The notes under the pieces are model-generated. The model saw only the letters and a list, made by a program, of their open reading frames with translations. It had not been told where the DNA came from and searched no databases. The position numbers and the translations under genes were made by a program. DNA of 64,000 nucleotides. Source: Salinigranum marinum (GTDB lineage: Archaea > Halobacteriota > Halobacteria > Halobacteriales > Haloferacaceae). The stretch covers positions 1,922,001-1,986,000 of the forward strand of contig NZ_CP100461.1 in NCBI RefSeq assembly GCF_024228675.1. The letters run 5' to 3'. Positions 1-64,000 of this stretch are shown piece after piece; the first letter of the stretch is position 1, and the number at the start of each line of letters is the position of its first letter.

Positions 1-571
1 CGAGAAGCGAGTACGAGAGGCTGGTCGGGATCACGAGCACGACGGGAACGCGGAGATCCATCACGCCCTCTGCGAGTTCGAGCATGTGTCGCGTCCCGTA
101 GACGGAGATGGCGTCGTACACCGCGAGCACGAGCAGGAGGACGACGGCCGGGAGGACGCCGAAGCTGATCCCGAAGAGCGCGGCGGCTCCCGCGCCCATC
201 AGCACGCCCGCAGTGTCGATGACGTACCACTCGGGGTACGCGAGGAGCGCGAGCGCGACGACGGCGGCGAGCACGACCGAGAGGAAACCGGGGACGAGCG
301 CGCTGAAGACGTACCACGACAGGAGCCCCGAGGTGAAGATGACGAGCGCTCGGACGGCCCAGTCGAAGTCGTACTTGAACGCGGCGAGCATCACCGCCGT
401 GGCGACGAGGATCGCGCCGATGTACAGGAGGCTGTTCGCCGGATCCGTCGGGTCCTCGACCTGCTGGTACCCCTCGGCGTAGAAGGTCGGAACGAGCGCA
501 AGCGCCCCGAGTTGGACGAGGAGGAACAGCACGGCGGCGAACGCGATCCCGCCGTAGACGCGCGGTTTCAT
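1..571 (-). CDS. Presenilin-like intramembrane aspartyl protease PSH (C-terminus beyond window)
   Basis: The 190 visible residues form a very hydrophobic multi-spanning protein. The start ATG is the complement of 569-571 and the reading frame runs open through position 1, so the gene is cut by the window edge. Near the end of the visible part is YDAISVYGTRHM, which fits the YD motif of archaeal presenilin/signal-peptide-peptidase homologues. The second catalytic motif (GxGD) and the C-terminal PAL motif would lie outside the window. Such proteases cut transmembrane helices of membrane proteins. The gene lies downstream of gar1 and srp19 on the same strand, an order I recall from other haloarchaea. 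The family call rests on one motif plus context. Confidence 0.8.
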   Translation of the reverse strand, partial: MKPRVYGGIAFAAVLFLLVQLGALALVPTFYAEGYQQVEDPTDPANSLLYIGAILVATAVMLAAFKYDFDWAVRALVIFTSGLLSWYVFSALVPGFLSVVLAAVVALALLAYPEWYVIDTAGVLMGAGAAALFGISFGVLPAVVLLLVLAVYDAISVYGTRHMLELAEGVMDLRVPVVLVIPTSLSYSLL

Positions 572-991
572 ACTCCCGCGTTTCGGCGGCAGGGCTTTGG
601 GGCTTTTCGTTCCGTCGTGTGCGAAAACGAAACCCCAGGGGCAGACCAGCGGAGAGACCGTTCGGCACGTGTGCGCACCGCGATCCGTGGAGCGGAGCGG
701 TATCGGGAGACGAGAGAAACGGAGACGTATCAGCATTGGAAGACGAGAGGGTCCGAAACCCGACACGGTGGCCGGGCGCACGAGCGGCCTCACACGCCGA
801 AGCACCTGCGGCGCTCCGAGCCGCCACTCGCTTCGGTCGTGAAGTCCTCCCTAACCGGGTGCTCCCGGACAGAGCCGCGAGCAGGACCACCGAAACAACG
901 CCGTCGCTCCGGGCCTTCGATCGCTCCCACTGGTCGCTCTCGAAGACCTCGCGCGAGTCGCTCGCCATCGATGCACGTCAGAGAACACGGA
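572..991. other. 420-bp gene-poor interval, nothing recognised
   Basis: This interval separates the protease gene from gar1. I looked for an SRP RNA, an RNase P RNA and a tRNA because of the RNA-related neighbours, but saw none of their diagnostic cores. The open frames here have arginine-rich, non-haloarchaeal composition and look like chance frames. Composition is slightly less GC-rich than the flanking genes. Confidence 0.5.
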
Positions 992-1216
992 TCACCGCGC
1001 GTACAGCTTCGAGCCGACGAGCGACGCGGGCGTGACGCCGCTCGCGGGCGAGACGGCCACGTACGGTCGGTCGACTGGACCGAACACGTCGACGATTCGC
1101 CCCACGGTCGAAAGCGAGTCGTCGAGGACGGCCGTGCCGATCTCCGGTGGGTCGTCGTCGAGGCGAACGATCGCGACCCCCTGGGCGACCCGGGAGACGG
1201 TTCCGACGCGCTTCAT
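992..1216 (-). CDS. gar1: H/ACA ribonucleoprotein protein Gar1
   Basis: A 74-residue protein beginning MKRVGTVSRVAQGVAIVRL, with a small beta-barrel pattern and a central GTAVLDDSLSTVGRIVDVFG stretch typical of Gar1/Naf1-type proteins. Gar1 binds Cbf5 in H/ACA guide ribonucleoproteins that pseudouridylate rRNA. The length is normal for the short archaeal form, which lacks eukaryotic glycine/arginine tails. It follows srp19 on the same strand after 13 bp, so the two are probably cotranscribed. The call is supported by sequence and by the SRP19 neighbour. Confidence 0.9.
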   Translation of the reverse strand: MKRVGTVSRVAQGVAIVRLDDDPPEIGTAVLDDSLSTVGRIVDVFGPVDRPYVAVSPASGVTPASLVGSKLYAR

Positions 1217-1229
1217 TCTCCCCCCCGCA

Positions 1230-1508
1230 TCAGTCGCGCAGGATATTGACGTACGCGGCGACAGCCTGGACGAGGTCGTTCTTCGAGGCGTCGTCGGCCC
1301 CCTGAACCAGGACGCGGCCGCGACGTTCGTACTCCCGGGAGTACGCCTTGTCCCGTTCGATGACCGCGTCGTAGCCGACCTGCTGGACCGCCTTCGCGAG
1401 TTCGTCGACGGTCGGCTCTTCGACCGCCTGGTCCAGTGCGACCCGGCGACCCTCCGACCGGGAGCGGGCGGCGTCGAAGTACGCGGGCCAGATGACGTTC
1501 TCGACCAT
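1230..1508 (-). CDS. srp19: Signal recognition particle 19 kDa protein SRP19
   Basis: A 92-residue protein starting [20 protein letters not shown], the conserved N-terminus of archaeal SRP19. It continues with the [16 protein letters not shown] segment and ends in a short basic/acidic tail. SRP19 binds helices 6 and 8 of the SRP RNA so that SRP54 can join the particle that targets proteins to the membrane. The frame remains open upstream to 1640, but the ATG at 1508 gives the family's normal N-terminus and length. The gene sits 13 bp upstream of gar1. Confidence 0.95.
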
Positions 1509-1642
1509 ACACCGAGGAGGGAGACGACGCCGTAATACGGTTGTGGTCCGGTCGCCTCCGGCAGCCATTCGGTCGAGTGCCGGGACGCTCCCCCCGAAGT
1601 ACAACACGTATTTACGTACTGAAACTGCGGTTGTACTCACGG

Positions 1643-2662
1643 ATGTCTCGGGACGTACGCGTCCGCGCCGTGGGCTGGTCGGCCGGCCTCGCGGCGGTCT
1701 GTGCGGTCGCGATGGTCGTCAGCGCCGGCATCGGCCCCGTTCGCCTCCCGCCGACGACGGTCGCGCAGGTCGTCCTCGACGCGCTCCCGGGGGTGGCGTT
1801 CGACGTCCCGCGGGAGGCGTCGATCATCGTCGGGCGGGTCAGGATGCCCCGAATCGCCCTCGCCGCCGTCGTCGGCTTCGCGCTCGCCACCGCGGGCGTC
1901 GTCATGCAGGGCTTCTTCCGAAATCCGATGGCCGATCCCTCCATCGTGGGCGTCTCGTCGGGAGCGGCGGTCGGTGCGGTCGCCTCGATCGCCCTGCCCG
2001 CCCTCCCGTTCGGGATCGGGCTCCAAGCCGCGGCGTTCGTCGGCGCGGTCGTCGCCGCCTTCGGGGTCTACCTCATCGCCACGGAGAACGGCCGGACGCC
2101 GGTCGCGACGCTTCTGCTCGCCGGCGTGGCCGTCCAGACGTTCCTCGGTGCCGTCGTCTCCTTTCTCCTCCTGCAGGCGGGCGAGAGCCTCGACCGCGCC
2201 GTCTTCTGGCTCATGGGCCACCTCCACGACGCCTCCTGGGGCGACGTCCAGGCCACGCTTTTCGTCCTCCCACCGACGTTCCTCCTGCTGTTGGTGTACA
2301 CCCAGGACCTCAACGTGTTGTTGCTCGGCGAGGAGGACGCCCACTCGCTCGGCATCGAAGTCGAGCGGACGAAGCGCCTGCTGCTCGCGCTCGCCAGCCT
2401 CGTCACCGCGGCGGCGGTCGCGGTCTCGGGCGTCATCGGGTTCGTGGGGCTGGTCGTCCCGCACATGATGCGGCTCGTCGTGGGGCCCGACCACCGCGTC
2501 CTCCTGCCGGCGTCGGCGTTCGGCGGCGCGGCCTTTCTCGTCGTGACCGACACCGTCGCACGGTCGGGACCCGCCGAACTCCCGGTAGGGATCGTCACCG
2601 CTGCGGTCGGCGCGCCCTTCTTCATCTACTTGCTCCGCTCGCGGGAGGTCCGCCGGCTGTGA
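1643..2662 (+). CDS. btuC: Cobalamin ABC transporter permease BtuC (FecCD family)
   Basis: A 339-residue integral membrane protein with about ten hydrophobic segments. It carries FecCD-family signatures, including [20 protein letters not shown] near residue 95 and [20 protein letters not shown] near residue 270. It forms the channel through which B12, or possibly an iron chelate, crosses the membrane. The ATG at 1643 is preferred to the upstream in-frame ATG because it gives a typical short N-terminus before the first membrane segment. The stop overlaps the GTG start of the ATPase gene by 4 bp. The periplasmic-type binding protein BtuF is not in the window, so the B12 assignment is family-based. 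Confidence 0.85.
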
Positions 2663-4026
2663 TCGACGTGGCGGACCTCGTCGTCGATCTCGGCGACGAG
2701 CGGGTGCTCGACGGCGTCTCGACGACGGTCTCGAGAGGCGAGTTCGTCGGGCTCGTCGGCCCGAACGGCGCGGGCAAGACCACGCTGTTGCGGACGATCA
2801 ACGGGGCGCTCACGCCCACGGCGGGACGCGTGCGCGTCGCCGGCGAGGACGTCCACGACCTCTCGTCGCGGGCGGCGAGCCGGCTCGTCGCGACCGTCCC
2901 GCAGACGACGTCGCTGTCGTTCGATTTTTCCGTTCGGGAGGCGATCGAGATGGGCCGAACGCCCCACCGCTCGCGCTTTTCGACGTGGCGACCCGACGAT
3001 GCGACCGCCGTCGAGCGCGCGATGACGCGGACCGAGGTCGAAGAACTGGCCGACCGGGCCGTCACGGAGATCTCCGGAGGGGAGCGACAGCGGGTGCTCA
3101 TCGCCCGCGCGCTCGCCCAGGAGACACCGCTCGTCCTCTTGGACGAGCCGACGGCGAGCCTCGACATCAACCACCAGGTCCGCACGCTCGAGTTGGTTCG
3201 TGCGCTCGTGGGCGAGGGGAAGACCGCCGTCGCGGCCATCCACGACCTGAACCTCGCGGCGCACTACTGCGACCGCCTCGTCCTCCTCGCCGAGCGGACG
3301 GTCGTCGCGGCGGGCACCCCGGAGCACGTGCTGACCGAGTCCCGGCTCCGCGACGCGTTCGGGGCCAACGCGGTCGTCTCCCGGCATCCCGTGACCGGAT
3401 CGGTGTACGTCACCGCCCTGCCGGAACCGAGCGGGGACGCCGTGGGTCGGGTCCACGTCGTCGGGGGCGGCGGAAGCGCCGCGCGCGTCCTCTATCTCCT
3501 CTCGGCGGCGGGGTACACCGTGACCGTCGGCGCGCTCAACGAGGGCGACACCGACACCGAAACCGCCCGCCACCTCGGGTTCGATGTCGTCACGGTCCCC
3601 CCGTACGCGGGGATCGACGAGGCGACGCGGGAGACCGTCGCCGAGCGCGTGGCGGACGCCGACGTCGTCGTCGTCACCGACGTGGAGGTGGGCGACGGCA
3701 ACCTCCCGAACCTCGCCGCCGCCGCCGCCGCGGACGAGATCGTCGTCGTCGAACAACGGCCGTTCGGGGAACGGAACTTCGCCGGGGATCGGGGGACGGA
3801 GGCGTACGACCGCCTCCGCCGGAACGGGACGGTCGTCGGACAGCGCGGCGTCCTCGGGGCGGTCGAGGCCGCCGTGAGCGACGGCGCGAGGGCGGCGACG
3901 GACCGGACGGGCGACGGGACGGGAGCCGACGAGACGCCGGCGGACGATCGACCGGCGACCGGCCGGGACGACCCGTTCTCGTCCCCGCCGCCGTCGTCCC
4001 GTTACTCGTCGTCGAGCGAGTCATAG
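2659..4026 (+). CDS. btuD: Cobalamin ABC transporter ATPase BtuD with C-terminal extension
   Basis: A 455-residue protein. Residues 1-255 are a FecE/BtuD-type ATPase with Walker A GPNGAGKT (34-41), signature SGGERQR (139-145) and Walker B LVLLDEP (158-164). The GTG start at 2659 overlaps the btuC stop (GTGA), showing translational coupling. Residues from about 264 form a second domain opening with [18 protein letters not shown], a Rossmann-like glycine motif, followed by about 130 residues with alternating hydrophobic strands and [12 protein letters not shown]. The last 45 residues are a Gly/Asp/Ser-rich tail. I recall this domain layout in haloarchaeal BtuD proteins; the role of the extension is unknown to me. 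Confidence 0.87.
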
Positions 4027-4295
4027 AGACGGTCGCCGACGAGGGTGCCGACGACCCCCGGCAACACGAGAAACGAGACGGCGAGGACGGTCACGAGCCC
4101 GAACCAGCGCGAGACCGGATCGGTCGGCGGCCACAGGAGGGGGAGCGCCTCGACGACGACGTCTCGGAAGACGACAACCGAGAGGCCGGCGGCGACCGCC
4201 GAACAGCCGAGACGGACGGCGAGTCGCTCGCGCGAGGGGCCGGGATTGGGTGTCGGAAACGTGTCTGTCACGTCCGCCCGTACGGACTGGGACAT
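4002..4295 (-). CDS. Small two-helix membrane protein, unknown function
   Basis: A 97-residue protein with two hydrophobic segments (about residues 28-45 and 64-85) and a short acidic C-terminus. No family recognised. Its 3' end overlaps the last 25 bp of btuD in convergent orientation. A TATA-like TTTATATG touches the ATG at 4295, which is too close for use by that start. A leaderless GTG at 4271 (89 residues) sits about 26 bp from the TATA centre and may be the real start. Confidence 0.6.
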   Translation of the reverse strand: MSQSVRADVTDTFPTPNPGPSRERLAVRLGCSAVAAGLSVVVFRDVVVEALPLLWPPTDPVSRWFGLVTVLAVSFLVLPGVVGTLVGDRLYDSLDDE

Positions 4296-4333
4296 ATAAA
4301 CCCACCACCGCTGTGTTCAATAGCTCCCGACTC

Positions 4334-4341
4334 ATAATATA
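4334..4341 (+). promoter_or_regulatory. Candidate TATA box of cetZ
   Basis: ATAATATA lies about 20 bp before the cetZ ATG, in a locally AT-rich stretch. A second candidate, ACATATAAAC at 4292-4301, would give a leader of about 35 nt and also lies between the divergent small membrane gene and cetZ. Confidence 0.4.
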
Positions 4342-4356
4342 CGCGACATTATTCGC

Positions 4357-5514
4357 ATGAAACTCGCACTCATCGGCGTCGGCCAGGCCGGCGGCAAGGT
4401 GGTAGACGCGCTCGTCCGGTACGACGCCGAGACACGGAGCGGCTTCATCGGCGCCGCGGTCGCGGTGAACACCGCCCGCGCGGACCTGCTCGGGCTCGAA
4501 CAGATCCCACCAGCGAAACGCGTGCTCGTGGGACAGGCCCGGGTGAAGGGCCACGGCGTCGGTGCGGACAACGAACTCGGCGCGGAGGTGATGTCCGAGG
4601 ACGTCGGCGAGGTGCTGGCCGCCCTCGACGCGGTCCACTCCCACGAGGTCGACGCCTTTCTGGTGGTGGCGGGCCTCGGCGGCGGCACCGGCTCCGGCGG
4701 CGCGCCAGTGATCGCCCGCGGGCTCAAACGGCTTCACACGGAGCCAGTGTACGGCCTCGCGCTCCTCCCCGGGAGCGACGAGGGGGGGATCTACACGCTC
4801 AACGCCGCGCGGTCGTTCCAGACGTTCGTCCGCGAGGTGGACAACCTGCTCGTCTTCGACAACGATGCCTGGCGGCGGAGCGGCGAGTCGCTCGAGACCG
4901 GGTACGCCGAGAGCAACGCGGAACTCGCCCGACGGCTCGGCGTGCTCTTCTCCGCGGGCGAACCCGGGCGGGAGGTCGCCGAGAGCGTCGTCGACGCGAG
5001 CGAGATCATCAACACGCTCGCGTCGGGCGGCGTCTCGACGATCGGCTACGCGGCCGCGCCGGTCGAGCGCTCGGCGTCCGGGCTGTTCTCGCGCTTCCGG
5101 GCCGCCCCGACGACCACCGACGACGGCGGGGCGACGAACCGCGTGTCGAGTCTGGTCCGACGCGCGACCCTCGGTCGGCTCACGCTCCCCTGCGAGGTTC
5201 GGGGGACCGAACGCGCGTTGCTCGTGGTGAGCGGGCCGCCGGCGGCGCTGTCGCGGCGAGGGATCGAACGCGGGCGCACGTGGCTCGAAGACGAGACCGG
5301 GACGATGGAGGTCCGCGGCGGTGACTACCCGACCGACTCGAGCTACGTCGCCGCGGTCGTCCTGCTCTCGGGCGTGACCTCGGTCCCGCGGATCAAGGAA
5401 CTGCAGGCGGTCGCCATCGAGGCCCAGCGCGACTTCCACGAGCGCGACGCGGCGAGCCCCGAGCGCCTCGCGGCCCTCCTCAACACCGACGACGAACTCG
5501 ACGTGCTGTTCTGA
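4357..5514 (+). CDS. cetZ: CetZ-family tubulin-like GTPase
   Basis: A 385-residue protein of the tubulin/FtsZ superfamily. The N-terminus MKLALIGVGQAGGKVVDALV and the glycine loop GLGGGTGSG (residues 106-114) form the GTP-binding fold, and VDASEIINTLASGG in the second half fits the CetZ group rather than FtsZ1/FtsZ2. CetZ proteins polymerise under the membrane; CetZ1 of Haloferax volcanii controls rod shape and motility, while other paralogues are less understood. I cannot tell from sequence alone which paralogue this is. It is a single gene with its own promoter region, and a 400-bp spacer follows it. Confidence 0.9.
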   Translation: MKLALIGVGQAGGKVVDALVRYDAETRSGFIGAAVAVNTARADLLGLEQIPPAKRVLVGQARVKGHGVGADNELGAEVMSEDVGEVLAALDAVHSHEVDAFLVVAGLGGGTGSGGAPVIARGLKRLHTEPVYGLALLPGSDEGGIYTLNAARSFQTFVREVDNLLVFDNDAWRRSGESLETGYAESNAELARRLGVLFSAGEPGREVAESVVDASEIINTLASGGVSTIGYAAAPVERSASGLFSRFRAAPTTTDDGGATNRVSSLVRRATLGRLTLPCEVRGTERALLVVSGPPAALSRRGIERGRTWLEDETGTMEVRGGDYPTDSSYVAAVVLLSGVTSVPRIKELQAVAIEAQRDFHERDAASPERLAALLNTDDELDVLF

Positions 5515-5914
5515 GCGCCAACGTCGGCGACCGACCCGGTCGGAACGCTCGATTCTCGGGGGAGTCGACCCCGGAGTCCGTGACGGGACAAACCGGTGGA
5601 CGGCTCGCGTTCGGTCCGCGCTCGGCGGCGGCACGTCGCTGGGGACGGGAGATGGACCGGGCCATATCACTCTGATAGGTATCAATCAGTAGGGTTGTTC
5701 CCACAAAGAGGGAATCAAGCCGAGATTCAAAAGTAGCCCGAGTGAGATACTGCTCTCGTATGGGGGCACGCCGCCGTGCCAGACGACCGAGTCGAGGCGT
5801 ACTGAACCGAGAAACCGGGCGACGGCCCGGAGCGGTGACGACGAGTGACGACCGGGAGGCGTCGCGTCGCTGCTCCGAGCGATCGACCGGGGAGACCCGC
5901 GTCGGGACGGGAAC
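5515..5914. other. 400-bp spacer between cetZ and the permease; possible operator
   Basis: No convincing gene. The stretch 5660-5760 is AT-richer than its surroundings. At 5673-5684 TGATA-GG-TATCA forms a short inverted repeat, followed by CTGAT/ATCAG arms around it. TTCAAAAGTA near 5727 resembles a TATA element, but it is about 190 bp from the permease start. These may be regulatory sites for the downstream permease-TrkA unit. Confidence 0.35.
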
Positions 5915-7450
5915 ATGAGCAGCCACGGCGAACGCGCCCCCGAGGCGGAACTCGGGCTTCTCGACGCCACGATGATCGGCATGGGCGCGATGATCGGCGC
6001 GGGCATCTTCGTCCTCACGGGGCTCGCCGCGGAGATCGCGGGGCCGGGGGCCATCTTCGTCTTCGCGCTCAACGGCGTCGTCACCGCCTTCACCGGGCTG
6101 TCGTACGCCGAGCTCGCCTCCGCGATCCCCAAGTCCGGCGGCGGCTACGCCTTCGTCCGCGAGGTGTTCGCGGATCTACAGTCGTTCCTGATGGGGTGGA
6201 TGCTCTGGTTCGCGTACATGATCGCCGGCGCGCTGTACGCGCTCGGCTTCGCGCCCAACTTCCTCGAACTGCTCCACGTCTACGGGATCGTCCCGCCGCC
6301 GGATCAGGTGGGTGCGATCGCCCTGCCCGTGATCGACGCCGGAATCCCCGCCGGGGTCGGATTGGCGTTCGTGGCCGTGGCACTCTTCGTCGCACTCAAC
6401 GCGGTCTCGACCGCGGCGAGCGGGAGTATCGAGACGATCTTCACGGCGACGAAGGTGACCATCCTGATGATCTTCGTCGGCTTCGGCGTCGCCTCGCCGA
6501 TGTTCTCCTCCGCGGAGTTCCAGCCCCTCTTCCCGGGAGACCGGACGGCTTTCGCCGTCCTGCCGGCGATGGGGCTGACGTTCATCGCCTTCGAGGGGTA
6601 CGACCTCATTACCACCGTGACCGAGGAGGTGAAGAACCCCCGCGAGAACATCCCCAAGGCCATCTTCGTCAGCCTCGCGGTGACCGTCGTCGTCTACCTG
6701 CTCGTCGTCACCGTCGCCATCGGCACGCTCGGCGCGAGCGGGCTGGCCGCGGCGGGCGAGGCCGGCATCGCCCAGGCCGCGACGGAGTTCATGCCGACCG
6801 GGCTTCCGGTGATCAAGAACGGCGGCGCGGTGATCGTCTTCGGGGCGGTGTTCTCGACGCTCACCGCGCTCAACGCCGTGGTCATCGCCTCCTCGCGGGT
6901 CGCGTTCTCGATGGGCCGGGAGGGCCAGCTCCTGCCGGGGTTCGGCCAGCTCCACCACCGCTTCGGGACGCCGTTCGTCGCCATCGTCACGAGCGCCATC
7001 GTCATGCTCGGCTCCGTCGTTCTGCCGACGCAGAGCGCCGGCAACATGTCCAGTCTCTTCTTCCTGCTGTCCTTTATCGTCGTGAACGGCGCGGTGATCA
7101 AACTCCGCCGCGAGCGCCCGGACATGACGCGTCCGTACGAGATGCCGCTGTACCCGCTGCCGCCGCTGCTCGGCATCGTGTTGAACCTCGTGCTGACGGT
7201 CGTCCTGATCGAGTTCCTGATCCGGACCGATCCGCTCGCGCTCGTCCTCAGCGTTAGCTGGATCGTGCTCGGGGTGGTGACGTACGTCGGGCTCAACCGG
7301 TTCAAGACGGCGCGGGGGGTCGGCGCGGGGACGGACGAGATCGGAGAGCCGGACGAGTTGGAGACGACCGACGTGGACGCCGCGTTCGAGGAGGAAAGCG
7401 AGGGCGGTGCGGGCACCGATGCAGGACTAGCCGCGGACGAGGACGACTGA
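5915..7450 (+). CDS. APC-family amino acid permease
   Basis: A 511-residue transporter with about twelve membrane segments. The N-terminal signature GLLDATMIGMGAMIGAGIFV and a TM6-region FIAFEGYDLITTVTEEVKNP match the amino acid-polyamine-organocation superfamily, closest in feel to the cationic amino acid transporter group. The last 60 residues are a cytoplasmic acidic tail. The ATG at 5915 begins a short acidic N-terminus before the first helix. It lies 15 bp upstream of an RCK-domain regulator gene, a pairing that suggests the regulator gates this permease. Substrate not determinable. Confidence 0.85.
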   Translation: MSSHGERAPEAELGLLDATMIGMGAMIGAGIFVLTGLAAEIAGPGAIFVFALNGVVTAFTGLSYAELASAIPKSGGGYAFVREVFADLQSFLMGWMLWFAYMIAGALYALGFAPNFLELLHVYGIVPPPDQVGAIALPVIDAGIPAGVGLAFVAVALFVALNAVSTAASGSIETIFTATKVTILMIFVGFGVASPMFSSAEFQPLFPGDRTAFAVLPAMGLTFIAFEGYDLITTVTEEVKNPRENIPKAIFVSLAVTVVVYLLVVTVAIGTLGASGLAAAGEAGIAQAATEFMPTGLPVIKNGGAVIVFGAVFSTLTALNAVVIASSRVAFSMGREGQLLPGFGQLHHRFGTPFVAIVTSAIVMLGSVVLPTQSAGNMSSLFFLLSFIVVNGAVIKLRRERPDMTRPYEMPLYPLPPLLGIVLNLVLTVVLIEFLIRTDPLALVLSVSWIVLGVVTYVGLNRFKTARGVGAGTDEIGEPDELETTDVDAAFEEESEGGAGTDAGLAADEDD

Positions 7451-7465
7451 CAACGACACCAGACC

Positions 7466-8119
7466 ATGACCACAAAACTCGACATCATCATCGCGGGCGG
7501 CGGCCGTGTCGGCTTCCAGACAGCGGAGATGCTCGACGACCTCGGACACGACGTCAGGATCGTCGAGCGCGACGGGGAGCGGTGCGAGCAGATCGCGGAC
7601 GCGTACTTCGCGACGGTGATCGAGGGGGACGCGGCGAACCCCGACATCCTCGAACAGGCGGCCGTCGACCGCGCCGACGCGGTCGCCGCCCTGACCGGCG
7701 AGACGGGCCTAAACCTCGCGGTCTGCATGGCGGCCGAACGGCTATCGCCGGAGATCCGGAGCGTCTGCCGCATCGACCGCGCCGCCGGCGAGTCGTACAC
7801 CCGGTTCGTCGACGCGGTGCTCTTCCCCGAGCGCGCCGGTGCGCGCGTCGCCGTCAACGAGATCATCGGCGGCGACGTCCAGACGCTGGCCGACGTGACC
7901 GGGACGCTCGACATCATGCAGATCCGCGTCGTCGAGGGAGCCCCGGCCGCCAACAAGACGCTACAGGAGATCCGGTTCCCCTCGGGGACGCTCGTCATCT
8001 CCGACGACGACGGCGAACGCATCGCCCGGCCCGACACGACGCTGGACCCCGGGCGGCGCTACATCGTCGCCGTCGAACCCGACGTCGCCGGCGAGGTGAT
8101 GAACCTGCTGCGAGGCTGA
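7466..8119 (+). CDS. TrkA-type RCK regulator (TrkA-N plus TrkA-C)
   Basis: A 217-residue protein. Residues 5-125 form a Rossmann NAD-binding RCK_N domain with IIIAGGGRVGFQTAEML and an acidic strand end (VRIVERD). Residues 140-217 form an RCK_C domain (MQIRVVEGAPAANKTLQEI). Such proteins are the cytosolic regulatory subunits of Trk/Ktr potassium systems and, in archaea, are often found beside APC permeases. RCK_C domains can bind small ligands, including cyclic di-AMP in some bacteria. The gene is 15 bp behind the permease, almost certainly one transcript. No Trk membrane subunit is present in the window. Confidence 0.85.
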   Translation: MTTKLDIIIAGGGRVGFQTAEMLDDLGHDVRIVERDGERCEQIADAYFATVIEGDAANPDILEQAAVDRADAVAALTGETGLNLAVCMAAERLSPEIRSVCRIDRAAGESYTRFVDAVLFPERAGARVAVNEIIGGDVQTLADVTGTLDIMQIRVVEGAPAANKTLQEIRFPSGTLVISDDDGERIARPDTTLDPGRRYIVAVEPDVAGEVMNLLRG

Positions 8120-8136
8120 GTGCGCTGCGGGGTGAG

Positions 8137-8589
8137 TCACACAGGCGGGACGACGAGGACCGGTACCGTCGACGTCCGGACGACTCGCGCGGCGACGCTT
8201 CCGAGGAGCGCCCGCGAGAGCCCCGCCCGCCCGTGGGTGCCGACGACCACTACGTCGGCGGCGGTCTCGTCGGCGTACGCACAGATCTCCCGGTGGGGGA
8301 CGCCGACGCGAACAGTGCTGACGACGTCGACGCCGGCCTCCCTGGCCCGTTCGGCGGCGTCGTCGACGGCCGTCTCCGCCGCGTCCCGGAGCAGTTCGTC
8401 GACGGCGTCGATGTCGGCGTCCGTGAACGGGTCGAGGTCGCCGACGTCGACGACCGAGAGGACGTGTAACGTCGCCCCCGTCTCGATCGCGAGCGTCACC
8501 GCACGGTCGAACGCGCGGCTCGCGGGCGTGCTCCCGTCGGTGGCGAGGAGGACGGCGTCGTACACATCGAATGTCAACGCTTCTACCAT
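8137..8589 (-). CDS. Universal stress protein, UspA family
   Basis: A 150-residue single Usp domain. It has the N-terminal strand DAVLLATDGSTPASRAFDRA and the C-terminal ATP-binding pattern VVVGTHGRAGLSRALLGSVA (G-2x-G-9x-G-S type). The ATG at 8589 is chosen because it gives the family's usual start; the open frame extends upstream to 8700 without protein-like composition. It is convergent with the TrkA-like gene (17 bp between stops) and divergent from the flavin-binding gene. Usp proteins bind ATP and act in stress responses; partners unknown here. Confidence 0.9.
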   Translation of the reverse strand: MVEALTFDVYDAVLLATDGSTPASRAFDRAVTLAIETGATLHVLSVVDVGDLDPFTDADIDAVDELLRDAAETAVDDAAERAREAGVDVVSTVRVGVPHREICAYADETAADVVVVGTHGRAGLSRALLGSVAARVVRTSTVPVLVVPPV

Positions 8590-8674
8590 CCTAACCGTTG
8601 TGGCCGGACCGGTCGGCGGACCATGGCGAGCGGTTAATCCGTCGGGGTCCGTACGATGACGGACGGGGACCACG

Positions 8675-9115
8675 ATGGAACACATCGAGTACGTGTACAC
8701 GGTCGGGATGCCGGAATCGGACGTCGAACGACATCTGCGCGAGGCCGAGACCGGGGTGTTGTCGCTCGCCGACGGGAGTCGCGCGTACGCGGTCCCGGTG
8801 CACTGTCACTACCAGGCGGGGAGCGTCCTGTTCCGGCTGAGCGACGACGACGACAGCGAGAAACTCGCGTTCCTCGACGCCACGACCGAGGCGTGTTTCG
8901 TTGTGTACGGGGCGACGAACGGCGAGTCGTGGAGCGTCGTCGTCCGCGGCTCCATCGGTCCCATCGGGGACCCGGAGCGGTACGACGCCGCGGCGATCAA
9001 CGAACGGTTCGGCCCCGTGCGGATCTTCGACGAGGACGTCGGCGACACCGCGATCGAACTGTTCGAACTGCGCGCGACCTCGGTGACCGGCCGGGAGACA
9101 CCCCGGTTCGGCTGA
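8675..9115 (+). CDS. Pyridoxamine 5'-phosphate oxidase-like FMN-binding protein
   Basis: A 146-residue split-barrel protein of the kind annotated as pyridoxamine 5'-phosphate oxidase-related or NimA-like. The N-terminal half has GVLSLADGSRAYAVPVHCHY, typical of the FMN-binding barrel, followed by FRLSDDDDSEKLAFLDATTE and a conserved Trp/Val strand (WSVVVRGSI). Members reduce or bind flavin-dependent substrates; the true substrate is unknown. It starts at an ATG 85 bp from the divergent UspA gene. Confidence 0.75.
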   Translation: MEHIEYVYTVGMPESDVERHLREAETGVLSLADGSRAYAVPVHCHYQAGSVLFRLSDDDDSEKLAFLDATTEACFVVYGATNGESWSVVVRGSIGPIGDPERYDAAAINERFGPVRIFDEDVGDTAIELFELRATSVTGRETPRFG

Positions 9116-9304
9116 CGGGAGCACGAGCGCCACGGGCTGTCGGGGGCGGGACCCTCGTGTACGCGACGCCGCGTCGTCCTCCGCCAGCGCACGTGCGCCG
9201 GCGCACGCGACGTCAACGTCCGCGGGCGCGACTGATTCCCGTGCGACGAGAAGCGCCCCACGTCTCTTTTCGCTCGGCCGACGTATCGGAGAGTGGTGAG
9301 TACG

Positions 9305-9778
9305 ATGCCCACGACCACGCGCCCCCGAGTCGAACTGTGGATTCGCACGCTCCCCGCCGGCGAGGGCGAAGAGCACGACGAACTCCGGCGACGGTTGGCG
9401 TGGCTCGACCGCCGCGGCGTGATCGAGTCGGTCCGAGTCAGGACGTGGCCCCACGAGGTCGCACTGGACGGCCCCACGACGCCGCGCGACCGGGCCATCG
9501 CGAACCGGGTCCGCGCGTTCCGCCAGTGGGCGGCGGAGCAGGGCGTCACGCTCCCGGCGTTCGGCGACCGCACGACCGCCGGCGTCGGACGGATGGGGCC
9601 CGAGTACACGGCGCTGACGCTCCCCCAGACCGCGCTGGCGGTGACGCGCGAGGGCGTGCTCCAGTGGGTCGCTCCCTGCGTCGAGGACGGCCGGGAGCGG
9701 ACGCCGATGGAGTGGGTCGGCGCCGCGACCGAGGGCGACGCGCCGGGCTGTGACGTGGGGCCGCGACTCGTCGCCTGA
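9305..9778 (+). CDS. Haloarchaeal protein with HTH-like N-terminus, unknown
   Basis: A 157-residue protein starting MPTTTRPRVELWIRTLPAGE. Residues 20-75 look helical and may form a helix-turn-helix (LRRRLAWLDRRGVIESVRV), and the C-terminal half contains two cysteines. I recognise the general type from haloarchaea (small HTH-domain proteins), but no defined function. ATG 9305 is preferred over the GTG at 9293. It has its own intergenic space on both sides, so it is probably monocistronic. Confidence 0.6.
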   Translation: MPTTTRPRVELWIRTLPAGEGEEHDELRRRLAWLDRRGVIESVRVRTWPHEVALDGPTTPRDRAIANRVRAFRQWAAEQGVTLPAFGDRTTAGVGRMGPEYTALTLPQTALAVTREGVLQWVAPCVEDGRERTPMEWVGAATEGDAPGCDVGPRLVA

Positions 9779-9974
9779 GTCGCGCGTGCACGGGCCACCG
9801 GTCCACCACGTCGGCTTTCTCACCAGTTCTCTGTCGACTCTTGACCGGCTCTTCGCCAGGCTCTCGTCGGTTCTCGAGTGCGTCACCGGATCTGCTCGGG
9901 TCGTCACCGGCGCTTCGTCGCCCGGTCGGGGCGAAGCGTCAGCCTTACTCGCGCCGACGGTCTCTTCGACGGCG

Positions 9975-10994
9975 ATGAGCGTCCCCTGCGTGTGCGTCGC
10001 CCGCGAAGCCGGCGAGGAGGTCCGGCGGGAACTCGCCGCGGCCGACCTCCTCGACGAGGACCACGAGATCGTCGTCGAAGACGGCTCGATCTACATCCCC
10101 GTCACGGAACGGGCGGCCGCCGTCGCCGCGCTCGACGCCGGGGCCGCCGCCATCGACAGCGACATCGATGTCGTCCACCGCGACGCACCCGAGCGCGACT
10201 CGCAGGTCACGCCGGCCGACGTGCTCGGCTTCGCACCGAGCATCGAGCGCCTGGGAGAGATCGCGATCCTCGACGAGGACGATCCGGAGCGCGCCCGACG
10301 GATCGCCGACGCGATCGTCGAGTCGGACCTCCCCGTCGAGACCGTCGTCAACCGGGCCTCGAAGGTGAAAGGCGAGCTTCGGGTCCGCGACTGGGACGTG
10401 CTCGTCGGGGACGGAACGGAAACCGTCCACCGCGAGTACGGCCACGACTTCCGCCTCGACATCGCCACGGTGTACTTCTCCCCCCGGCTCGCCACGGAAC
10501 GCCACCGCGTCGTCAGCCAGGTCGAACCGGGCGAACGCGTCTTCGACATGTTCGCCGGCGTCGGCCCGTTCGTGGTGCCGATGGCCGCCCGCGGTGCCGA
10601 GGCGGTCGGCGTCGACCTCAACGAACGCGCGGTCGACTACCTCCGGGAGAACGCCCGCCGGAACGGCGTCGCGGATCGGGTGACTGCGATCCAGGGGGAC
10701 GTCCGCGACGTCGCCGGCGCGTACGCGGGGTGGGCCGACCGGATCGTCATGAACCTCCCCCACTCGGCCGACGGGTTCTTGGCGACCGCGGTCGACGTCG
10801 CCGGCGACGACTGCGTGGTTCACTACTACGACATCCAACACGACAAGGACCCCTTCGGGCCCGGCCTAGCGGCGATCAGAGCCGTGGCGGAGCCGGAGTA
10901 CGACGTGGCGGTCGAGACCGAACACGTCGTGCGGTCGTACGCCCCCCACGAACTGAACGTCTGTCTGGACGTGCGGTTGACTCGCAGGGAGTAG
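9975..10994 (+). CDS. trm5: tRNA (guanine37-N1)-methyltransferase Trm5 family
   Basis: A 339-residue class-I methyltransferase. The SAM-binding motif I FDMFAGVGPFVVPMAARG is near residue 193, and the catalytic-site motif NLPHSADGF is near residue 258. The N-terminal 110 residues form the D1-like tRNA-binding part. Trm5 methylates G37 next to the anticodon to prevent frameshifting; archaeal paralogues (Taw2, Trm5a) make wyosine-type modifications. The ATG at 9975 follows a long open upstream frame without coding character. tRNA-Thr follows 56 bp downstream on the same strand but has its own promoter-like element. Confidence 0.85.
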   Translation: MSVPCVCVAREAGEEVRRELAAADLLDEDHEIVVEDGSIYIPVTERAAAVAALDAGAAAIDSDIDVVHRDAPERDSQVTPADVLGFAPSIERLGEIAILDEDDPERARRIADAIVESDLPVETVVNRASKVKGELRVRDWDVLVGDGTETVHREYGHDFRLDIATVYFSPRLATERHRVVSQVEPGERVFDMFAGVGPFVVPMAARGAEAVGVDLNERAVDYLRENARRNGVADRVTAIQGDVRDVAGAYAGWADRIVMNLPHSADGFLATAVDVAGDDCVVHYYDIQHDKDPFGPGLAAIRAVAEPEYDVAVETEHVVRSYAPHELNVCLDVRLTRRE

Positions 10995-11008
10995 GGCGAT
11001 TCGGAAGC

Positions 11009-11016
11009 CTTATTTC
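11009..11016 (+). promoter_or_regulatory. Candidate TATA box of tRNA-Thr
   Basis: CTTATTTC lies about 38 bp upstream of the mature tRNA 5' end, the right distance for a transcript with a short 5' leader removed by RNase P. Confidence 0.45.
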
Positions 11017-11050
11017 CCTCTTGCAGGTACGTGATGTTGCACGACGGCGT

Positions 11051-11123
11051 GCCGGTGTAGCTCAGCTGGCAGAGCGATTCCTTCGTAAGGAATAGGCCGA
11101 GGGTTCAAATCCCTCCACCGGCT
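11051..11123 (+). tRNA. tRNA-Thr (anticodon CGT)
   Basis: The cloverleaf can be drawn by hand. Acceptor GCCGGTG pairs with CACCGGC (11116-11122). The D stem is GCTC/GAGC, the anticodon stem ATTCC/GGAAT with loop TTCGTAA, so the anticodon is CGT (reads ACG). The T stem is GAGGG/CCCTC with loop TTCAAAT, and the discriminator base is T. CCA is not encoded and no intron is visible. The final 13 bases are duplicated at 11970-11982, marking this tRNA as an integration target. Confidence 0.97.
11111..11123 (+). repeat. attL-like direct repeat within the tRNA-Thr 3' end
   Basis: CCCTCCACCGGCT forms the 3' T-stem strand, the 3' acceptor strand and the discriminator base of tRNA-Thr. An exact copy occurs at 11970-11982. 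Integrases of archaeal plasmids and viruses often recombine at tRNA 3' ends and leave such a repeat. Confidence 0.7.
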
Positions 11124-11142
11124 TGATATTTCAGGTTCAAAG

Positions 11143-11159
11143 CCCCTACGAGATAGGGG
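11143..11159. repeat. Short perfect hairpin downstream of tRNA-Thr
   Basis: CCCCTA-CGAGA-TAGGGG forms a 6-bp stem with a 5-nt loop, 20 bp after the tRNA. It could protect the tRNA precursor 3' end or be a leftover recombination or replication feature of the inserted element. There is no T tract behind it. Confidence 0.4.
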
Positions 11160-11342
11160 TGGCGAAGTTTACAAACCACCAGTCGAATCTCCCTCGTTCG
11201 GGTCGTTAGCGCTGTTTCTTACGAAGACGCACTCGGAGAACAGTTCGAGAACTTCTGCGAGAAGCATGGGTTCAGCCGCAAATACGTAGCAACCCGTGGC
11301 ATCGAGCTGTTCATCCAGCAGTACGAGGCCAAAGAGCAGTAG
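11157..11342 (+). pseudogene. Truncated ORF, C-terminal part of a small unknown protein
   Basis: The frame is open from 11157 (behind a TAG at 11154) to the TAG at 11340-11342, but has no plausible start codon. From about 11217 it reads as ordinary protein: YEDALGEQFENFCEKHGFSR, then KYVATRGIELFIQQYEAKEQ and stop. This looks like a helical C-terminus, possibly of a small DNA-binding protein. The 5' part is absent, as expected if integration or deletion removed it. Identity unknown. Confidence 0.4.
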
Positions 11343-11407
11343 CACAGCTTCCGGGCCACCAGGTCCGTTACTCTAGCTATCTAGAACAAACTTTCGAGGA
11401 CACGCTT

Positions 11408-11418
11408 CGATAATTAGC
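11408..11418 (+). promoter_or_regulatory. Candidate TATA box of the secreted repeat protein gene
   Basis: CGATAATTAGC lies about 46 bp before the ATG at 11459 and about 31 bp before an in-frame TTG at 11444, in an AT-rich stretch. It would place a transcript start close to 11440. Confidence 0.4.
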
Positions 11419-11458
11419 ATCTGTCTCCATCGAATACTCCGTCTTGGATACATTTGTG

Positions 11459-11833
11459 ATGAAAGCAATCGACATCACGGTTGGACGCACTGCCGTCAAA
11501 ATACTCCTCGTTGCGGTCGTTGTGGCTGCCGGAGTCTTCGGTGGCGTTGGGACGGCATCGGCCGAACCCATGGATGGGAAAGGGAACGATCCGTATCCGC
11601 CGAGTCTATACGCGTCACTCGATGGCAAGGACAACTATGTGTACCCACCGCCGGGAGTCTACGCCTCGCTTGACGGGAAGGGCAACGATGTGCCCACCCT
11701 TCCGCCGAGTCTGTACTCGTTTGATGGAACAGAGAACGATGCCACGATTGACGCGTTCCCGATCAACAACGTCACCGTCTTCGCCGCGACGTACGTTGGG
11801 AGAGGCGGTGGATCTGGTAAACCCAGTTTCTAA
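11459..11833 (+). CDS. Small secreted protein with tandem DGKGND/PPSLYAS repeats
   Basis: A 124-residue protein. A Sec-type signal peptide covers residues 1-35 (hydrophobic core 13-30, cleavage expected after TASA). The mature part has imperfect repeats of 16-17 residues: MDGKGNDPYPPSLYAS (38-53), LDGKDNYVYPPPGVYAS (54-70), LDGKGNDVPTLPPSLYS (71-87) and a partial FDGTENDATID (88-98). The C-terminus ends GRGGGSGKPSF. Repeat copies differ at many codon third positions, so the duplication is not recent. Codon use is less GC-biased than in neighbouring genes. It lies inside the island bounded by the 13-bp repeats. I recognise no family; the Asp/Asn-rich loops might bind calcium or form a surface adhesin-like structure, but that is inference. 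Confidence 0.6.
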   Translation: MKAIDITVGRTAVKILLVAVVVAAGVFGGVGTASAEPMDGKGNDPYPPSLYASLDGKDNYVYPPPGVYASLDGKGNDVPTLPPSLYSFDGTENDATIDAFPINNVTVFAATYVGRGGGSGKPSF

Positions 11834-11881
11834 CAATTCGGTTCACTTATGCGAAATATATCGTTCGTTTTGTTCCACCAC

Positions 11882-11887
11882 TTTTTT
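11882..11887 (+). terminator. T-tract, likely transcription terminator
   Basis: A TTTTTT run about 50 bp after the stop of the repeat protein gene. Archaeal termination usually needs only such a T-rich tract in the non-template strand. Confidence 0.4.
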
Positions 11888-11969
11888 GTGCGTGATTTTG
11901 CTTCAAAGCCCGTTGTTCGAGTACATAAACGACAGCACATACAGAATATTTAAACTTTTGCGTAAGAGG

Positions 11970-11982
11970 CCCTCCACCGGCT
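11970..11982 (+). repeat. attR-like copy of the tRNA-Thr 3' end
   Basis: CCCTCCACCGGCT is identical to 11111-11123, while the bases on both sides differ. The 846 bp between the two copies are AT-richer than the chromosome around them. AT-rich sequence continues to about 12200, so a second, older insertion or a larger decayed element is possible. Confidence 0.65.
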
Positions 11983-12297
11983 CTTTCTACCGAACGAAGT
12001 GAACTGACGAGCGTCGCGTGGCGAGGGCAGAGCACAGCGTTCGGGACGGGACGCGTCCTCGGGAGGACAAAAGAGGTTACCGTCCAGCTCTGCCCAAAAC
12101 ATATCGAAAATAACCATCTATCTTGTGTCCGTATTGCTAGCGAACAACGCTTATTAGTTTGCAATATTTGGACGAACCGATCTGTTACTGGCGAATCGTC
12201 TCAATACAATAGGTAGGGTGATACGCCGTTCGCGCCCCGGACTCGCGTCGTCCACGCGGTGTGTTCGACCGCGCGGTCCGGGACTAGCCCTCACACC

Positions 12298-12654
12298 ATG
12301 AACATCGACCGCCTGACACTTCTCGCGCCCGGAGACGCGCCGAACATCGACGCCGACAGCCACCTCGACGACGCCCGCATCCGCGAGACAGGGACACGGG
12401 TCGTCGTCTCGGTCCTGGCCGCGGCGGTCGGCACGGACGACGTCACGGGCTCCCGCATCACCGTCTCGGGCGGCCGGACGGCCGGCGACGAACCGGGGCG
12501 TCGCGCACGCGAGTTCACCTACTCGGGGGAGGTCGTCGACGTCTCGACGACGCGCTGGCACCCAGGAGTGCACAGGCTCCGGTTCGCGTGCCGGCCCGGG
12601 TCGCTGTCCGACGGCGAGTCACGGACGACGCCACCGGAGAGCGCACGCCTGTGA
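12298..12654 (+). CDS. Hypothetical protein, possible element-border gene
   Basis: A 118-residue frame from an ATG at 12298. The first 90 residues have haloarchaeal character: strong G/C third positions, Asp-rich stretches (NIDADSHLDDARI) and a valine strand (TRVVVSVLAAAVG). The last 25 residues are Arg/Ser/Pro-rich and less convincing, so the true protein may be shorter or the 3' end decayed. No family recognised. It lies just after the AT-rich island. Confidence 0.4.
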   Translation: MNIDRLTLLAPGDAPNIDADSHLDDARIRETGTRVVVSVLAAAVGTDDVTGSRITVSGGRTAGDEPGRRAREFTYSGEVVDVSTTRWHPGVHRLRFACRPGSLSDGESRTTPPESARL

Positions 12655-12749
12655 GCGACGACCACCGCCACGGCGTCGCGGCGCTCCCGGGCGAGTTCGT
12701 GAGCCTCGTGCTGTACGACGAGGTCTACCAGCGCGCTCACGTAGAGTGA
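12651..12749 (+). CDS. Possible 32-residue small protein overlapping the previous gene
   Basis: A GTG overlaps the preceding stop (GTGA at 12651-12654) and opens a frame reading VSDDHRHGVAALPGEFVSLV and LYDEVYQRAHVE. The composition is haloarchaeal and the overlap is typical of coupled genes. The size is very small, so it may be the remnant of a frameshifted longer gene. Confidence 0.3.
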   Translation: MSDDHRHGVAALPGEFVSLVLYDEVYQRAHVE

Positions 12750-12888
12750 GTCGAGGGCGTCGCGCCGTTCCCATCTCACACCGCTCGCGCTCCCGGTCAC
12801 CCCCGTCACTGCGTGTGCACAGGTGGGTGCGAGCCGACGATCGACGCGAACCACGGGGGGACAGTGACGGCAAAAAGATAACTCGGTC

Positions 12889-12908
12889 ACGAAAAAATGA
12901 AATTTCGT
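12889..12908. promoter_or_regulatory. AT-rich inverted repeat upstream of the CBS gene
   Basis: ACGAAA (12889-12894) and TTTCGT (12903-12908) flank an AT-rich centre about 40 bp before the CBS protein start. It overlaps the probable core promoter, so it may be a repressor site or simply promoter sequence. Confidence 0.3.
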
Positions 12909-12945
12909 CGATAGGTATTAGCGGGTCTCGCCCGTTCGTAGCGGT

Positions 12946-13353
12946 ATGGACGAAGGCGCACCTGTGACGCAACTCATGTCGAAGAACCTCCACACGATCA
13001 CACCGGACACGACGGTCACGGACGCGGCGGGGACGCTGATCGCCGAGGGTATCGGATCGCTCGTCGTCGTCGACGACGCGAACCACCCCGTCGGGTTGTT
13101 CACCAACACGGACCTCGCCAGACTCGTTTCCGACGGCAGATCGCCCACCGAGACGGCCGTCGAGGAGTACATGACCGACGAGTTCTTCACGCTCAACGCG
13201 CAGAACGGCGCCCGCGACGCGGCCGCCAAGATGATCGGTAGGAACGTCCACCACCTCCCGGTCGTCGACGACGACGGTGCCGTCGTCGGCATGATCTCGA
13301 CCATGGACATCACCGCCTACCTCTCGTATCGGACCGTCACCGACATGACGTAA
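12946..13353 (+). CDS. CBS-domain pair protein
   Basis: A 135-residue protein made only of two CBS motifs: residues about 8-62 (VTQLMSKNLHTITPDTTVTD, IGSLVVVDDANHPVGLFTN) and 75-130 (MTDEFFTLNAQNGARDAA, HHLPVVDDDGAVVGMISTM). Paired CBS motifs form a Bateman module that binds adenosine nucleotides and senses energy or ionic state; stand-alone modules act on partner proteins. The partner is not evident here. It has its own promoter region. Confidence 0.9.
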   Translation: MDEGAPVTQLMSKNLHTITPDTTVTDAAGTLIAEGIGSLVVVDDANHPVGLFTNTDLARLVSDGRSPTETAVEEYMTDEFFTLNAQNGARDAAAKMIGRNVHHLPVVDDDGAVVGMISTMDITAYLSYRTVTDMT

Positions 13354-13449
13354 CCCGGCCGACGAGGTCGGACGCGGCGGCGACACCGAGCCGTCGGCGT
13401 GTCGCCGTCACTCCACGCCGCTTAACTCCCCGACGCGCGACGGAGGCGT

Positions 13450-14250
13450 ATGCTCACTTTCGTCGGCCTCGGCCTGTACGACGAACGCTCGATCACCGTC
13501 GAGGGCCAGGAGGCGCTCAGGGACGCGGATCGGGCGTTCGCCGAATTCTACACGAGCCGGCTCGTCGGCACCACGGTCGAGGAACTCGAAGCCTACCACG
13601 GCGTCGACGTCGAGGTCAGGGACCGTCCGGGCGTCGAACAGCATCCCGACGGCATACTGGACGCCGCTCACGACGAGGACGTCGTCTTCCTGACCGCCGG
13701 CGATACGATGATCTCGACGACGCACGTCGACCTGCGGATGCGGGCGGAGAACCGCGGGATCGACACCCGCGTGATCCACGGCGTGACCGCCCAGTCGGCT
13801 GCCGCGGGCCTGACGGGCCTGCAGAACTACCGCTTCGGCAAGGCCGTCACGCTTCCGTTCCCGTACGCTCACGGTTCCGAGGGCGTGCCGCCGTCGGTCC
13901 TCGAGTCAATCGAGGCCAACCGGGAGCGAGGCCTCCACACGCTCGTCTACCTCGACATCAAGGTCGGCGACGTCCCCGGAAAGCAGGGGGACGAAGACGA
14001 GTTCATGACCGGCGACGTGGCCGCGGACCTGCTCGAGGAGTGGCAGGACGTCCTCGGCGTCGTGGTCGCCCGCGCGGGGAGCCCCGATCCCGTGGTGGCT
14101 GCCGACCGCCTCTCGGCGCTCGCCCGCGAGCAGTTCGGCGGCCCACTGCACATGCTCGTCGTCCCGGGGACGCTCCACCACCTCGAAGCCGACGCGCTGT
14201 GCGACCTCTGCGGGGCTCCTCGCGCGGTCGTCGAGGAGTCGCTCGCGTAG
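13450..14250 (+). CDS. dph5: Diphthine synthase Dph5
   Basis: A 266-residue SAM-dependent methyltransferase of the tetrapyrrole-methylase fold. It starts MLTFVGLGLYDERSITVEG and has the conserved LTAGDTMISTTHVDLRMRAE and VIHGVTAQSAAAGLTGLQNY segments. Dph5 methylates the modified histidine of elongation factor 2 during diphthamide synthesis. Length matches the archaeal family. GCTTAACTC near 13420 may be its TATA box. Single gene. Confidence 0.95.
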   Translation: MLTFVGLGLYDERSITVEGQEALRDADRAFAEFYTSRLVGTTVEELEAYHGVDVEVRDRPGVEQHPDGILDAAHDEDVVFLTAGDTMISTTHVDLRMRAENRGIDTRVIHGVTAQSAAAGLTGLQNYRFGKAVTLPFPYAHGSEGVPPSVLESIEANRERGLHTLVYLDIKVGDVPGKQGDEDEFMTGDVAADLLEEWQDVLGVVVARAGSPDPVVAADRLSALAREQFGGPLHMLVVPGTLHHLEADALCDLCGAPRAVVEESLA

Positions 14251-14456
14251 CGCGCGTCGGGCCGTTGCAGATCACCGCCTCTCGCACCCCGGTGTCGGAC
14301 GTTCTATTTGCGCGTTCCGCGGCATTCAACAGGTGGCCCCGACTACGCACGGACGATGACAGCTGAACGAAACACCCGGCACCAGACGGACCGGACGCGG
14401 AGGCACCGATCGAGGGTGACGGTCGCCGACACCCGGAGACGGGCGGGTGACCCCGT

Positions 14457-14867
14457 GTGAACTCGGCGGTCGTCTTCGGCCTCGGGACCATGATCGCGTG
14501 GGGCTTTTGGATCGTCTTCGGCGACGTCGCCTCGAACAGCATCGACCCGGTGACCGCCGCGGCCATCTCCTACGTCGCCGCGGCCGTCGTCACCGTCGCC
14601 TACGCCCTGGTCTCCGACGCGTCGCTGGCGGTGACGAACCGGGGGCTCGCCTTCTCCACCGTCGCCGGTGTGGCCGCCGCCGTCGGCGTCGTCTCAACGT
14701 TCGTCGGCGTCTCCCTCGGGTCGACGGCCGTCGTCTCGACCGTCGGCGGGATGTACTTCGTGACGGCGGCCGCGATCGGCGTCCTGGTGCTCGGCGAACC
14801 CATCTCGGTCACGAAAGTCGCCGGGATCGGCCTGGCGGTCGTCGCGATCGTCCTGATCAACCTCTGA
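14457..14867 (+). CDS. Single EamA-domain membrane protein
   Basis: A 136-residue protein with five hydrophobic segments that corresponds to one EamA (drug/metabolite transporter) half. It begins MNSAVVFGLGTMIAWGFWIV, and the later VLVLGEPISVTKVAGIGLAV pattern is typical of the last helices of an EamA unit. The GTG at 14457 is the first start before the first helix. Short EamA proteins work as homo- or hetero-dimers; substrate unknown. It is convergent with artA. Confidence 0.8.
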   Translation: MNSAVVFGLGTMIAWGFWIVFGDVASNSIDPVTAAAISYVAAAVVTVAYALVSDASLAVTNRGLAFSTVAGVAAAVGVVSTFVGVSLGSTAVVSTVGGMYFVTAAAIGVLVLGEPISVTKVAGIGLAVVAIVLINL

Positions 14868-14892
14868 CTCGCAGACGGGGCGGAGACGGAGG

Positions 14893-15837
14893 CTACTCGA
14901 CGTCTTCGCCGCCGTCGGGCACTCTGGGGAGGTCCAGTTGGCGGGCAAGGTCGTACTCGTCCCCGGTCACCATGTAGAGGACATCCTCGATGACGGTGAG
15001 GAGCTCGGGGAGTTCCCGCACGACGAGGTAGATGACGCCCACGAGCGCGAAGACGGCCCCGACCTGCGAGATGACGCGGTCCGAGAGGAAAAACGAGACC
15101 CGGTAGGGGTCCGAGGAGCCGAACAGAAAGAGCACCTCGTCGACGAACCACTGCATGTACTGGTTGCCGAAGACGATCCCGATGAAGGTGACGCGGACGA
15201 TGTTGAGCGCGTAGATGATGGGGATCGAGACGGCGAACGCACGGAGCTTTCTGTCGAGCGGTGCCCGGACGGCGGCGATGAGCCCGGCGAAGATCGCCAT
15301 GCTCCCCAGTCCCGTACAGGCGAGGACGACCGTGTACTCCAGCCGGTGACCGTTCGGTTCGACGAACCGGTAGGTGTTCGTGTACCCCTGCGGTCCCTCG
15401 ATAAGCGTGGGCGTGTACCCTAAGAGGTTGGTGACGAAGCCGGTCTGGGCGGCGACGGTCTCGACGAGCACCTGCTGCGGTGCCGGGAGCGACAGACCCG
15501 CGACCGTGATCGCGGGGATGGTCTCGAACGGCAGGTAGACCAGTCCCATCGCGGCGACGGCCCGAGAGAGCACGAAAAGCGTGTCCCGGCCCGAGTAGAC
15601 CAGGTATCCCGCATAGAGACAGGCGGGGACCGCGGCGAGCGAGAGGAAGCCCTCGACGTAGCTCTTGTGGCTGAAGGCGAACCAGGGGACGAGTTGGGCC
15701 CAGAAGACGGCGAACCCACCCCAGGCGGCGGTCGTCACGAGTCGTGCCTGCTCGCGGTCGCGGTCGACGAGAAGCGCGCCCGAGGTGAACAGGAGGATGA
15801 CGACCCACCCGAGCGCGTCAGAGAGCAATCCCGGCAT
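14893..15837 (-). CDS. artA: Archaeosortase A
   Basis: A 314-residue membrane protein with about eight hydrophobic segments. The exosortase-type catalytic triad is visible: Cys174 in VVLACTGLGS, Arg215 in NIVRVTFIG and Arg254 in FFLSDRV, each one position from what I recall for Haloferax volcanii (C173, R214, R253). ArtA cleaves the PGF-CTERM segment of surface proteins such as the S-layer glycoprotein, linked to lipid anchoring. ACTTTACTTC (minus strand, 15861-15870) lies about 28 bp before the ATG, consistent with a leaderless transcript. No PGF-CTERM substrate occurs in the window. Confidence 0.93.
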   Translation of the reverse strand: MPGLLSDALGWVVILLFTSGALLVDRDREQARLVTTAAWGGFAVFWAQLVPWFAFSHKSYVEGFLSLAAVPACLYAGYLVYSGRDTLFVLSRAVAAMGLVYLPFETIPAITVAGLSLPAPQQVLVETVAAQTGFVTNLLGYTPTLIEGPQGYTNTYRFVEPNGHRLEYTVVLACTGLGSMAIFAGLIAAVRAPLDRKLRAFAVSIPIIYALNIVRVTFIGIVFGNQYMQWFVDEVLFLFGSSDPYRVSFFLSDRVISQVGAVFALVGVIYLVVRELPELLTVIEDVLYMVTGDEYDLARQLDLPRVPDGGEDVE

Positions 15838-15860
15838 ACGTGCCGACAGATGAACGTCTC

Positions 15861-15870
15861 GAAGTAAAGT
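15861..15870 (-). promoter_or_regulatory. TATA box of artA
   Basis: On the minus strand ACTTTACTTC sits about 28 bp from the artA start codon, the expected spacing for a leaderless haloarchaeal gene. Confidence 0.5.
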
Positions 15871-16018
15871 CCTTGTCGTTCGTGACGGCTCGTTTTCACG
15901 ACCGCCACGGACTGAACAGCGGACTGTGGGCCGTGTTCACGGGGAACGTGGTGCCTCAGTCAGGGACCACGAGCCGAACACCCAGAACGCTGAGACGAAC
16001 GCCCGTCGCCGGGCAGGC

Positions 16019-16810
16019 TCAGAACGGGAACAGCGACTCGGCGTCGGGGTCGCGTTCGATGAGTTCGATCTCGTGGCCGTCGGGGTCCTTCGTGAAGGCG
16101 TACAGGTCGTCGCAGTCGGCGGGGTCGCGGTAGTCGGGTGCCTCGCGCTCCATCAGCTGGTCCCAGTCGTCGTGGAGGTCGTCGATGCGGACGCAGAGGT
16201 GTCCCCACGCGTCGCCCATCGTGTACGTGCGGCCGTCGTAGTTGTAGGTGAGTTCGACCGCCATCGCCTCTTCCGAACTCCCCTCGGGCTTCATGAAGTA
16301 GTTGGCGAACGTGTCGGACTCCCAGCGGCCGGTGTGTTCGTACTCGAATTTCCGGGTCCAGTAGCCGAGCGCCTCGTCGGCGTCCTCGACGCGGATCATC
16401 GTGTGGTCGATGCTCCACTTCGTGCCGTGGTCGCGCTTGACGATCTCGACCTCGTGGCCGTCAGGGTCCTTGACGAAGGCGTAGCGGCCGCCGCAGGACT
16501 CGGGGTCGCGGTAGTCCTCGACGCCCTCGTCCATGAGCTGCTGGTAGGAGGACTCGAGTTCGTCCTCGGGGACGCGGACCGCGATGTGGCCCCACGCGTC
16601 GCCCATCTCTAGCTCCGTATCGTCGTGGTTGGCGGTGATCTCCAGCATCGCCCCCTCCTCGTGCATCTCCTCGGGTCCGAGGTAGACGATGGTGAAGCCG
16701 TCTCCCTCGTAGCGGTCCTTCTCCTCGTAGTCGAGGTGTGTCTGGTACCAGTCGAGGGAGGCGTCGAGGTCCTCCGTCCGCATCATGACGTGATCGAGTA
16801 CTCCGGACAT
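16019..16810 (-). CDS. Tandem VOC (glyoxalase-type) domain protein
   Basis: A 263-residue protein with two glyoxalase/bleomycin-resistance/dioxygenase (VOC) domains, residues about 1-127 and 132-256. Both contain closely similar WGH strands (MGDAWGHIAVRV, MGDAWGHLCVRI) and KDPDGHE metal-region motifs, so the halves are an internal duplication of a lactoylglutathione-lyase-like unit. Archaea lack glutathione, so the thiol partner for any methylglyoxal detoxification is uncertain. Possible functional links in this window are mgsA and an aldo/keto reductase 34-40 kb away. Confidence 0.82.
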   Translation of the reverse strand: MSGVLDHVMMRTEDLDASLDWYQTHLDYEEKDRYEGDGFTIVYLGPEEMHEEGAMLEITANHDDTELEMGDAWGHIAVRVPEDELESSYQQLMDEGVEDYRDPESCGGRYAFVKDPDGHEVEIVKRDHGTKWSIDHTMIRVEDADEALGYWTRKFEYEHTGRWESDTFANYFMKPEGSSEEAMAVELTYNYDGRTYTMGDAWGHLCVRIDDLHDDWDQLMEREAPDYRDPADCDDLYAFTKDPDGHEIELIERDPDAESLFPF

Positions 16811-16972
16811 CGTGTACGAACAACGTGTGCGGACGCGAAAAGCGGTGTGGTATCGGTCGAACGTGTAGCCGTTTCAGTTGCATCCGCGTCCGCTCGTGGG
16901 GGAGAGAGTCGCAGGGAGTCAGTACTGTGAATCGCTACCCCGCAGTATCCGGGGCGAGCCAAGAGGCCTCAC

Positions 16973-17121
16973 CCTCCCCAGCCGACTCGTTCGCTCGGTT
17001 CGCTCGCTCACTCCCGCGCGCTGGTGGCGCGTGCTGGCGCGACTCCGTGACGCGCCGGCGTCGCGCGAGGGATGAGCGACTGAACGAGCGCAGCGAGTGA
17101 GGAGCGAATCAGCTGGGGAGG
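16973..17121. repeat. Large imperfect inverted repeat, haloarchaeal intergenic type
   Basis: The outer arms CCTCCCCAG (16973-16981) and CTGGGGAGG (17113-17121) are perfect complements. Inside, the GCTC-rich left arm pairs imperfectly with GAGCGACTGAACGAGCGCAG and following bases on the right. An inner stem GGCGCG/CGCGCC lies near 17036-17055. Such GAGCG/CGCTC-rich palindromes are common between haloarchaeal genes. Here it fills a 490-bp spacer that otherwise contains no gene. Confidence 0.6.
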
Positions 17122-17299
17122 TCTTCGTGAGCGGAGCGAACGAGCGGCTCGAAGCATCCTGGGTGCTTTGGTGATCGTGGCGTATCGCCGCGTCCGGCGC
17201 ACTGCTTCGTTCCCCGCTGTCCGGTTCCCTCGCCGCTTGCGGAGCCTCCTCCGTCGCCGAGCCATCACTCGTCCACCAACAAGCGTCAACGACAGCCGT

Positions 17300-17755
17300 T
17301 CACGACCGGACCGCTCGAAACCGCGCTTTCGCCGCGGGCCAGTAGAGCCACCACGCGACGACGACGAACGCCAGCGTGCCCAGCGGCCACGCCGTCCGGT
17401 ACGGCTGGACGGAGAACCCGCGGGCGAGCGAGAACTGCGCGACGCCGGCGACGACTAGCAAGCCTCCGGTGACCCGAGGGTCCTCGCGGCCGAAGACGAG
17501 GCCGACGAACCCGCTCGCGACGGCACCGGCGTAACAGACGACGCTGATCGGCCACGCGTAGATGTAGTCGGGCAGGCCCTGGGTGTACAGGAAGAAGAAG
17601 TCCCAGACGAACGTCGCGTTGGGCGGCTGGGTGTTGAACAGTCCCCACGCGAAGACGAACGTCGTCCCTCCATCCGGAAAGGTCTGGACCGACCACGGGA
17701 GCGCGAGCAGGGAAAGCAGGACGACGAACGAGGCACGGTCGGTCCGGTCGGGCAT
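17300..17755 (-). CDS. Five-helix membrane protein, resembles TIGR04206 family
   Basis: A 151-residue hydrophobic protein with about five membrane segments. The conserved-looking part is GGTTFVFAWGLFNTQPPNAT near residue 30. It resembles the haloarchaeal TIGR04206 family, whose function I do not know. The ATG at 17755 directly precedes the first segment. It sits 39 bp downstream of drg on the same strand and may be cotranscribed. Confidence 0.6.
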   Translation of the reverse strand: MPDRTDRASFVVLLSLLALPWSVQTFPDGGTTFVFAWGLFNTQPPNATFVWDFFFLYTQGLPDYIYAWPISVVCYAGAVASGFVGLVFGREDPRVTGGLLVVAGVAQFSLARGFSVQPYRTAWPLGTLAFVVVAWWLYWPAAKARFRAVRS

Positions 17756-17794
17756 GCTCAGTGGCTCTTTGCGCCGACGAACAAGAAGGGCTCG

Positions 17795-18907
17795 CTACTT
17801 CCGCGCGACGATGCGCATGACGTCCTCGTCGGCGAGTTCGTGGCCGCGCCCCACCTGCTGTTCGTCGTGTTTGGCGCTCGGCCCGCTCACCCGGGCGAAG
17901 CGGAACCGCTCGTCGAAGTTCCCGCCGAGTTTGTGGAGGGCGTCCTCGACGGTGTTCTCGCCCTGCATGAGCACGAGCGGCTCCTCGTAGTCGACGCCGC
18001 GGCCGGGTTTGTCCATGTACACCCGGATGAGCCCGAGCGACTCCCACAGCTCTTCTTTCAACGCGTCGAGGCCCTTCTCCTTCTCGGCGCTGATGAAGAC
18101 GGCCTCGTCGGGGTCGATCCCGCAGTCGCGGAGGTTCTCCTCAACCGTGGGCAGGTAATCGTGGTCGATGAGGTCGGCCTTGTTGACGGTGACCATCGAG
18201 GGCAGGTAGACACGGTTGTCCATGATGCCGTCGATGAGTTCGTCGATCGAACACTCGCCGCGGACGGTGACGTCGGCGTTGACGAAGCCGTGTTCCCGGA
18301 GGACGCCCTTGATCGTGTCCTCGTCGAGCGAGACGGCGTCGCTCTTCGTGACCCTGATCCCCCCCTTCGCAGTCTTGTTGATCGAGAGGCTCGCCGGACT
18401 GGTGTCGAGGCGGACCTTGTTGTAGTACAGTTCCTCGCGCAGACGCTCGTACTTCTCGATCTCGAACACCGAGAGCATGAACACGACCAGATCCGCGGTC
18501 CGAACCACCGAGAGCACCTCCTTGCCGCCGCCGCGGCCGCCCGCCGCGCCCTCGATCAGGCCGGGGACGTCGAGGATCTGGATGTTCGCTCCGTTGTACT
18601 TCAGCATCCCCGGATTGACGTTCAGGGTCGTGAACTCGTACTCGCCGACCTCGCTGTCGGCGTTCGTCAGCGCGTTGATGAGGGTGGACTTGCCGACCGA
18701 AGGGAAGCCGACGAGCGCGACCGTCGCGTCGCCGGTCTTCTCGACGGCGTAGCCGTGACCGCCGCCGGCGGAGGACTGATTCTCGAGTTTCTCCTTCTTC
18801 TCCGCGAGTTTCGCCTTCAGCCGGCCGATGTGCTGCTCGGTCGACTTGTTGTAGGGCGTGTTGGAGATCTCCTCTTGGAGTTCCTCGATCTCCTCTTCCA
18901 GTCCCAT
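17795..18907 (-). CDS. drg: Developmentally regulated GTP-binding protein (Drg/OBG-HflX family)
   Basis: A 370-residue GTPase. An N-terminal helical segment (1-58) is followed by the G domain with G1 GFPSVGKST (67-75), the FTTLNVNPG switch region, DVPGLIEGAAGGRGGGKE, and a late NKADL specificity motif. The C-terminal part from about residue 288 is a TGS domain. Drg proteins are conserved in archaea and eukaryotes and bind ribosomes; they are thought to help translation. The ATG at 18907 is preferred over an upstream GTG at 18925 because it gives the family start MGLEEEI. Confidence 0.95.
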   Translation of the reverse strand: MGLEEEIEELQEEISNTPYNKSTEQHIGRLKAKLAEKKEKLENQSSAGGGHGYAVEKTGDATVALVGFPSVGKSTLINALTNADSEVGEYEFTTLNVNPGMLKYNGANIQILDVPGLIEGAAGGRGGGKEVLSVVRTADLVVFMLSVFEIEKYERLREELYYNKVRLDTSPASLSINKTAKGGIRVTKSDAVSLDEDTIKGVLREHGFVNADVTVRGECSIDELIDGIMDNRVYLPSMVTVNKADLIDHDYLPTVEENLRDCGIDPDEAVFISAEKEKGLDALKEELWESLGLIRVYMDKPGRGVDYEEPLVLMQGENTVEDALHKLGGNFDERFRFARVSGPSAKHDEQQVGRGHELADEDVMRIVARK

Positions 18908-19185
18908 TAGTCGAGCGTCCGTCACGCCCGTCGAAAAACCTGTTCATTAGCGGCGTGGGAGGTACCGGATCGCCGGGATCACGCGACATGGGGGAGACGG
19001 GCGGGGAACCGGGCGGCCCTCAGAGCGAGGATCGTTGGTGGCGCACACGTCGAACGGGCGACGGCTCTCTCCCCCCGACCGAACGCCAGTAGCGGGGATG
19101 TTCAACACGTGAGAACGAAGCTGGGGCTATTTTCCCACGCGAACTGTACTGTCAGCTACAGGCGAACCAATGGAGGGAGCAACGA
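18908..19185. other. 278-bp spacer, no gene seen
   Basis: Contains the divergent promoter zone between drg (minus) and the zinc-ribbon gene (plus). No RNA gene or palindrome of note. GGGGCTATTTTCCC around 19123 is a weak AT-containing element about 60 bp before the next start. Confidence 0.4.
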
Positions 19186-19335
19186 ATGATACCGAACTGG
19201 CAGACGTTGCTCCCGTGGACGGGTCGCTCAGGTGCGCATTACGAGTGTCGGCAGTGTGGAACCACCGTCGACGTGACCACCGACGAGTGTCCCGCGTGTG
19301 GATCCACTAACATCGTCGAGTACGAGGTCAGTTGA
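19186..19335 (+). CDS. 49-residue CPxCG-type zinc-ribbon protein
   Basis: A small frame from an ATG at 19186, reading MIPNWQTLLPWTGRSGAHYE, then two cysteine pairs: ECRQCG and ECPACGS about 16 residues apart, ending NIVEYEVS. Four cysteines in two CxxC knuckles form a zinc ribbon. Haloarchaea have many such one-domain zinc proteins, some of which affect stress response and motility in other species. Its own target is unknown. Confidence 0.75.
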   Translation: MIPNWQTLLPWTGRSGAHYECRQCGTTVDVTTDECPACGSTNIVEYEVS

Positions 19336-19398
19336 CGCCGACTCGCCGGCCGAACCGCCGAAGGGACGATTCAGGACGACGGGAGACGATCATGAGAG

Positions 19399-19741
19399 TG
19401 TGAGGTCGTCTCGAAGGAGCCCGAAGCCTTCGTCGAGGCCGCCCGGGACGTCGCGTTTGCCCGAGACGGCGCGGTCGTCATCTCGGGGGACGGCACCGTG
19501 CAGGAGCAGATGGTCCGTGTGCGGACGCCCGGCCGAGCGGAACACGAGCGTGACGACGCGATCGTCGCCCCGGAGTGGATGGGGACGAAGCATCTGAGCG
19601 CGCTGGAAGCGTCGACACGCCGTCAGGTCCTCTGGACGATCACACTGAGCGATGGAGGACGGTCGCGTGACCACGTTCGTCGACGGGACGTACAAGAACT
19701 ACGAGCGCGCGGAACTCGGGGGGCGCTGGCGGCCCGAGTAG
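19399..19741 (+). pseudogene. Decayed diadenylate cyclase (DacZ/DisA_N-like) remnant
   Basis: Starting after a TGA, the frame reads EVVSKEPEAFVEAARDVAFA, RDGAVVISGDGTVQEQMVRV, and EWMGTKHLSALEASTRRQVL. The meaning then continues only after a +1 shift near 19650, as EDGRVTTFVDGTYKNYERAE and LGGRWRPE, with stop at 19739-19741. The DGA motif, the G-x-KH-xx-A region and the GRVTTF strand fit the catalytic half of a DisA_N/DacZ cyclase, which makes cyclic di-AMP from ATP. The N-terminal half is missing and the frame is broken, so this copy should be inactive. An intact dacZ is expected elsewhere, since cyclic di-AMP is essential in Haloferax volcanii. Family call made from memory of motifs. Confidence 0.55.
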
Positions 19742-19838
19742 CGGTGTCGGTAGGGCGTCGGATCGAGACCCCGCCGATCACCGGATCACGGCCGTCGAGG
19801 ACCGAAGCGCTTTGTATCGTCGGCCCCCTGGTCCGGAT

Positions 19839-20204
19839 ATGGACGAGCAACCGGGGCTCTCGGAGCAGTACCGGATGGCCAGCCCGTGGCCGATCTTCAT
19901 CGCGCTGGGCATCCCGATCGCCGAGGTCGGGATCCTCTTCGACCTCTTCCCCATCGCCGTCGGCGGGCTCATCCTCTTCAGCGGGAGCGTCTCGGGGATG
20001 TTACAGGAAGCGGGCTACGTCGACTCACCCTGGCGCGCCATCGGCGCGCTCGCGGTCGTCCTCGTCGGCATCGGCGCGGCGTTCGTCGTCACCGACCTGA
20101 ACCTCGTCACCCGGGGGTACGCGGTCGTCACGGCCGGCGCGCTCCTCGGTCTCGGGGCGGTCGCCGGCGAACTGTTCGTCCACGACGACGTCCCGGCGGT
20201 GTAG
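19839..20204 (+). CDS. DUF7541-like membrane protein of the cox cluster
   Basis: A 121-residue protein with four hydrophobic segments after a short acidic start (MDEQPGLSEQYRMASPWPIF). I recall this type, named DUF7541, as a constant neighbour of haloarchaeal coxA. Function unknown; it may help oxidase assembly or be a small accessory subunit. The ATG at 19839 is preferred over the upstream in-frame start because it removes an Arg/Pro-rich extension. It lies 55 bp before the next cox-cluster gene. Confidence 0.7.
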   Translation: MDEQPGLSEQYRMASPWPIFIALGIPIAEVGILFDLFPIAVGGLILFSGSVSGMLQEAGYVDSPWRAIGALAVVLVGIGAAFVVTDLNLVTRGYAVVTAGALLGLGAVAGELFVHDDVPAV

Positions 20205-20259
20205 TCACGCGCCCGGACGAATCGACAACCTATTTGACGGCCGGTCCTGACCGGCCTGT

Positions 20260-20616
20260 ATGGCGAACGAGACAGAGATATTCGACCGGGAGACGCTCCT
20301 CGACCTGGTGGTGAACATCATCCCGCTGTTCATCATCTTCTTCTTCATCGTCGCGTTCTTGCTGTTCAACCCGTTCGGCGTCGAGGCGCTCCCGTCGGGG
20401 ATCCAGTTCGGACTGCTCGTGGCACCGTTCGTCCTCCTGGCAATCCTGACGTACATCTCCGGGAAGGCCATCGCGGGCGCGGAGAAGGACTTCACCGTCT
20501 ACCTCCCGGGGCAGGCGACCGTCACCGGCGCGACGCCGCTCCACGGGACCGAAAGCGAGGAGACGAGCCCCGAACTCGAAGCCGGCGACGACACGAGCCC
20601 CGAACTCGAAGAGTAA
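20260..20616 (+). CDS. DUF6684-like membrane protein of the cox cluster
   Basis: A 118-residue protein starting MANETEIFDRETLLDLVVNI, with two membrane helices (about 17-38 and 48-66). The FDRETLLDL start is the recognisable DUF6684 signature of proteins next to haloarchaeal cytochrome oxidase genes. The C-terminus contains a short tandem duplication, ETSPELEAGDDTSPELEE. Probably an oxidase-associated or assembly protein; no catalytic residues visible. Confidence 0.75.
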   Translation: MANETEIFDRETLLDLVVNIIPLFIIFFFIVAFLLFNPFGVEALPSGIQFGLLVAPFVLLAILTYISGKAIAGAEKDFTVYLPGQATVTGATPLHGTESEETSPELEAGDDTSPELEE

Positions 20617-20762
20617 CTCTCGACGGCGGGCCACACCGGAACCGCACAGCGAGCGTGTTCCCCCAACAGCAACGCGACACGATAGGTGACTGTCACCCCC
20701 GCTGATCGGGGGGCGGCGTGCATCCCGAACCTTTCATTACCTTCCAATCCTCAGCCACACTC

Positions 20763-22625
20763 ATGGAGGTTAACGGACAGCTGGCGTCGGGTCTTCTCCA
20801 GTCCTCCGGCGGTTCGGGGATGACCGGACAACTAGCACTGACGGTTCTCATGGGGGTGTTCCTCGTCGCCGTCGCCGTCTGGCTCGCGCGCGTCGAGAAC
20901 TGGCGGTCGTACACGCCGCTCGCCGGCGGTGGCGGGTACGGCGGCGAAGGATCGTACGTCTCGAGCGAGAAACCGGCGGGGCTCATCCGCTGGCTCACCA
21001 CCGTGGATCACAAGGACATCGGGATGCTCTACGGCGCGTACGCCGTCGTGGCGTTCGTCGTCGGCGGGCTGATGGTCACGCTGATGCGGATCGAGCTCGC
21101 CGACCCCGGCATGACCCTCATCTCGAACACGTTCTACAACTCGATGCTCACGAGCCACGGCATCACGATGCTGTTCCTGTTCGGGACGCCGATCATCGCG
21201 GCCTTTGCGAACTACCTCGTTCCGCTGATCATCGGCGCGGACGACATGGCGTTCCCGCGCATCAACGCCATCGCCTTCTGGCTCCTGCCGCCCGGTGCGC
21301 TCCTCATCTGGGCTGGCTTCTTCCCGATCCCAGACCTCATTCCCGCACAGACCGCGTGGACGATGTACACGCCGCTGTCGTCGGGTGTCGGGTCGGGCAA
21401 CCAGGCGAACGCGGGCGTCGACCTGATGCTCCTGGGACTGCACCTCACTGGTGTCTCGGCGACGATGGGGGCGATCAACTTCATCGCGACCATCTTCACC
21501 GAACGCGACGAGAAGGTGACCTGGGCGAACCTCGACATCTTCTCGTGGACGATCCTCACGCAGTCGGGGCTCATCCTCTTCGCGTTCCCCCTCCTGGGTA
21601 GCGCGATCATCATGCTGCTCATGGACCGCAACCTCGGCACGACGTTCTTCTCGGTCGACGGCGGCTACATCCTCTGGCAACACCTCTTCTGGTTCTTCGG
21701 CCACCCCGAGGTGTACATCCTCGTGCTCCCGCCGATGGGAATCGTCTCGTACGTTCTTCCCAGGTTCGCGGGTCGGCGGCTGTTCGGCTTCAAGTTCGTC
21801 GTCTACTCCACGCTGGCGATCGGCGTTCTGTCCTTCGGGGTGTGGGCCCACCACATGTTCGCCACTGGCATCGACCCACGCCTGCGCGCCTCGTTCATGG
21901 CCGTCTCGCTCGCTATCGCGATTCCCTCTGCTGTCAAGACGTTCAACTGGATCACGACGCTGTGGAACGGGAAGATCCGGCTGACGACGCCGATGCTGTT
22001 CTGTATCGGCTTCGTCTCGAACTTCATCATCGGCGGCGTGACGGGCGTCTTCCTCGCCTCGATTCCCGTCAACCTCGTGCTCCACGACACGTACTACGTC
22101 GTCGGCCACTTCCACTACATCGTCATGGGCTGTATCGCGTTCGCCGGCTTCGCCGGCCTCTACTACTGGTTCCCGCTCTACACCGGCCGGATGTACCAGA
22201 AGACCCTCGGTAAGGCGCACTTCTGGCTCTCGATGATCGGAACGAACGTCACGTTCATCGCGATGATCCTGCTGGGCTACGGTGGCATGCCGCGCCGGTA
22301 CGCCACGTACCTGCCCGAGTTCGCCACGATCCACCAGGTCGCGACGGTCGGCGCGCTCATCATCTTCGTTGGCCAGCTCATCTGGGTGTGGAACTTCGCC
22401 GACTCCTGGCTCGAAGGCCCCAAGGTGGAGGACGGCGATCCGTGGAACCTCGACGACTACGGCCTCAAGACGGCCGAGTGGCAGTGGTACGAGCGCAAAC
22501 TCGAAACCGCGATCGCCGACGGTGGCGACGAGGAACTCGCCGCGGACGGTGGCCAGGTCGCCGAGTCCGAATCCGAGTCCGACACTGAAATCGCGGAGAC
22601 GGACGCGGGTTCCGACGACACGTAA
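20763..22625 (+). CDS. coxA: Cytochrome c oxidase subunit I (heme-copper oxidase)
   Basis: A 620-residue subunit I with all redox ligands: heme a His132 (SHGITM) and His451, CuB His314 (GHPEVY), His363-His364 (WAHHMF), heme a3 His449 (GHFHYIV). Tyr318 of HPEVY is the cross-linked tyrosine of A-type oxidases. It reduces oxygen to water and pumps protons. An extra hydrophobic segment (21-42) precedes the conserved core that begins near residue 75, and an acidic tail of about 45 residues follows the last helix. The ATG at 20763 is favoured over 20718. Subunit II is not in the window. Confidence 0.96.
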   Translation: MEVNGQLASGLLQSSGGSGMTGQLALTVLMGVFLVAVAVWLARVENWRSYTPLAGGGGYGGEGSYVSSEKPAGLIRWLTTVDHKDIGMLYGAYAVVAFVVGGLMVTLMRIELADPGMTLISNTFYNSMLTSHGITMLFLFGTPIIAAFANYLVPLIIGADDMAFPRINAIAFWLLPPGALLIWAGFFPIPDLIPAQTAWTMYTPLSSGVGSGNQANAGVDLMLLGLHLTGVSATMGAINFIATIFTERDEKVTWANLDIFSWTILTQSGLILFAFPLLGSAIIMLLMDRNLGTTFFSVDGGYILWQHLFWFFGHPEVYILVLPPMGIVSYVLPRFAGRRLFGFKFVVYSTLAIGVLSFGVWAHHMFATGIDPRLRASFMAVSLAIAIPSAVKTFNWITTLWNGKIRLTTPMLFCIGFVSNFIIGGVTGVFLASIPVNLVLHDTYYVVGHFHYIVMGCIAFAGFAGLYYWFPLYTGRMYQKTLGKAHFWLSMIGTNVTFIAMILLGYGGMPRRYATYLPEFATIHQVATVGALIIFVGQLIWVWNFADSWLEGPKVEDGDPWNLDDYGLKTAEWQWYERKLETAIADGGDEELAADGGQVAESESESDTEIAETDAGSDDT

Positions 22626-22724
22626 CGACGCTCGCTCTGTTCTCGTCCGGCGTTTCTTTCCGGCCGTTAGCTGTTCCACGCTACTCGTCGGCGACCGCTC
22701 TCGCCAGACGGGAACCGGATCACG

Positions 22725-22733
22725 GATATTTTT
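22725..22733 (+). promoter_or_regulatory. TATA box of the gene at 22758
   Basis: GATATTTTT is centred about 29 bp before the GTG at 22758. The spacing supports a leaderless transcript starting at the GTG rather than at the ATG at 22767. Confidence 0.45.
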
Positions 22734-22757
22734 CCTCCCCGAGCGTCCGGTCGTCCG

Positions 22758-23426
22758 GTGACCACGATGTTCGTGACAGGAGAGGGACTGATACGCGGCT
22801 CGCGAACCGACGGCGGGACCGACGCTGGCCCACTGCGCATCGACCGCCAGCTCCCGGAGTTCCAGGCCGTGAGCCGTCGGCACGTCGTCGTCGACGCCGC
22901 CATCGACGAGACGTACGACGCGATGCGGTCGGCCGACCTCGCGCGGCTCGGATCGGTCGTGGGCACGCTCGGCGCGCTTCGGACGCTCCCGACCCGCGTG
23001 GCGGCACGGCTGGCCGGGACTGCGGCCACGCCGGACGCGCTCACGCTCGCCGATCTCCCGTCACACGGGACGTGGATCCGCCTCGACGAGGCCGACGGCG
23101 AGGAGTTCGTCTTCGGTGCCGTCGGCACCGTCTGGAAGCCGAGGATCGAGTGGGTCGAACTCGGAGCCGAGGAGTTCCGGACCTTCGAGGCGCCGGGCTA
23201 CGCGAAGATCGCCGCCGGACTGTCGGTTCGACCCTACGGACGCGACCGGACGCTCCTCACGTACGAGGCGCGGACGGCGGGCACCGACCCGAGCGCAGAA
23301 CGCCGGTTCGGCCGGTACTGGTGGCTCGTCGCTCCGTTCGTCGGCTACATCCTCGGGCGGGTCCTAGCGCGGATCAAAGTCGACGCGGAGACGGCCGCGA
23401 CGACGCGGCGGCGCTCGCCGCCGTGA
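22758..23426 (+). CDS. SRPBCC-like hypothetical protein next to coxA
   Basis: A 222-residue soluble protein. Residues 35-190 show alternating strands and helices with RRHVVVDAAIDETYDAMRS near the start, EFVFGAVGTVWKPRIEWVEL in the middle and VAPFVGYILGRVLARIK at the end. This is reminiscent of START/SRPBCC ligand-binding folds. No precise family or ligand known to me. It follows coxA in the same direction after 132 bp but has its own TATA element. Confidence 0.6.
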   Translation: MTTMFVTGEGLIRGSRTDGGTDAGPLRIDRQLPEFQAVSRRHVVVDAAIDETYDAMRSADLARLGSVVGTLGALRTLPTRVAARLAGTAATPDALTLADLPSHGTWIRLDEADGEEFVFGAVGTVWKPRIEWVELGAEEFRTFEAPGYAKIAAGLSVRPYGRDRTLLTYEARTAGTDPSAERRFGRYWWLVAPFVGYILGRVLARIKVDAETAATTRRRSPP

Positions 23427-23455
23427 GAGGTCGACGCCGACGCGGAAGCGGCCGT

Positions 23456-23539
23456 TCAGACCGCGAGGATGATCCCGGTCGCGAACATGAGCAGCGCGAC
23501 ACCCCCGAGGACGAGCGCGAGGAGGTCCTTGTCCGACAT
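23456..23539 (-). CDS. 27-residue single-helix membrane protein
   Basis: A minus-strand frame from ATG (complement of 23537-23539) to TGA reading MSDKDLLALVLGGVALLMFA TGIILAV. It is a charged N-terminus followed by one perfect transmembrane helix ending at the stop. It fills the gap between two cox-cluster genes on the opposite strand. Tiny hydrophobic proteins of this kind often associate with oxidases, but its expression is unproven. Confidence 0.5.
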   Translation of the reverse strand: MSDKDLLALVLGGVALLMFATGIILAV

Positions 23540-23646
23540 GCTAGGACGTTGGTCGGGCGGAGTAAAGATCAATCGGTCCGGCGGTCCGAGGGGACCGTGA
23601 GCGCCAGGTCGAAAGGGCTAATCCGCTCGCCTCCCGAGCGACGACC

Positions 23647-24003
23647 GTGACGGACACCGCAGCGAGCGACGGACGGCGGCTGGGCGGCCGGCGGTTCGTC
23701 GTCCTCCTGTACCTCGCGCTCGTCGGCGTCTCGGGCGTCATGGGCGTGCTGTTCACCACGGCGGTCGACGATCCATCGCCGCCGGCGCTGTTTTTCGCCT
23801 TCGAGCTCCCCCCGACGGCCGTCGGGTTCGGGCTCTACGGCGCGGTCACCATCGCGGTCGTCCTCGGGGTCCCGCTGGCGCTCGTCGTCGCCGTCTCGGA
23901 ACTGGTCGACGACGTCGACGCCGTCGGGCGCGCAGAGACCGACGCGACCGACGACGCCGACCCCGACACGGCCGCCGTGTCGAGCGAATCCCCAAAGGAC
24001 TAA
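23647..24003 (+). CDS. DUF7520-like two-helix membrane protein
   Basis: A 118-residue protein with two membrane segments (about 17-38 and 55-82) and a highly acidic C-terminal tail. It begins MTDTAASDGRRLGGRRFVVL with a GTG start. I recall similar DUF7520 proteins in haloarchaeal oxidase clusters. Function unknown. It ends 24 bp before the UspA gene, so the two may be cotranscribed. Confidence 0.6.
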   Translation: MTDTAASDGRRLGGRRFVVLLYLALVGVSGVMGVLFTTAVDDPSPPALFFAFELPPTAVGFGLYGAVTIAVVLGVPLALVVAVSELVDDVDAVGRAETDATDDADPDTAAVSSESPKD

Positions 24004-24027
24004 GCCGCCTGCGTCGGATCTGGGAGT

Positions 24028-24429
24028 ATGTATCAGATAATCGTCGGAATCGACGAGGACGAAGCGCACGCGAAGCTCTGCGCCGAGGAAGTGGTCGGGA
24101 TGCCCGGCGACGGCTCGGAGAAACACGTCACGCTCATCCACAGTTTCACCGACAACCCCAGCGGAGCCTCCGCGACGCAGCTCGCCCCAGTCCGCGAGGC
24201 CAGCGACGTGCTCGACGAGGCCGGCATCGACTACGACGTGACGGAGTCGAGCGGCGACCCCGCCGAGGCCATCATCGACGCCGCCGACGACGTCGACGCC
24301 GACCTCATCGTGATCGGCGGACGCAAGCGCTCGCCGGCCGGGAAGGCGCTGTTCGGGAGCGTCACCCAGACGGTTATCCTCAACGCGGGTCGCCCCGTGA
24401 TGGTGACGGGCGTCCCTGAGGACGCCTGA
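24028..24429 (+). CDS. Universal stress protein, UspA family
   Basis: A 133-residue Usp domain. It has the N-terminal strand MYQIIVGIDEDEAHAKLCAE and the ATP-binding end LIVIGGRKRSPAGKALFGSV, with TQTVILNAGRPVMV completing the fold. ATP-binding (UspA/UspF-like) form. It closes the cox cluster, 24 bp behind the DUF7520-like gene. The role in respiration or stress cannot be read from sequence. Confidence 0.88.
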   Translation: MYQIIVGIDEDEAHAKLCAEEVVGMPGDGSEKHVTLIHSFTDNPSGASATQLAPVREASDVLDEAGIDYDVTESSGDPAEAIIDAADDVDADLIVIGGRKRSPAGKALFGSVTQTVILNAGRPVMVTGVPEDA

Positions 24430-24571
24430 CGGCGTCCGCGACACCGTTTTCGGCCGGTCTCCGACGGCCCTCTGAATCCGCACCGTCGGCGTCGCTGGTG
24501 GCGACGAACGGTGTACGGAACCAGGAGTCGGGAAACGACGCAGCGGAACGGAGCGTCCCGCACCGGTGGCC

Positions 24572-25327
24572 TCAGTTCCCGTCGGAGTCTGCGATCGGAT
24601 CGAGGTCGAGTTCGTCCGCCACCGCCGAGACCGGGTCCCAGTCGCCGTCGGCGTAGACGGTGGAGAAGAACTGTTCGAGGGCGAACGGCGACCGGCGGCC
24701 CGAGAGCGAGTCGGCGAGTTCGCCGTCCTCGAACGCTAGGACGGCCGGCGCGGAGTCGACACCGTACGCGAGTCGGAACGACGGGACCGACTCCCCGTCG
24801 AGTCCCGCGACGGCGACCCCGTCGGGCACGCGTTCGAGGATCTCGTCGAGGTCGTCCTTCATGGCTTCACAGGGGTGACAGCCCGTCCTCCAGACCGTCA
24901 GGACCGCGTCAGGGTTCTCGGCGAGGAACGCCTCGTAGCTCCGGTCGTCGAGTTCCTCGAGGCGGCCGGGGACCGGCGACCCCGGGTCGACGTCGACGAC
25001 GAGCGCGGCCATCGTCGCGAGCGTCGGCCGGTCCGGGACCGGGTCGAGCGCAGACTGGAGCGACAGGTAGGCGACGAGATCCGCGGACGTGACGTCGTTC
25101 TCGTCGACGTACGCGGCGGCCGTCCCGTGGTCGACGTCGAACAGGTCCGAGAGCGTCGCGGTGAGCTGCTCCTCCTCGATCCCCCCGTAGCTGTCGTGGT
25201 AGACGGCACGGATCCGTTCGTACGCCTCCGTGGTGGTGAGCGTTCCGTCGTCGTCCTCGTCGACGACGCCGCTGTCGATGAGGCGGTCGAGCGCGGCCTC
25301 CGCGTCGACGTTGGCGGGTGCGCCCAT
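24572..25327 (-). CDS. Thioredoxin-fold protein fused to a helical N-terminal domain
   Basis: A 251-residue protein. The N-terminal 105 residues are acidic and helical (DAEAALDRLIDSGVVDEDDD, EQLTATLSDLFDVDHGTAAA). Residues about 120-225 form a thioredoxin fold with the redox motif TGCHPCEAM and a cis-proline-like SAPAVLAF. The last gene of the liv operon, it begins only 3 bp after the livF stop and is probably translated with it. Possible roles are disulfide exchange in, or regulation of, the transporter. No signal peptide, so it acts in the cytoplasm. Confidence 0.75.
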   Translation of the reverse strand: MGAPANVDAEAALDRLIDSGVVDEDDDGTLTTTEAYERIRAVYHDSYGGIEEEQLTATLSDLFDVDHGTAAAYVDENDVTSADLVAYLSLQSALDPVPDRPTLATMAALVVDVDPGSPVPGRLEELDDRSYEAFLAENPDAVLTVWRTGCHPCEAMKDDLDEILERVPDGVAVAGLDGESVPSFRLAYGVDSAPAVLAFEDGELADSLSGRRSPFALEQFFSTVYADGDWDPVSAVADELDLDPIADSDGN

Positions 25328-25330
25328 CGG

Positions 25331-26086
25331 TCAGACCCCCAGATACCGCTGGCGCGTCTCCTCGTCCTCGCGGAGCGCCTCGGCGGTTCCGCTGAAGACG
25401 ACCTCGCCCTGGTCGATGACGTACGCGCGGTCGGCGATGTTGATCGCTGCGACGGCGTTCTGCTCGACCAGCAGGATCGTCTTCCCGGTGTCGCGGATCC
25501 GCTCGATGGCGTTCTCGACGCTCTTGATTATCTGCGGGGCGAGCCCCTCGTAGGGCTCGTCGAGCATCAGGATGTCCGCGCCCTGTTTGAGCGCGCGCGC
25601 GATGGCGAGCATCTGCTGTTCGCCGCCGGAGAGCGTCCCCGCCTTCTGCGTCCGTCGTTCGTCGAGGCGGGGGAAGTCCTCGTAGATCTCCTCGTTCGTG
25701 AGGCCGCTCTCGGACAGCGTGAGGTTCCGCCCGAACGTGCTCGACCAGTTGCGCGCGACGTCGGGCAGGTGGAGGTTCTCCGCGACCGAGAGGTTCGGGA
25801 AGACGCGTCGTTCCTCGGGGACGAGCGCGATGCCCATCGAGGAGATGTTCTCCGTCGTCTGGTCGGTGATGTCGGTGCCGTCGAAGACGACGCGCCCGCC
25901 CCGGATCTCCGGTGGCCGCGCCCCCGCGATCGAGCGGAGCGTCGTGGTCTTGCCCGCGCCGTTGCGGCCGAGCAGTGCACAGATCTCGCCCTCTTTGACC
26001 TCCAGGGAGACCCCCCGGAGAATGTGGCTCTGTCCGTAGTACGAGTCGACGTCCTCGAGGCGGAGCAGCGAGCCGTCGGCGCTCAC
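25331..26086 (-). CDS. livF: Branched-chain amino acid/urea-type ABC transporter ATPase LivF
   Basis: A 251-residue ABC ATPase with Walker A GRNGAGKTT (near 41), signature TLSGGEQQM and Walker B ILMLDEP. It has the LivF hallmark PEERRVFPNLSVAENL and the ending ETRQRYLGV. It energises import with LivG. Its start overlaps the end of livG by 4 bp. Substrate of the system could be branched-chain amino acids, urea or short amides; sequence does not settle it. Confidence 0.9.
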   Translation of the reverse strand: MSADGSLLRLEDVDSYYGQSHILRGVSLEVKEGEICALLGRNGAGKTTTLRSIAGARPPEIRGGRVVFDGTDITDQTTENISSMGIALVPEERRVFPNLSVAENLHLPDVARNWSSTFGRNLTLSESGLTNEEIYEDFPRLDERRTQKAGTLSGGEQQMLAIARALKQGADILMLDEPYEGLAPQIIKSVENAIERIRDTGKTILLVEQNAVAAINIADRAYVIDQGEVVFSGTAEALREDEETRQRYLGV

Positions 26087-26841
26087 AGCTCGACACCCCC
26101 CAGGTACGCCTCCTGCACCTCGGCGTCGCCGCGGACCGCCTCTGGGCTCCCGTCGGCGATGACCCGGCCGCGGTTCAACACGAGGATGCTATCGGAGATC
26201 CGGAAGATGATCTCCATGTCGTGTTCGACGATGAGGATCGTCAGTCCCAGGTCCTCCTGGAGCTCCTCGATGAGGTCGACAGTCGAGTTGGTCTCCTCGG
26301 GCGACATGCCCGCGGTCGGCTCGTCCATGAACAGCATCTCCGGCTCTGAGGAGAGCGCGATGGCGATCTCGAGGCGACGCTTGTCGCCGTACGGGAGGCT
26401 CCCAGCGGTTTCCTCGCGGCGGCCGAGGAGCTCGACCGCCTCGAGCATCCGCTCGGAGATGCGGTGGACTTCCTCGAAGGACTCGCGCTTCCGCAGGAAG
26501 TTGAGCTGGAAGGAGCCGTGTTCGGCCGCGAGCGCGGCGATCTCGACGTTCTCCTTGACCGTCATGTCGGGGAAGATCGAGGCGGTCTGAAAGGACTTCG
26601 AGATGCCCGTCTGGACCGCCACGTGGGGGTCCATCCCGGTGATGTCCTCGCCGTCGAAGAAGACGCTCCCCGCGGTCGGTTCGAGCATCCCGGTGATGCA
26701 GTTGATGAGCGTCGACTTGCCGGCCCCGTTCGGGCCGATGACCGCGCGCGTCTCGCCGCTGTCGACCGCGAAGCTGACCTCGTCGACGGCGGTGAGGCCG
26801 CCGAACTGCTTCGTCAGCCCGTCCGTCTCCAGCAGGCTCAC
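26083..26841 (-). CDS. livG: ABC transporter ATPase LivG
   Basis: A 252-residue ABC ATPase: Walker A GPNGAGKSTLINCI, then GISKSFQTASIFPDMTVKEN, LPYGDKRRLEIA in place of the classic SGGQ signature (typical of LivG), Walker B MLFMDEP, and the ending VQEAYLGGVEL. The start overlaps the end of livM by 4 bp and the stop overlaps livF by 4 bp. Partner of LivF, LivH and LivM at the cytoplasmic membrane. Confidence 0.9.
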   Translation of the reverse strand: MSLLETDGLTKQFGGLTAVDEVSFAVDSGETRAVIGPNGAGKSTLINCITGMLEPTAGSVFFDGEDITGMDPHVAVQTGISKSFQTASIFPDMTVKENVEIAALAAEHGSFQLNFLRKRESFEEVHRISERMLEAVELLGRREETAGSLPYGDKRRLEIAIALSSEPEMLFMDEPTAGMSPEETNSTVDLIEELQEDLGLTILIVEHDMEIIFRISDSILVLNRGRVIADGSPEAVRGDAEVQEAYLGGVEL

Positions 26842-27983
26842 TCGCGATCACCCCCGTTGAGCCCGCCCGTCAGGCGCTTCACGCCGCCCCAGACCGCGCC
26901 CCAGACGCCCTGGGGGAACACCCAGACGACCGCGACGAACACCGCACCGAGGACGATACGCCAGAGCGACCCGATAGAGCCGATGACGGGCAACGACACC
27001 CCTGAGATGACGTTCGAGACGTACTCGAAGATGAGTGCACCGAACACCGGCCCGATGAGCGAGCCAGTGCCGCCGAGCACAGTCATGATGACGAAGTCGC
27101 CGGACGTGATCCAGTACAGCCCCGTCGTCGGGTGGATATACGTCTCGTGGATGACGAACAGCGCGCCCGCGGCGCCGGCGTAGCCGGCGGAGATGATAAA
27201 GGCCATGTGCTTGTACCGGAAGACGTCGAGGCCGACGAAGGAGACGCGCTCTTCGTTCTCGCCGAGCGCCTTGAAGATGAGGCCGTACGGCGAGTTGATG
27301 ATGCGGTAGCCGAACCAGAGCGCGAAGATCGCACAGGCCGCGACGAAGGCGTACTGCCAGGTGTACGCTTCGAGGAGGTCGATGCCGACGATCGCCTCGT
27401 CGAGCTCGAAGACGGTCAGCAGGTTGGCGATCTCGATGTCGGAGTAGCCGTTGTCACCGTTGGTGAGCCACGACCCCGGCCCGAGCGCGTAGAAGTAGAG
27501 CATCTGCCCGAACGTCAGCGTCAGGACGGCGAAGTAGACTCCGCTCCGGCGGATGGAGACGTAGCCGATGGGCCAGGAGATGACGATGGCGACGAGGGTG
27601 CCGACGGCGACCATCGCGAGGGGGCTGCTGAAGACGCCGCTGAAGATGGCGGCGGCGTAGGCGGCCGAACCGAAGAACGCGGCGTGACCGAACGACAGCA
27701 GTTCCGTGTAGCCGAGGAGGAGGTTGAAGCCGATGACGGCGATGCCGAAGATGAGCACCAGATCCGGCAGGCCGACGTAGCCGCCGATCCGCAGGCCGAC
27801 GATGTCACCGACGATACCGAGCCCGTTCACCAAGAGGAGGGGGAACACCAGAAGCATCGCGGTGAAGCCGACGAGCGACATCGTGTTGCTCTCTTGCATC
27901 CGTTCGAGGAACCCCTGCTCCGGCCGGGAACCGGCGGCGTCGTCGACGACGGTGCCGCCGTCGCTCTCGGTGTCTGGGCTCAT
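26838..27983 (-). CDS. livM: ABC transporter permease LivM
   Basis: A 381-residue membrane protein with about ten hydrophobic segments. Family-typical parts are IGFNLLLGYTELLSFGHAAF, SIRRSGVYFAVLTLTFGQML and FVIMTVLGGTGSLIGPVFGA. The first 40 residues are an acidic, probably disordered cytoplasmic extension. ATG 27983 is chosen because the upstream frame is Arg/Gly-rich. It overlaps livH and livG by 4 bp each, so the order is tightly coupled. Confidence 0.9.
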   Translation of the reverse strand: MSPDTESDGGTVVDDAAGSRPEQGFLERMQESNTMSLVGFTAMLLVFPLLLVNGLGIVGDIVGLRIGGYVGLPDLVLIFGIAVIGFNLLLGYTELLSFGHAAFFGSAAYAAAIFSGVFSSPLAMVAVGTLVAIVISWPIGYVSIRRSGVYFAVLTLTFGQMLYFYALGPGSWLTNGDNGYSDIEIANLLTVFELDEAIVGIDLLEAYTWQYAFVAACAIFALWFGYRIINSPYGLIFKALGENEERVSFVGLDVFRYKHMAFIISAGYAGAAGALFVIHETYIHPTTGLYWITSGDFVIMTVLGGTGSLIGPVFGALIFEYVSNVISGVSLPVIGSIGSLWRIVLGAVFVAVVWVFPQGVWGAVWGGVKRLTGGLNGGDRE

Positions 27984-28933
27984 TCGCCCACCTCCACGCC
28001 CCCGAAGAGGCCCTCCGGTTTGAACACCAACACGAGCGCGACGAAGAGGTACATCATGATGAACGCCCACTGTGAGAAGGTCTGCTGGAACGCGGCGACG
28101 ATGAGCCCGAGCACCATCCCGCCGGCGATCGCGCCGACGACGGAGCCCGCCCCGCCGACGACGATGGTGAGGAAGGCCGGGATCAGTGCCTGCTGAGTGC
28201 CGATCTGGGGGCTGATGGTCTGGATGGACGCGCCGACGAGGCCCGCGAAGGCCGCCAGCGACGCCCCGACCGCGAACACGAGCGTGTACGACCGGTTGAT
28301 CGGGATGCCGAGCAGTCTGACCATCTCGGAGTCACGCGTCCCGGCCTGGACGACCAGCCCGAAGTCCGTCCGCTCGATGATGAGGAAGGTCAGGACGATC
28401 ACGACACCGGCGAGGAGGACGAGGTAGAGCCGCCACCGCGGGAACGACCCCACGATCGGGAGGGTGATCGGCCCCGACATCTGGAGGCCGAAGATGGTCT
28501 GCGGGGGGATCGGCTGGAAGGTGTTCCCGCCGACGACCTGTTTGATGAGCTCTTCGACCACGAGCGCGAGCCCGAACGTCACGAGGAGCTGGTCGGTCTC
28601 GGGCCGATCGTAGAACGGTTTCGCGATGAACCGTTCCATGAACGCCCCGACGACGACCCCGATGATCGGGACGAGAACGAGCGCGGCGAGGAAGCCGAGT
28701 CCGATCCCGTAGTTGGTGATTCCGAGGCTCTGCAACACTCCGTTGGTGAGGGTCGTCTCCCGGACGACGAACATCCCAATGTAGGCGCCGACGAGGTAGA
28801 GCGCCCCGTGGGCGAGATTGAGGAACCGCATCGTTCCCAGGATGATGGTCAACCCGATCCCCAACAGCGCGAATATCGCGCCCTGCTGGAGCCCGTTGAG
28901 GAGTATCGTTACGGCTTGCGACAGGAGACTCAT
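27980..28933 (-). CDS. livH: ABC transporter permease LivH
   Basis: A 317-residue membrane protein with about eight segments and LivH signatures: LNGLQQGAIFALLGIGLTII, MRFLNLAHGALYLVGAYIGM and TIVVGGAGSVVGAIAGGMVL. It pairs with LivM to form the channel. The first gene after the binding-protein gene, separated from it by 107 bp. Confidence 0.9.
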   Translation of the reverse strand: MSLLSQAVTILLNGLQQGAIFALLGIGLTIILGTMRFLNLAHGALYLVGAYIGMFVVRETTLTNGVLQSLGITNYGIGLGFLAALVLVPIIGVVVGAFMERFIAKPFYDRPETDQLLVTFGLALVVEELIKQVVGGNTFQPIPPQTIFGLQMSGPITLPIVGSFPRWRLYLVLLAGVVIVLTFLIIERTDFGLVVQAGTRDSEMVRLLGIPINRSYTLVFAVGASLAAFAGLVGASIQTISPQIGTQQALIPAFLTIVVGGAGSVVGAIAGGMVLGLIVAAFQQTFSQWAFIMMYLFVALVLVFKPEGLFGGVEVGE

Positions 28934-29040
28934 GATTGTTCGTACAAATTCCGGTTTCTGTGGTACTCGTTAGTATCTATCGGTGTTGACATGGTACTAT
29001 GTCCCATGGAGCGACGGAGAACGTCGGCGTGGTGGCCTGG

Positions 29041-30438
29041 TTACTCGTCGCCGTACTCGCCGAGTTCACAGTCGGCGGCCGGGCCCGCGTCACAGGCGTA
29101 CCCGAGCTGGTCCCGACCGGTCTGGTTGACGAGTTCGAGCAGCTGGCTCTCGGTCTGGTCGCCTGGGGCGAGCCCACGCATGACCAGCACGTCGCGCTGT
29201 GCCTGGTGGTCGCAGCCGCGCATCGTCTCCTCGCCGAGCCCGGCGCCGCCGAACTCGTAGTCCTCCAGCGCGCGGATGACCTCGGGCGGGTAGAACGTCC
29301 CCGCGCGCTCGGCGGCCGCGGCGTACTGCAGGGTCTGAGTGTACGCCAGCCGGGCGGCGTACGACGGCACCTTGTCGTACTCGTTTCGGAAGACCTCGGT
29401 GAACGCCTGCGAGGCGCTGTCTTCGAGCTGCCACGACCAGTCGGCCGTACCGAAGATGCCCTCGATGGAGTCGCTCGCCGCCTCCGCCATCAGGCGGTTG
29501 TACAGCGGGACGACGACCTCCATTTCCTCGTCGAGGCCCTGGTTGATGGCCTGCGGGAGGGAGTTCGCCGCGTCCAGTCCGTAGTGGTTCAACACGAGCA
29601 CGTCGGCGTCGCTCGGGACGTCCGAGAGGTACGACGAGTAGTCGGAGGTGCCGAGCGGCGTCGGGACGGAGTCGATCTGCGACCAGCCGGCGACCTCGGT
29701 GAAGAACTGGTTCATCGACTCCTGCTGGGTCTGCCCCCACGAGTAGTCGGCGTACAGCTGATAGAAGCTGAGGTCCTCGCCGTACTCCTCGGCGAGCACC
29801 GGTGCCAGCGCCTGGCCGGTCATGTACGCGTTGAACATCTCACGGAAGCTGTACCGGACACACTCCGGCCCCGTAGTGTCGTTCGAGTGCGTCAGACAGG
29901 CCATGAACATGACCCGCTCCTCCTGGCACAGCTGCTGCACCGCGATCGCCACGCCGGACGAGGAACCCCCAGTCACCATGATCGCGTCGTCGCGGCTGAT
30001 CATCCGCGAGGCGGACTGTCGGGCCGTGTCGGGGTCCGTCGCCGTGTCGCCCTCCACGGAGGTGACCGTCTTGCCCAGGACGCCATCGCCGGAGAGATCG
30101 TCCCACTCGTCGACCCAGCCGCCACCGTTGTTCAGGTGCTGCACCGCGAGGTTGTACGCGCGCAGTTCGTCGGCCCCCTCCTGCGAGTACGACCCCGACT
30201 GCGGGACGTTGAACCCGAACACCACCTCGTCGCCCTCGACGGGGAAGTTGCCGAGTTCGGGATAGTCCTCACCGGACCCACCCGACCCGCCGTCGCCAGA
30301 GTCACCGTCGCCACCGTCACCAGAGCCACCGTCGCCGCCACCCGTACAGCCGGCCAGTCCGGCCAGTCCGGCCGCACCGGCGGCACCTGCTGTCTTGAGA
30401 ACGTCTCGGCGGGTTGGAACGTCAGTCTCCCGTGCCAT
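29041..30438 (-). CDS. livK: ABC transporter substrate-binding lipoprotein (LivK/UrtA type)
   Basis: A 465-residue exported protein. The twin-arginine signal TRRDVLKTAG (Arg10, Arg11) is followed by the lipobox LAGC with Cys31, then a long Gly/Asp/Ser linker (32-57). The rest is a type-I periplasmic-binding fold (FGFNVPQSGSYSQEGADELR, YADYSWGQTQQE). A C-terminal four-cysteine pattern (CDHQ, CDAG, CEL) is notable. It captures the substrate outside the cell for LivHMGF. A strong TATA element lies about 78 bp upstream. The ligand may be branched-chain amino acids, urea or an amide. Confidence 0.88.
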   Translation of the reverse strand: MARETDVPTRRDVLKTAGAAGAAGLAGLAGCTGGGDGGSGDGGDGDSGDGGSGGSGEDYPELGNFPVEGDEVVFGFNVPQSGSYSQEGADELRAYNLAVQHLNNGGGWVDEWDDLSGDGVLGKTVTSVEGDTATDPDTARQSASRMISRDDAIMVTGGSSSGVAIAVQQLCQEERVMFMACLTHSNDTTGPECVRYSFREMFNAYMTGQALAPVLAEEYGEDLSFYQLYADYSWGQTQQESMNQFFTEVAGWSQIDSVPTPLGTSDYSSYLSDVPSDADVLVLNHYGLDAANSLPQAINQGLDEEMEVVVPLYNRLMAEAASDSIEGIFGTADWSWQLEDSASQAFTEVFRNEYDKVPSYAARLAYTQTLQYAAAAERAGTFYPPEVIRALEDYEFGGAGLGEETMRGCDHQAQRDVLVMRGLAPGDQTESQLLELVNQTGRDQLGYACDAGPAADCELGEYGDE

Positions 30439-30508
30439 GTCTTCTAACCAGAAAGATTTGTTAATAATTGTTGTGGAACTACACTGTCAGGTATCAGCAT
30501 ACAGGGAG

Positions 30509-30523
30509 ATTTATATTTATAAT
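30509..30523 (-). promoter_or_regulatory. TATA box of livK and its operon
   Basis: The minus strand carries TTATAAATATAAATC within a 60-bp AT-rich stretch upstream of livK, leaving a leader of about 45 nt. Nothing else in the 132-bp spacer looks like a gene. Confidence 0.6.
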
Positions 30524-30570
30524 CTCAATAAATATATAGTATATCGGCCGAGCCGTCGTCGATCGACCGT

Positions 30571-31257
30571 TCAGTCGGCCGCGAGCACGCCAGGGAGTTC
30601 GGCGAGTGCCCCGACCTCGGTCTCCGGGGCGGGCCCGATGGTTTCGGGCGGGTCGCGCCGGCGGTTGACCCACGCGACGTCCATCCCGGCGTTGCCAGCG
30701 CCGGCGACGTCCCACGCGTTCGCGGAGACGAGCCGGCAGGCACCGATGTCGGCCCCGATCCGCCGGGCGGCGTTCTCGTACACCGCGGGGTCGGGTTTGA
30801 ACGTCGTGACCTCGTCGGCGCTGATCACGTCGTCGAGGTGCGGGGTGAGTCCGGCGTTGTCGGCGAGTCGCGCGAGCATCTCCGGGTTGCCGTTCGAGAG
30901 TACCGTGACCGTGTAGCCGGCGTCGCCGAGGCGTTCGAGGGTTCGCGCGGCGTCGGGGTACGGCGAGAGGTGGTCGTACGCCGCGCGGATCCGTTCGCGG
31001 GCGTCGTCGTCAGGGTCGAGTCCGTACTCCGCGAGGGCGTAGTCGAGCGCCTTCGCAGTGATCTCCCAGAACGGCTCGTAGGCGTTCATCTGGGCGGCCT
31101 GATACGAGTACTGTAGCTGTTTCCGGCGCCAGGTCCCGTCGATGGCGTCGGTGAGCACGCCGGAGAGATCAAGCACCTCGCCGAGCCGCCGGGTGACGCT
31201 CGACGTGTCACAGAGCGTCCCGTACATGTCGAAACAGAGCGCAGTCGTGCTGGCCAT
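30571..31257 (-). CDS. Haloacid dehalogenase type II (HAD superfamily hydrolase)
   Basis: A 228-residue HAD hydrolase of the L-2-haloacid dehalogenase group. It has nucleophile Asp10 in CFDMYGTLCD, motif II VLSNGNPEM, the Lys of TTFKPDPAVYENAARRIG and the acidic-region motif VSANAWDVAGAGNAGMDVAW. The WDVAGA motif is typical of type II haloacid dehalogenases, but phosphatase activity on another substrate is possible. Divergent from the GNAT gene with 79 bp between starts. Confidence 0.88.
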   Translation of the reverse strand: MASTTALCFDMYGTLCDTSSVTRRLGEVLDLSGVLTDAIDGTWRRKQLQYSYQAAQMNAYEPFWEITAKALDYALAEYGLDPDDDARERIRAAYDHLSPYPDAARTLERLGDAGYTVTVLSNGNPEMLARLADNAGLTPHLDDVISADEVTTFKPDPAVYENAARRIGADIGACRLVSANAWDVAGAGNAGMDVAWVNRRRDPPETIGPAPETEVGALAELPGVLAAD

Positions 31258-31336
31258 GACCGTTCGTCGACGGCGAGACGGATCAATCCACGTGATGGGG
31301 TGACACTGTTAAGTCGGCGGGAATAGTGAATCACTT

Positions 31337-32086
31337 ATGGACATTCGTCAGGCGAATTCGGGCGACATCGACGCGATCCGTCGGGTAGCGCGCGAATCAC
31401 TCGCGGAGTCGTACGGACACGCGCTCGACGCAGACCTCATCGAGTCGGTCGTCGAGAAGTGGTACGACACGGACGACCTCTCGGCGGACCTCGCCGACGC
31501 CGACAGCCACTTCGTCGTCGCCGAGGAGGAAGGCGAACTCGTGGGGTTCGTCCAGAGCTACGTCGTCTCGCGCCGCGAGGTCGTCGGCGAGATCGACTGG
31601 CTCCACGTCGCTCCCGACCACCGCGGCAAGGGGATCGGGACTGAACTGCTGGTGGCGCTCGAAGCCGCACTCATCGCGGAGGGTGCCGACCGCCTCGAAG
31701 GTGCCGTCCTCGTCGCCAACGAGATGGGGACGGACTTCTACGACGAACACGGCTTCACCGCCGCGGGCGAACGAGTCATCGACATCGAGGGGACGGACTT
31801 CGCTGAGCGGGTGTACGTCAGGTTCCTCGACCCCGGTGAGCACGACGCCGACCTCGAAGAACGGGTCGTCGGCGATCGGACGGTGTACGTCGCACGCGAC
31901 GAGACCGTCCGCGGCGCGAACGGCGTCTTCCACGCGGTGTACATGGACGAAGCACGCACGGAACGCTACGGCTGGGCCTGCTCCTGCGGCAACATCGGCG
32001 TCGTGATGGACACGATGGAGCGACTCGAATGCGGCGAGTGTGGGAACAGAAGCAAGGCGACGCGGTGGGACGCGGCGTACCTCTGA
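31337..32086 (+). CDS. GNAT acetyltransferase fused to DUF5816-like zinc domain
   Basis: A 249-residue protein. Residues 1-160 are a GNAT acetyltransferase with the acetyl-CoA-binding signature VAPDHRGKGIGTELLVALEA and the late strand TDFYDEHGFTAAGE. Residues 168-249 match the haloarchaeal DUF5816 pattern: RYGWACSCGN, LECGECGNRSKATRWDAAYL, with four cysteines that probably bind zinc. The acceptor is unknown; it could be an amine, peptide or protein N-terminus. Confidence 0.83.
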   Translation: MDIRQANSGDIDAIRRVARESLAESYGHALDADLIESVVEKWYDTDDLSADLADADSHFVVAEEEGELVGFVQSYVVSRREVVGEIDWLHVAPDHRGKGIGTELLVALEAALIAEGADRLEGAVLVANEMGTDFYDEHGFTAAGERVIDIEGTDFAERVYVRFLDPGEHDADLEERVVGDRTVYVARDETVRGANGVFHAVYMDEARTERYGWACSCGNIGVVMDTMERLECGECGNRSKATRWDAAYL

Positions 32087-32153
32087 GCCTCTGAAACTCA
32101 AATTTGATACCTCAGGGAAACGTACAAATATCTGAGGAATCGAAGGACGAGTC

Positions 32154-33617
32154 ATGCCAGCGGGTGTCGTCGTCGCGGTCGCCGGAGCCAAGGGAGGCGT
32201 CGGCAAGACCACGACGACCATCAACCTCGGTGCGGTGCTCGCCGACATGGGTCACTCGGTCGTCCTCGTCGAGTTCGACGTTGCGATGGCCAACGTCGGT
32301 GACTTCCTCGACCTCGAGGTCGACTTCGAGGACGCCCGCGACCCGACCCTCCACGAGGTGCTCGCCGGGACCGCGAACGTCGCGGACGCTATCTACGAGG
32401 CACCGGGAGGGTTCGACGTGGTACCGAGCGGGACCACCCTCGAAGGCTTCGCGAACGTCGACGTCGGCCGCGCCGGGGCGGTGCTCACGGCGGTCCGTTC
32501 GCGGTACGACGTGGTACTGCTCGACACCGGGGCCGGGATCGGCGCGGAGACGCTCGTGCCGCTGTCGCTGGCGGACGAGACGGTGCTCGTCTCCTCGCCG
32601 CGCGTCGCGTCTGTCCGGGACGCGAAAAAGACGCGGAACCTCGTTCGGCAGGTCGACGGCACTGTCGCCGGCGTCGTGTTCGTGAAGTCCGGAAGCGGGC
32701 GCTCACCCGGCGTCGAGCGGATCGCCGACTTCCTCGCGGTCGACCTCCTCGGGCACGTACCGGAGGACGCCGCCGTCGCCGCCGCCCAGGACATCGGCCG
32801 GCCGGTCGTCGTCGCCGACGGCGACAGCGACGCGGCGAGGGCCTACGGAGCGCTCGGGTCGCGCATGCACGAGCGCGTCAAGACGTTGCAGGCCGCCAGC
32901 GTGGCGGCCGAGAACGGGGCTGCCACCGCCGACCCGCCCGCGTCCGGGAGCGACACTGGCTCCGCGGACCGACAGCCGGGCGGCGCAGACTCGACCGAGG
33001 CGCTTTCGACCGCCGAGGAGGGGACCGACGGCTTCGCGTTCGTCGACGGCACAACGGCGGACGGGGCGAGCGAGCCCGCGGAGACCGGACGCGCTAACGC
33101 CGACGCGACGCGAACGGGAGGGACCGACACGGGCAGTTCCGGTTCGCTGGACCAGCCGCCCGTCGTGGCCGGCGGTCAGCCCGCGGGATCGAGCGGATCG
33201 GAGCGAGCAGGGACGCACCGCGGTCGGCAAAAGCGGAGCGAGCGGGACGACAGCGGGCCCGACAGTGGAGGGGCGAAACCGCGTGAACGGGCGGGACGAA
33301 CTCGGGTCCAGCGGCCCGGACGAAGGACGAGCAACGGTGCGACCGGAGCGGGGGGGCGGGTTGGTGCGACCGACGACGAGATCGCCGAGCAACTCGCGTC
33401 CGTCGAAGTGGACGAGGCCGAGCGAGCGAAGCCCGAAGCGCAGGCCGGCGAGCAGTCGGCGAGCGACGATGGGGGGACGGTGACGGAACCGGCGGAACGA
33501 GAGGAACCAACCGAGGAGCAGGGAGAACGAACCGACGGCTCGTGGGAGTCGAAGCAGTCGACCGCGAAACGGTTCATCGACCGGGCGATCGAGATCGTCG
33601 ATCGCCGCGGCGACTGA
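32154..33617 (+). CDS. MinD/ParA-type ATPase with long C-terminal tail
   Basis: A 487-residue protein. Residues 1-245 are a deviant-Walker P-loop ATPase (KGGVGKT, 13-19; VVLLDTGAGIG; VLVSSPRVASVRDAKKT). Residues 245-465 are low-complexity Gly/Ser/Thr/Glu-rich and likely disordered. The last 20 residues (ESKQSTAKRFIDRAIEIVDR) are predicted helical and amphipathic. Length and layout recall MinD4 of Haloferax volcanii, which positions archaella and chemosensory arrays and also carries a C-terminal extension. Whether this is the orthologue is not certain. No partner gene is adjacent. Confidence 0.8.
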   Translation: MPAGVVVAVAGAKGGVGKTTTTINLGAVLADMGHSVVLVEFDVAMANVGDFLDLEVDFEDARDPTLHEVLAGTANVADAIYEAPGGFDVVPSGTTLEGFANVDVGRAGAVLTAVRSRYDVVLLDTGAGIGAETLVPLSLADETVLVSSPRVASVRDAKKTRNLVRQVDGTVAGVVFVKSGSGRSPGVERIADFLAVDLLGHVPEDAAVAAAQDIGRPVVVADGDSDAARAYGALGSRMHERVKTLQAASVAAENGAATADPPASGSDTGSADRQPGGADSTEALSTAEEGTDGFAFVDGTTADGASEPAETGRANADATRTGGTDTGSSGSLDQPPVVAGGQPAGSSGSERAGTHRGRQKRSERDDSGPDSGGAKPRERAGRTRVQRPGRRTSNGATGAGGRVGATDDEIAEQLASVEVDEAERAKPEAQAGEQSASDDGGTVTEPAEREEPTEEQGERTDGSWESKQSTAKRFIDRAIEIVDRRGD

Positions 33618-33700
33618 GCCGTTCGGAGCCGGGTGAGTGGAATCGCCGGAGCCGTTTGGAGCGAACGCCGCTCGCCCGTCCCCGGCGACGGCCCCGATCG

Positions 33701-35311
33701 CTACCCTTCACCGACCATCCGGTCTTCGTCGTCCCACTCCTGCTCGCGGAGTTCGTACTTCTGGATCTTTCCGGTGGCGGTCTTCGGGAGCGCCGTCACG
33801 AACTCGATCGCCTTCGGAATCTTGTACGTCGCGATCCGTTCGCGACAGAACTCGATGAGTTCCCCCTCGGAGGTGCCGGGGTCGTCCGGGTCGCCGCCGG
33901 CCGGGACGACGAACGCCTTGGGCACCTCGCCCCACTCGTCCGAGGGAGCGGGGATGACCGCGACGTCCCCAACAGCGGGATGGTCGAACAGCGTGTCTTC
34001 GAGTTCGATCGAGGAGATGTTCTCGCCGCCTGAGATGATGATGTCCTTCTTCCGGTCCTGGATGATGAGCATCCCGTGTTCGTCCATTGCGGCGAGGTCG
34101 CCCATGTGGTAGTAGCCCTCGACGCGGTCGGAAAAGGCCTCCTCGGTCGCCTCCGGTTTCTCCCAGTAGCCGTCCATCACCTGGTTGCCGCGGACGACGA
34201 TCTCGCCGATCGTCTGCCCGTCGCGTGGGACGTCGTTGCCGTCCTCGTCGACGACCCTCACTTCCGTACCGAGGTAGCCGATCCCCTGTTTCTTCTTGAC
34301 GGCGAACCGGGCGTCGTCGTCGTGGTCGAACAGCCGCTTGGCGTCGGAGGTGGTGATGAGTGGTCCCGTCTCGGTCGCGCCGTAGACGTGTTTGAGATAC
34401 CAGCCGAACTCGTCTTCGACCGTCCGGATGGTGGCCTCCGGTGGTGCCGCACCGGCGGTGGCGACGCGTACCTGCCCCGCGCCCACCGCGTCGAGGTCGT
34501 GCTCCTCGGCGTAGTCGCCCAGCCGCTTCAACACGGTCGGCGCCGCACAGAGGTACGTCACCCCTTCGTCGCGGATCGAGTCGAAGATGTGCTCGGCGTC
34601 GACGCCGCGGGTGCAGACGTGTCGGGCGCCGAGCCCTGTCACGGCGTAGATGTGGCCCCAGCCGTTGACGTGGAACATCGGGAGCGTCCAGTAGTAGACG
34701 TCGTCGTCGGTGAGCTCCTGGTGGATCGAGGTGAGGTACGCGTGGAGCGTCTCACAGCGGTGGGTCCGACAGACGCCCTTCGGGTCGCCGGTCGTCCCCG
34801 AGGTGTAGTTGATGGTGACGATCTCGTCTTCGTGCATCTCGGGGCGCTCGTGGTCTCCCCCTTCGTCGACGAGCGAGTCGAACGACTCCCAGTCGCCGTC
34901 GACCTTCCCCGGGGCGTTCGTGATAAACAGCTCGGTGGGAACGTCGTCGCGGATCTGTTCGATCTTGTCGGCGTAGTCGTAGTCGGCGTAGATGGCCTTC
35001 ACGCCGGCGTCGTTGAGGATGTACTCGAAGTCGCTCGGAACGAGCCGGTAGTTCAGCGGCGTGTGGATGGCCCCACACTCGAACGACGCGTACGCCGCCT
35101 CCAGATGATAGTGGGTGTTCGGGTCCAGCACGGCCACGCGGTCGCCCTTCTGCACCCCCCGTGCTTGGAGCGCCGCAGCGAACCCGTCGACCCGCTCGCC
35201 CAACTCGCCGTACGTGTACCGCTCACCAGTCGTCGCCAGCACCGCCTCCTGATCGGCGTAGTGTCTCCGTGCCCGATCCAGGAAGTCCGTTACGAGGAGT
35301 GGTTTCTCCAT
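33701..35311 (-). CDS. Acyl-CoA synthetase (AMP-forming, fatty-acid type)
   Basis: A 536-residue ANL-superfamily ligase with the P-loop INYTSGTTGDPKGVCRTHRC near residue 172, the adenylate motif VYGATETGPL, YYHMGDLAAMDEHGMLIIQD and DRKKDIIISGGENISSIELE, and the catalytic Lys region PKTATGKIQKYELR. It activates a fatty or aryl acid to its CoA thioester; the length and motifs fit the medium/long-chain group. Single gene; its upstream region contains ACGTACGT-like sequence but no clear operator. Confidence 0.88.
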   Translation of the reverse strand: MEKPLLVTDFLDRARRHYADQEAVLATTGERYTYGELGERVDGFAAALQARGVQKGDRVAVLDPNTHYHLEAAYASFECGAIHTPLNYRLVPSDFEYILNDAGVKAIYADYDYADKIEQIRDDVPTELFITNAPGKVDGDWESFDSLVDEGGDHERPEMHEDEIVTINYTSGTTGDPKGVCRTHRCETLHAYLTSIHQELTDDDVYYWTLPMFHVNGWGHIYAVTGLGARHVCTRGVDAEHIFDSIRDEGVTYLCAAPTVLKRLGDYAEEHDLDAVGAGQVRVATAGAAPPEATIRTVEDEFGWYLKHVYGATETGPLITTSDAKRLFDHDDDARFAVKKKQGIGYLGTEVRVVDEDGNDVPRDGQTIGEIVVRGNQVMDGYWEKPEATEEAFSDRVEGYYHMGDLAAMDEHGMLIIQDRKKDIIISGGENISSIELEDTLFDHPAVGDVAVIPAPSDEWGEVPKAFVVPAGGDPDDPGTSEGELIEFCRERIATYKIPKAIEFVTALPKTATGKIQKYELREQEWDDEDRMVGEG

Positions 35312-35401
35312 ACGGGGAGTCGTTTACGTACGTTCATGAAATAGATTGCGGGCCACGGGACGCCGTATCGGGTGAGACACGGTGGCACGAGCGGCGGCGC
35401 G

Positions 35402-35704
35402 TCAGGCGTCCAGTGGCTCGTCCAGTTCGTAGATCTCGATCGTCGTGGCGGTGACGACGAACCACAGGTTCCAGGCGGCGAAGGCGACGATGCGCGTGTC
35501 GGTGTCGGCGTCGCGTCTGCTCTCGAAGAGGTGATCGAGCGACTCGACGTCGACCAGAGATGACAGCGGCCGGACAGCAGTGAGATCCTCGATGATCTCC
35601 GCGGCCGCACGCAGGACGGCATCGCTGAGTGACTCCTCCGCACCCACGTCGTACAGCACCAACGGGTCCGTATCGGACGGCCGAATGTCGGGAGACGGTA
35701 CCAT
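35402..35704 (-). CDS. HalOD1 output-domain protein
   Basis: A 100-residue single-domain protein. The segments SDAVLRAAAEIIEDLTAVRP and VDVESLDHLFESR followed by VVTATTIEIYEL fit the halobacterial output domain HalOD1, found in many haloarchaeal signalling proteins. ATG 35704 is preferred over a GTG at 35722. A stand-alone HalOD1 protein probably acts as a small signalling partner; its input is unknown. Confidence 0.75.
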   Translation of the reverse strand: MVPSPDIRPSDTDPLVLYDVGAEESLSDAVLRAAAEIIEDLTAVRPLSSLVDVESLDHLFESRRDADTDTRIVAFAAWNLWFVVTATTIEIYELDEPLDA

Positions 35705-35949
35705 CGACGATACCTGTATCACACCGGGGGAGACTAAAATTGACGGAAACTACACCCCCTGAACGGCCAGTTCATCCCGGTTTCGTGTAGGTCTGCCAAC
35801 TATTCCGACTCCGTTTCCCACCGGACGACTCGGGATCGATCGTGAGCGTTCCCGACCGGTATGACCTACTACTCCACGTGGCGTGACACACTACCACAAC
35901 CCAAAAATACCCAGGAAAGTGTCATGTTCGGGGCGGCTGAAGACGGCGT
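35705..35949. other. 245-bp spacer between divergent genes
   Basis: Contains two candidate AT elements: AAAATTGACGG near 35733 for the HalOD1 gene and CAAAAATACC at 35904-35913 for the zinc-protein gene at 35950, about 42 bp before its ATG. No further gene is convincing. Confidence 0.4.
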
Positions 35950-36201
35950 ATGGCACTGTCGGACTACACCGGACGCACACCGCAAGCCGAACCCGGACTG
36001 GTCGTCGGCCGGGTCTCCCAGCACCACCTGTGGGCGATGGACGCAACCCAGACTGCGCGCTGTTCGTCCTGTGACACGGTGTTGGACTTACACGAACGTC
36101 ACCTCCTCGTGACGCTCTCGAAGGAGTCGGACTACCTCCCCGCAGGCAAACGCTACCTCTGTGACGAGTCGTGTCTGCGGGGGTGGCTCGACGAGGAGTA
36201 G
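35950..36201 (+). CDS. Small zinc-binding protein, resembles DUF7576
   Basis: An 83-residue protein with four cysteines: RCSSCDTVLDLHERH in the middle and YLCDESCLRGWLDEE at the end, a MYND/TRASH-like zinc knuckle arrangement. The final W-L-D-E-E resembles the ends of haloarchaeal DUF7576 proteins. Function unknown; possibly a metal sensor or protein-binding module. Convergent with acs. Confidence 0.7.
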   Translation: MALSDYTGRTPQAEPGLVVGRVSQHHLWAMDATQTARCSSCDTVLDLHERHLLVTLSKESDYLPAGKRYLCDESCLRGWLDEE

Positions 36202-36285
36202 CGTCGTCCGTCGATTCTGGCGGCGGACGGGATCGTCAGGGTGGGAAAGAACCGAACGGATCGGATCCGCTGACGAGCGAGCGGC

Positions 36286-38280
36286 TCAGTCCTCTTGAAC
36301 CTGCTCTTGGATGTCCGCGACGATCTCGGGGTTGCGAAGCGTCGTGGTGTCGCCGAGCTCTTCCTCGTTGGCGATCTGTTCGAGGAGTCGCCGCATGATC
36401 TTGCCCGAGCGGGTTTTCGGCAGTTCGGGCGTGAAGATCACCTGTTCGGGCCGCGCGATCGGACCGATCGCGTCCTCGACGCCCTCGACGATGCGTGAGC
36501 GCATCTCGTCGCTCCCCTCGAAGCCGTCTTCGAGGATGACGTACGCGTAGACGGCCTCGCCCTTGATCTCGTGCTCGCCGCCGACCACGGCCGCCTCGGC
36601 GACGCCGTCGACGCCGACGATGGCGGACTCGATCTCCATCGTCCCCAGCCTGTGCCCGGAGACGTTGAGCACGTCGTCGACGCGGCCGAGGACGGTGATG
36701 TAACCCTCGTCGTCGATCTTCGCGCCGTCCTCGGGGAAGTACACCCAGTCGTCGGGGTCGTCGGAATCGGTGTCGGAGTACTCGGCCCAGTACTCGTTGA
36801 TGAACCGCTCGTCGTTCTTGTACAGCGTCCGAAGCATGCCGGGCCAGGGCTTTTGCACCGTGAGATAGCCGGCGCGACCGGCCTGCACCTGTTCGCCCGT
36901 GGTGTCGACGATGCGCACGTCGAGGCCCGGCAGCGGTGGCCCCGCGCTCCCGGGCTTCATCTTCTTGATCCCGGGCAGGCCGGTGATCATCATTCCGCCG
37001 GTTTCGGTCTGCCACCAAGTGTCGACGACGGGACAGGACTCGTCGCCGATGTGCTGGTAGTACCACTTCCACGCGCGCGGGTTGATCGGCTCGCCGACCG
37101 TCCCCAGCAGACGGAGGCTGGAGAGGTCGTGTCGTTCGGGGAACTCCGAGCCCCACTTCATGAACGCTCTGATCGCCGTCGGAGCGGTGTACAGCTGCGT
37201 CGCCTCGTACTCCTCGACGATCTCCCAGAGGCGGTCGCGCTCGGGGTAGTCGGGCGTCCCCTCGTACATCATCGTCGTGGTGCCCAGCGAGAGCGGGCCG
37301 TAGACGATGTACGAGTGACCCGTGATCCAGCCGATGTCTGCCGAGCAGAAGTACGTGTCCTCGGGCTTGATGTCCAACACGGCGTGGGAGGTCCACGTCG
37401 CCCACGCGAGGTAGCCCGCGGTGGTATGTTTGACGCCCTTGGGCTTGCCCGTCGTCCCCGAGGTGTACATGAGAAAGAGCATGTCCTCGGCGTCGCGCTC
37501 GACGGGGTCGACCGTCGCGCCCTCGTGAGCAGAGACGAGGTCGGCGAAGGCGTGCTGGTTCTCAGCGTAGTCGTGGTCGAAGCCGTCGCCGTCCATCAGC
37601 CGCTCGGCGACGACGACGGCCTCGACGTCGTGTTCCACCCCGCCGAGCCCCTCGTTGGCCTTCGCGAGGTGGTCGAGGGGGTCGCCGCGGCGGTAGTAGC
37701 CGTCGCAGGTGATCAGGTACTCGGAGTCCGCGGAGTTCATTCTGGTTGCCAGGGCGTCCGCCGAGAAGCCGGCGAACACCACCGAGTGGGGTGCGCCGAT
37801 GCGTGCACACGCGAGCATGGCGATCGGAAGCTGCGGGATCATCGGCATGTACATCGTCACGACGTCGCCCTCGCCGACGCCCATCTCCCGCAGCGCCGCG
37901 GCGAACTCGTTGACCTCGCGGTGCAGTTCCTCGTACGTGTAGGTGATGTCGTCCTCCTCGACCGGTTCGCCGACCCACTCGATGGCGGCCTCGTCGCCTC
38001 GTTCGTCCAGGTGGCGGTCGAGACAGTTGTGCGAGACGTTCAGCTTGCCGTCGGTGAACCACTTGTAGAAAGGTGGGTTCGAGTCGTCCAGCACCTGGTC
38101 GTAGCCCTCGTACCAGTCGAGCATCTCCGCGGCGGCCTCCCAGCAGTCGGGCCACTCCGCTTCGAACTCCTCGTAGATGTCAGGATCCGAGATGTTCGCC
38201 CCCTCGACGAACGCCGCCGGCGGTTCGAACTCCTCCTGCGCTGCCAGCCGTGCCTCGAGTTCCGGGTCACCTTCTGACAT
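36286..38280 (-). CDS. acs: Acetyl-CoA synthetase
   Basis: A 664-residue AMP-forming acetate-CoA ligase with the full ACS layout: N-terminal ACAS_N part, P-loop YTSGTTGKPKGVKHTTAGYL, WWQTETGG acetate-pocket motif and the regulatory Lys region PKTRSGKIMRRLL. It converts acetate, ATP and CoA to acetyl-CoA. Upstream are the TATA candidate GTTTATCAT and an overlapping AAACCA-T-TGGTTT palindrome (38313-38325). It shares the region with mcmA on the same strand, but 151 bp separate them. Confidence 0.95.
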   Translation of the reverse strand: MSEGDPELEARLAAQEEFEPPAAFVEGANISDPDIYEEFEAEWPDCWEAAAEMLDWYEGYDQVLDDSNPPFYKWFTDGKLNVSHNCLDRHLDERGDEAAIEWVGEPVEEDDITYTYEELHREVNEFAAALREMGVGEGDVVTMYMPMIPQLPIAMLACARIGAPHSVVFAGFSADALATRMNSADSEYLITCDGYYRRGDPLDHLAKANEGLGGVEHDVEAVVVAERLMDGDGFDHDYAENQHAFADLVSAHEGATVDPVERDAEDMLFLMYTSGTTGKPKGVKHTTAGYLAWATWTSHAVLDIKPEDTYFCSADIGWITGHSYIVYGPLSLGTTTMMYEGTPDYPERDRLWEIVEEYEATQLYTAPTAIRAFMKWGSEFPERHDLSSLRLLGTVGEPINPRAWKWYYQHIGDESCPVVDTWWQTETGGMMITGLPGIKKMKPGSAGPPLPGLDVRIVDTTGEQVQAGRAGYLTVQKPWPGMLRTLYKNDERFINEYWAEYSDTDSDDPDDWVYFPEDGAKIDDEGYITVLGRVDDVLNVSGHRLGTMEIESAIVGVDGVAEAAVVGGEHEIKGEAVYAYVILEDGFEGSDEMRSRIVEGVEDAIGPIARPEQVIFTPELPKTRSGKIMRRLLEQIANEEELGDTTTLRNPEIVADIQEQVQED

Positions 38281-38307
38281 GAGTCGTTCGAAGCTTCCGA
38301 ATCATCC

Positions 38308-38325
38308 ATGATAAACCATTGGTTT
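38308..38325 (-). promoter_or_regulatory. acs promoter with overlapping palindromic operator
   Basis: On the minus strand GTTTATCAT (38308-38316) lies about 32 bp before the acs ATG. AAACCA-T-TGGTTT (38313-38325), a perfect 6+1+6 inverted repeat, overlaps it on the BRE side. A regulator bound there would block TBP/TFB, as expected for a repressor of acetate activation. Confidence 0.5.
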
Positions 38326-38431
38326 GCGGACGGGTTGATATATGTGAGACGGTCTCTGACACAGACGTCCGGACGGCGAGGACCGCCGAACCACCGCCGA
38401 GCGCGGCCTCGTATCCCCGCCTCGCGCGGGC

Positions 38432-40132
<1,701 letters not shown>

Positions 40133-40155
40133 GGGTCCGATTACCGAGGGACGAT

Positions 40156-40164
40156 GATTAAGGA
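40156..40164 (-). promoter_or_regulatory. TATA box of mcmA
   Basis: TCCTTAATC on the minus strand, about 28 bp from the mcmA ATG, indicates a leaderless transcript and fixes the start at 40132. Confidence 0.5.
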
Positions 40165-40244
40165 TTCGGGTCCGAAAGCCGCCCGGAACGGTCCGGGGGC
40201 GACCCCAGTGCCGGCCGATTCTCACCCGACGGGAACGAGAACGA

Positions 40245-40254
40245 TTCATAAATC
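40245..40254 (+). promoter_or_regulatory. TATA box of nosL
   Basis: TTCATAAATC lies about 27 bp before the nosL ATG at 40277. It is the only AT-rich element in the 144-bp divergent region apart from the mcmA box. Confidence 0.55.
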
Positions 40255-40276
40255 CACACCGGACCGATTGAGTCGT

Positions 40277-40864
40277 ATGTGCGAGCACACGCGTCTCGGG
40301 GTCCCCAGGCGGACGGTCCTCGCGGGGACGGCGGCGCTCGGCGTCAGCGCCCTCGCCGGGTGCAGCGGCAGCTCCGGCGGCGGTGGCGAGCCGCCCGAAC
40401 CGATCACCCTCACACAGGAGCACAGCTGTGACGTCTGCGGGATGGTCATCCCGAACCACCCCGGTCCTTCCGCCGAGGTGTTCTACCCCGGCCGCGAACC
40501 CGCGGGGCACGCGAACCCCGCCCGGTTCGACAGCACGTGGGAGGCGTACCAGTTCGACTTCGAGCGTCGCGACGAGGGGTGGGAGCCGGCCGGGTTCTAC
40601 GTGACGGACTACTCGGCGGTCGACTACCGCACGTTCACCGACGGGGGCGACACGCTCGTCTCGACGCATCCCGAGGCGTCGTCGTTCGTCGACAGCGAGG
40701 AAGTGACGTACGTCGTCGGGAGCGAGGTGAAGGGGGCGATGGGACGGGACCTGATCGGCTTCTCCGACCGGGCCGACGCGGAGTCGTTCCGCGACGAGCA
40801 CGGTGGGCAGCTGATGGGCCACGGCGACGTCACCCGGGCGACCATCGCGAGCCTCGGACGATGA
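40277..40864 (+). CDS. nosL: NosL copper-chaperone lipoprotein
   Basis: A 195-residue exported lipoprotein. It has twin arginines at 11-12 (VPRRTVLAG), lipobox LAGC with Cys29, then a NosL domain with the copper-binding motif CDVCGMVI (51-58). Later segments VVGSEVKGAMGRDLIGFSDR and GDVTRATIASLG are typical NosL endings. NosL delivers copper for assembly of the CuZ centre of nitrous oxide reductase. First gene of the nos cluster. Confidence 0.92.
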   Translation: MCEHTRLGVPRRTVLAGTAALGVSALAGCSGSSGGGGEPPEPITLTQEHSCDVCGMVIPNHPGPSAEVFYPGREPAGHANPARFDSTWEAYQFDFERRDEGWEPAGFYVTDYSAVDYRTFTDGGDTLVSTHPEASSFVDSEEVTYVVGSEVKGAMGRDLIGFSDRADAESFRDEHGGQLMGHGDVTRATIASLGR

Positions 40865-40909
40865 GGCCCGACGACTGATGACCGTCGAGACACGACGCCC
40901 GCCACGGCC

Positions 40910-42838
40910 ATGACGTTCGTCACGCCCGGCGCGGTCAGGGTAGCGACGCTCGTCCTCGCCGGTCTGCTCGTGGTCTCCAGCGGCGCGTTCGCGCTCGGTC
41001 CATCCCCCGGCGACCAGCTCCGCCCCGTCCCGTTCGACCGGACGCTGTCGACCGGCATGACGTACGTCGACGTCAACCGCGCAGAGACCGAGAATTTCCA
41101 CATCCCTCGCGCGGAGGTGTACTTCTCGCAGTACCGCTTCGTCGTCGGCTACTACGGCGTCGAGACGGCCGCCGGCGAACTCGCCGCGCCCGAGACAACC
41201 ACGAGCTTCGGCGATCCGCTCGCGGTGTTCGTCTCGGACTTCTCGACGGTCTCGCCCGTCCTCACCGCGGGGGGGTACCTCACGACCGAGCGCGGGCGCG
41301 CCGTCGGGTGGACGCGTGCGGCCGACGCCTCGTTCGTCGTCGGGAGCGACGCGCGAGCGCCGAGTCGCCCCATCGCGGTCCCGTTCGGCGACCGGGCCGA
41401 CGCCGCGACGTTCGCCGCCGAGTACGGCGGTCGGGTCGTCGACTGGGAGACGCTCCAGCGCACGGCCGAAAACCCCCTCGACCGGCGGCGCGCGCGGTTC
41501 GAAGCGCGGGTCGTCGACGGGAACGCGTGGGCCGACGGCGTAGCCGCCGACGGGCGCGCGCTGCTCGACCGCCCCACGGCCGTCGTCGTCGGCGAGGACG
41601 CGCCGACGCTGGCTGCCGCAATCGAACAGGCCCCGCCGAACACGACCGTCCGCCTCCCGCCGGGGACGTACGCGGCGACGAACCTCACGATCGGGAAGCC
41701 GCTCACGCTCGTCGGTGCCGGGAACGAGACGGTCGTCCGCGGGGACGGCACCGACAGCGTACTGGAACTGCGCCATCCCCGGGTGGCCGTGTCGTCGCTC
41801 CGCATCGAGGGCGTCGGCCCGAACGGTACCCAGCGCCGCCCGCACGGGAACCTCACCCAGGCTGACTGGTCACAGGTCGTCCAGTTCGCCTACGGCCAGG
41901 GCGACGCCGGCGTCGTGATGCACCGCGCGAACGGCTCCGTCGTCCACGACGTCACCATCGACACGCCCGCCAGCGGCGTCATCGTCCGCTCGTCCGATCG
42001 GGCCGCCGTGGTGGACAGCCGGATCCGCGGGAGCGATGACCCACGCGAGGGGTTCATGGGCGTCGTCCTGATGCAGTCGCGGGCCCTGGTTCACGGATCG
42101 ACGTTCGTCGGCGGGCGCGACGCCGTCTACACCCACCGGGCCGACGGCTTCGTCGTCCGCGACAACCACATGCGCGGCGAGCGGTACGGCGTCCACTTCA
42201 TGTACACGTCGCGGGGGCTCGTGGCGAACAACACGATCCGTGACACGCGCGCGGGAATCATCATCATGACCCGCCCCGTCGAGAACGTGGTCGTGGGCAA
42301 CGACGTCCGCGACTCGGGCTACGGCGTCATCCCCGTCGGCGGCGACAGTTACTACGCCCGGAACGTCCTCGCCGACAACGACCACGGCATCTCGGTGTCG
42401 GGCCACCGCTCCGTGTACGAGGGGAACGTGATCGCGGACAACGGTGTCGGCGTCCGTGCCTCGACCCTGTTCCCCACGAACTGGGTGGTCGGCAACGACA
42501 TCGTGGACAACGACCAGCAGATCGAGACGGGCCGTGGGCCGCTCCGGACGTGGTCCCGCGGCGACGAGGGGAACTACTGGGGGCCGCTCCCGATCCCCGA
42601 CGCCGACGGCGACGGCGTCCTCGACCGCCCGTACCGACCGACTGGGCCGGTCGACGGGGCGCTCCGCGATCAGCCGGCGGCGTGGACCGTCTCGCGGGCC
42701 CCGTCGGCCGTCGCGCTCCGGGCGGCCGGCACCGACGTCTCCGGCCTGCGGTCGGCGGGCGTCGTCGACCGGTCGCCGCGCGCGTCGCCGGCCACCCCCG
42801 ACCAGTTGGCGAACGCGACCCGGGAGGCGGGGGCGTGA
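40910..42838 (+). CDS. nosD: NosD with N-terminal NosL-like domain
   Basis: A 642-residue exported protein with a signal peptide (1-28). Residues about 48-195 resemble NosL (EVYFSQYRFVVGYYGVETAA, PVLTAGGYLTTERGRAVGW, IAVPFGDRADAATFAAEYGG) but lack the CxxCGM copper motif. Residues 222-590 form the right-handed beta-helix (CASH/NosD) with many N-x-I turns (NNTIRDTRAGIIIM, GNVIADNGVGVR). NosD supports maturation of N2O reductase copper sites with NosF and NosY. Its stop overlaps the nosF GTG start. Confidence 0.9.
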   Translation: MTFVTPGAVRVATLVLAGLLVVSSGAFALGPSPGDQLRPVPFDRTLSTGMTYVDVNRAETENFHIPRAEVYFSQYRFVVGYYGVETAAGELAAPETTTSFGDPLAVFVSDFSTVSPVLTAGGYLTTERGRAVGWTRAADASFVVGSDARAPSRPIAVPFGDRADAATFAAEYGGRVVDWETLQRTAENPLDRRRARFEARVVDGNAWADGVAADGRALLDRPTAVVVGEDAPTLAAAIEQAPPNTTVRLPPGTYAATNLTIGKPLTLVGAGNETVVRGDGTDSVLELRHPRVAVSSLRIEGVGPNGTQRRPHGNLTQADWSQVVQFAYGQGDAGVVMHRANGSVVHDVTIDTPASGVIVRSSDRAAVVDSRIRGSDDPREGFMGVVLMQSRALVHGSTFVGGRDAVYTHRADGFVVRDNHMRGERYGVHFMYTSRGLVANNTIRDTRAGIIIMTRPVENVVVGNDVRDSGYGVIPVGGDSYYARNVLADNDHGISVSGHRSVYEGNVIADNGVGVRASTLFPTNWVVGNDIVDNDQQIETGRGPLRTWSRGDEGNYWGPLPIPDADGDGVLDRPYRPTGPVDGALRDQPAAWTVSRAPSAVALRAAGTDVSGLRSAGVVDRSPRASPATPDQLANATREAGA

Positions 42839-43656
42839 CCGACACGAACCCGACCGCCGGCGTCGACGCCGCGGCCTCCGAGGCGGCCGGTTCCGGCGGC
42901 GTCGACCCGGCGGTCACCGTCGACGGTCTCAGCCACGGGTTCGGCGACGTGGACGTCCTCGACGGCGTCTCGCTCACCGTCAAGGCGGGGTCGCTCGTCG
43001 CGCTGGTCGGCCCCAACGGCTCCGGGAAGTCGACCCTGCTCCGGGTCGTCGCCGGGGTGCTCGACCCCGACGGCGGGCGCGTCGACGTCGCCGGGAGCGG
43101 CGTCCGCCCCGTCGGCTACCTCCCTCAGCGACCGTCGTTCCGGCCGGGCTTTACCGTCGCCGACACGCTCGGCTTCTACGCCGACCTGCTCGGCCCCGAG
43201 GCGGCGAGCGGGGTGGACGTCCGCGCGGCGCTCGAAGCGGTCGGACTCGCCGAGGCCCGGAACCGCCGGGTCGAGGCCCTTTCCGGAGGGATGACGCGAC
43301 TGCTGGGGCTCGCGCAGGCGCTGCTCGGCGACCCGCCGGTGCTCGTGCTCGACGAACCGGCGAGCGGCCTGGACCCCGCGATGTCCGCCCACATCTACCG
43401 GACCGTGCGCGAGGCGGCCGACGACGGCCGCGCGGTGTTCGTCGCCTCGCACGACCTCGCCGCGATCGAGCGGACGGCCGACCGGGTCGCCCTGCTCGAC
43501 CGGGGGCGGATCGTCCGCGACGGCACCCCCACCGAGCTGATCGACGACGCCGGCGTGGAGAGCTTGGGAGAGGTGTTCCTCGACACCGTCGGTGCGACCG
43601 AGGGGCTCACCGTCCGGACCGGGCTCGGACGCGCCGGGGAGGGTGAGCGCCGATGA
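42835..43656 (+). CDS. nosF: NosF-type ABC ATPase
   Basis: A 273-residue ABC ATPase with Walker A GPNGSGKSTLLRVVAGVL, signature ALSGGMTRLLGLAQALL and Walker B VLVLDEPASGLDPAM. The GTG start overlaps nosD by 4 bp, and its end overlaps nosY by 4 bp, proving tight coupling. With NosY it forms the transporter that supports copper-centre assembly of nitrous oxide reductase. The first 24 residues are an acidic extension. Confidence 0.88.
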   Translation: MTDTNPTAGVDAAASEAAGSGGVDPAVTVDGLSHGFGDVDVLDGVSLTVKAGSLVALVGPNGSGKSTLLRVVAGVLDPDGGRVDVAGSGVRPVGYLPQRPSFRPGFTVADTLGFYADLLGPEAASGVDVRAALEAVGLAEARNRRVEALSGGMTRLLGLAQALLGDPPVLVLDEPASGLDPAMSAHIYRTVREAADDGRAVFVASHDLAAIERTADRVALLDRGRIVRDGTPTELIDDAGVESLGEVFLDTVGATEGLTVRTGLGRAGEGERR

Positions 43657-44477
43657 CGCTCACGGAGCGCGCGGGGCGCTACCGCGCGCTCGCGGTCGCG
43701 GCGCGCGAACTCCGGTCGGTCGCCCGCACGTGGTCGGTGATCGCCCTCGGGGCCGTGGTGTTCGCCAGCGTCGTCGGCGTCGTCGTCGCCGGCAGCGGGG
43801 CCGGCGGGTTCGTCCCGCTCGCGCTCGATCTGCTGTTCGCCGTCGAGGTGCTCGTCCCCCTGTTCGCCTTCGCCGCGGGCTACCGGACGGTGCTCGACGA
43901 CCGCGCCTCGGGCGAACTCGAAGCGATCCGGACGTACCCGCTCGCGCGGGCGGAGTACGTCCTCGGCGCGTACCTCGGTCGGGCGCTGTTCGTCGCGAGC
44001 GTCCTCGTGGCGACGCTCGTCGTCGCGGGGATCGTCGGCGCGACGCTCGCGCCGGGACGGACCGACGTCATCGCGGCGAACGAGGCCGCCGACTCCGCGT
44101 GGCTGTTCGTTCGGTTTTCCGTACTCGTGGTCGGCTTCGGCCTCACGACGCTCGCCGTCGCGGTCGCGGTTTCGGCCGCCGCCCGGAGCGTTCGGCAGGC
44201 GCTCGCGGTCGTCGTCGCGCTCGCCGTGGCGTTCCTCGTCGGCGTCGATGCCGGCGTCGTCGCGGGACTCGCAAGCGGCCTCTCGCCCGACGCCACGCCG
44301 ATTTTGATCGCGCTCTCGCCGGCCAGCGCGTTCCGCGGCCTCGTGCTCGACCTCGTGGTGGGGGCGGTGAGCGGCCGCGACGCGGGCAGCGCGCTCGGCG
44401 GGTTGGTCGGTCTCGTCGGGTGGTTCGGCGGTTCGCTCGTCGTGGCCGTGCTCACCGTCTGGGACGAGCGGGGTTAG
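43653..44477 (+). CDS. nosY: NosY-type ABC permease
   Basis: A 274-residue membrane protein with six to seven hydrophobic segments and the conserved loop DDRASGELEAIRTYPLARAE typical of NosY/ABC-2 permeases. Partner of NosF. It ends the nos cluster and overlaps the tail of the convergent oxidoreductase gene by 4 bp. nosZ, the reductase, is not within the window. Confidence 0.87.
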   Translation: MTLTERAGRYRALAVAARELRSVARTWSVIALGAVVFASVVGVVVAGSGAGGFVPLALDLLFAVEVLVPLFAFAAGYRTVLDDRASGELEAIRTYPLARAEYVLGAYLGRALFVASVLVATLVVAGIVGATLAPGRTDVIAANEAADSAWLFVRFSVLVVGFGLTTLAVAVAVSAAARSVRQALAVVVALAVAFLVGVDAGVVAGLASGLSPDATPILIALSPASAFRGLVLDLVVGAVSGRDAGSALGGLVGLVGWFGGSLVVAVLTVWDERG

Positions 44478-45109
44478 CCGAAGTTCTCGATCTTCGCCTC
44501 ACCCACGTACCCCACCGCGTCGAGCGCGTCGCGAGCGCGGTCGACGAAATCGGCGAAGCCGTAGACGAACACCTGGTCGTCGTCACCCGAGAGCGCGTCG
44601 CGGAGGTGTACCGTGAGATCGGCGTCGGCGTCGTCCATGACGACGGTGGCACCGACGGCGGCGAGTTCTTCCAGCCGCGTGACGTGTGCGGGGGCGTCGT
44701 CGAGGTAGACGACGGCCGCCTCGTTGCCCTCGGCGAGCGCGCGTTCGCCGATTCCGACCGCGGGGCCGACGCCCGGCCCGCCCGCGAGCACGACGACGCG
44801 CGACTCGCCCTCGTAGTGGTCGGAACCGAACGGCCCTTGCATGTCGAGTTCGTCGCCGGGTTCGAGTCCGGTGAGCGAACGGGCGAAGGGACCGCTCTCC
44901 TCGCTGACGCCGACGGTGATCTCGAAGCTCCCCTCGACGTCGGGCGACGAGAGCGTGTAGAAGCGGCCGTACTCCTCGCCGTCGATCTCGCCGGAGAGTT
45001 TCACGAACTGGCCGGGCATGGCGTGGAACTCCGCGGGCGTCTCGAACTCGATGGCGACGGTATCCGGCCCCGCGTCGTGAACAGAGACGACGGCGACTGT
45101 CGCGTTCAT
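44474..45109 (-). CDS. Ferredoxin-NADP reductase-like FAD oxidoreductase
   Basis: A 211-residue protein of the ferredoxin-reductase fold. The FAD-binding part has GRFYTLSSPD (RxYTLSS motif) and the NAD(P) part has VVLAGGPGVGPAVGIGERAL. It lacks any iron-sulfur domain. ATG 45109 gives the usual family start MNATVAVVSVHDAGPDT. It is divergent from korA (176 bp between starts), so transfer of electrons between ferredoxin from KorAB and NAD(P) is an attractive but unproven link. Confidence 0.83.
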   Translation of the reverse strand: MNATVAVVSVHDAGPDTVAIEFETPAEFHAMPGQFVKLSGEIDGEEYGRFYTLSSPDVEGSFEITVGVSEESGPFARSLTGLEPGDELDMQGPFGSDHYEGESRVVVLAGGPGVGPAVGIGERALAEGNEAAVVYLDDAPAHVTRLEELAAVGATVVMDDADADLTVHLRDALSGDDDQVFVYGFADFVDRARDALDAVGYVGEAKIENFG

Positions 45110-45285
45110 ACAGGGCGTCCGGCCGCGCCGGGCAAAAGCGCCTCGTTCGATCGACGACGCACCAGTCACAGTACGTTCACTCATGACACGGATCGCTCGA
45201 ATCACCGACCGAGACCGGTTCTTCACGGTCCTGCATGCCCCCTTTCAGAAGGCTTTTCATGAGGCGCTGGGTAGCAAAATCCAGC

Positions 45286-47043
45286 ATGCCTGCGGACTTC
45301 AACTGGGCCATCGGCGGCGAGGCTGGCGATGGCATCGACTCCACGGGGAAGATCTTCGCCCAGGCACTCTCACGGGCTGGACGACACGTCTTCACCTCGA
45401 AGGACTTCGCGTCGCGTATCCGGGGCGGGTACACGGCGTACAAGGTCAGGACTGGCGTCGATCCGGTGCAGAGTGTGGTCGACAGATTGGACGTACTCAT
45501 CGCGCTCACGCCGCGGACCATCGACGAGAACCTCGACGAACTGCACGAGGGCTCGGTGATCGTCTACGACGGCGAACGAACCACGATGCAGGACGTCGAG
45601 ATCCCCGAGGGGATGATCGGGCTGGACGTCCCCCTCAAGGGGCTCGCCGAGGAGGCCGGCGGCGCGATCATGCGCAACGTCGTGGCGCTGGGCGCGGCGT
45701 GTGCAGTCGCCGACTTCCCCATCGAGAACCTCGACTCCGCCCTCCAGAAGCGCTTCGGCGGCAAGGGACAGGCCATCGTCGACAACAACAAGGAGGCCGC
45801 GCGGAAGGGCAAGGAGTACGTCGAAGACGAGTACGACCACGACTTCGACTACGACCTCGAGACCACCGACAACGACTACGTCCTCCTGAACGGCGACGAG
45901 GCGATCGGGATGGGGGCGATCGCCGCCGGCTGTCGCTTCTACTCGGGGTACCCCATCACGCCCGCGACGGACGTGATGGAGTATCTCACCGGCCGGATCG
46001 AACAGTACGGCGGCCACGTCGTCCAGGCGGAGGACGAACTCTCCGCGATCAACATGGCGCTCGGGGCGGCGCGGGCCGGCGCGCGGTCGATGACCGCGAC
46101 CTCGGGGCCGGGGATCGACCTGATGGCCGAGACTTTCGGTTTAGTCGCGACGAGCGAGACGCCGCTCGTCATCTGCGACGTGATGCGCTCGGGGCCGTCG
46201 ACGGGGATGCCCACGAAGCAGGAGCAGGGCGACCTCAACATGGCGCTCTACGGCGGCCACGGCGAGATCCCCCGGTTCGTCCTCGCCCCGACGTCGGTCT
46301 CGGAGTGTTTCTGGAAGACCGTCGAGGCGTTCAACCTCGCCGAACAGTACAACACCCCCGTATATCTCCTCTCGGACCTGGCGCTCGCGGTCACGGAACA
46401 GACGTTCCCGCCCGAGGCGTTCGACATGGACGCCGTCGAGATCGATCGGGGCAAGCTCGTCGACGAGGACACGATCGGAGAGTGGCAGAACGAGAAGGGA
46501 CAGTTCCGCGCCCACGCGCTCACCGACGACGGCATCAGCCCGCGGGCGGCCCCCGGCACCACCGGTGGCGCACACATGTCCACCGGCTTAGAGCACGACG
46601 AACTCGGCCGCCGGACCGAGGACACCGGAATGCGCGTCGAGCAGGTGGACAAGCGCAACCGGAAGGTCGAGACCGCGCGGGAGACCGAGGACTGGTCCCC
46701 CCGTGAGTTCGGCGACCCCGACTCGTCGAACCTCGTGATCTCGTGGGGATCGAACGAGGGTGCGATGGAGGAGGCCATCGCGCTCCTCGACGACGAGGGG
46801 ATCGACGTGCGGTTCCTCTCGGTGCCGTATCTGTTCCCGCGGCCGGACCTCTCCGAGGACGTCGCGGCCGCGGAGAACGTCCTGGTGATCGAGTGCAACG
46901 CCAACGGGCAGTTCGCGGACCTCATCGAACACGACACGCTGACACGCGTCGACCGCCTCAACAAGTACGACGGCGTTCGGTTCAAGGCGGACGAACTCGC
47001 CGAGGAAATCAAGACGGCCCTCTCGACGGAGGTCAAAGCATGA
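45286..47043 (+). CDS. korA: 2-oxoacid:ferredoxin oxidoreductase alpha subunit KorA
   Basis: A 585-residue gamma-alpha fusion. Residues 1-190 are the gamma-type domain (NWAIGGEAGDGIDSTGKIFA), and residues about 205-580 the alpha domain with YSGYPITPATDVMEYL, SGPGIDLMAETFGLVATSE and DVMRSGPSTGMPTKQEQGDL. It oxidises 2-oxoglutarate or a related 2-oxoacid to acyl-CoA with ferredoxin as acceptor. ATG 45286 is preferred over 45235 because it starts at the conserved strand. It overlaps korB by 4 bp. Confidence 0.93.
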   Translation: MPADFNWAIGGEAGDGIDSTGKIFAQALSRAGRHVFTSKDFASRIRGGYTAYKVRTGVDPVQSVVDRLDVLIALTPRTIDENLDELHEGSVIVYDGERTTMQDVEIPEGMIGLDVPLKGLAEEAGGAIMRNVVALGAACAVADFPIENLDSALQKRFGGKGQAIVDNNKEAARKGKEYVEDEYDHDFDYDLETTDNDYVLLNGDEAIGMGAIAAGCRFYSGYPITPATDVMEYLTGRIEQYGGHVVQAEDELSAINMALGAARAGARSMTATSGPGIDLMAETFGLVATSETPLVICDVMRSGPSTGMPTKQEQGDLNMALYGGHGEIPRFVLAPTSVSECFWKTVEAFNLAEQYNTPVYLLSDLALAVTEQTFPPEAFDMDAVEIDRGKLVDEDTIGEWQNEKGQFRAHALTDDGISPRAAPGTTGGAHMSTGLEHDELGRRTEDTGMRVEQVDKRNRKVETARETEDWSPREFGDPDSSNLVISWGSNEGAMEEAIALLDDEGIDVRFLSVPYLFPRPDLSEDVAAAENVLVIECNANGQFADLIEHDTLTRVDRLNKYDGVRFKADELAEEIKTALSTEVKA

Positions 47044-47903
47044 GCTCAGACGTTCGATTCACGGACTTCAAATCAGACAAGCAGCCGACGTGGTGTCCCG
47101 GATGCGGCGACTTCGGGACGATGAACGGGATGATGAAAGCGCTCGCGGAGACGGGCAACCACCCCGACGACACGTTCATCGTCGCGGGCATCGGCTGCTC
47201 GGGGAAGATCGGGACGTACATGCACTCGTACGCCATCCACGGCGTCCACGGACGGGCCCTGCCCGTGGGGACGGGCGTCAAACTCGCCAACCCCGACCTC
47301 GAAGTGATGGTCGCCGGCGGCGACGGCGACGGCTACTCGATCGGTGCGGGCCACTTCATCCACGCCGTCCGCCGGAACGTCGACATGTCGTACATCGTGA
47401 TGGACAACCGCATCTACGGGCTGACGAAGGGGCAGGCCTCGCCGACCTCCCGGGAGGACTTCGAGACGTCGACGACGCCCGAGGGGCCGCAGCAGCCACC
47501 GGTCAACCCCCTCGCGCTCGCGCTCGCCGCCGGCGGGACGTTCATCGCCCAGTCCTTTTCCACCGACGCACAGCGGCACGCCGCACTCGTCCAGCAGGCG
47601 ATCGAACACGACGGCTTCGGCTTCGTCAACGTCTTCTCACCCTGCGTGACGTTCAACGACGTCGACACCTACGACTACTTCCGCGACAACCTGGTCGACC
47701 TCGCCGAGACCGACCATGACCCCCAGGATCGAGACCAGGCCAAGGAGAAGATCCTCGACGCCTCGAAGGAGTACATGGGGATCCTCTACCAGGACGAGAA
47801 CTCGGTGCCGTACGGCGAGAAACACGGACTCTCCGCGAACATGTCAGAGATTCCGTCGGGCGCGCCCGACGGCGCGATGGATCTCGTCCGCGAGTTCTAC
47901 TGA
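47040..47903 (+). CDS. korB: 2-oxoacid:ferredoxin oxidoreductase beta subunit KorB
   Basis: A 287-residue thiamine-diphosphate-binding subunit. It has TWCPGCGDFGTMNGMMKALA (iron-sulfur cysteines), IGCSGKIGTYMHSYAIHGVH and the TPP/Mg motif VMVAGGDGDGYSIGAGHF with MDNRIYGLTKGQASPTS. Together with KorA it forms the ferredoxin-dependent 2-oxoacid dehydrogenase that haloarchaea use in place of NAD-linked complexes. The length is normal. Confidence 0.95.
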   Translation: MSSDVRFTDFKSDKQPTWCPGCGDFGTMNGMMKALAETGNHPDDTFIVAGIGCSGKIGTYMHSYAIHGVHGRALPVGTGVKLANPDLEVMVAGGDGDGYSIGAGHFIHAVRRNVDMSYIVMDNRIYGLTKGQASPTSREDFETSTTPEGPQQPPVNPLALALAAGGTFIAQSFSTDAQRHAALVQQAIEHDGFGFVNVFSPCVTFNDVDTYDYFRDNLVDLAETDHDPQDRDQAKEKILDASKEYMGILYQDENSVPYGEKHGLSANMSEIPSGAPDGAMDLVREFY

Positions 47904-48026
47904 GCGGACGACACGGTCGCTCCCCCGAATCGCCGCTGTCGCGGCCCGGCGGGGCTCACGACGGACGACCGAAGGCTCCCCCGTAACGATCCCAACGGAT
48001 AAGTTGGGCGTGTCGCATCGGGACGT

Positions 48027-48260
48027 ATGGCGAACTGGTCCCCGCCGTCGATCCCCCGGCGTTGGCTCGCCGCGGCAGCGGCGCTCTCCTTGCTCGTCCT
48101 CGCGTACGCCGTTCTCGTCCTCGGACAGCTCCTGCTGGGCGTCCTGCCCACGCTCTTGCTCGGCGTTCTGTACGTCCTGTGGCGGTTCCTCGCAGCCGTG
48201 GAGGCAATCGCCGACGCCCAACAGCGGCTGGCCGACCAGCGGGAACGGGAGCGGGAGTGA
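48027..48260 (+). CDS. Small two-helix membrane protein, unknown
   Basis: A 77-residue protein: a short N-terminus with two Arg, a long hydrophobic segment of about 40 residues (LLVLAYAVLVLGQLLLGVLP and following), then a charged amphipathic helix (VEAIADAQQRLADQRERERE). No family recognised. The helical charged tail may form a coiled coil. It has a separate position after korB, probably its own transcript. Confidence 0.6.
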   Translation: MANWSPPSIPRRWLAAAAALSLLVLAYAVLVLGQLLLGVLPTLLLGVLYVLWRFLAAVEAIADAQQRLADQRERERE

Positions 48261-48295
48261 ACGCGACGTGGACGCGCCACCGGGTCGAACGGCTC

Positions 48296-49081
48296 TCACC
48301 CGGCCGTAACGACGGCTTCGTGTTCGATCGCCTCCATCAGCGCCGCGATCGTCTCGCCCTCGTCCATCGCGTCGCCGTGGACACCGAGCGCGACGACGAC
48401 GTCCTCGCCGTGTTCGACGGCCATCAGGTGGACGGAGAGGGTCCGTTCCCCGCCCAGGGTGGCGGACGCCGACGACGGAGGAGTCCCCGCCATCGTCGAC
48501 GTCTCAGCCGGCTCGACCCGAACCGATGCGGAGTACGTGACGACCTCGACCGACTGGCCGAGCACGGTTCGGTTCTGGACGCCGGTCTCGCGGAGGCGTG
48601 CGACGTCGGTCACGTTCGCACCCAGCGTACCGGTGGCACCGGTGGCGTTGTCGACCTCTGTGACGACGTCGAACAGCCGGGCGACGAGTTCGCGGTTCGT
48701 GAGGTGAGCGAACGGGTTGACCGACTGGCCTTCGACCCGTCGGTTGGGCGAACTCACGACGAGGAGTGCGGCCGTGTCGTTCCCGCCCGCGTCGGTCCCG
48801 ACCGTGCGCGAGTAGCCCGAAACCCAGACGTACACCGTCAGGTCGCGCGTGACCGGCCCGACCCCGACGGGGTACGTGAGTGGCACCTCGGTGGTATTGC
48901 CGTGGACGTAGCCGACGGGCGTGAAGGCCGTCTGTGGGATCGTCGCCGGTGCCGATCGGACCTCGGCCAGGGTGCCCGTACAGCCGGCGACGACGACGGC
49001 GAGCACGACGAGGAGATGCAGATACTGCACGATCCTCTCAGTACGCCGTCCGAGAACATCACCGTTGCTGCCGTGTGACAC
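48296..49081 (-). CDS. DUF6517-like lipoprotein
   Basis: A 261-residue exported protein. Basic N-terminus, hydrophobic segment LHLLVVLAVVVAGC with lipobox Cys34, then a beta-rich domain (AFTPVGYVHGNTTEVPLTYP, VTRDLTVYVWVSGYSRTVGT, SPNRRVEGQSVNPFAHLTNR). It resembles haloarchaeal DUF6517 lipoproteins. The GTG at 49081 gives a signal peptide with a charged start; a later GTG at 49030 would leave it without charge. Function unknown, on the outer face of the membrane. Confidence 0.7.
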   Translation of the reverse strand: MSHGSNGDVLGRRTERIVQYLHLLVVLAVVVAGCTGTLAEVRSAPATIPQTAFTPVGYVHGNTTEVPLTYPVGVGPVTRDLTVYVWVSGYSRTVGTDAGGNDTAALLVVSSPNRRVEGQSVNPFAHLTNRELVARLFDVVTEVDNATGATGTLGANVTDVARLRETGVQNRTVLGQSVEVVTYSASVRVEPAETSTMAGTPPSSASATLGGERTLSVHLMAVEHGEDVVVALGVHGDAMDEGETIAALMEAIEHEAVVTAG

Positions 49082-49185
49082 GCGGTGACGCTCCCGTCCG
49101 GGGGACCGGGGAGAAGGGGGCCGTGTGCCGGTTCTTCGCCGCCCCGATCGGACGAGACACCGGGCACCCCCGACAACCGCCCCAC

Positions 49186-49371
49186 TCAGTCGACGGGCAC
49201 GACCTGGAGACGGAACCGGGCCTCGCAGTCGAGACAGCCAGCGTCCTCGCGTTCGATGAGTTCGGTGAGTAACACTTCGCCGAACTCACAGTTCGGACAG
49301 TCGTAGACGAGCGAGTCGCCGGCGATGCGGTGTGCGACGGCGTTCGTGTTCTCGGTGGTGAGTTCGACCAT
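49186..49371 (-). CDS. 61-residue CPxC zinc-finger protein, resembles DUF7837
   Basis: Two cysteine pairs, DCPNCEFGE and GCLDCEARF, 21 residues apart, form a single zinc ribbon in a protein of 61 residues. The start ATG is the complement of 49369-49371. This resembles small haloarchaeal zinc proteins named DUF7837. Its target is not known. It is followed by the DUF6517-like gene on the same strand after 104 bp. Confidence 0.75.
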   Translation of the reverse strand: MVELTTENTNAVAHRIAGDSLVYDCPNCEFGEVLLTELIEREDAGCLDCEARFRLQVVPVD

Positions 49372-49438
49372 GTACGTCCACCATGTGTCTTGCTATCACC
49401 GGACGCAATAGCTCTGTCGCCGATCGAGAGCCGGCCCG

Positions 49439-50671
49439 TCAGTTCAGGTACCGCTCTTTCACCAGTCGCTTGACGAGCGAGGCGTCGTCGAGGCGCAACA
49501 GTTTCAACAGCGCCAGGAGATCGCCGTTGTTGGCGTCGTTTAGCGTCCCCTCGTCGGCGCTGTTCAGGTCCCGCATCAGGGTGTCGTAGCGTTCGTTGGG
49601 GGCGAGATACAGCAGTTCGGTCATCATGAGCCGCGTGCGCATCTTCGGGGCGACATCGGTGTGCCAGAGGTGGTCGTACAGGGCCATCTGCTCCGCCGAG
49701 GTGTCTTGATCGTGCGGCGTGAGACAGTTGTCGACGGTGATCGCCGCGGCCCGCGCCGACTTCATTCCCTTGTGGATTCCCTCCCCCCAGAGGGGGTCGA
49801 TCGTCGGCACGGTGTCGCCGATAGCGATGAAGCGGTCCGTGCTCAGGCCGGTCGGCATCTGGATGTGTGCGGAACCGCGGTGCTGTTTGCCTTCGAGCTT
49901 CCGCGCGTCCGCAAAGCGGGGGTCCTCGTCGAGCCACCGCGTCAGGTAGCCGTCGATGGTGAAGCCGTCGGCGGCGAACTCCCGGTGGCTGTCGTTCTGG
50001 ATGTAACACAGCCCGACCTTCGCCGTGTCCTCGCCCGTGTGGAAGATCCACGAGTAGCCGCCCGGCGCGATGCGGTGGTCGAGTCGGAGCATCATCGCGT
50101 CGTGGAGGTCGGCGTAGTCGGGGTGGTCCATCTCGATCCCTTCGAGTTCGTACTCGATCCCGATCGCCTGCTGTTCGCGCTGGAGGTCGACGACGTCAAG
50201 TTCGCGCGCGAGCGGTGCGCTCGGCCCGGTCGCGTCGACGACCACGTCCGCGTACACCTCTTCGGAGCCGTTGTAGCTGACGCCGACGACCTCGCCGTCG
50301 TCGACGATCGGCCCGGAGACGCGCGCGTCGAACCAGTACTCGGCACCCTCTGCCTGGCCGTCCTCGACGAGGAAGCGCTTGAAATCGGCGAACTCCAGGA
50401 CCGCGCCCGTCTGCCGGCGGGTGTACGAGTGATTCGGCGACTCCAAGACGATGCTGTCGGTGAACTGCATGACGACATCGTTGGGGATGTTGAACGACGC
50501 CAGCATCGACGGGAACGTCCCACCAGTCGACTTGTTGCTCCCCCGTGGGAACTCGTCTTCTGCCTCGGTTTCGAGAACGAGCACGTCGTAGTCCCTCGTG
50601 GCGAGATCGCGTGCGCACTGTGCCCCCGCCGGGCCGGCTCCGGCGATCACCACGTCGAAACGCTCGTCCAT
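49439..50671 (-). CDS. Geranylgeranyl reductase family protein (archaeal lipid saturation)
   Basis: A 410-residue flavoprotein with the FAD dinucleotide motif DVVIAGAGPAGAQCARDLAT, the PxxSNKSTGGTF segment, APGGYSWIFHTGEDTAKVGL and the late FAD motif RFIAIGDTVPTIDPLWGEGI. It closely fits the haloarchaeal enzymes annotated as digeranylgeranylglycerophospholipid reductase, which hydrogenate the isoprenoid chains of membrane lipids. A 7-bp-stem hairpin directly precedes its start codon. Confidence 0.9.
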   Translation of the reverse strand: MDERFDVVIAGAGPAGAQCARDLATRDYDVLVLETEAEDEFPRGSNKSTGGTFPSMLASFNIPNDVVMQFTDSIVLESPNHSYTRRQTGAVLEFADFKRFLVEDGQAEGAEYWFDARVSGPIVDDGEVVGVSYNGSEEVYADVVVDATGPSAPLARELDVVDLQREQQAIGIEYELEGIEMDHPDYADLHDAMMLRLDHRIAPGGYSWIFHTGEDTAKVGLCYIQNDSHREFAADGFTIDGYLTRWLDEDPRFADARKLEGKQHRGSAHIQMPTGLSTDRFIAIGDTVPTIDPLWGEGIHKGMKSARAAAITVDNCLTPHDQDTSAEQMALYDHLWHTDVAPKMRTRLMMTELLYLAPNERYDTLMRDLNSADEGTLNDANNGDLLALLKLLRLDDASLVKRLVKERYLN

Positions 50672-50675
50672 ACGT

Positions 50676-50693
50676 GTGGGAGATGCCTCCCAC
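50676..50693. repeat. Perfect hairpin just upstream of the geranylgeranyl reductase start
   Basis: GTGGGAG-ATGC-CTCCCAC gives a 7-bp stem with a 4-nt loop, beginning 5 bp before the start codon on the minus strand. If transcribed it would sequester the ribosome entry region; if the gene is leaderless it would lie in the initiation region. Confidence 0.45.
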
Positions 50694-50789
50694 TAATCAG
50701 TGTTCCTGAACTCCCTCGTCATAGACTCGACCGGGCACCGTCGACCGCTTTCACAACCCATTTCACCGCGCTCGCCCGCCTCTTCATTG

Positions 50790-51605
50790 ATGAACGATAC
50801 CGCCGCTCCGATCACAAACGGCATGCCGATGCTCGGGCTCGGAACGTGGCAGAACACCGATCCAGTTGAGTGCCGGACCGCGGTCCGCGAGGCGCTGGAG
50901 ACGGGCTACCGCCACGTCGACACCGCCCAGGCGTACGACAACGAACACGAGGTCGGCGAGGGGATCGCTGCCGCGGACGTCGCTCGTGAGGACGTCTTCT
51001 TGGCGACGAAGCTGTGGACCTCGAACCTCGCGTACGACGACGTGCTCGCGACCACCGACGAGTCGCTCGATCGCCTCGGCGTCGACCACCTCGACCTCCT
51101 GTACGTCCACTGGCCCACGGGCGAGTACGACCCCGAGGAGACGCTCGCCGCGTTCGACGAACTGCACGGGGGGCAGATCGACCGCGTCGGCGTCTCGAAC
51201 TTCGAGCCACGCCAGCTCGAGGAGGCCATCGACGTGCTCGACGCTCCCGTCTTCGCCAACCAGATCGAACTCCACCCCCTGTTGCCCCAGGAGGAACTCC
51301 GCGCGGTCTGCGCCGAACACGACGTCGACGTGGTGGCGTACTCGCCGCTGGCCCGCGGGGCGGTGTTCGACGTCCCCCTGCTCCAGGAGTTGGCCGACGA
51401 CTACGACACCAGCCCCGCCGGCGTCTCGCTCGCGTGGCTCCGCGCGAAGGGCGTCACCGCCATCCCGAAGGCGACCTCGACCGCGCACATCCGCGACAAC
51501 TGGGCGTCGCTCTCCGTCGACCTCGACGACGCCGACGTCGCCCGCATCGACGCCCTGGAGCGAGAAGACCGCCGCGTCGACCCCGACTGGGCACCCTGGA
51601 ACTGA
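50790..51605 (+). CDS. Aldo/keto reductase
   Basis: A 271-residue TIM-barrel NADPH-dependent oxidoreductase. The catalytic tetrad can be seen: Asp and Tyr in VDTAQAYDNEHEVGEG, Lys in FLATKLWTSN, His in LLYVHWPTGEYD. The coenzyme region IPKATSTAHIRDN near residue 225 is typical. ATG 50790 is chosen; the upstream frame is not protein-like. It may reduce aldehydes such as methylglyoxal, but substrate range is broad in this family. Confidence 0.9.
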   Translation: MNDTAAPITNGMPMLGLGTWQNTDPVECRTAVREALETGYRHVDTAQAYDNEHEVGEGIAAADVAREDVFLATKLWTSNLAYDDVLATTDESLDRLGVDHLDLLYVHWPTGEYDPEETLAAFDELHGGQIDRVGVSNFEPRQLEEAIDVLDAPVFANQIELHPLLPQEELRAVCAEHDVDVVAYSPLARGAVFDVPLLQELADDYDTSPAGVSLAWLRAKGVTAIPKATSTAHIRDNWASLSVDLDDADVARIDALEREDRRVDPDWAPWN

Positions 51606-51698
51606 GCGCCGACGCGAACCACGGCGACCCGGCCGCTGTACTCGGATCCCGGTGCCGGACTCCGTAACGGATTTGTTCGGTCCGTCCCGAGTCCGGGT

Positions 51699-51893
51699 AT
51701 GGAGTTCGACCTCGCCAAGACCGTGCTGGTTTTCGCCGCGCTCGTCGCCGTCGGGACCGCCGCCCTCGTCGGAGCCCCGATTCCCATGACGTCGAGCACG
51801 ATCCTCATGATGGTGACCCCGTCGATGATCGTCTTCGGCGCGATCTGTCTCGCACTCGGCGTCAAACACGGCGAGTACCGCACGGCGCGGTAA
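51699..51893 (+). CDS. DUF7333-like small membrane protein
   Basis: A 64-residue protein with two transmembrane segments (about 7-27 and 37-56) and the ending LGVKHGEYRTAR. It resembles haloarchaeal DUF7333 proteins (MEFDL start, MVTPSMIVFG). Function unknown. Its stop is 18 bp from the convergent DUF373 gene. Confidence 0.7.
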   Translation: MEFDLAKTVLVFAALVAVGTAALVGAPIPMTSSTILMMVTPSMIVFGAICLALGVKHGEYRTAR

Positions 51894-51911
51894 CTGACCC
51901 CGACACCGCGT

Positions 51912-53042
51912 TCACGCGTCTTCTTGTCCACCGGTCTCGACCACGTCGTCCAACTGGTCGTCCGTCACGCTGACCGCGACCCGGACGCCGACGAGCGAGA
52001 CGACGATGCCGACGACGATGAAAAGCGCCAGCCGCTGGGTCGCGGTGAGGACGAGCCGATCGAGCAGGACGAGGTTGGGGAGGACGCCCTCGCGTTCGAG
52101 GAAGTAGCCCGAGAAGCCACGGACGACGAGCCCGAGCGCGACCACCCCGAACGGGAGGTTGAGATACGGCGTCCGGATCCCCTCGGCGCTGATGAGTTCG
52201 TCGAGGAGCCGGCCGGTCGAGGCGGTGAGCGCCGCGAGAGCGAGCCACGGGACCGCGGCGTAGGTGAACTGCATCGTCGGCAAGAGCGCCGTCTCCCCCA
52301 CCGGGGCGTCGGAGACGGCGAGCGCACCGAGGAACACCCCGACGAGCGCGAGCCCCGCCGCCACGACGTACGTCACGACCGACACCTGCCCGGAGTACAT
52401 CGCCGCGCGGGCCCGGTCGGGGAGATTCGCGAGGAGTTCGTCGACGGCGAGGCCCTTGTAGAGCAAGACCGCACCGAGCAGCGACGCCAGGCCGGCCACC
52501 GCGATCGTGGGCGAGAACTGACTCAAGAGCACGGGGAGGAGCAACAGCCCGATCCCCACCGGCACGAGGAGCGTCGTCCGCAGTTCCTCGTCGGCAAGGA
52601 ACTGCTTCAGGAGGTAGTACGTCGACTCGAGGTCGTGCGCCTGCCGGACGACGACGCGATCGACCGCGTCGACGGGGAGCCGTGACTCGACGACGGGGAC
52701 GAGCCGTTCGTCCTGCACGCTGTCGATGACGATCACCGCCGAGTCGGCGTCGTATTCCTCGACTAGCCGATCGAGTTGGGCGGCGACGGAGCGGTCCGCA
52801 CCGACGATGGAGTCCCCGCCGCCCGCGACGACCGCGACGATCGCCTCGTCGTCGTCGTCGCGGAGTTCACGGGCGACGCGCAGGGTTTCGAGCAGACAGT
52901 TGACGCTCGAGTCCTCGGGGTCCGCGAGGCCGACCTCCGTGACCAGTGACTGGACGGCCTCCCAGCCGACCACCGGCATCGTGAGTCCCGTCTTCCGACC
53001 GATGTCGTTGGTTCGGTCGACACAGAGGACGAGCGTCGTCAC
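51912..53042 (-). CDS. DUF373-family membrane protein
   Basis: A 376-residue protein. Residues 1-150 form a soluble Rossmann-like domain starting VTTLVLCVDRTNDIGRKTGL, with VAVVAGGGDSIVGADRSVAA and SAVIVIDSVQDERLVPVVES. Residues 165-365 hold six to seven membrane helices. This is the archaeal DUF373 layout. The GTG at 53042 matches the family's usual start TTLVLCVDR; the longer frame to 53126 is not conserved-looking. Function unknown. Confidence 0.8.
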   Translation of the reverse strand: MTTLVLCVDRTNDIGRKTGLTMPVVGWEAVQSLVTEVGLADPEDSSVNCLLETLRVARELRDDDDEAIVAVVAGGGDSIVGADRSVAAQLDRLVEEYDADSAVIVIDSVQDERLVPVVESRLPVDAVDRVVVRQAHDLESTYYLLKQFLADEELRTTLLVPVGIGLLLLPVLLSQFSPTIAVAGLASLLGAVLLYKGLAVDELLANLPDRARAAMYSGQVSVVTYVVAAGLALVGVFLGALAVSDAPVGETALLPTMQFTYAAVPWLALAALTASTGRLLDELISAEGIRTPYLNLPFGVVALGLVVRGFSGYFLEREGVLPNLVLLDRLVLTATQRLALFIVVGIVVSLVGVRVAVSVTDDQLDDVVETGGQEDA

Positions 53043-53164
53043 AGGGAGGGTGACGCGTGGGGCGACTAAAACAGTCCCGGTCACGTACATCGGTCGTGAC
53101 TGTCGACCGCGGCTGAGTGTCGGCACTGGTCCGCGGTCGGCCGACGCGGCGTAACGAGCCGCGA

Positions 53165-54172
53165 TCAGAACCGGAGCTTGAGCGGGTCGGTCTCGTCGCC
53201 GACGACGCGACTGGCGACGCCCGCTCCGAGCGCGTACGCGACCGACGCCGCGCCGCCGCGGAGGCGGGCCGCGAGCGATTTCTGCGGGCGGAACGCCTCG
53301 ACGCTCACCTCGTCGCGGTCGAGCAGGTCAGCCATCCGCTCTTCGACCGTGTCGCGCGCGCCGAGCCCGTCGACGAGGCCGCGATCGTGCGCGTCGGTGC
53401 CGACGAAGACGCGCGCCTCGGTGTCGCGGATCGCCGCCTCGTCGACGTCGCGGCCCTCCGCGACCCGCGCGACGAAGTGGTCGTAGAAGTCGTCGATGAT
53501 GCCCTGTAAGTAGGCGCGCTCGTCGTCGTCCATCTCCTTCAGCGCGATGCCGGCGTCCTTGTACTTGCCGGCGGCGAACCGTTCGTACGAGACGCCGAGC
53601 CGGTCGGCGAGGCCCGCGACATTCACCCGGGAGCCGATGACGCCGATGCTCCCCACGATCGACGCCTCGCGCGCCCAGAGTTCGTCGCAGCCGCTGGCGA
53701 TCCAGTAGCCGCCGCTGGCGCAGGTGTCGGTCGCGTACGCCAGGGTTGGGCCGTCGAACTCGACGACGGAACGGCGGATGTCGTCGCTCGGCACCACCTC
53801 GCCGCCGGGCGTGTTCAGTTTGACGAGGAGGCCCTCGACGGCGTCGTCCTCCTCGGCGCGTTCGATCTGGTCGACGACGTCGTCGGCGGGCGTCCCCCCC
53901 GGACTCGTCGGGAGCGGGCCGGGGCCGCCGTCGCGGCTGATCGGTCCCTCGACGGCCACCTCGGCGACGTCGTAGTCGGGAAAGCGGGTGCCAACGGCGC
54001 GTCCCACGGTCCGGACCGCGCCGACGACGAGTCCGACCACGATGAGCACCCCCAGGAGTTCGGCGAGGTCGCCCGGGAACCGGACGAACACGAGCCATCC
54101 CAAGAGCGTGGTGACCACGATCGCGACGACGACGGCACCGATAGTGACGACTGTCCGTGTCCGTGTACTCAT
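53165..54172 (-). CDS. sppA: Signal peptide peptidase SppA-like serine protease
   Basis: A 335-residue protein with two N-terminal membrane segments (8-30 and 36-55) and an S49 peptidase domain. The nucleophile is Ser153 in DTCASGGYWIAS, and the general base is most likely Lys205 in FAAGKYKDAG. NTPGGEVVPSDDIRR and SIVGSIGVIG are further S49 hallmarks. It degrades leftover signal peptides or membrane fragments. ATG 54172 is chosen. It is 50 bp downstream of the coiled-coil gene's stop on the same strand. Confidence 0.87.
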   Translation of the reverse strand: MSTRTRTVVTIGAVVVAIVVTTLLGWLVFVRFPGDLAELLGVLIVVGLVVGAVRTVGRAVGTRFPDYDVAEVAVEGPISRDGGPGPLPTSPGGTPADDVVDQIERAEEDDAVEGLLVKLNTPGGEVVPSDDIRRSVVEFDGPTLAYATDTCASGGYWIASGCDELWAREASIVGSIGVIGSRVNVAGLADRLGVSYERFAAGKYKDAGIALKEMDDDERAYLQGIIDDFYDHFVARVAEGRDVDEAAIRDTEARVFVGTDAHDRGLVDGLGARDTVEERMADLLDRDEVSVEAFRPQKSLAARLRGGAASVAYALGAGVASRVVGDETDPLKLRF

Positions 54173-54222
54173 ACCAGTCGGTCCGGACGCGTCGAACAAA
54201 AAAGCCGTGAGAACAGACTAAC

Positions 54223-55146
54223 TTAGAGCAGGCCGGCCTTCTGCAGCTTCATGAGGTCCTCGGTATCCAGCGTCTCCCCCTCTTTGAACTGCTGGTAGAT
54301 CTCCTCGGCCTCTTCCTTGGCTTTCTCGCGCTTCTCGGCGCGTTCGTCCTTGCGCTCTTCTTCCTCTTCCTTGTCCAGTTCGCGCAGCCGCTTCTGGACG
54401 CGGACGAAGTCCTCGTGGTGGCGGTCCGCGGCCTCCTGGGCCTCGACGAAGAGGTCGTGCATCTCGTCGGCCTTGTCGCGGATCTCGTCGGCGGCGCGGT
54501 AGGACTCGATCATCTGGTTGTGATGTTCCTGGGCCTCGTCGGCGAGTTCGGTCACCTTCTGGTGATGCTGAGAGGCGTCCGAACGGACCGACTCGGCCTC
54601 CTCGATGAGCGATTCGAGCTCACCCGAGTCTTCGACCTTCTCCTTGCGCCGCTTGAGTTCCTTGCGCTTGTTCTCGATCTTCTCGATGAGTTCGCGCTCG
54701 TCCTCGGTCGAGAGGACCTCAGTCTGCTGGCGGAACTCGAGCTGCTCGATCTCCTCTTGGAGCTCCTCGATGTCCGTCCCGTCGTCGAGCTCCAGGTCGC
54801 TTTTCATCTGCTCGACCTGGTCGAACAGCTCGTTCGCCTTCGCGTTGAGCTCGTTGCGCTGCTGTTTGTGTTCCTGGACCTGCTCGTTGAGCTCGTCGCG
54901 CTTCTCGCGGTGCGTCTGGGCCTCGTCGACCTTCTCGCGCGTCTTGGCGTTCAGGTCGTCGCGCTTCGAGGCGCGTTCGGAGGCCATCTGGTTGAGCTCG
55001 TTTCGTCGGTCTCGCAGCTGGCCTGCGAGCTTGATGAGCTGACCTTTGGAACCGGTTTCGAGCTGTTCGTCGGAGAGCGCGACGTTGCTGGATGTGTCGA
55101 GCTCACTGACGTCGAATTCTTCGAGGACTTCTTGTTTTGTTACCAT
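54223..55146 (-). CDS. Long coiled-coil protein (DUF7121-like)
   Basis: A 307-residue, highly charged protein that is coiled coil almost throughout (residues about 40-290), with heptad-like L/E/K patterns such as REKRDELNEQVQEHKQQRNE and DEREL IEKIENKRKELKRR. It ends LDTEDLMKLQKAGLL. Conserved euryarchaeal coiled-coil proteins of this kind (DUF7121 in haloarchaea) have no agreed function; scaffold, chromosome or ribosome roles have been proposed for coiled coils in general. It has a 470-bp spacer upstream. Confidence 0.75.
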   Translation of the reverse strand: MVTKQEVLEEFDVSELDTSSNVALSDEQLETGSKGQLIKLAGQLRDRRNELNQMASERASKRDDLNAKTREKVDEAQTHREKRDELNEQVQEHKQQRNELNAKANELFDQVEQMKSDLELDDGTDIEELQEEIEQLEFRQQTEVLSTEDERELIEKIENKRKELKRRKEKVEDSGELESLIEEAESVRSDASQHHQKVTELADEAQEHHNQMIESYRAADEIRDKADEMHDLFVEAQEAADRHHEDFVRVQKRLRELDKEEEEERKDERAEKREKAKEEAEEIYQQFKEGETLDTEDLMKLQKAGLL

Positions 55147-55617
55147 GCGTGATCAAACCTCTGTACCATCACCCTGCCGAGCGCGGCGGCTGCGCGGTTG
55201 AGTGCGACCGGCCGTGTAAGAGAACTCCCGATCATTCTGCGTGCTGTGCCGCCGGAACGCCGGTGGCGCTCAGGTATTCATCAATACACTGTTGGGATAT
55301 TTAAAAACTTCGATGACCGCATGTGTGAAAATCGGTACCATACCACCCAGAACGGCCGCGTTTCGGGTCTCAGCGTTTCTCAGGATCGGTATAAAACAGA
55401 TGTCGTCGTTCGTGGCGTTCCGACCGTCGGGATGGGTCGTGTTTCGCCCACGTTCGGTTCGAACCGACCGAACGTTTTTGTTTGGTCGGAATCAGTTTCG
55501 ATCCGTCTACTCGTTTCGCACGACGACCGACGACCGAACCGTCCTCGCCGGCGGGCGACACCGCCGGGGCGCGGCCGAACCGGTGTCCACTTGCCGCTCG
55601 CGGGGTCAGATCGGCGT
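55147..55617. other. 471-bp spacer with palindrome, no gene seen
   Basis: Lies between the divergent coiled-coil and DUF371 genes. It is AT-richer than average, with GATATTTAAAAAC near 55298 and GTATAAAACAGA near 55390 as TATA-like elements, and a 12-bp perfect palindrome CGGTTCGAACCG at 55455-55466, flanked by further GTTCGGT/ACCGAAC arms. Open frames across it have mixed codon character and are judged not real. Confidence 0.4.
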
Positions 55618-56034
55618 ATGAGAGAGGTCATCCACGCCCGCGGTCACGACAACGTCCGGGCCGAACACGCGAGCACCTTCGAGGTGACGACCGACGACTG
55701 GCTCACGCCCGCCGGCGACTGCATTATCGCTGTCGAGGCCGACCGCTCGCCCGCTGCGTTCGATCCGGCGTTCGTCGAGGCGTGCCGCGACCGCACGGCG
55801 CGGATCACCGCCCGGATAGAGGTGGATGATCACACCCAGACGATCACGGGCCGCGGCCACCCCGACCTCACCTTCGACAGCGACCGCTCGGCCGTCGCGC
55901 GCACGAGCGACTACGTCGACGACCGAACCGTGATGGTCGACGCCGACCACGCCGCCGTTGGGGTCGACCGCGCGATGGTCGAGTCGCTCCGGGCGGGCGC
56001 GGCGCTCGTCTTCACGCTCAGCGTCGAGGTGTGA
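55618..56034 (+). CDS. DUF371-family protein
   Basis: A 138-residue protein beginning [20 protein letters not shown] and continuing [20 protein letters not shown], the recognisable DUF371 N-terminal signature of archaeal proteins. A later conserved RGHPDLTF and [12 protein letters not shown] also fit. The predicted fold is beta-rich; function unknown. The ATG at 55618 corresponds to the family start; the open frame reaching 55198 is not real. Confidence 0.85.
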
Positions 56035-56156
56035 GGCGGCTCCGGTCCGGGACTGGATCGATCCGTAACCGACGGCCGGGGACGCGCCTCCGACGGCGAC
56101 AGGGCGACAGTTCCCCGTGCCATACTTTCAAGCCACGCGGTCACCCACGCTCGCGC

Positions 56157-56525
56157 ATGCGTCTCGCGCTCATCGCTCACGACGAGAAGAAGCCTGAACT
56201 CATCGATTTCGCGCAGGAACACGAGCACCTGCTCGGCGAGTGTGATCTCATAGCGACCGGGACGACCGGCAAGCGCCTCCGGGAGGCGACCGCCCTCGAC
56301 GTCGAACGGAAGCAGTCGGGACCGCTGGGTGGCGACCTCCAGATCGGTGCCGAGGTTGCCGCGGGCACGTGCCACGGGATCGTCTTCTTCCGCGACCCGC
56401 TCACGGCCCAGCCACACGAGCCCGACGTCTCCGCGCTCCTCCGGATCTGTGACGTCCACGACGTCCCGCTCGCGACGAACCGGTCCAGCGCCGACGCGAT
56501 CGTCGAGGCGTTGGTCTCCGGCTAA
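56157..56525 (+). CDS. mgsA: Methylglyoxal synthase
   Basis: A 122-residue enzyme with all family motifs: LIAHDEKK (6-12), ATGTTGKRL (33-41), [12 protein letters not shown] (54-65, catalytic Asp60), [15 protein letters not shown] (77-91) and ATNRSSADA (106-114). It converts dihydroxyacetone phosphate to methylglyoxal and phosphate. Slightly shorter than the bacterial enzyme. CATACTTTCAAG near 56122 is a possible promoter. It may feed the VOC and aldo/keto reductase proteins in this window. Confidence 0.95.
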
Positions 56526-56628
56526 ACGGTTCGATCCATTCAGCCGACTGTTCGCCTCTAGAGCGGACTGTTTGCCCCCGATACTATCTGTTTGTTTGAT
56601 CTTTTTGCAGTTCCCTATACTCACGTCC

Positions 56629-57036
56629 ATGTCCCGTCCCGGCCCCGTCACCGCACCGTCGCTCGTCGTCTCGGCGCTCGTGCTCGCCCTCGTCGTGGCC
56701 GCACCGCCGGTGTCCGCGGTCACGACGGCCGCCGCGACCACGGGGCCCGAAGCGGAGGAGAACCGGTGTTTTTCGCCGAACGGGACGGGGTTCGTGATCG
56801 GCACCGAGAGCCCACAGCTCCGCCTCGTGGTTCATCTGTCGCTGTTGTCCGCGGTCGTCGACGGCGAGGAGGCGAACGCGACGCGCTTCGTCGCGGACCC
56901 GTTCGAGCCGTTCGCGTTCGCCTTCGACTACCGGTTCACGGTCCCGGCGTTCGAGGGGACGGCGGCGGACGCCGACTACCGCGCCGCCGACGCGCCGGTC
57001 GAGGGGCCGGTCGAGGAGGCGGCGTGTTCGACCTGA
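56629..57036 (+). CDS. Secreted DUF7332-like protein
   Basis: A 135-residue exported protein: signal peptide 1-30 (LVVSALVLALVVAAPPVSA) followed by a beta-rich domain with NRCFSPNGTGFVIGTESPQL and VVHLSLLSAVVDGEEANATR, ending with a Cys near the C-terminus. Two cysteines may form a disulfide. It resembles haloarchaeal DUF7332 proteins. Function unknown. Convergent with the VOC gene. Confidence 0.65.
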   Translation: MSRPGPVTAPSLVVSALVLALVVAAPPVSAVTTAAATTGPEAEENRCFSPNGTGFVIGTESPQLRLVVHLSLLSAVVDGEEANATRFVADPFEPFAFAFDYRFTVPAFEGTAADADYRAADAPVEGPVEEAACST

Positions 57037-57046
57037 ATCGGGCGCG

Positions 57047-57892
57047 TCAGGACTCGACGGTCAAGTGGACGCCGATCCCGTCCGGGTCGACGACCCGCCC
57101 GTCGGGGGAGACATCTATCCCTCTGGCGGCGAGGTGCTCGCGGAGATCGTCGAGCGTCGCCCGGTCGGGGAGGCGGAACTCGAACCACTCGATCCCCCAG
57201 TGTGCGCCGCTGGCTTCCTGCCGTCGGTTCCACGTGTTGAGGCCGACGTGGTGGTGGTACTCCCCGGCGGCGACGAACAGCGCCCCCCGGTACGCCTCCG
57301 TCCGGACGTTCAACCCGAGGCCGTCGACGTAGAACGACCGCGCACGGTCGAGCGCGGTCACTTCGAGGTGGACGTGTCCGAGGTCCGTACCGGCGGGCAC
57401 GGCGTCGCCACCGGTCGCCGCCGCGGCCACGTCGTCGAGGTCCAGTCGAAGGGTGTCCATCTCGACCCCGTCGTCGGTGGTCGTCCACGCCCCGCGCGGG
57501 CGGTCGGAGTAGATCTCGACGCCGTTTCCCTCGGGGTCGCGGAGGTAGAGCGCCTCGCTCACGAGGTGGTCCGACGCGCCGGTGAGCGACGCATCCGAGG
57601 CCTCGATCCGCGCGAGGGCGTCGCCGAGCGCCGCCCGACTCGGCACGCGGACGGCGAGGTGGAACAGGCCCGCGGCGTCGTCCGGACGGGCGGGCGCGCC
57701 GGGGTCCTCGTGGAGGACGACCAGTGGCTCCCCCGCGGCGGAGAGAACCGCTTCGTCCCCGTCGACGGCGACGTCGAGCCCGACCACGTCGCGGTAGAAC
57801 GAGAGGAGTCGATCGATCGAGCCGACACGGAGGGCGACCCGGCCGACACGGGCCGTGCCGGGCATGGTGAACTCGGTGGGGGAAGCGGACAT
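57047..57892 (-). CDS. Catechol-2,3-dioxygenase-like VOC protein
   Basis: A 281-residue protein of two VOC units. The first has VGRVALRVGSIDRLLSFYRD and LYLRDPEGNGVEIYSDRPRG; the second has LGHVHLEVTALDRARSFYVD, AGEYHHHVGLNTW and VVDPDGIGVHL. The His/His/Glu metal ligands of type I extradiol dioxygenases (CatE group) are plausible at these spots. True substrate unknown. ATG 57892 is chosen; an internal ATG 10 codons later is possible. Confidence 0.82.
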   Translation of the reverse strand: MSASPTEFTMPGTARVGRVALRVGSIDRLLSFYRDVVGLDVAVDGDEAVLSAAGEPLVVLHEDPGAPARPDDAAGLFHLAVRVPSRAALGDALARIEASDASLTGASDHLVSEALYLRDPEGNGVEIYSDRPRGAWTTTDDGVEMDTLRLDLDDVAAAATGGDAVPAGTDLGHVHLEVTALDRARSFYVDGLGLNVRTEAYRGALFVAAGEYHHHVGLNTWNRRQEASGAHWGIEWFEFRLPDRATLDDLREHLAARGIDVSPDGRVVDPDGIGVHLTVES

Positions 57893-57989
57893 GCCGCGAT
57901 GTACGCCCGGCACGGAGAAAACGTGTCTCCTCGGCTGCGTCGGCGACGCGGCGGTCGGTCGTGCGCCGGGATCGGTTGACGGGCGGTTC

Positions 57990-58811
57990 TCAGCCGTCGA
58001 CGACTTCGCTCGGGTCGACGACCTCCCCGTCGAGTTCGTCGATCCCCACACGGTCACACAGGTCGTACAGCGGGCAGGCCTCGGGCCCGTCGAGACAGGC
58101 GGGTTTGCGGGCAGCGCAGTACTCGCGGCCGAACTGGATCATCGCTGTGTGCCCGAAGCCGCACTTCTCCGCGGGGACGTTCCCTTCCAGGTGCGCTCGG
58201 ACCGCCTCGTGGTCGGCGGCGGCGGGCGCGAGTCCCATCCGCCGAGCGATGCGGTGGACGTGGGTGTCGACGGGGAAGACGCCGCCGCGACCGCCGGCGA
58301 ACAGGAGCACGCAATCGGCGGTTTTGGGACCGACGCCGGACACCGAGAGGAGCGTCTCGCGGACCTCGCCCGGGTCGCGCTCGCGGACGAAGTGGTCGAA
58401 TTCGGGAGTAGAACCGAACCGGTCGAGCGCCCACTCGGCTGCTCGGATAATGACCTCGGACTTCTGGTTGTACAGCCCCGCCGAGGCGATCGTCTCGGCG
58501 AGGTCGTCCTGCGGGACGCCGGCGAGCGTCTCGGCCAGGCGGTCAGCGGGCCCGTACCGCTCCATGAGGCTGTCGTGGGCCGGCTGGCTCGCCTTGTCCG
58601 AGGTGTTCTGACTCAAGATGGTGCGAACCAGGCACTCGAAGCCGTCCTGGCCGCCGTAGGCCTTCTGCCAGTACATCTCGCCGAGCGCGTCGACGACCGC
58701 CTCCGCGCGCGTCTCGGCCTCGTGGTCGCTCCCCTCGAACGCGGCGAACGCCCCGCCACCCGCGTCGCCGCCGCTGATGTTCTCTGCGGGTTCGTCCCGT
58801 CGGTCGCTCAT
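57990..58811 (-). CDS. nth: Endonuclease III-type DNA glycosylase
   Basis: A 273-residue HhH-GPD glycosylase/AP lyase. Helix-hairpin-helix and catalytic Lys are in VSGVGPKTADCVLLFAGGRG, the catalytic Asp in FPVDTHVHRIARRMG. A C-terminal cysteine cluster (EYCAARKPACLDGPEACPLY, then DLC) would bind the 4Fe-4S cluster, but its spacing is C-x6-C-x6-C-x5-C rather than the usual C-x6-C-x2-C-x5-C. The N-terminal 33 residues are an acidic extension. It removes oxidised pyrimidines from DNA. Confidence 0.9.
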   Translation of the reverse strand: MSDRRDEPAENISGGDAGGGAFAAFEGSDHEAETRAEAVVDALGEMYWQKAYGGQDGFECLVRTILSQNTSDKASQPAHDSLMERYGPADRLAETLAGVPQDDLAETIASAGLYNQKSEVIIRAAEWALDRFGSTPEFDHFVRERDPGEVRETLLSVSGVGPKTADCVLLFAGGRGGVFPVDTHVHRIARRMGLAPAAADHEAVRAHLEGNVPAEKCGFGHTAMIQFGREYCAARKPACLDGPEACPLYDLCDRVGIDELDGEVVDPSEVVDG

Positions 58812-58949
58812 CGTGACGATGGTCGGACCGCGTCGGTAGAAACGTGACGGCTCCGGCGGCCGGCGCGGACGCGGACGGGACGCGGACGGGAACGAGTGTG
58901 AGCGCGACCGGCCGTCAACGATTACCTCGCGCGGCCCCGAGCGACCCAC

Positions 58950-60263
58950 ATGCACGCGCCGCACTCGCCGCCGGGCGACCCCGTCGTCGGCAACGCCCTC
59001 CGGTTCGCCCGCGCCCCGCTCGACTACCTCGATGCCATCGGCGACGCCTACGCGGACGGAATCGTCCACCTCTCGGGGGCGGTCGGCCCCGGCATCTACG
59101 TCGTCCTCGACCCCGGGCTCGTCCAGCGGGTGCTCGTCGACGACCACGGTCGCTACCGAAAGCCGGGGTTCCGGCCCGAACTCGTCGACCCACTGGTCGG
59201 CGAGGGACTGCTGACCAGCGGGGGCGACCACTGGCGACGCCAGCGAACGACGCTCCAGCCCGCCTTCTTCACCTCGCGGCTCCGCGGCTTCGGCGACACC
59301 ATCGTCGACTTCACCCGAGCGACGACGGCGGGGTGGACCGACGGCGACGAGTTCGACCTCTACCGCGAGCTCGGGGTGCTCACCGTCCGGATCATCTCGC
59401 GCCTGCTCCTCGGCGTCGACCTCTCGCGCGCGGACGCCGCCGCGGTCGGCGACGCGATGCTCGACGTCGGCGAGGGACTGGCCGTCTCGCCCGGTGGCGT
59501 CGTCCGTCCGCCATGGCTCCAGACGCCCCCGCCGCGCGAGTACCAGCAGGCGATCCGCGAACTCGAAGACGTGACCGCGCGGGTGGTCGCGATGCACGAA
59601 CCCGGCGGCGACGACGTGCTCTCGCTGCTGGAACGGGCCATCGCCGACGACCCCGACGCGTTCCCCGCGGACGAACTCCGCGACCAGGTGATGACGATGC
59701 TCCTAGCGGGGCACGAGACCACCGCGCTCACGCTCACCTACGCGCTCTCTCTCCTCTCGTGGAACCCGGCGGCGCGTGCGACCCTCCACGACGAGGTCGA
59801 CGCGGTGGTCGACGGCGCGCCCAGGTGGGAGGACCTCGCGGCGCTCGACTACACGGAGCAGGTGATCCACGAGACGCTCCGCGTCCTTCCCCCGGTGTGG
59901 GCGCTGTTCCGCGAACCGCTCGCCGACGTCCGCCTCGGCGACTACCGTCTCCCCGCGGGCGCGCCGCTGATGCTCCCGCAGTGGGCGATCCACCGGAGTC
60001 CCAGACACTGGGACGCTCCCGACGAGTTCGATCCCGGGCGGTGGGCCGAGACGAAGCCCGCGGAGGTACCCGCGTACTTCCCGTTCGGTGCCGGCCCGCG
60101 GGCGTGTATCGGGCGGCAACTCGCCATCGTCGAGTCGAAGCTCATCCTCGCGACGCTGTTCGCCGACTGGGACGTGGAGGTGACAGTCGACGACCTGCCG
60201 CGGCGGGCGGCGATCACGATGCAACCGACCGAGGCGGTCCCGGCGGTCGTCCGCCGGCACTGA
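58950..60263 (+). CDS. Cytochrome P450
   Basis: A 437-residue P450 with the I-helix oxygen-activation motif LLAGHETTALTLTYALSLLS near residue 250, the K-helix VIHETLR and the heme-binding loop FPFGAGPRACIGRQ with the axial Cys at about residue 386. It fits the haloarchaeal CYP174-like group in length and motifs. It has no membrane anchor. Substrate and redox partner are unknown. Divergent from the endonuclease III gene. Confidence 0.93.
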   Translation: MHAPHSPPGDPVVGNALRFARAPLDYLDAIGDAYADGIVHLSGAVGPGIYVVLDPGLVQRVLVDDHGRYRKPGFRPELVDPLVGEGLLTSGGDHWRRQRTTLQPAFFTSRLRGFGDTIVDFTRATTAGWTDGDEFDLYRELGVLTVRIISRLLLGVDLSRADAAAVGDAMLDVGEGLAVSPGGVVRPPWLQTPPPREYQQAIRELEDVTARVVAMHEPGGDDVLSLLERAIADDPDAFPADELRDQVMTMLLAGHETTALTLTYALSLLSWNPAARATLHDEVDAVVDGAPRWEDLAALDYTEQVIHETLRVLPPVWALFREPLADVRLGDYRLPAGAPLMLPQWAIHRSPRHWDAPDEFDPGRWAETKPAEVPAYFPFGAGPRACIGRQLAIVESKLILATLFADWDVEVTVDDLPRRAAITMQPTEAVPAVVRRH

Positions 60264-60345
60264 GCGGTCGCTCCCGACAGTGACGGTCGTGAGGTGAGGA
60301 TATCGAATCGCCTCGCGCGTGGTCCGGAAACGGGCCGCCTGCCGG

Positions 60346-62271
60346 CTACTTGAACCGGAACGTCTCGAGGTTCTTCGGCGCGAACGTCCGCATGTTGTAG
60401 TTGTGGTACAGCGCCGACGAGAGGTCCTGCACCGAGCGTTCGTCGCCGTGGACGCAGAGCACCTTCTCCGGGCGGGGGTTCATCGTCTTCACGAAGTTCT
60501 CCAGGCCCTGTCGATCCGCGTGGCCGGAGAAGCCGTCGACGGTCTCGACGCCCATCTTCAGCGTGAGCGTCGACGACCGCCCCCTGTCGTTGCGGTCGTT
60601 CACCGGGATCTCGTCCCAGCCGTTCTGGATTCGTCGACCGAGCGTCCCCTGCGCCTGGTAGCCGACGAAGACGAGGTTCGAATCCGGGTCGGGGCCGAGG
60701 TGGCGGAGCCAGGACATGATCGGCCCGCCGGTGATCATCCCGGAGGTCGAGAGGATGATCGCGGGGCCGCCGTCCTTCACTTCCTGGCGCTCGTCCTCGC
60801 CGCCGTCGATGTGGTTGAACTCCTCGGCGAGGAAGGGGTTGGCGTCCTCGTGGAAGATCCTGTCCCTGAGGTCGTCGCGGAGGTACTCGGGGTAGGTAGT
60901 GTGGATCGCCGTCGCCTCCCAGATCATCCCATCGAGGTGGACGGGCATGGAGGGGATCTTGTCGTTCCGCATGGCTTCCTCCAAGACGAGCATGATCTCC
61001 TGAGAGCGCCCCACTGCGAACGCGGGAATGACGACCTTCCCGCCCTGGTCGTGCGTCTGCTTGATGATGTCGAGCAGTTTGCGCTCGGAGTCCTCCTGGT
61101 CGGTCTGGTAGTCGTTTCTGCCGCCGTAGGTCGACTCGAGGACGAGCGTCTCGACGCGGGGGAAGTCGTTGACCGCGCCGTTGAACAGCCGGGTGTCCTT
61201 GTAGTGAATGTCGCCCGAGAAGGCGACGTTGTAGAGGCCGTCACCGATGTGGAAGTGGGTGACCGCCGAACCCAGGATGTGGCCTGCGTTGTGGAACGTG
61301 AGTTTCACGTCCGGCGCGATGTCGGTCACGTCGCCGTATTCGAGCGGAATACAGTGCTTGATCGCCGCGCGGACCATCTCCGACTCGTACGGCGGGGTCC
61401 GGCCTTCCTTCGAGGCGACGTCGAGGTAGTCCAGCGTGAGCAGTCCCATCAGGTCGCGCGTCGGCTCCGTACAGTAGATGGGACCGTCGTAGCCGTACTT
61501 GAATAGGAGGGGAATGAGCGCGGAGTGGTCGAGGTGGGCGTGGGTGAGGACGACCGCGTCGAGCGTGTTCGCCCCCGCCCCGAGCGCCTCCGGCACCTGG
61601 AGGTACGGAACCTCCCCCTCGGCACCGGGCTTGTCGCCGCAGTCGATCAGCACCCGGGTCTCGGGGGTCGACAGGATGAACGAGGCCCGCCCGACCTCGC
61701 GGCAACAGCCCAGGGTGGTGATCCGCACCCACTCGTCGTTCGACAGTTCCTGGCGGTGGATCTGTCGGCCGACGCGTTCGAGGATCGACCGGCGTTCCTC
61801 GCGCTCCTGTTTGAGGAAGTTGCGGACGTTCGAGACGGTGGCCGACTCGATCGGCGGCGTCCGGACGACCTCGGGGGTCCAGCCGACCTCCTGGGTTATT
61901 TTACGAAGGGTGGAGCCGTGTCGCCCGATGACCATCCCGGGCTTTGCGGCCTCGATGACGATCTCGCCGGTGTCCTCGTGGAAGTCCAGCGAGGTGACGC
62001 CGGCCTCCTCGGGGATGACGTCGAGCACCTGCGCCTCGGCCTCCCGCGGCGGAGTGAGCACGTCGGGGTCGGGCCGAACCGTGATGCGTTTCCTGAGCTT
62101 GGAGGCCAGTTTGCGGATGAGGTCGCCGTTGCGAGCGAACTGCTTGGGATGTCTGGTGTACACCACCAGCTCCGGTCCCTCGTACTTCACGTCCGAAACC
62201 GAGATGTCCGTCGGGAGTTCGGCCTCGATCTCTGCTTGTAGATTTTCGAGCTGTTTGTCTACGGAACTCAT
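60346..62271 (-). CDS. Archaeal CPSF-like ribonuclease/termination factor (FttA, aCPSF1)
   Basis: A 641-residue protein with two N-terminal KH-type domains (residues about 1-140, GXXG loop VIGRHGS at 114-120), a metallo-beta-lactamase core with the zinc motif HAHLDH (244-249), FHNAGHILGSAV, and a beta-CASP insert (VIPAFAVGRSQEIMLVLEEA, ILSTSGMITGGPIM, GFSGHADRQGLENF). FttA cleaves nascent RNA and terminates archaeal transcription. All catalytic residues appear intact. Confidence 0.96.
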   Translation of the reverse strand: MSSVDKQLENLQAEIEAELPTDISVSDVKYEGPELVVYTRHPKQFARNGDLIRKLASKLRKRITVRPDPDVLTPPREAEAQVLDVIPEEAGVTSLDFHEDTGEIVIEAAKPGMVIGRHGSTLRKITQEVGWTPEVVRTPPIESATVSNVRNFLKQEREERRSILERVGRQIHRQELSNDEWVRITTLGCCREVGRASFILSTPETRVLIDCGDKPGAEGEVPYLQVPEALGAGANTLDAVVLTHAHLDHSALIPLLFKYGYDGPIYCTEPTRDLMGLLTLDYLDVASKEGRTPPYESEMVRAAIKHCIPLEYGDVTDIAPDVKLTFHNAGHILGSAVTHFHIGDGLYNVAFSGDIHYKDTRLFNGAVNDFPRVETLVLESTYGGRNDYQTDQEDSERKLLDIIKQTHDQGGKVVIPAFAVGRSQEIMLVLEEAMRNDKIPSMPVHLDGMIWEATAIHTTYPEYLRDDLRDRIFHEDANPFLAEEFNHIDGGEDERQEVKDGGPAIILSTSGMITGGPIMSWLRHLGPDPDSNLVFVGYQAQGTLGRRIQNGWDEIPVNDRNDRGRSSTLTLKMGVETVDGFSGHADRQGLENFVKTMNPRPEKVLCVHGDERSVQDLSSALYHNYNMRTFAPKNLETFRFK

Positions 62272-62498
62272 AACTGAGAACGATCCGCCCAGCCTGTGGA
62301 CGTATCGGGGTCGGGTTCGTCCACCGCCACCTCACCGCGGTCGTCGGCCTCGCCCGCGACGGCGGTCACTCGGGTGGGAGCGGACCGGTGAGGGGAGAGC
62401 CGAGAGTGCATTGTCGACTAGGTCAGTAGTGCAGTGTCGTGACTGCGGTGCGGGAAGAGGCAGTGAGAACCCGCTTAGTCGGTTCTATCACCGCGGAG

Positions 62499-62507
62499 TT
62501 ATAAAAG
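62499..62507 (+). promoter_or_regulatory. TATA box upstream of the gene at 62549
   Basis: TTATAAAAG is an almost ideal archaeal TATA box. Transcription would start near 62530, leaving a short leader of about 20 nt before the ATG at 62549. The rest of the 277-bp divergent spacer shows no gene. Confidence 0.6.
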
Positions 62508-62548
62508 CCTTCGCAAACGCGAAGTGTCCGCTCCCCCTCGGGCGACCC

Positions 62549-63037
62549 ATGCGACTCACGCCCGACCGGGTCGAAGCCGAGTACGAGTGGACGCGAGCAC
62601 GTGCGCCACGGATCGTCACCGTCATCAACGACACCCGGGCGCGACTGGGGGCGGCGTTCGACGTCACGGTCGACCCCGTGACCGAGGCCGACTACCGCAG
62701 GGAGGTCGACGCGGTGTTCGCCAATGGGGAACGCGGGGTCAACGTCGCGGCGTACGTCGCGCTCCTCCGCGACCTCGACGTCGACGGCGACTACCCGGGG
62801 TTCGTCGTCGACGAGGTCCTCGGGCGGGAGTTGGCGGCGACGATCGCGGGCGGCCAACCGCTCGCGCTCCTGGCGCAGGCGACGTTCCACATCGCGGACG
62901 TGTTCACCCACAGCGACGGCGTCGCCGGCGTCGACGACCTCGACGCGGCGCTCGCGGCGGGCTTTCAGACCCGGCTCCCCGGCTGGTCGTGGCGCGACGG
63001 CGACCCCTTTGCGGTGTCGACGCGCGGTGAGGACTGA
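62549..63037 (+). CDS. Conserved-looking haloarchaeal protein, unknown
   Basis: A 162-residue soluble protein starting MRLTPDRVEAEYEWTRARAP. It contains EADYRREVDAVFANGERGVN, LLRDLDVDGDYPGFVVDEVL and a histidine-containing LAQATFHIADVFTHSDGVAG. No certain family. The pattern of two His and several Asp could bind a metal, but no established motif is visible. It has a good TATA box and sits between fttA (divergent) and proS. Confidence 0.6.
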   Translation: MRLTPDRVEAEYEWTRARAPRIVTVINDTRARLGAAFDVTVDPVTEADYRREVDAVFANGERGVNVAAYVALLRDLDVDGDYPGFVVDEVLGRELAATIAGGQPLALLAQATFHIADVFTHSDGVAGVDDLDAALAAGFQTRLPGWSWRDGDPFAVSTRGED

Positions 63038-63049
63038 GCGGGGCTGTCG

Positions 63050-63343
63050 TCAGTCAGTGCCGGCTGTCGCCGCCCCCGGGGGTGGCGACGACCGGATGCC
63101 AGTGCCAACAGACCGTCTGAGCGCCGGCCTCACCGGATGAGCCGCGAGCACCGGGGCGCGTGCTGGACGCCCAGCCTCGACTTCGAGCGCGTCGAGGCGC
63201 TCGGCGACGCACCGCTCGCGGCTCCGACACGGCGTGACGTTCACCAGCACGTCGTGTTCGTACTCCGCGAGGAGCACCGGCGGGACCCGCTGGGTGAGGG
63301 CGGTAATCGGTGGCGAGTAGCTACCCCGACCGGTCGGGGACAC
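63050..63343 (-). pseudogene. Possible decayed ORF in the spacer before proS
   Basis: On the minus strand a 97-residue frame includes VPPVLLAEYEHDVLVNVTPC and RERCVAERLDALEVEAGRPA, which read like ordinary haloarchaeal protein. The two ends (SPTGRGSYSPPITAL at the start and RSVGTGIRSSPPPG at the end) do not. It may be the remnant of a broken gene. The overlapping plus-strand frame is less protein-like. The remainder of the 449-bp spacer shows nothing. Confidence 0.25.
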
Positions 63344-63471
63344 ACGACCGGACCCGGTCGGCGTGAGGTGCCGACGAATCGGCGCGGGGGCGACGGAGCG
63401 GGGGCGGCTGTCCCGTGTGGGTCAGGTGGGCGATCGAAACCGACCGTTCGGGGTCTTTAAGACGGCGCTGA

Positions 63472-64000
<529 letters not shown>

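Follow-up and report, generated by a model that had tools for sequence, protein, structure and literature searches.

A probable integration scar at a haloarchaeal tRNA-Thr gene, and hairpins that repeat tRNA ends in haloarchaea

The tRNA-Thr locus and its insert

In the window, the whole stretch of 64,000 nucleotides analysed here, an intact tRNA-Thr(CGT) gene ends with a 13-bp sequence, CCCTCCACCGGCT, and an exact copy of this sequence stands on the same strand 859 bp further downstream. The features of the locus, in which the names of the repeat cores anticipate the reading given below, are as follows:

11051..11123, plus strand: tRNA-Thr(CGT), intact, the integration target (ARAGORN; Rfam RF00005, 72.1 bits)
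11111..11123, plus strand: candidate attL core CCCTCCACCGGCT, the final 13 bases of tRNA-Thr(CGT) (exact repeat)
11124..11369, no strand assigned: left foreign arm, GC 0.537 (not present at the empty site in genome G002; composition)
11217..11342, plus strand: small-gene remnant SYEDALGEQFENFCEKHGFSRKYVATRGIELFIQQYEAKEQ*, start codon lost (DNA match to a gene in genome G083)
11372..11385, no strand assigned: conserved palindrome TCTAGCTATCTAGA, located 5′ of the secreted-protein gene (common to the copies in G001, G073 and G085; related elsewhere)
11459..11833, plus strand: exported-protein gene, intact, 124 aa (DGKGND repeats, C-terminal GRGGGSGKPSF; small paralogous family)
11835..11969, no strand assigned: right foreign arm, 135 bp, GC 0.378, without a credible gene
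11970..11982, plus strand: candidate attR core, the second copy of CCCTCCACCGGCT (exact repeat; the G001 island has the same 13 bp as its attR)
11983..12021, no strand assigned: original downstream flank of tRNA-Thr, displaced (CTCTTTCTACCGAACGAAGTGAAC...; matches in G002 and G003)

An earlier note on this DNA had claimed a 13-bp duplication of the tRNA-Thr 3′ end around AT-rich DNA that carries a 5′-truncated ORF and a small secreted-protein gene, and all of these are borne out. A pattern search of the whole genome (4.9 Mb) found two copies only of CCCTCCACCGGCT, those at 11111–11123 and 11970–11982; the repeat is thus unique in the genome rather than occurring at random frequency, a possibility that the note had raised against its own proposal. 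By composition, about 7e-5 copies are expected by chance within 860 bp on one strand, and about 0.8 copies genome-wide. The insert between the copies (11124–11969, 846 bp) starts at the exact end of tRNA-Thr, and TTGATATTTCAGG lies directly 3′ of the tRNA. Its GC content is 0.517, compared with 67.6% for the window, and every other 846-bp stretch of the 64 kb has a higher one (mean 0.676, sd 0.037). Near both ends of the insert, at 11134–11145 and 11900–11911, stand the near-identical sequences GGTTCAAAGCCC and GCTTCAAAGCCC, a pair that may represent recombinase arm sites or may be due to chance.

The truncated ORF at 11217–11342 lacks a start codon, and a 52-aa gene of another haloarchaeon, G083, can be aligned with it (76% DNA identity over 116 bp). 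The G083 gene sits in a cluster of small genes, one member of which matches the virus-protein family PHROG 16527, and the cluster looks mobile-element-like. The secreted-protein gene is intact, and Pfam gives no family for this protein or for the gene fragment. The family of the secreted protein has members in six of the 148 genomes of the taxonomic family, at the window locus (11459–11833) and at L075, L079, L080, L081, L082 and L083. The members are characterized by an upstream palindrome, a signal peptide and DGKGND repeats, which form tandem DGKGND-xPPxLYS units, and all of them except a truncated paralogue in G000, the window's genome, end with GRGGGSGKPS followed by F or L. The palindrome TCTAGCTATCTAGA is a possible operator. 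Furthermore, a histidine kinase and a BAT/HTH_10 regulator adjoin the G000 paralogue and the relatives in G002 and G003, three genomes of one genus (the domain scan covered the G000 locus only), and the family perhaps encodes the precursor of a secreted signal.

Empty and occupied sites in the genus

The tRNA-Thr gene was located in 60 relatives, and 17-kb stretches from 20 of those were compared. An empty-site allele, which the earlier note had asked for in related genomes, was found in G002, a member of the same genus with the same neighbouring genes as in the window, Trm5 upstream and CBS, DphB and ArtA downstream. In G002, CTCTTTCTGCCGAACGAAGTGAGG follows tRNA-Thr directly. When the distal 13-bp copy of the window with its CTCTTTCTACCGAACGAAGTGAAC flank is compared with the sequence at and after the tRNA end of G002, core and flank agree at 32 of 33 bases, and in the window CTCTTTCTACCGAACGAAGTGAAC is found only after the distal copy. 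The comparison of the flanks thus places the insert precisely at the end of the tRNA. As a separate observation, the window has, at 12298–12654, a small ORF in the interval from the tRNA flank to the CBS gene; it has a relative in G003, and the short interval of G002 has no room for it.

Two other genomes of the genus carry large islands at tRNA-Thr. The G001 island is 15.5 kb long and is bounded by an attR identical to the 13 bp of the window, while that of G003 is about 65 kb long with an attR of 21 bp. The chromosomal flank beyond attR is common to the window, G001 and G003; for example, the window flank agrees with that of G003 at 90.6% over 53 positions. Each island has a Phage_integrase gene (Pfam E 8.6e-14 in G001 and 5.4e-13 in G003), which starts about 50 bp inside attR in G001 and at the same position in G003, and this tyrosine recombinase is in both cases the first gene inward from attR. 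Because these integrase-bearing islands occupy the same tRNA, tRNA-Thr has served as an integration site more than once in the genus. In the window, the right foreign arm takes the position where the sister elements of G001 and G003 carry the start of the integrase. No integrase or integrase fragment was found in the insert, which has no homology to the sister integrases or to the genes at the left ends of the sister elements, and the similarity of its left end to theirs is not significant; the left ends of G003, G034 and one G030 copy resemble each other. In G001, furthermore, about 420 kb separate tRNA-Thr (G001:C1:1098205) from DphB (1517369), although the two are neighbours in both G000 and G002; this genome has undergone a large rearrangement, and one of its breakpoints lies close to the island.

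Echo hairpins behind haloarchaeal tRNA genes

In several relatives, a second copy of the tRNA end is found only about 100–200 bp downstream. When 40 genomes were searched with a pattern for the inverted T-arm that accompanies it, GGRATTYGAAYCAGGGA, 29 matches were obtained, compared with none for the reversed control, and nearly all of the matches are found a short way behind tRNA genes, which are of many isotypes. Of the 49 tRNA genes of the window's genome, 16 have a stretch within 400 bp downstream that agrees with their own 20-base tail at 16 or more positions; the tails of other tRNAs used as control give an expectation of 0.56, and the number of upstream copies is zero. Copies of the own tail accompany 19 of 42 tRNA genes in G038 (1.6 expected). 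The usual layout of these elements, here called echo hairpins, is tRNA, spacer, inverted T-arm, core, and a direct copy of the last 20–22 nt of the same tRNA; examples are L105–L133, L111:1500–1590 and G000:C1:1807524–1807721. The pairing of the arms carries no independent weight, as they were chosen for matching. Two inner base pairs that were no part of this selection are formed in 34 and 31, respectively, of 35 sequences, through several pair types, which points to a genuine helix.

A covariance model of the echo found matches in 58 of 59 genomes of the class and in all 32 genera, with 1 to 42 copies each. Outside haloarchaea, one marginal match was obtained in 53 genomes from a phylum sample of 60. 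The window's genome has 15 matches, each of them shortly after a tRNA gene and on its strand. Among the usable pattern matches in named genomes, at least 58 of the 81 in the group not marked as non-haloarchaeal are within 400 bp downstream of a tRNA, a lower bound as some later loci of that group were not checked by name, while none of the 26 non-haloarchaeal matches is so placed. At tRNA-Thr, the model has matches in G003, G001, G009, G022, G028 and G030. There is also a tandem case: at G123:C1:2656895–2657283, echo units follow one another at a spacing of exactly 111 bp with identical scores, and their uniformity suggests a recent expansion.

Rfam has no family for this hairpin, its models matching nothing but the tRNAs and ribosomal leaders, and a search of open-licence papers gave no description of it beyond a remark on tRNA remnants in Hfx. 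The hairpins are thus apparently an undescribed family. On balance we favour the view that tRNA-specific echoes, class-wide, undescribed and sometimes tandem, supply copies of tRNA tails at integrase sites, with the tRNA-Thr locus as one such position in relatives. If the family is truly undescribed, the question is whether it is a pre-tRNA processing or regulatory RNA, a selfish tandem element, or a spare attachment site.

A probable integration remnant and its alternatives

The repeat in the window is by itself no proof of integration, because copies of tRNA 3′ ends commonly arise here in another way. Indeed, a duplicated tRNA 3′ end in haloarchaea is weak evidence and not sufficient alone to call an integration, since about one third of the tRNA genes of the window's genome have a nearby copy, many of them in a structured hairpin. 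The proposal of the earlier note, that the locus is the footprint of a site-specific integration, gains its support from the empty site in G002 and from the integrase-bearing islands at the same tRNA. We put the probability at about 0.82 that an element integrated site-specifically at tRNA-Thr(CGT) and then decayed to the 846-bp scar. The repeat, the empty site and the integrase-bearing islands that sister species carry at this tRNA are direct observations. A tyrosine-recombinase element would have entered the 3′ end of tRNA-Thr(CGT) by site-specific recombination, so that the tRNA remained whole (attL) and 13 bp of a tRNA end were displaced (attR). It would then have shed most of its DNA, including the integrase, and the 846-bp remainder would have kept the start-less gene fragment and one intact gene for an exported peptide. 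We infer both the integrase of the lost element and the origin of the scar by internal deletion.

The insert is bounded on both sides by the tRNA 3′ end as a direct repeat, has an empty-site counterpart in G002, is foreign in composition and carries a gene fragment related to a gene of a mobile-element-like cluster, but contains no integrase gene. Because the integrase is absent, the insert is regarded as a remnant and not as an intact member of such elements. Three points count against the scar: there is no trace of an integrase, the left end is unlike those of the sisters, and the exported-protein gene is found outside the att sites in G001. This G001 copy (L075 18701–19472), the closest relative with 78% identity and at the same tRNA-Thr locus, lies beyond attR, between the tRNA flank and an echo hairpin, unlike the window copy, which is between the att sites. 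The gene is either cargo that moved in G001 or a resident caught up in the history of the window locus. Because the G001 relative is outside the att sites, we have less confidence that the gene came with the element; both versions still require a site-specific event at the tRNA.

The best surviving alternative, though an unlikely one, is that the distal 13-bp copy is no attR but the worn direct repeat of an echo hairpin or of a tandem echo array. A second copy of the post-tRNA hairpin would then follow, and unrelated events would have exchanged the intervening DNA around a secreted-protein gene that was already resident. Such a history would fit the commonness of tail copies in the window's genome (16 of 49 tRNAs), the echoes that several relatives, G003 and G001 among them, have at tRNA-Thr(CGT), the recurrence of post-tRNA sequence after the direct copy in arrays, and the position of the G001 secreted-protein gene between the tRNA flank and the echo. 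However, echo copies run 20–22 nt from TTC after a GACCGTGG-type core, whereas the copy in the window has 13 nt only, is 859 bp away, and is preceded by AT-rich DNA unrelated to the echo core. The echo model R1 has no match at the tRNA-Thr locus of the window, where the best match to the own tail within 400 bp is 11 of 20. Moreover, the foreign DNA starts immediately after the last base of the tRNA, and an identical 13-bp boundary serves as attR in the integrase-bearing G001 island. With 13 nt, no core and no model match, an echo element was rejected as the main reading of the window repeat.

The earlier note had left two fates for the element, decay or a minimal satellite mobilized in trans. 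Decay is supported. That the insert is a satellite, still mobile and moved by an integrase supplied in trans, is very improbable, even though both att cores are intact and identical and related integrases are present in the genus. The 846-bp unit as a whole occurs once among 148 family genomes, in which separate relatives exist only for two gene-sized parts of it, and the sole gene besides that of the exported peptide is broken. For the query and database pairs searched, no plasmid, phage or viral-contig relatives were found: the gene-fragment query had none in plasmids or phages, and the secreted-protein query none in viral contigs or plasmids. Finally, coincidence, a 13-bp match that happens to lie next to AT-rich intergenic DNA, has almost no probability left and is refuted by the empty site; although about 0.8 copies of the 13-mer are expected per genome, this copy is 859 bp off on the same strand and carries the displaced flank of the tRNA, matched in G001, G002 and G003.

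As an integration remnant, the window locus is ordinary and of a kind already known. Its interest lies mainly in the echo hairpins and in the genus-level series at one tRNA: an empty site, islands of 15.5 kb and about 65 kb, and a remnant shorter than 1 kb. Among published cases, the closest is that of Haloquadratum walsbyi, where tRNA-Thr1 is partially duplicated 6.7 kb downstream as an imperfect copy of 57 nt with no integrase nearby, a structure read by its authors as the remnant of a prophage or integrative plasmid (PMC3119063). The two cases share the tRNA-Thr target, the partial 3′ copy downstream and the lack of an integrase, while the window differs in its 846 bp, its exact 13-bp copy and its demonstrated empty site. 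In Haloferax, integrated elements with repeats of tRNA 3′ ends and XerC/D integrases are known (PMC7921747). Unlike the tRNA elements of Haloferax gibbonsii LR2-5 (PMC7921747), the window element has no integrase, and those of G001 and G003 have it at the attR end and not beside the complete tRNA. Archaeal att sites are sometimes very short, as in the SNJ2-type tRNA attachment sites (reviewed in PMC8371274), and the window resembles SNJ2 in its very short core at a haloarchaeal tRNA 3′ end. The target of the window element is tRNA-Thr, whereas SNJ2 uses another tRNA. SNJ2 itself targets tRNA-Met. In the haloviruses HF1 and HF2, as they are cited in PMC3119063, a truncated tRNA-Thr adjoins an integrase gene, and they resemble the window in having haloarchaeal tRNA-Thr as an integration target.
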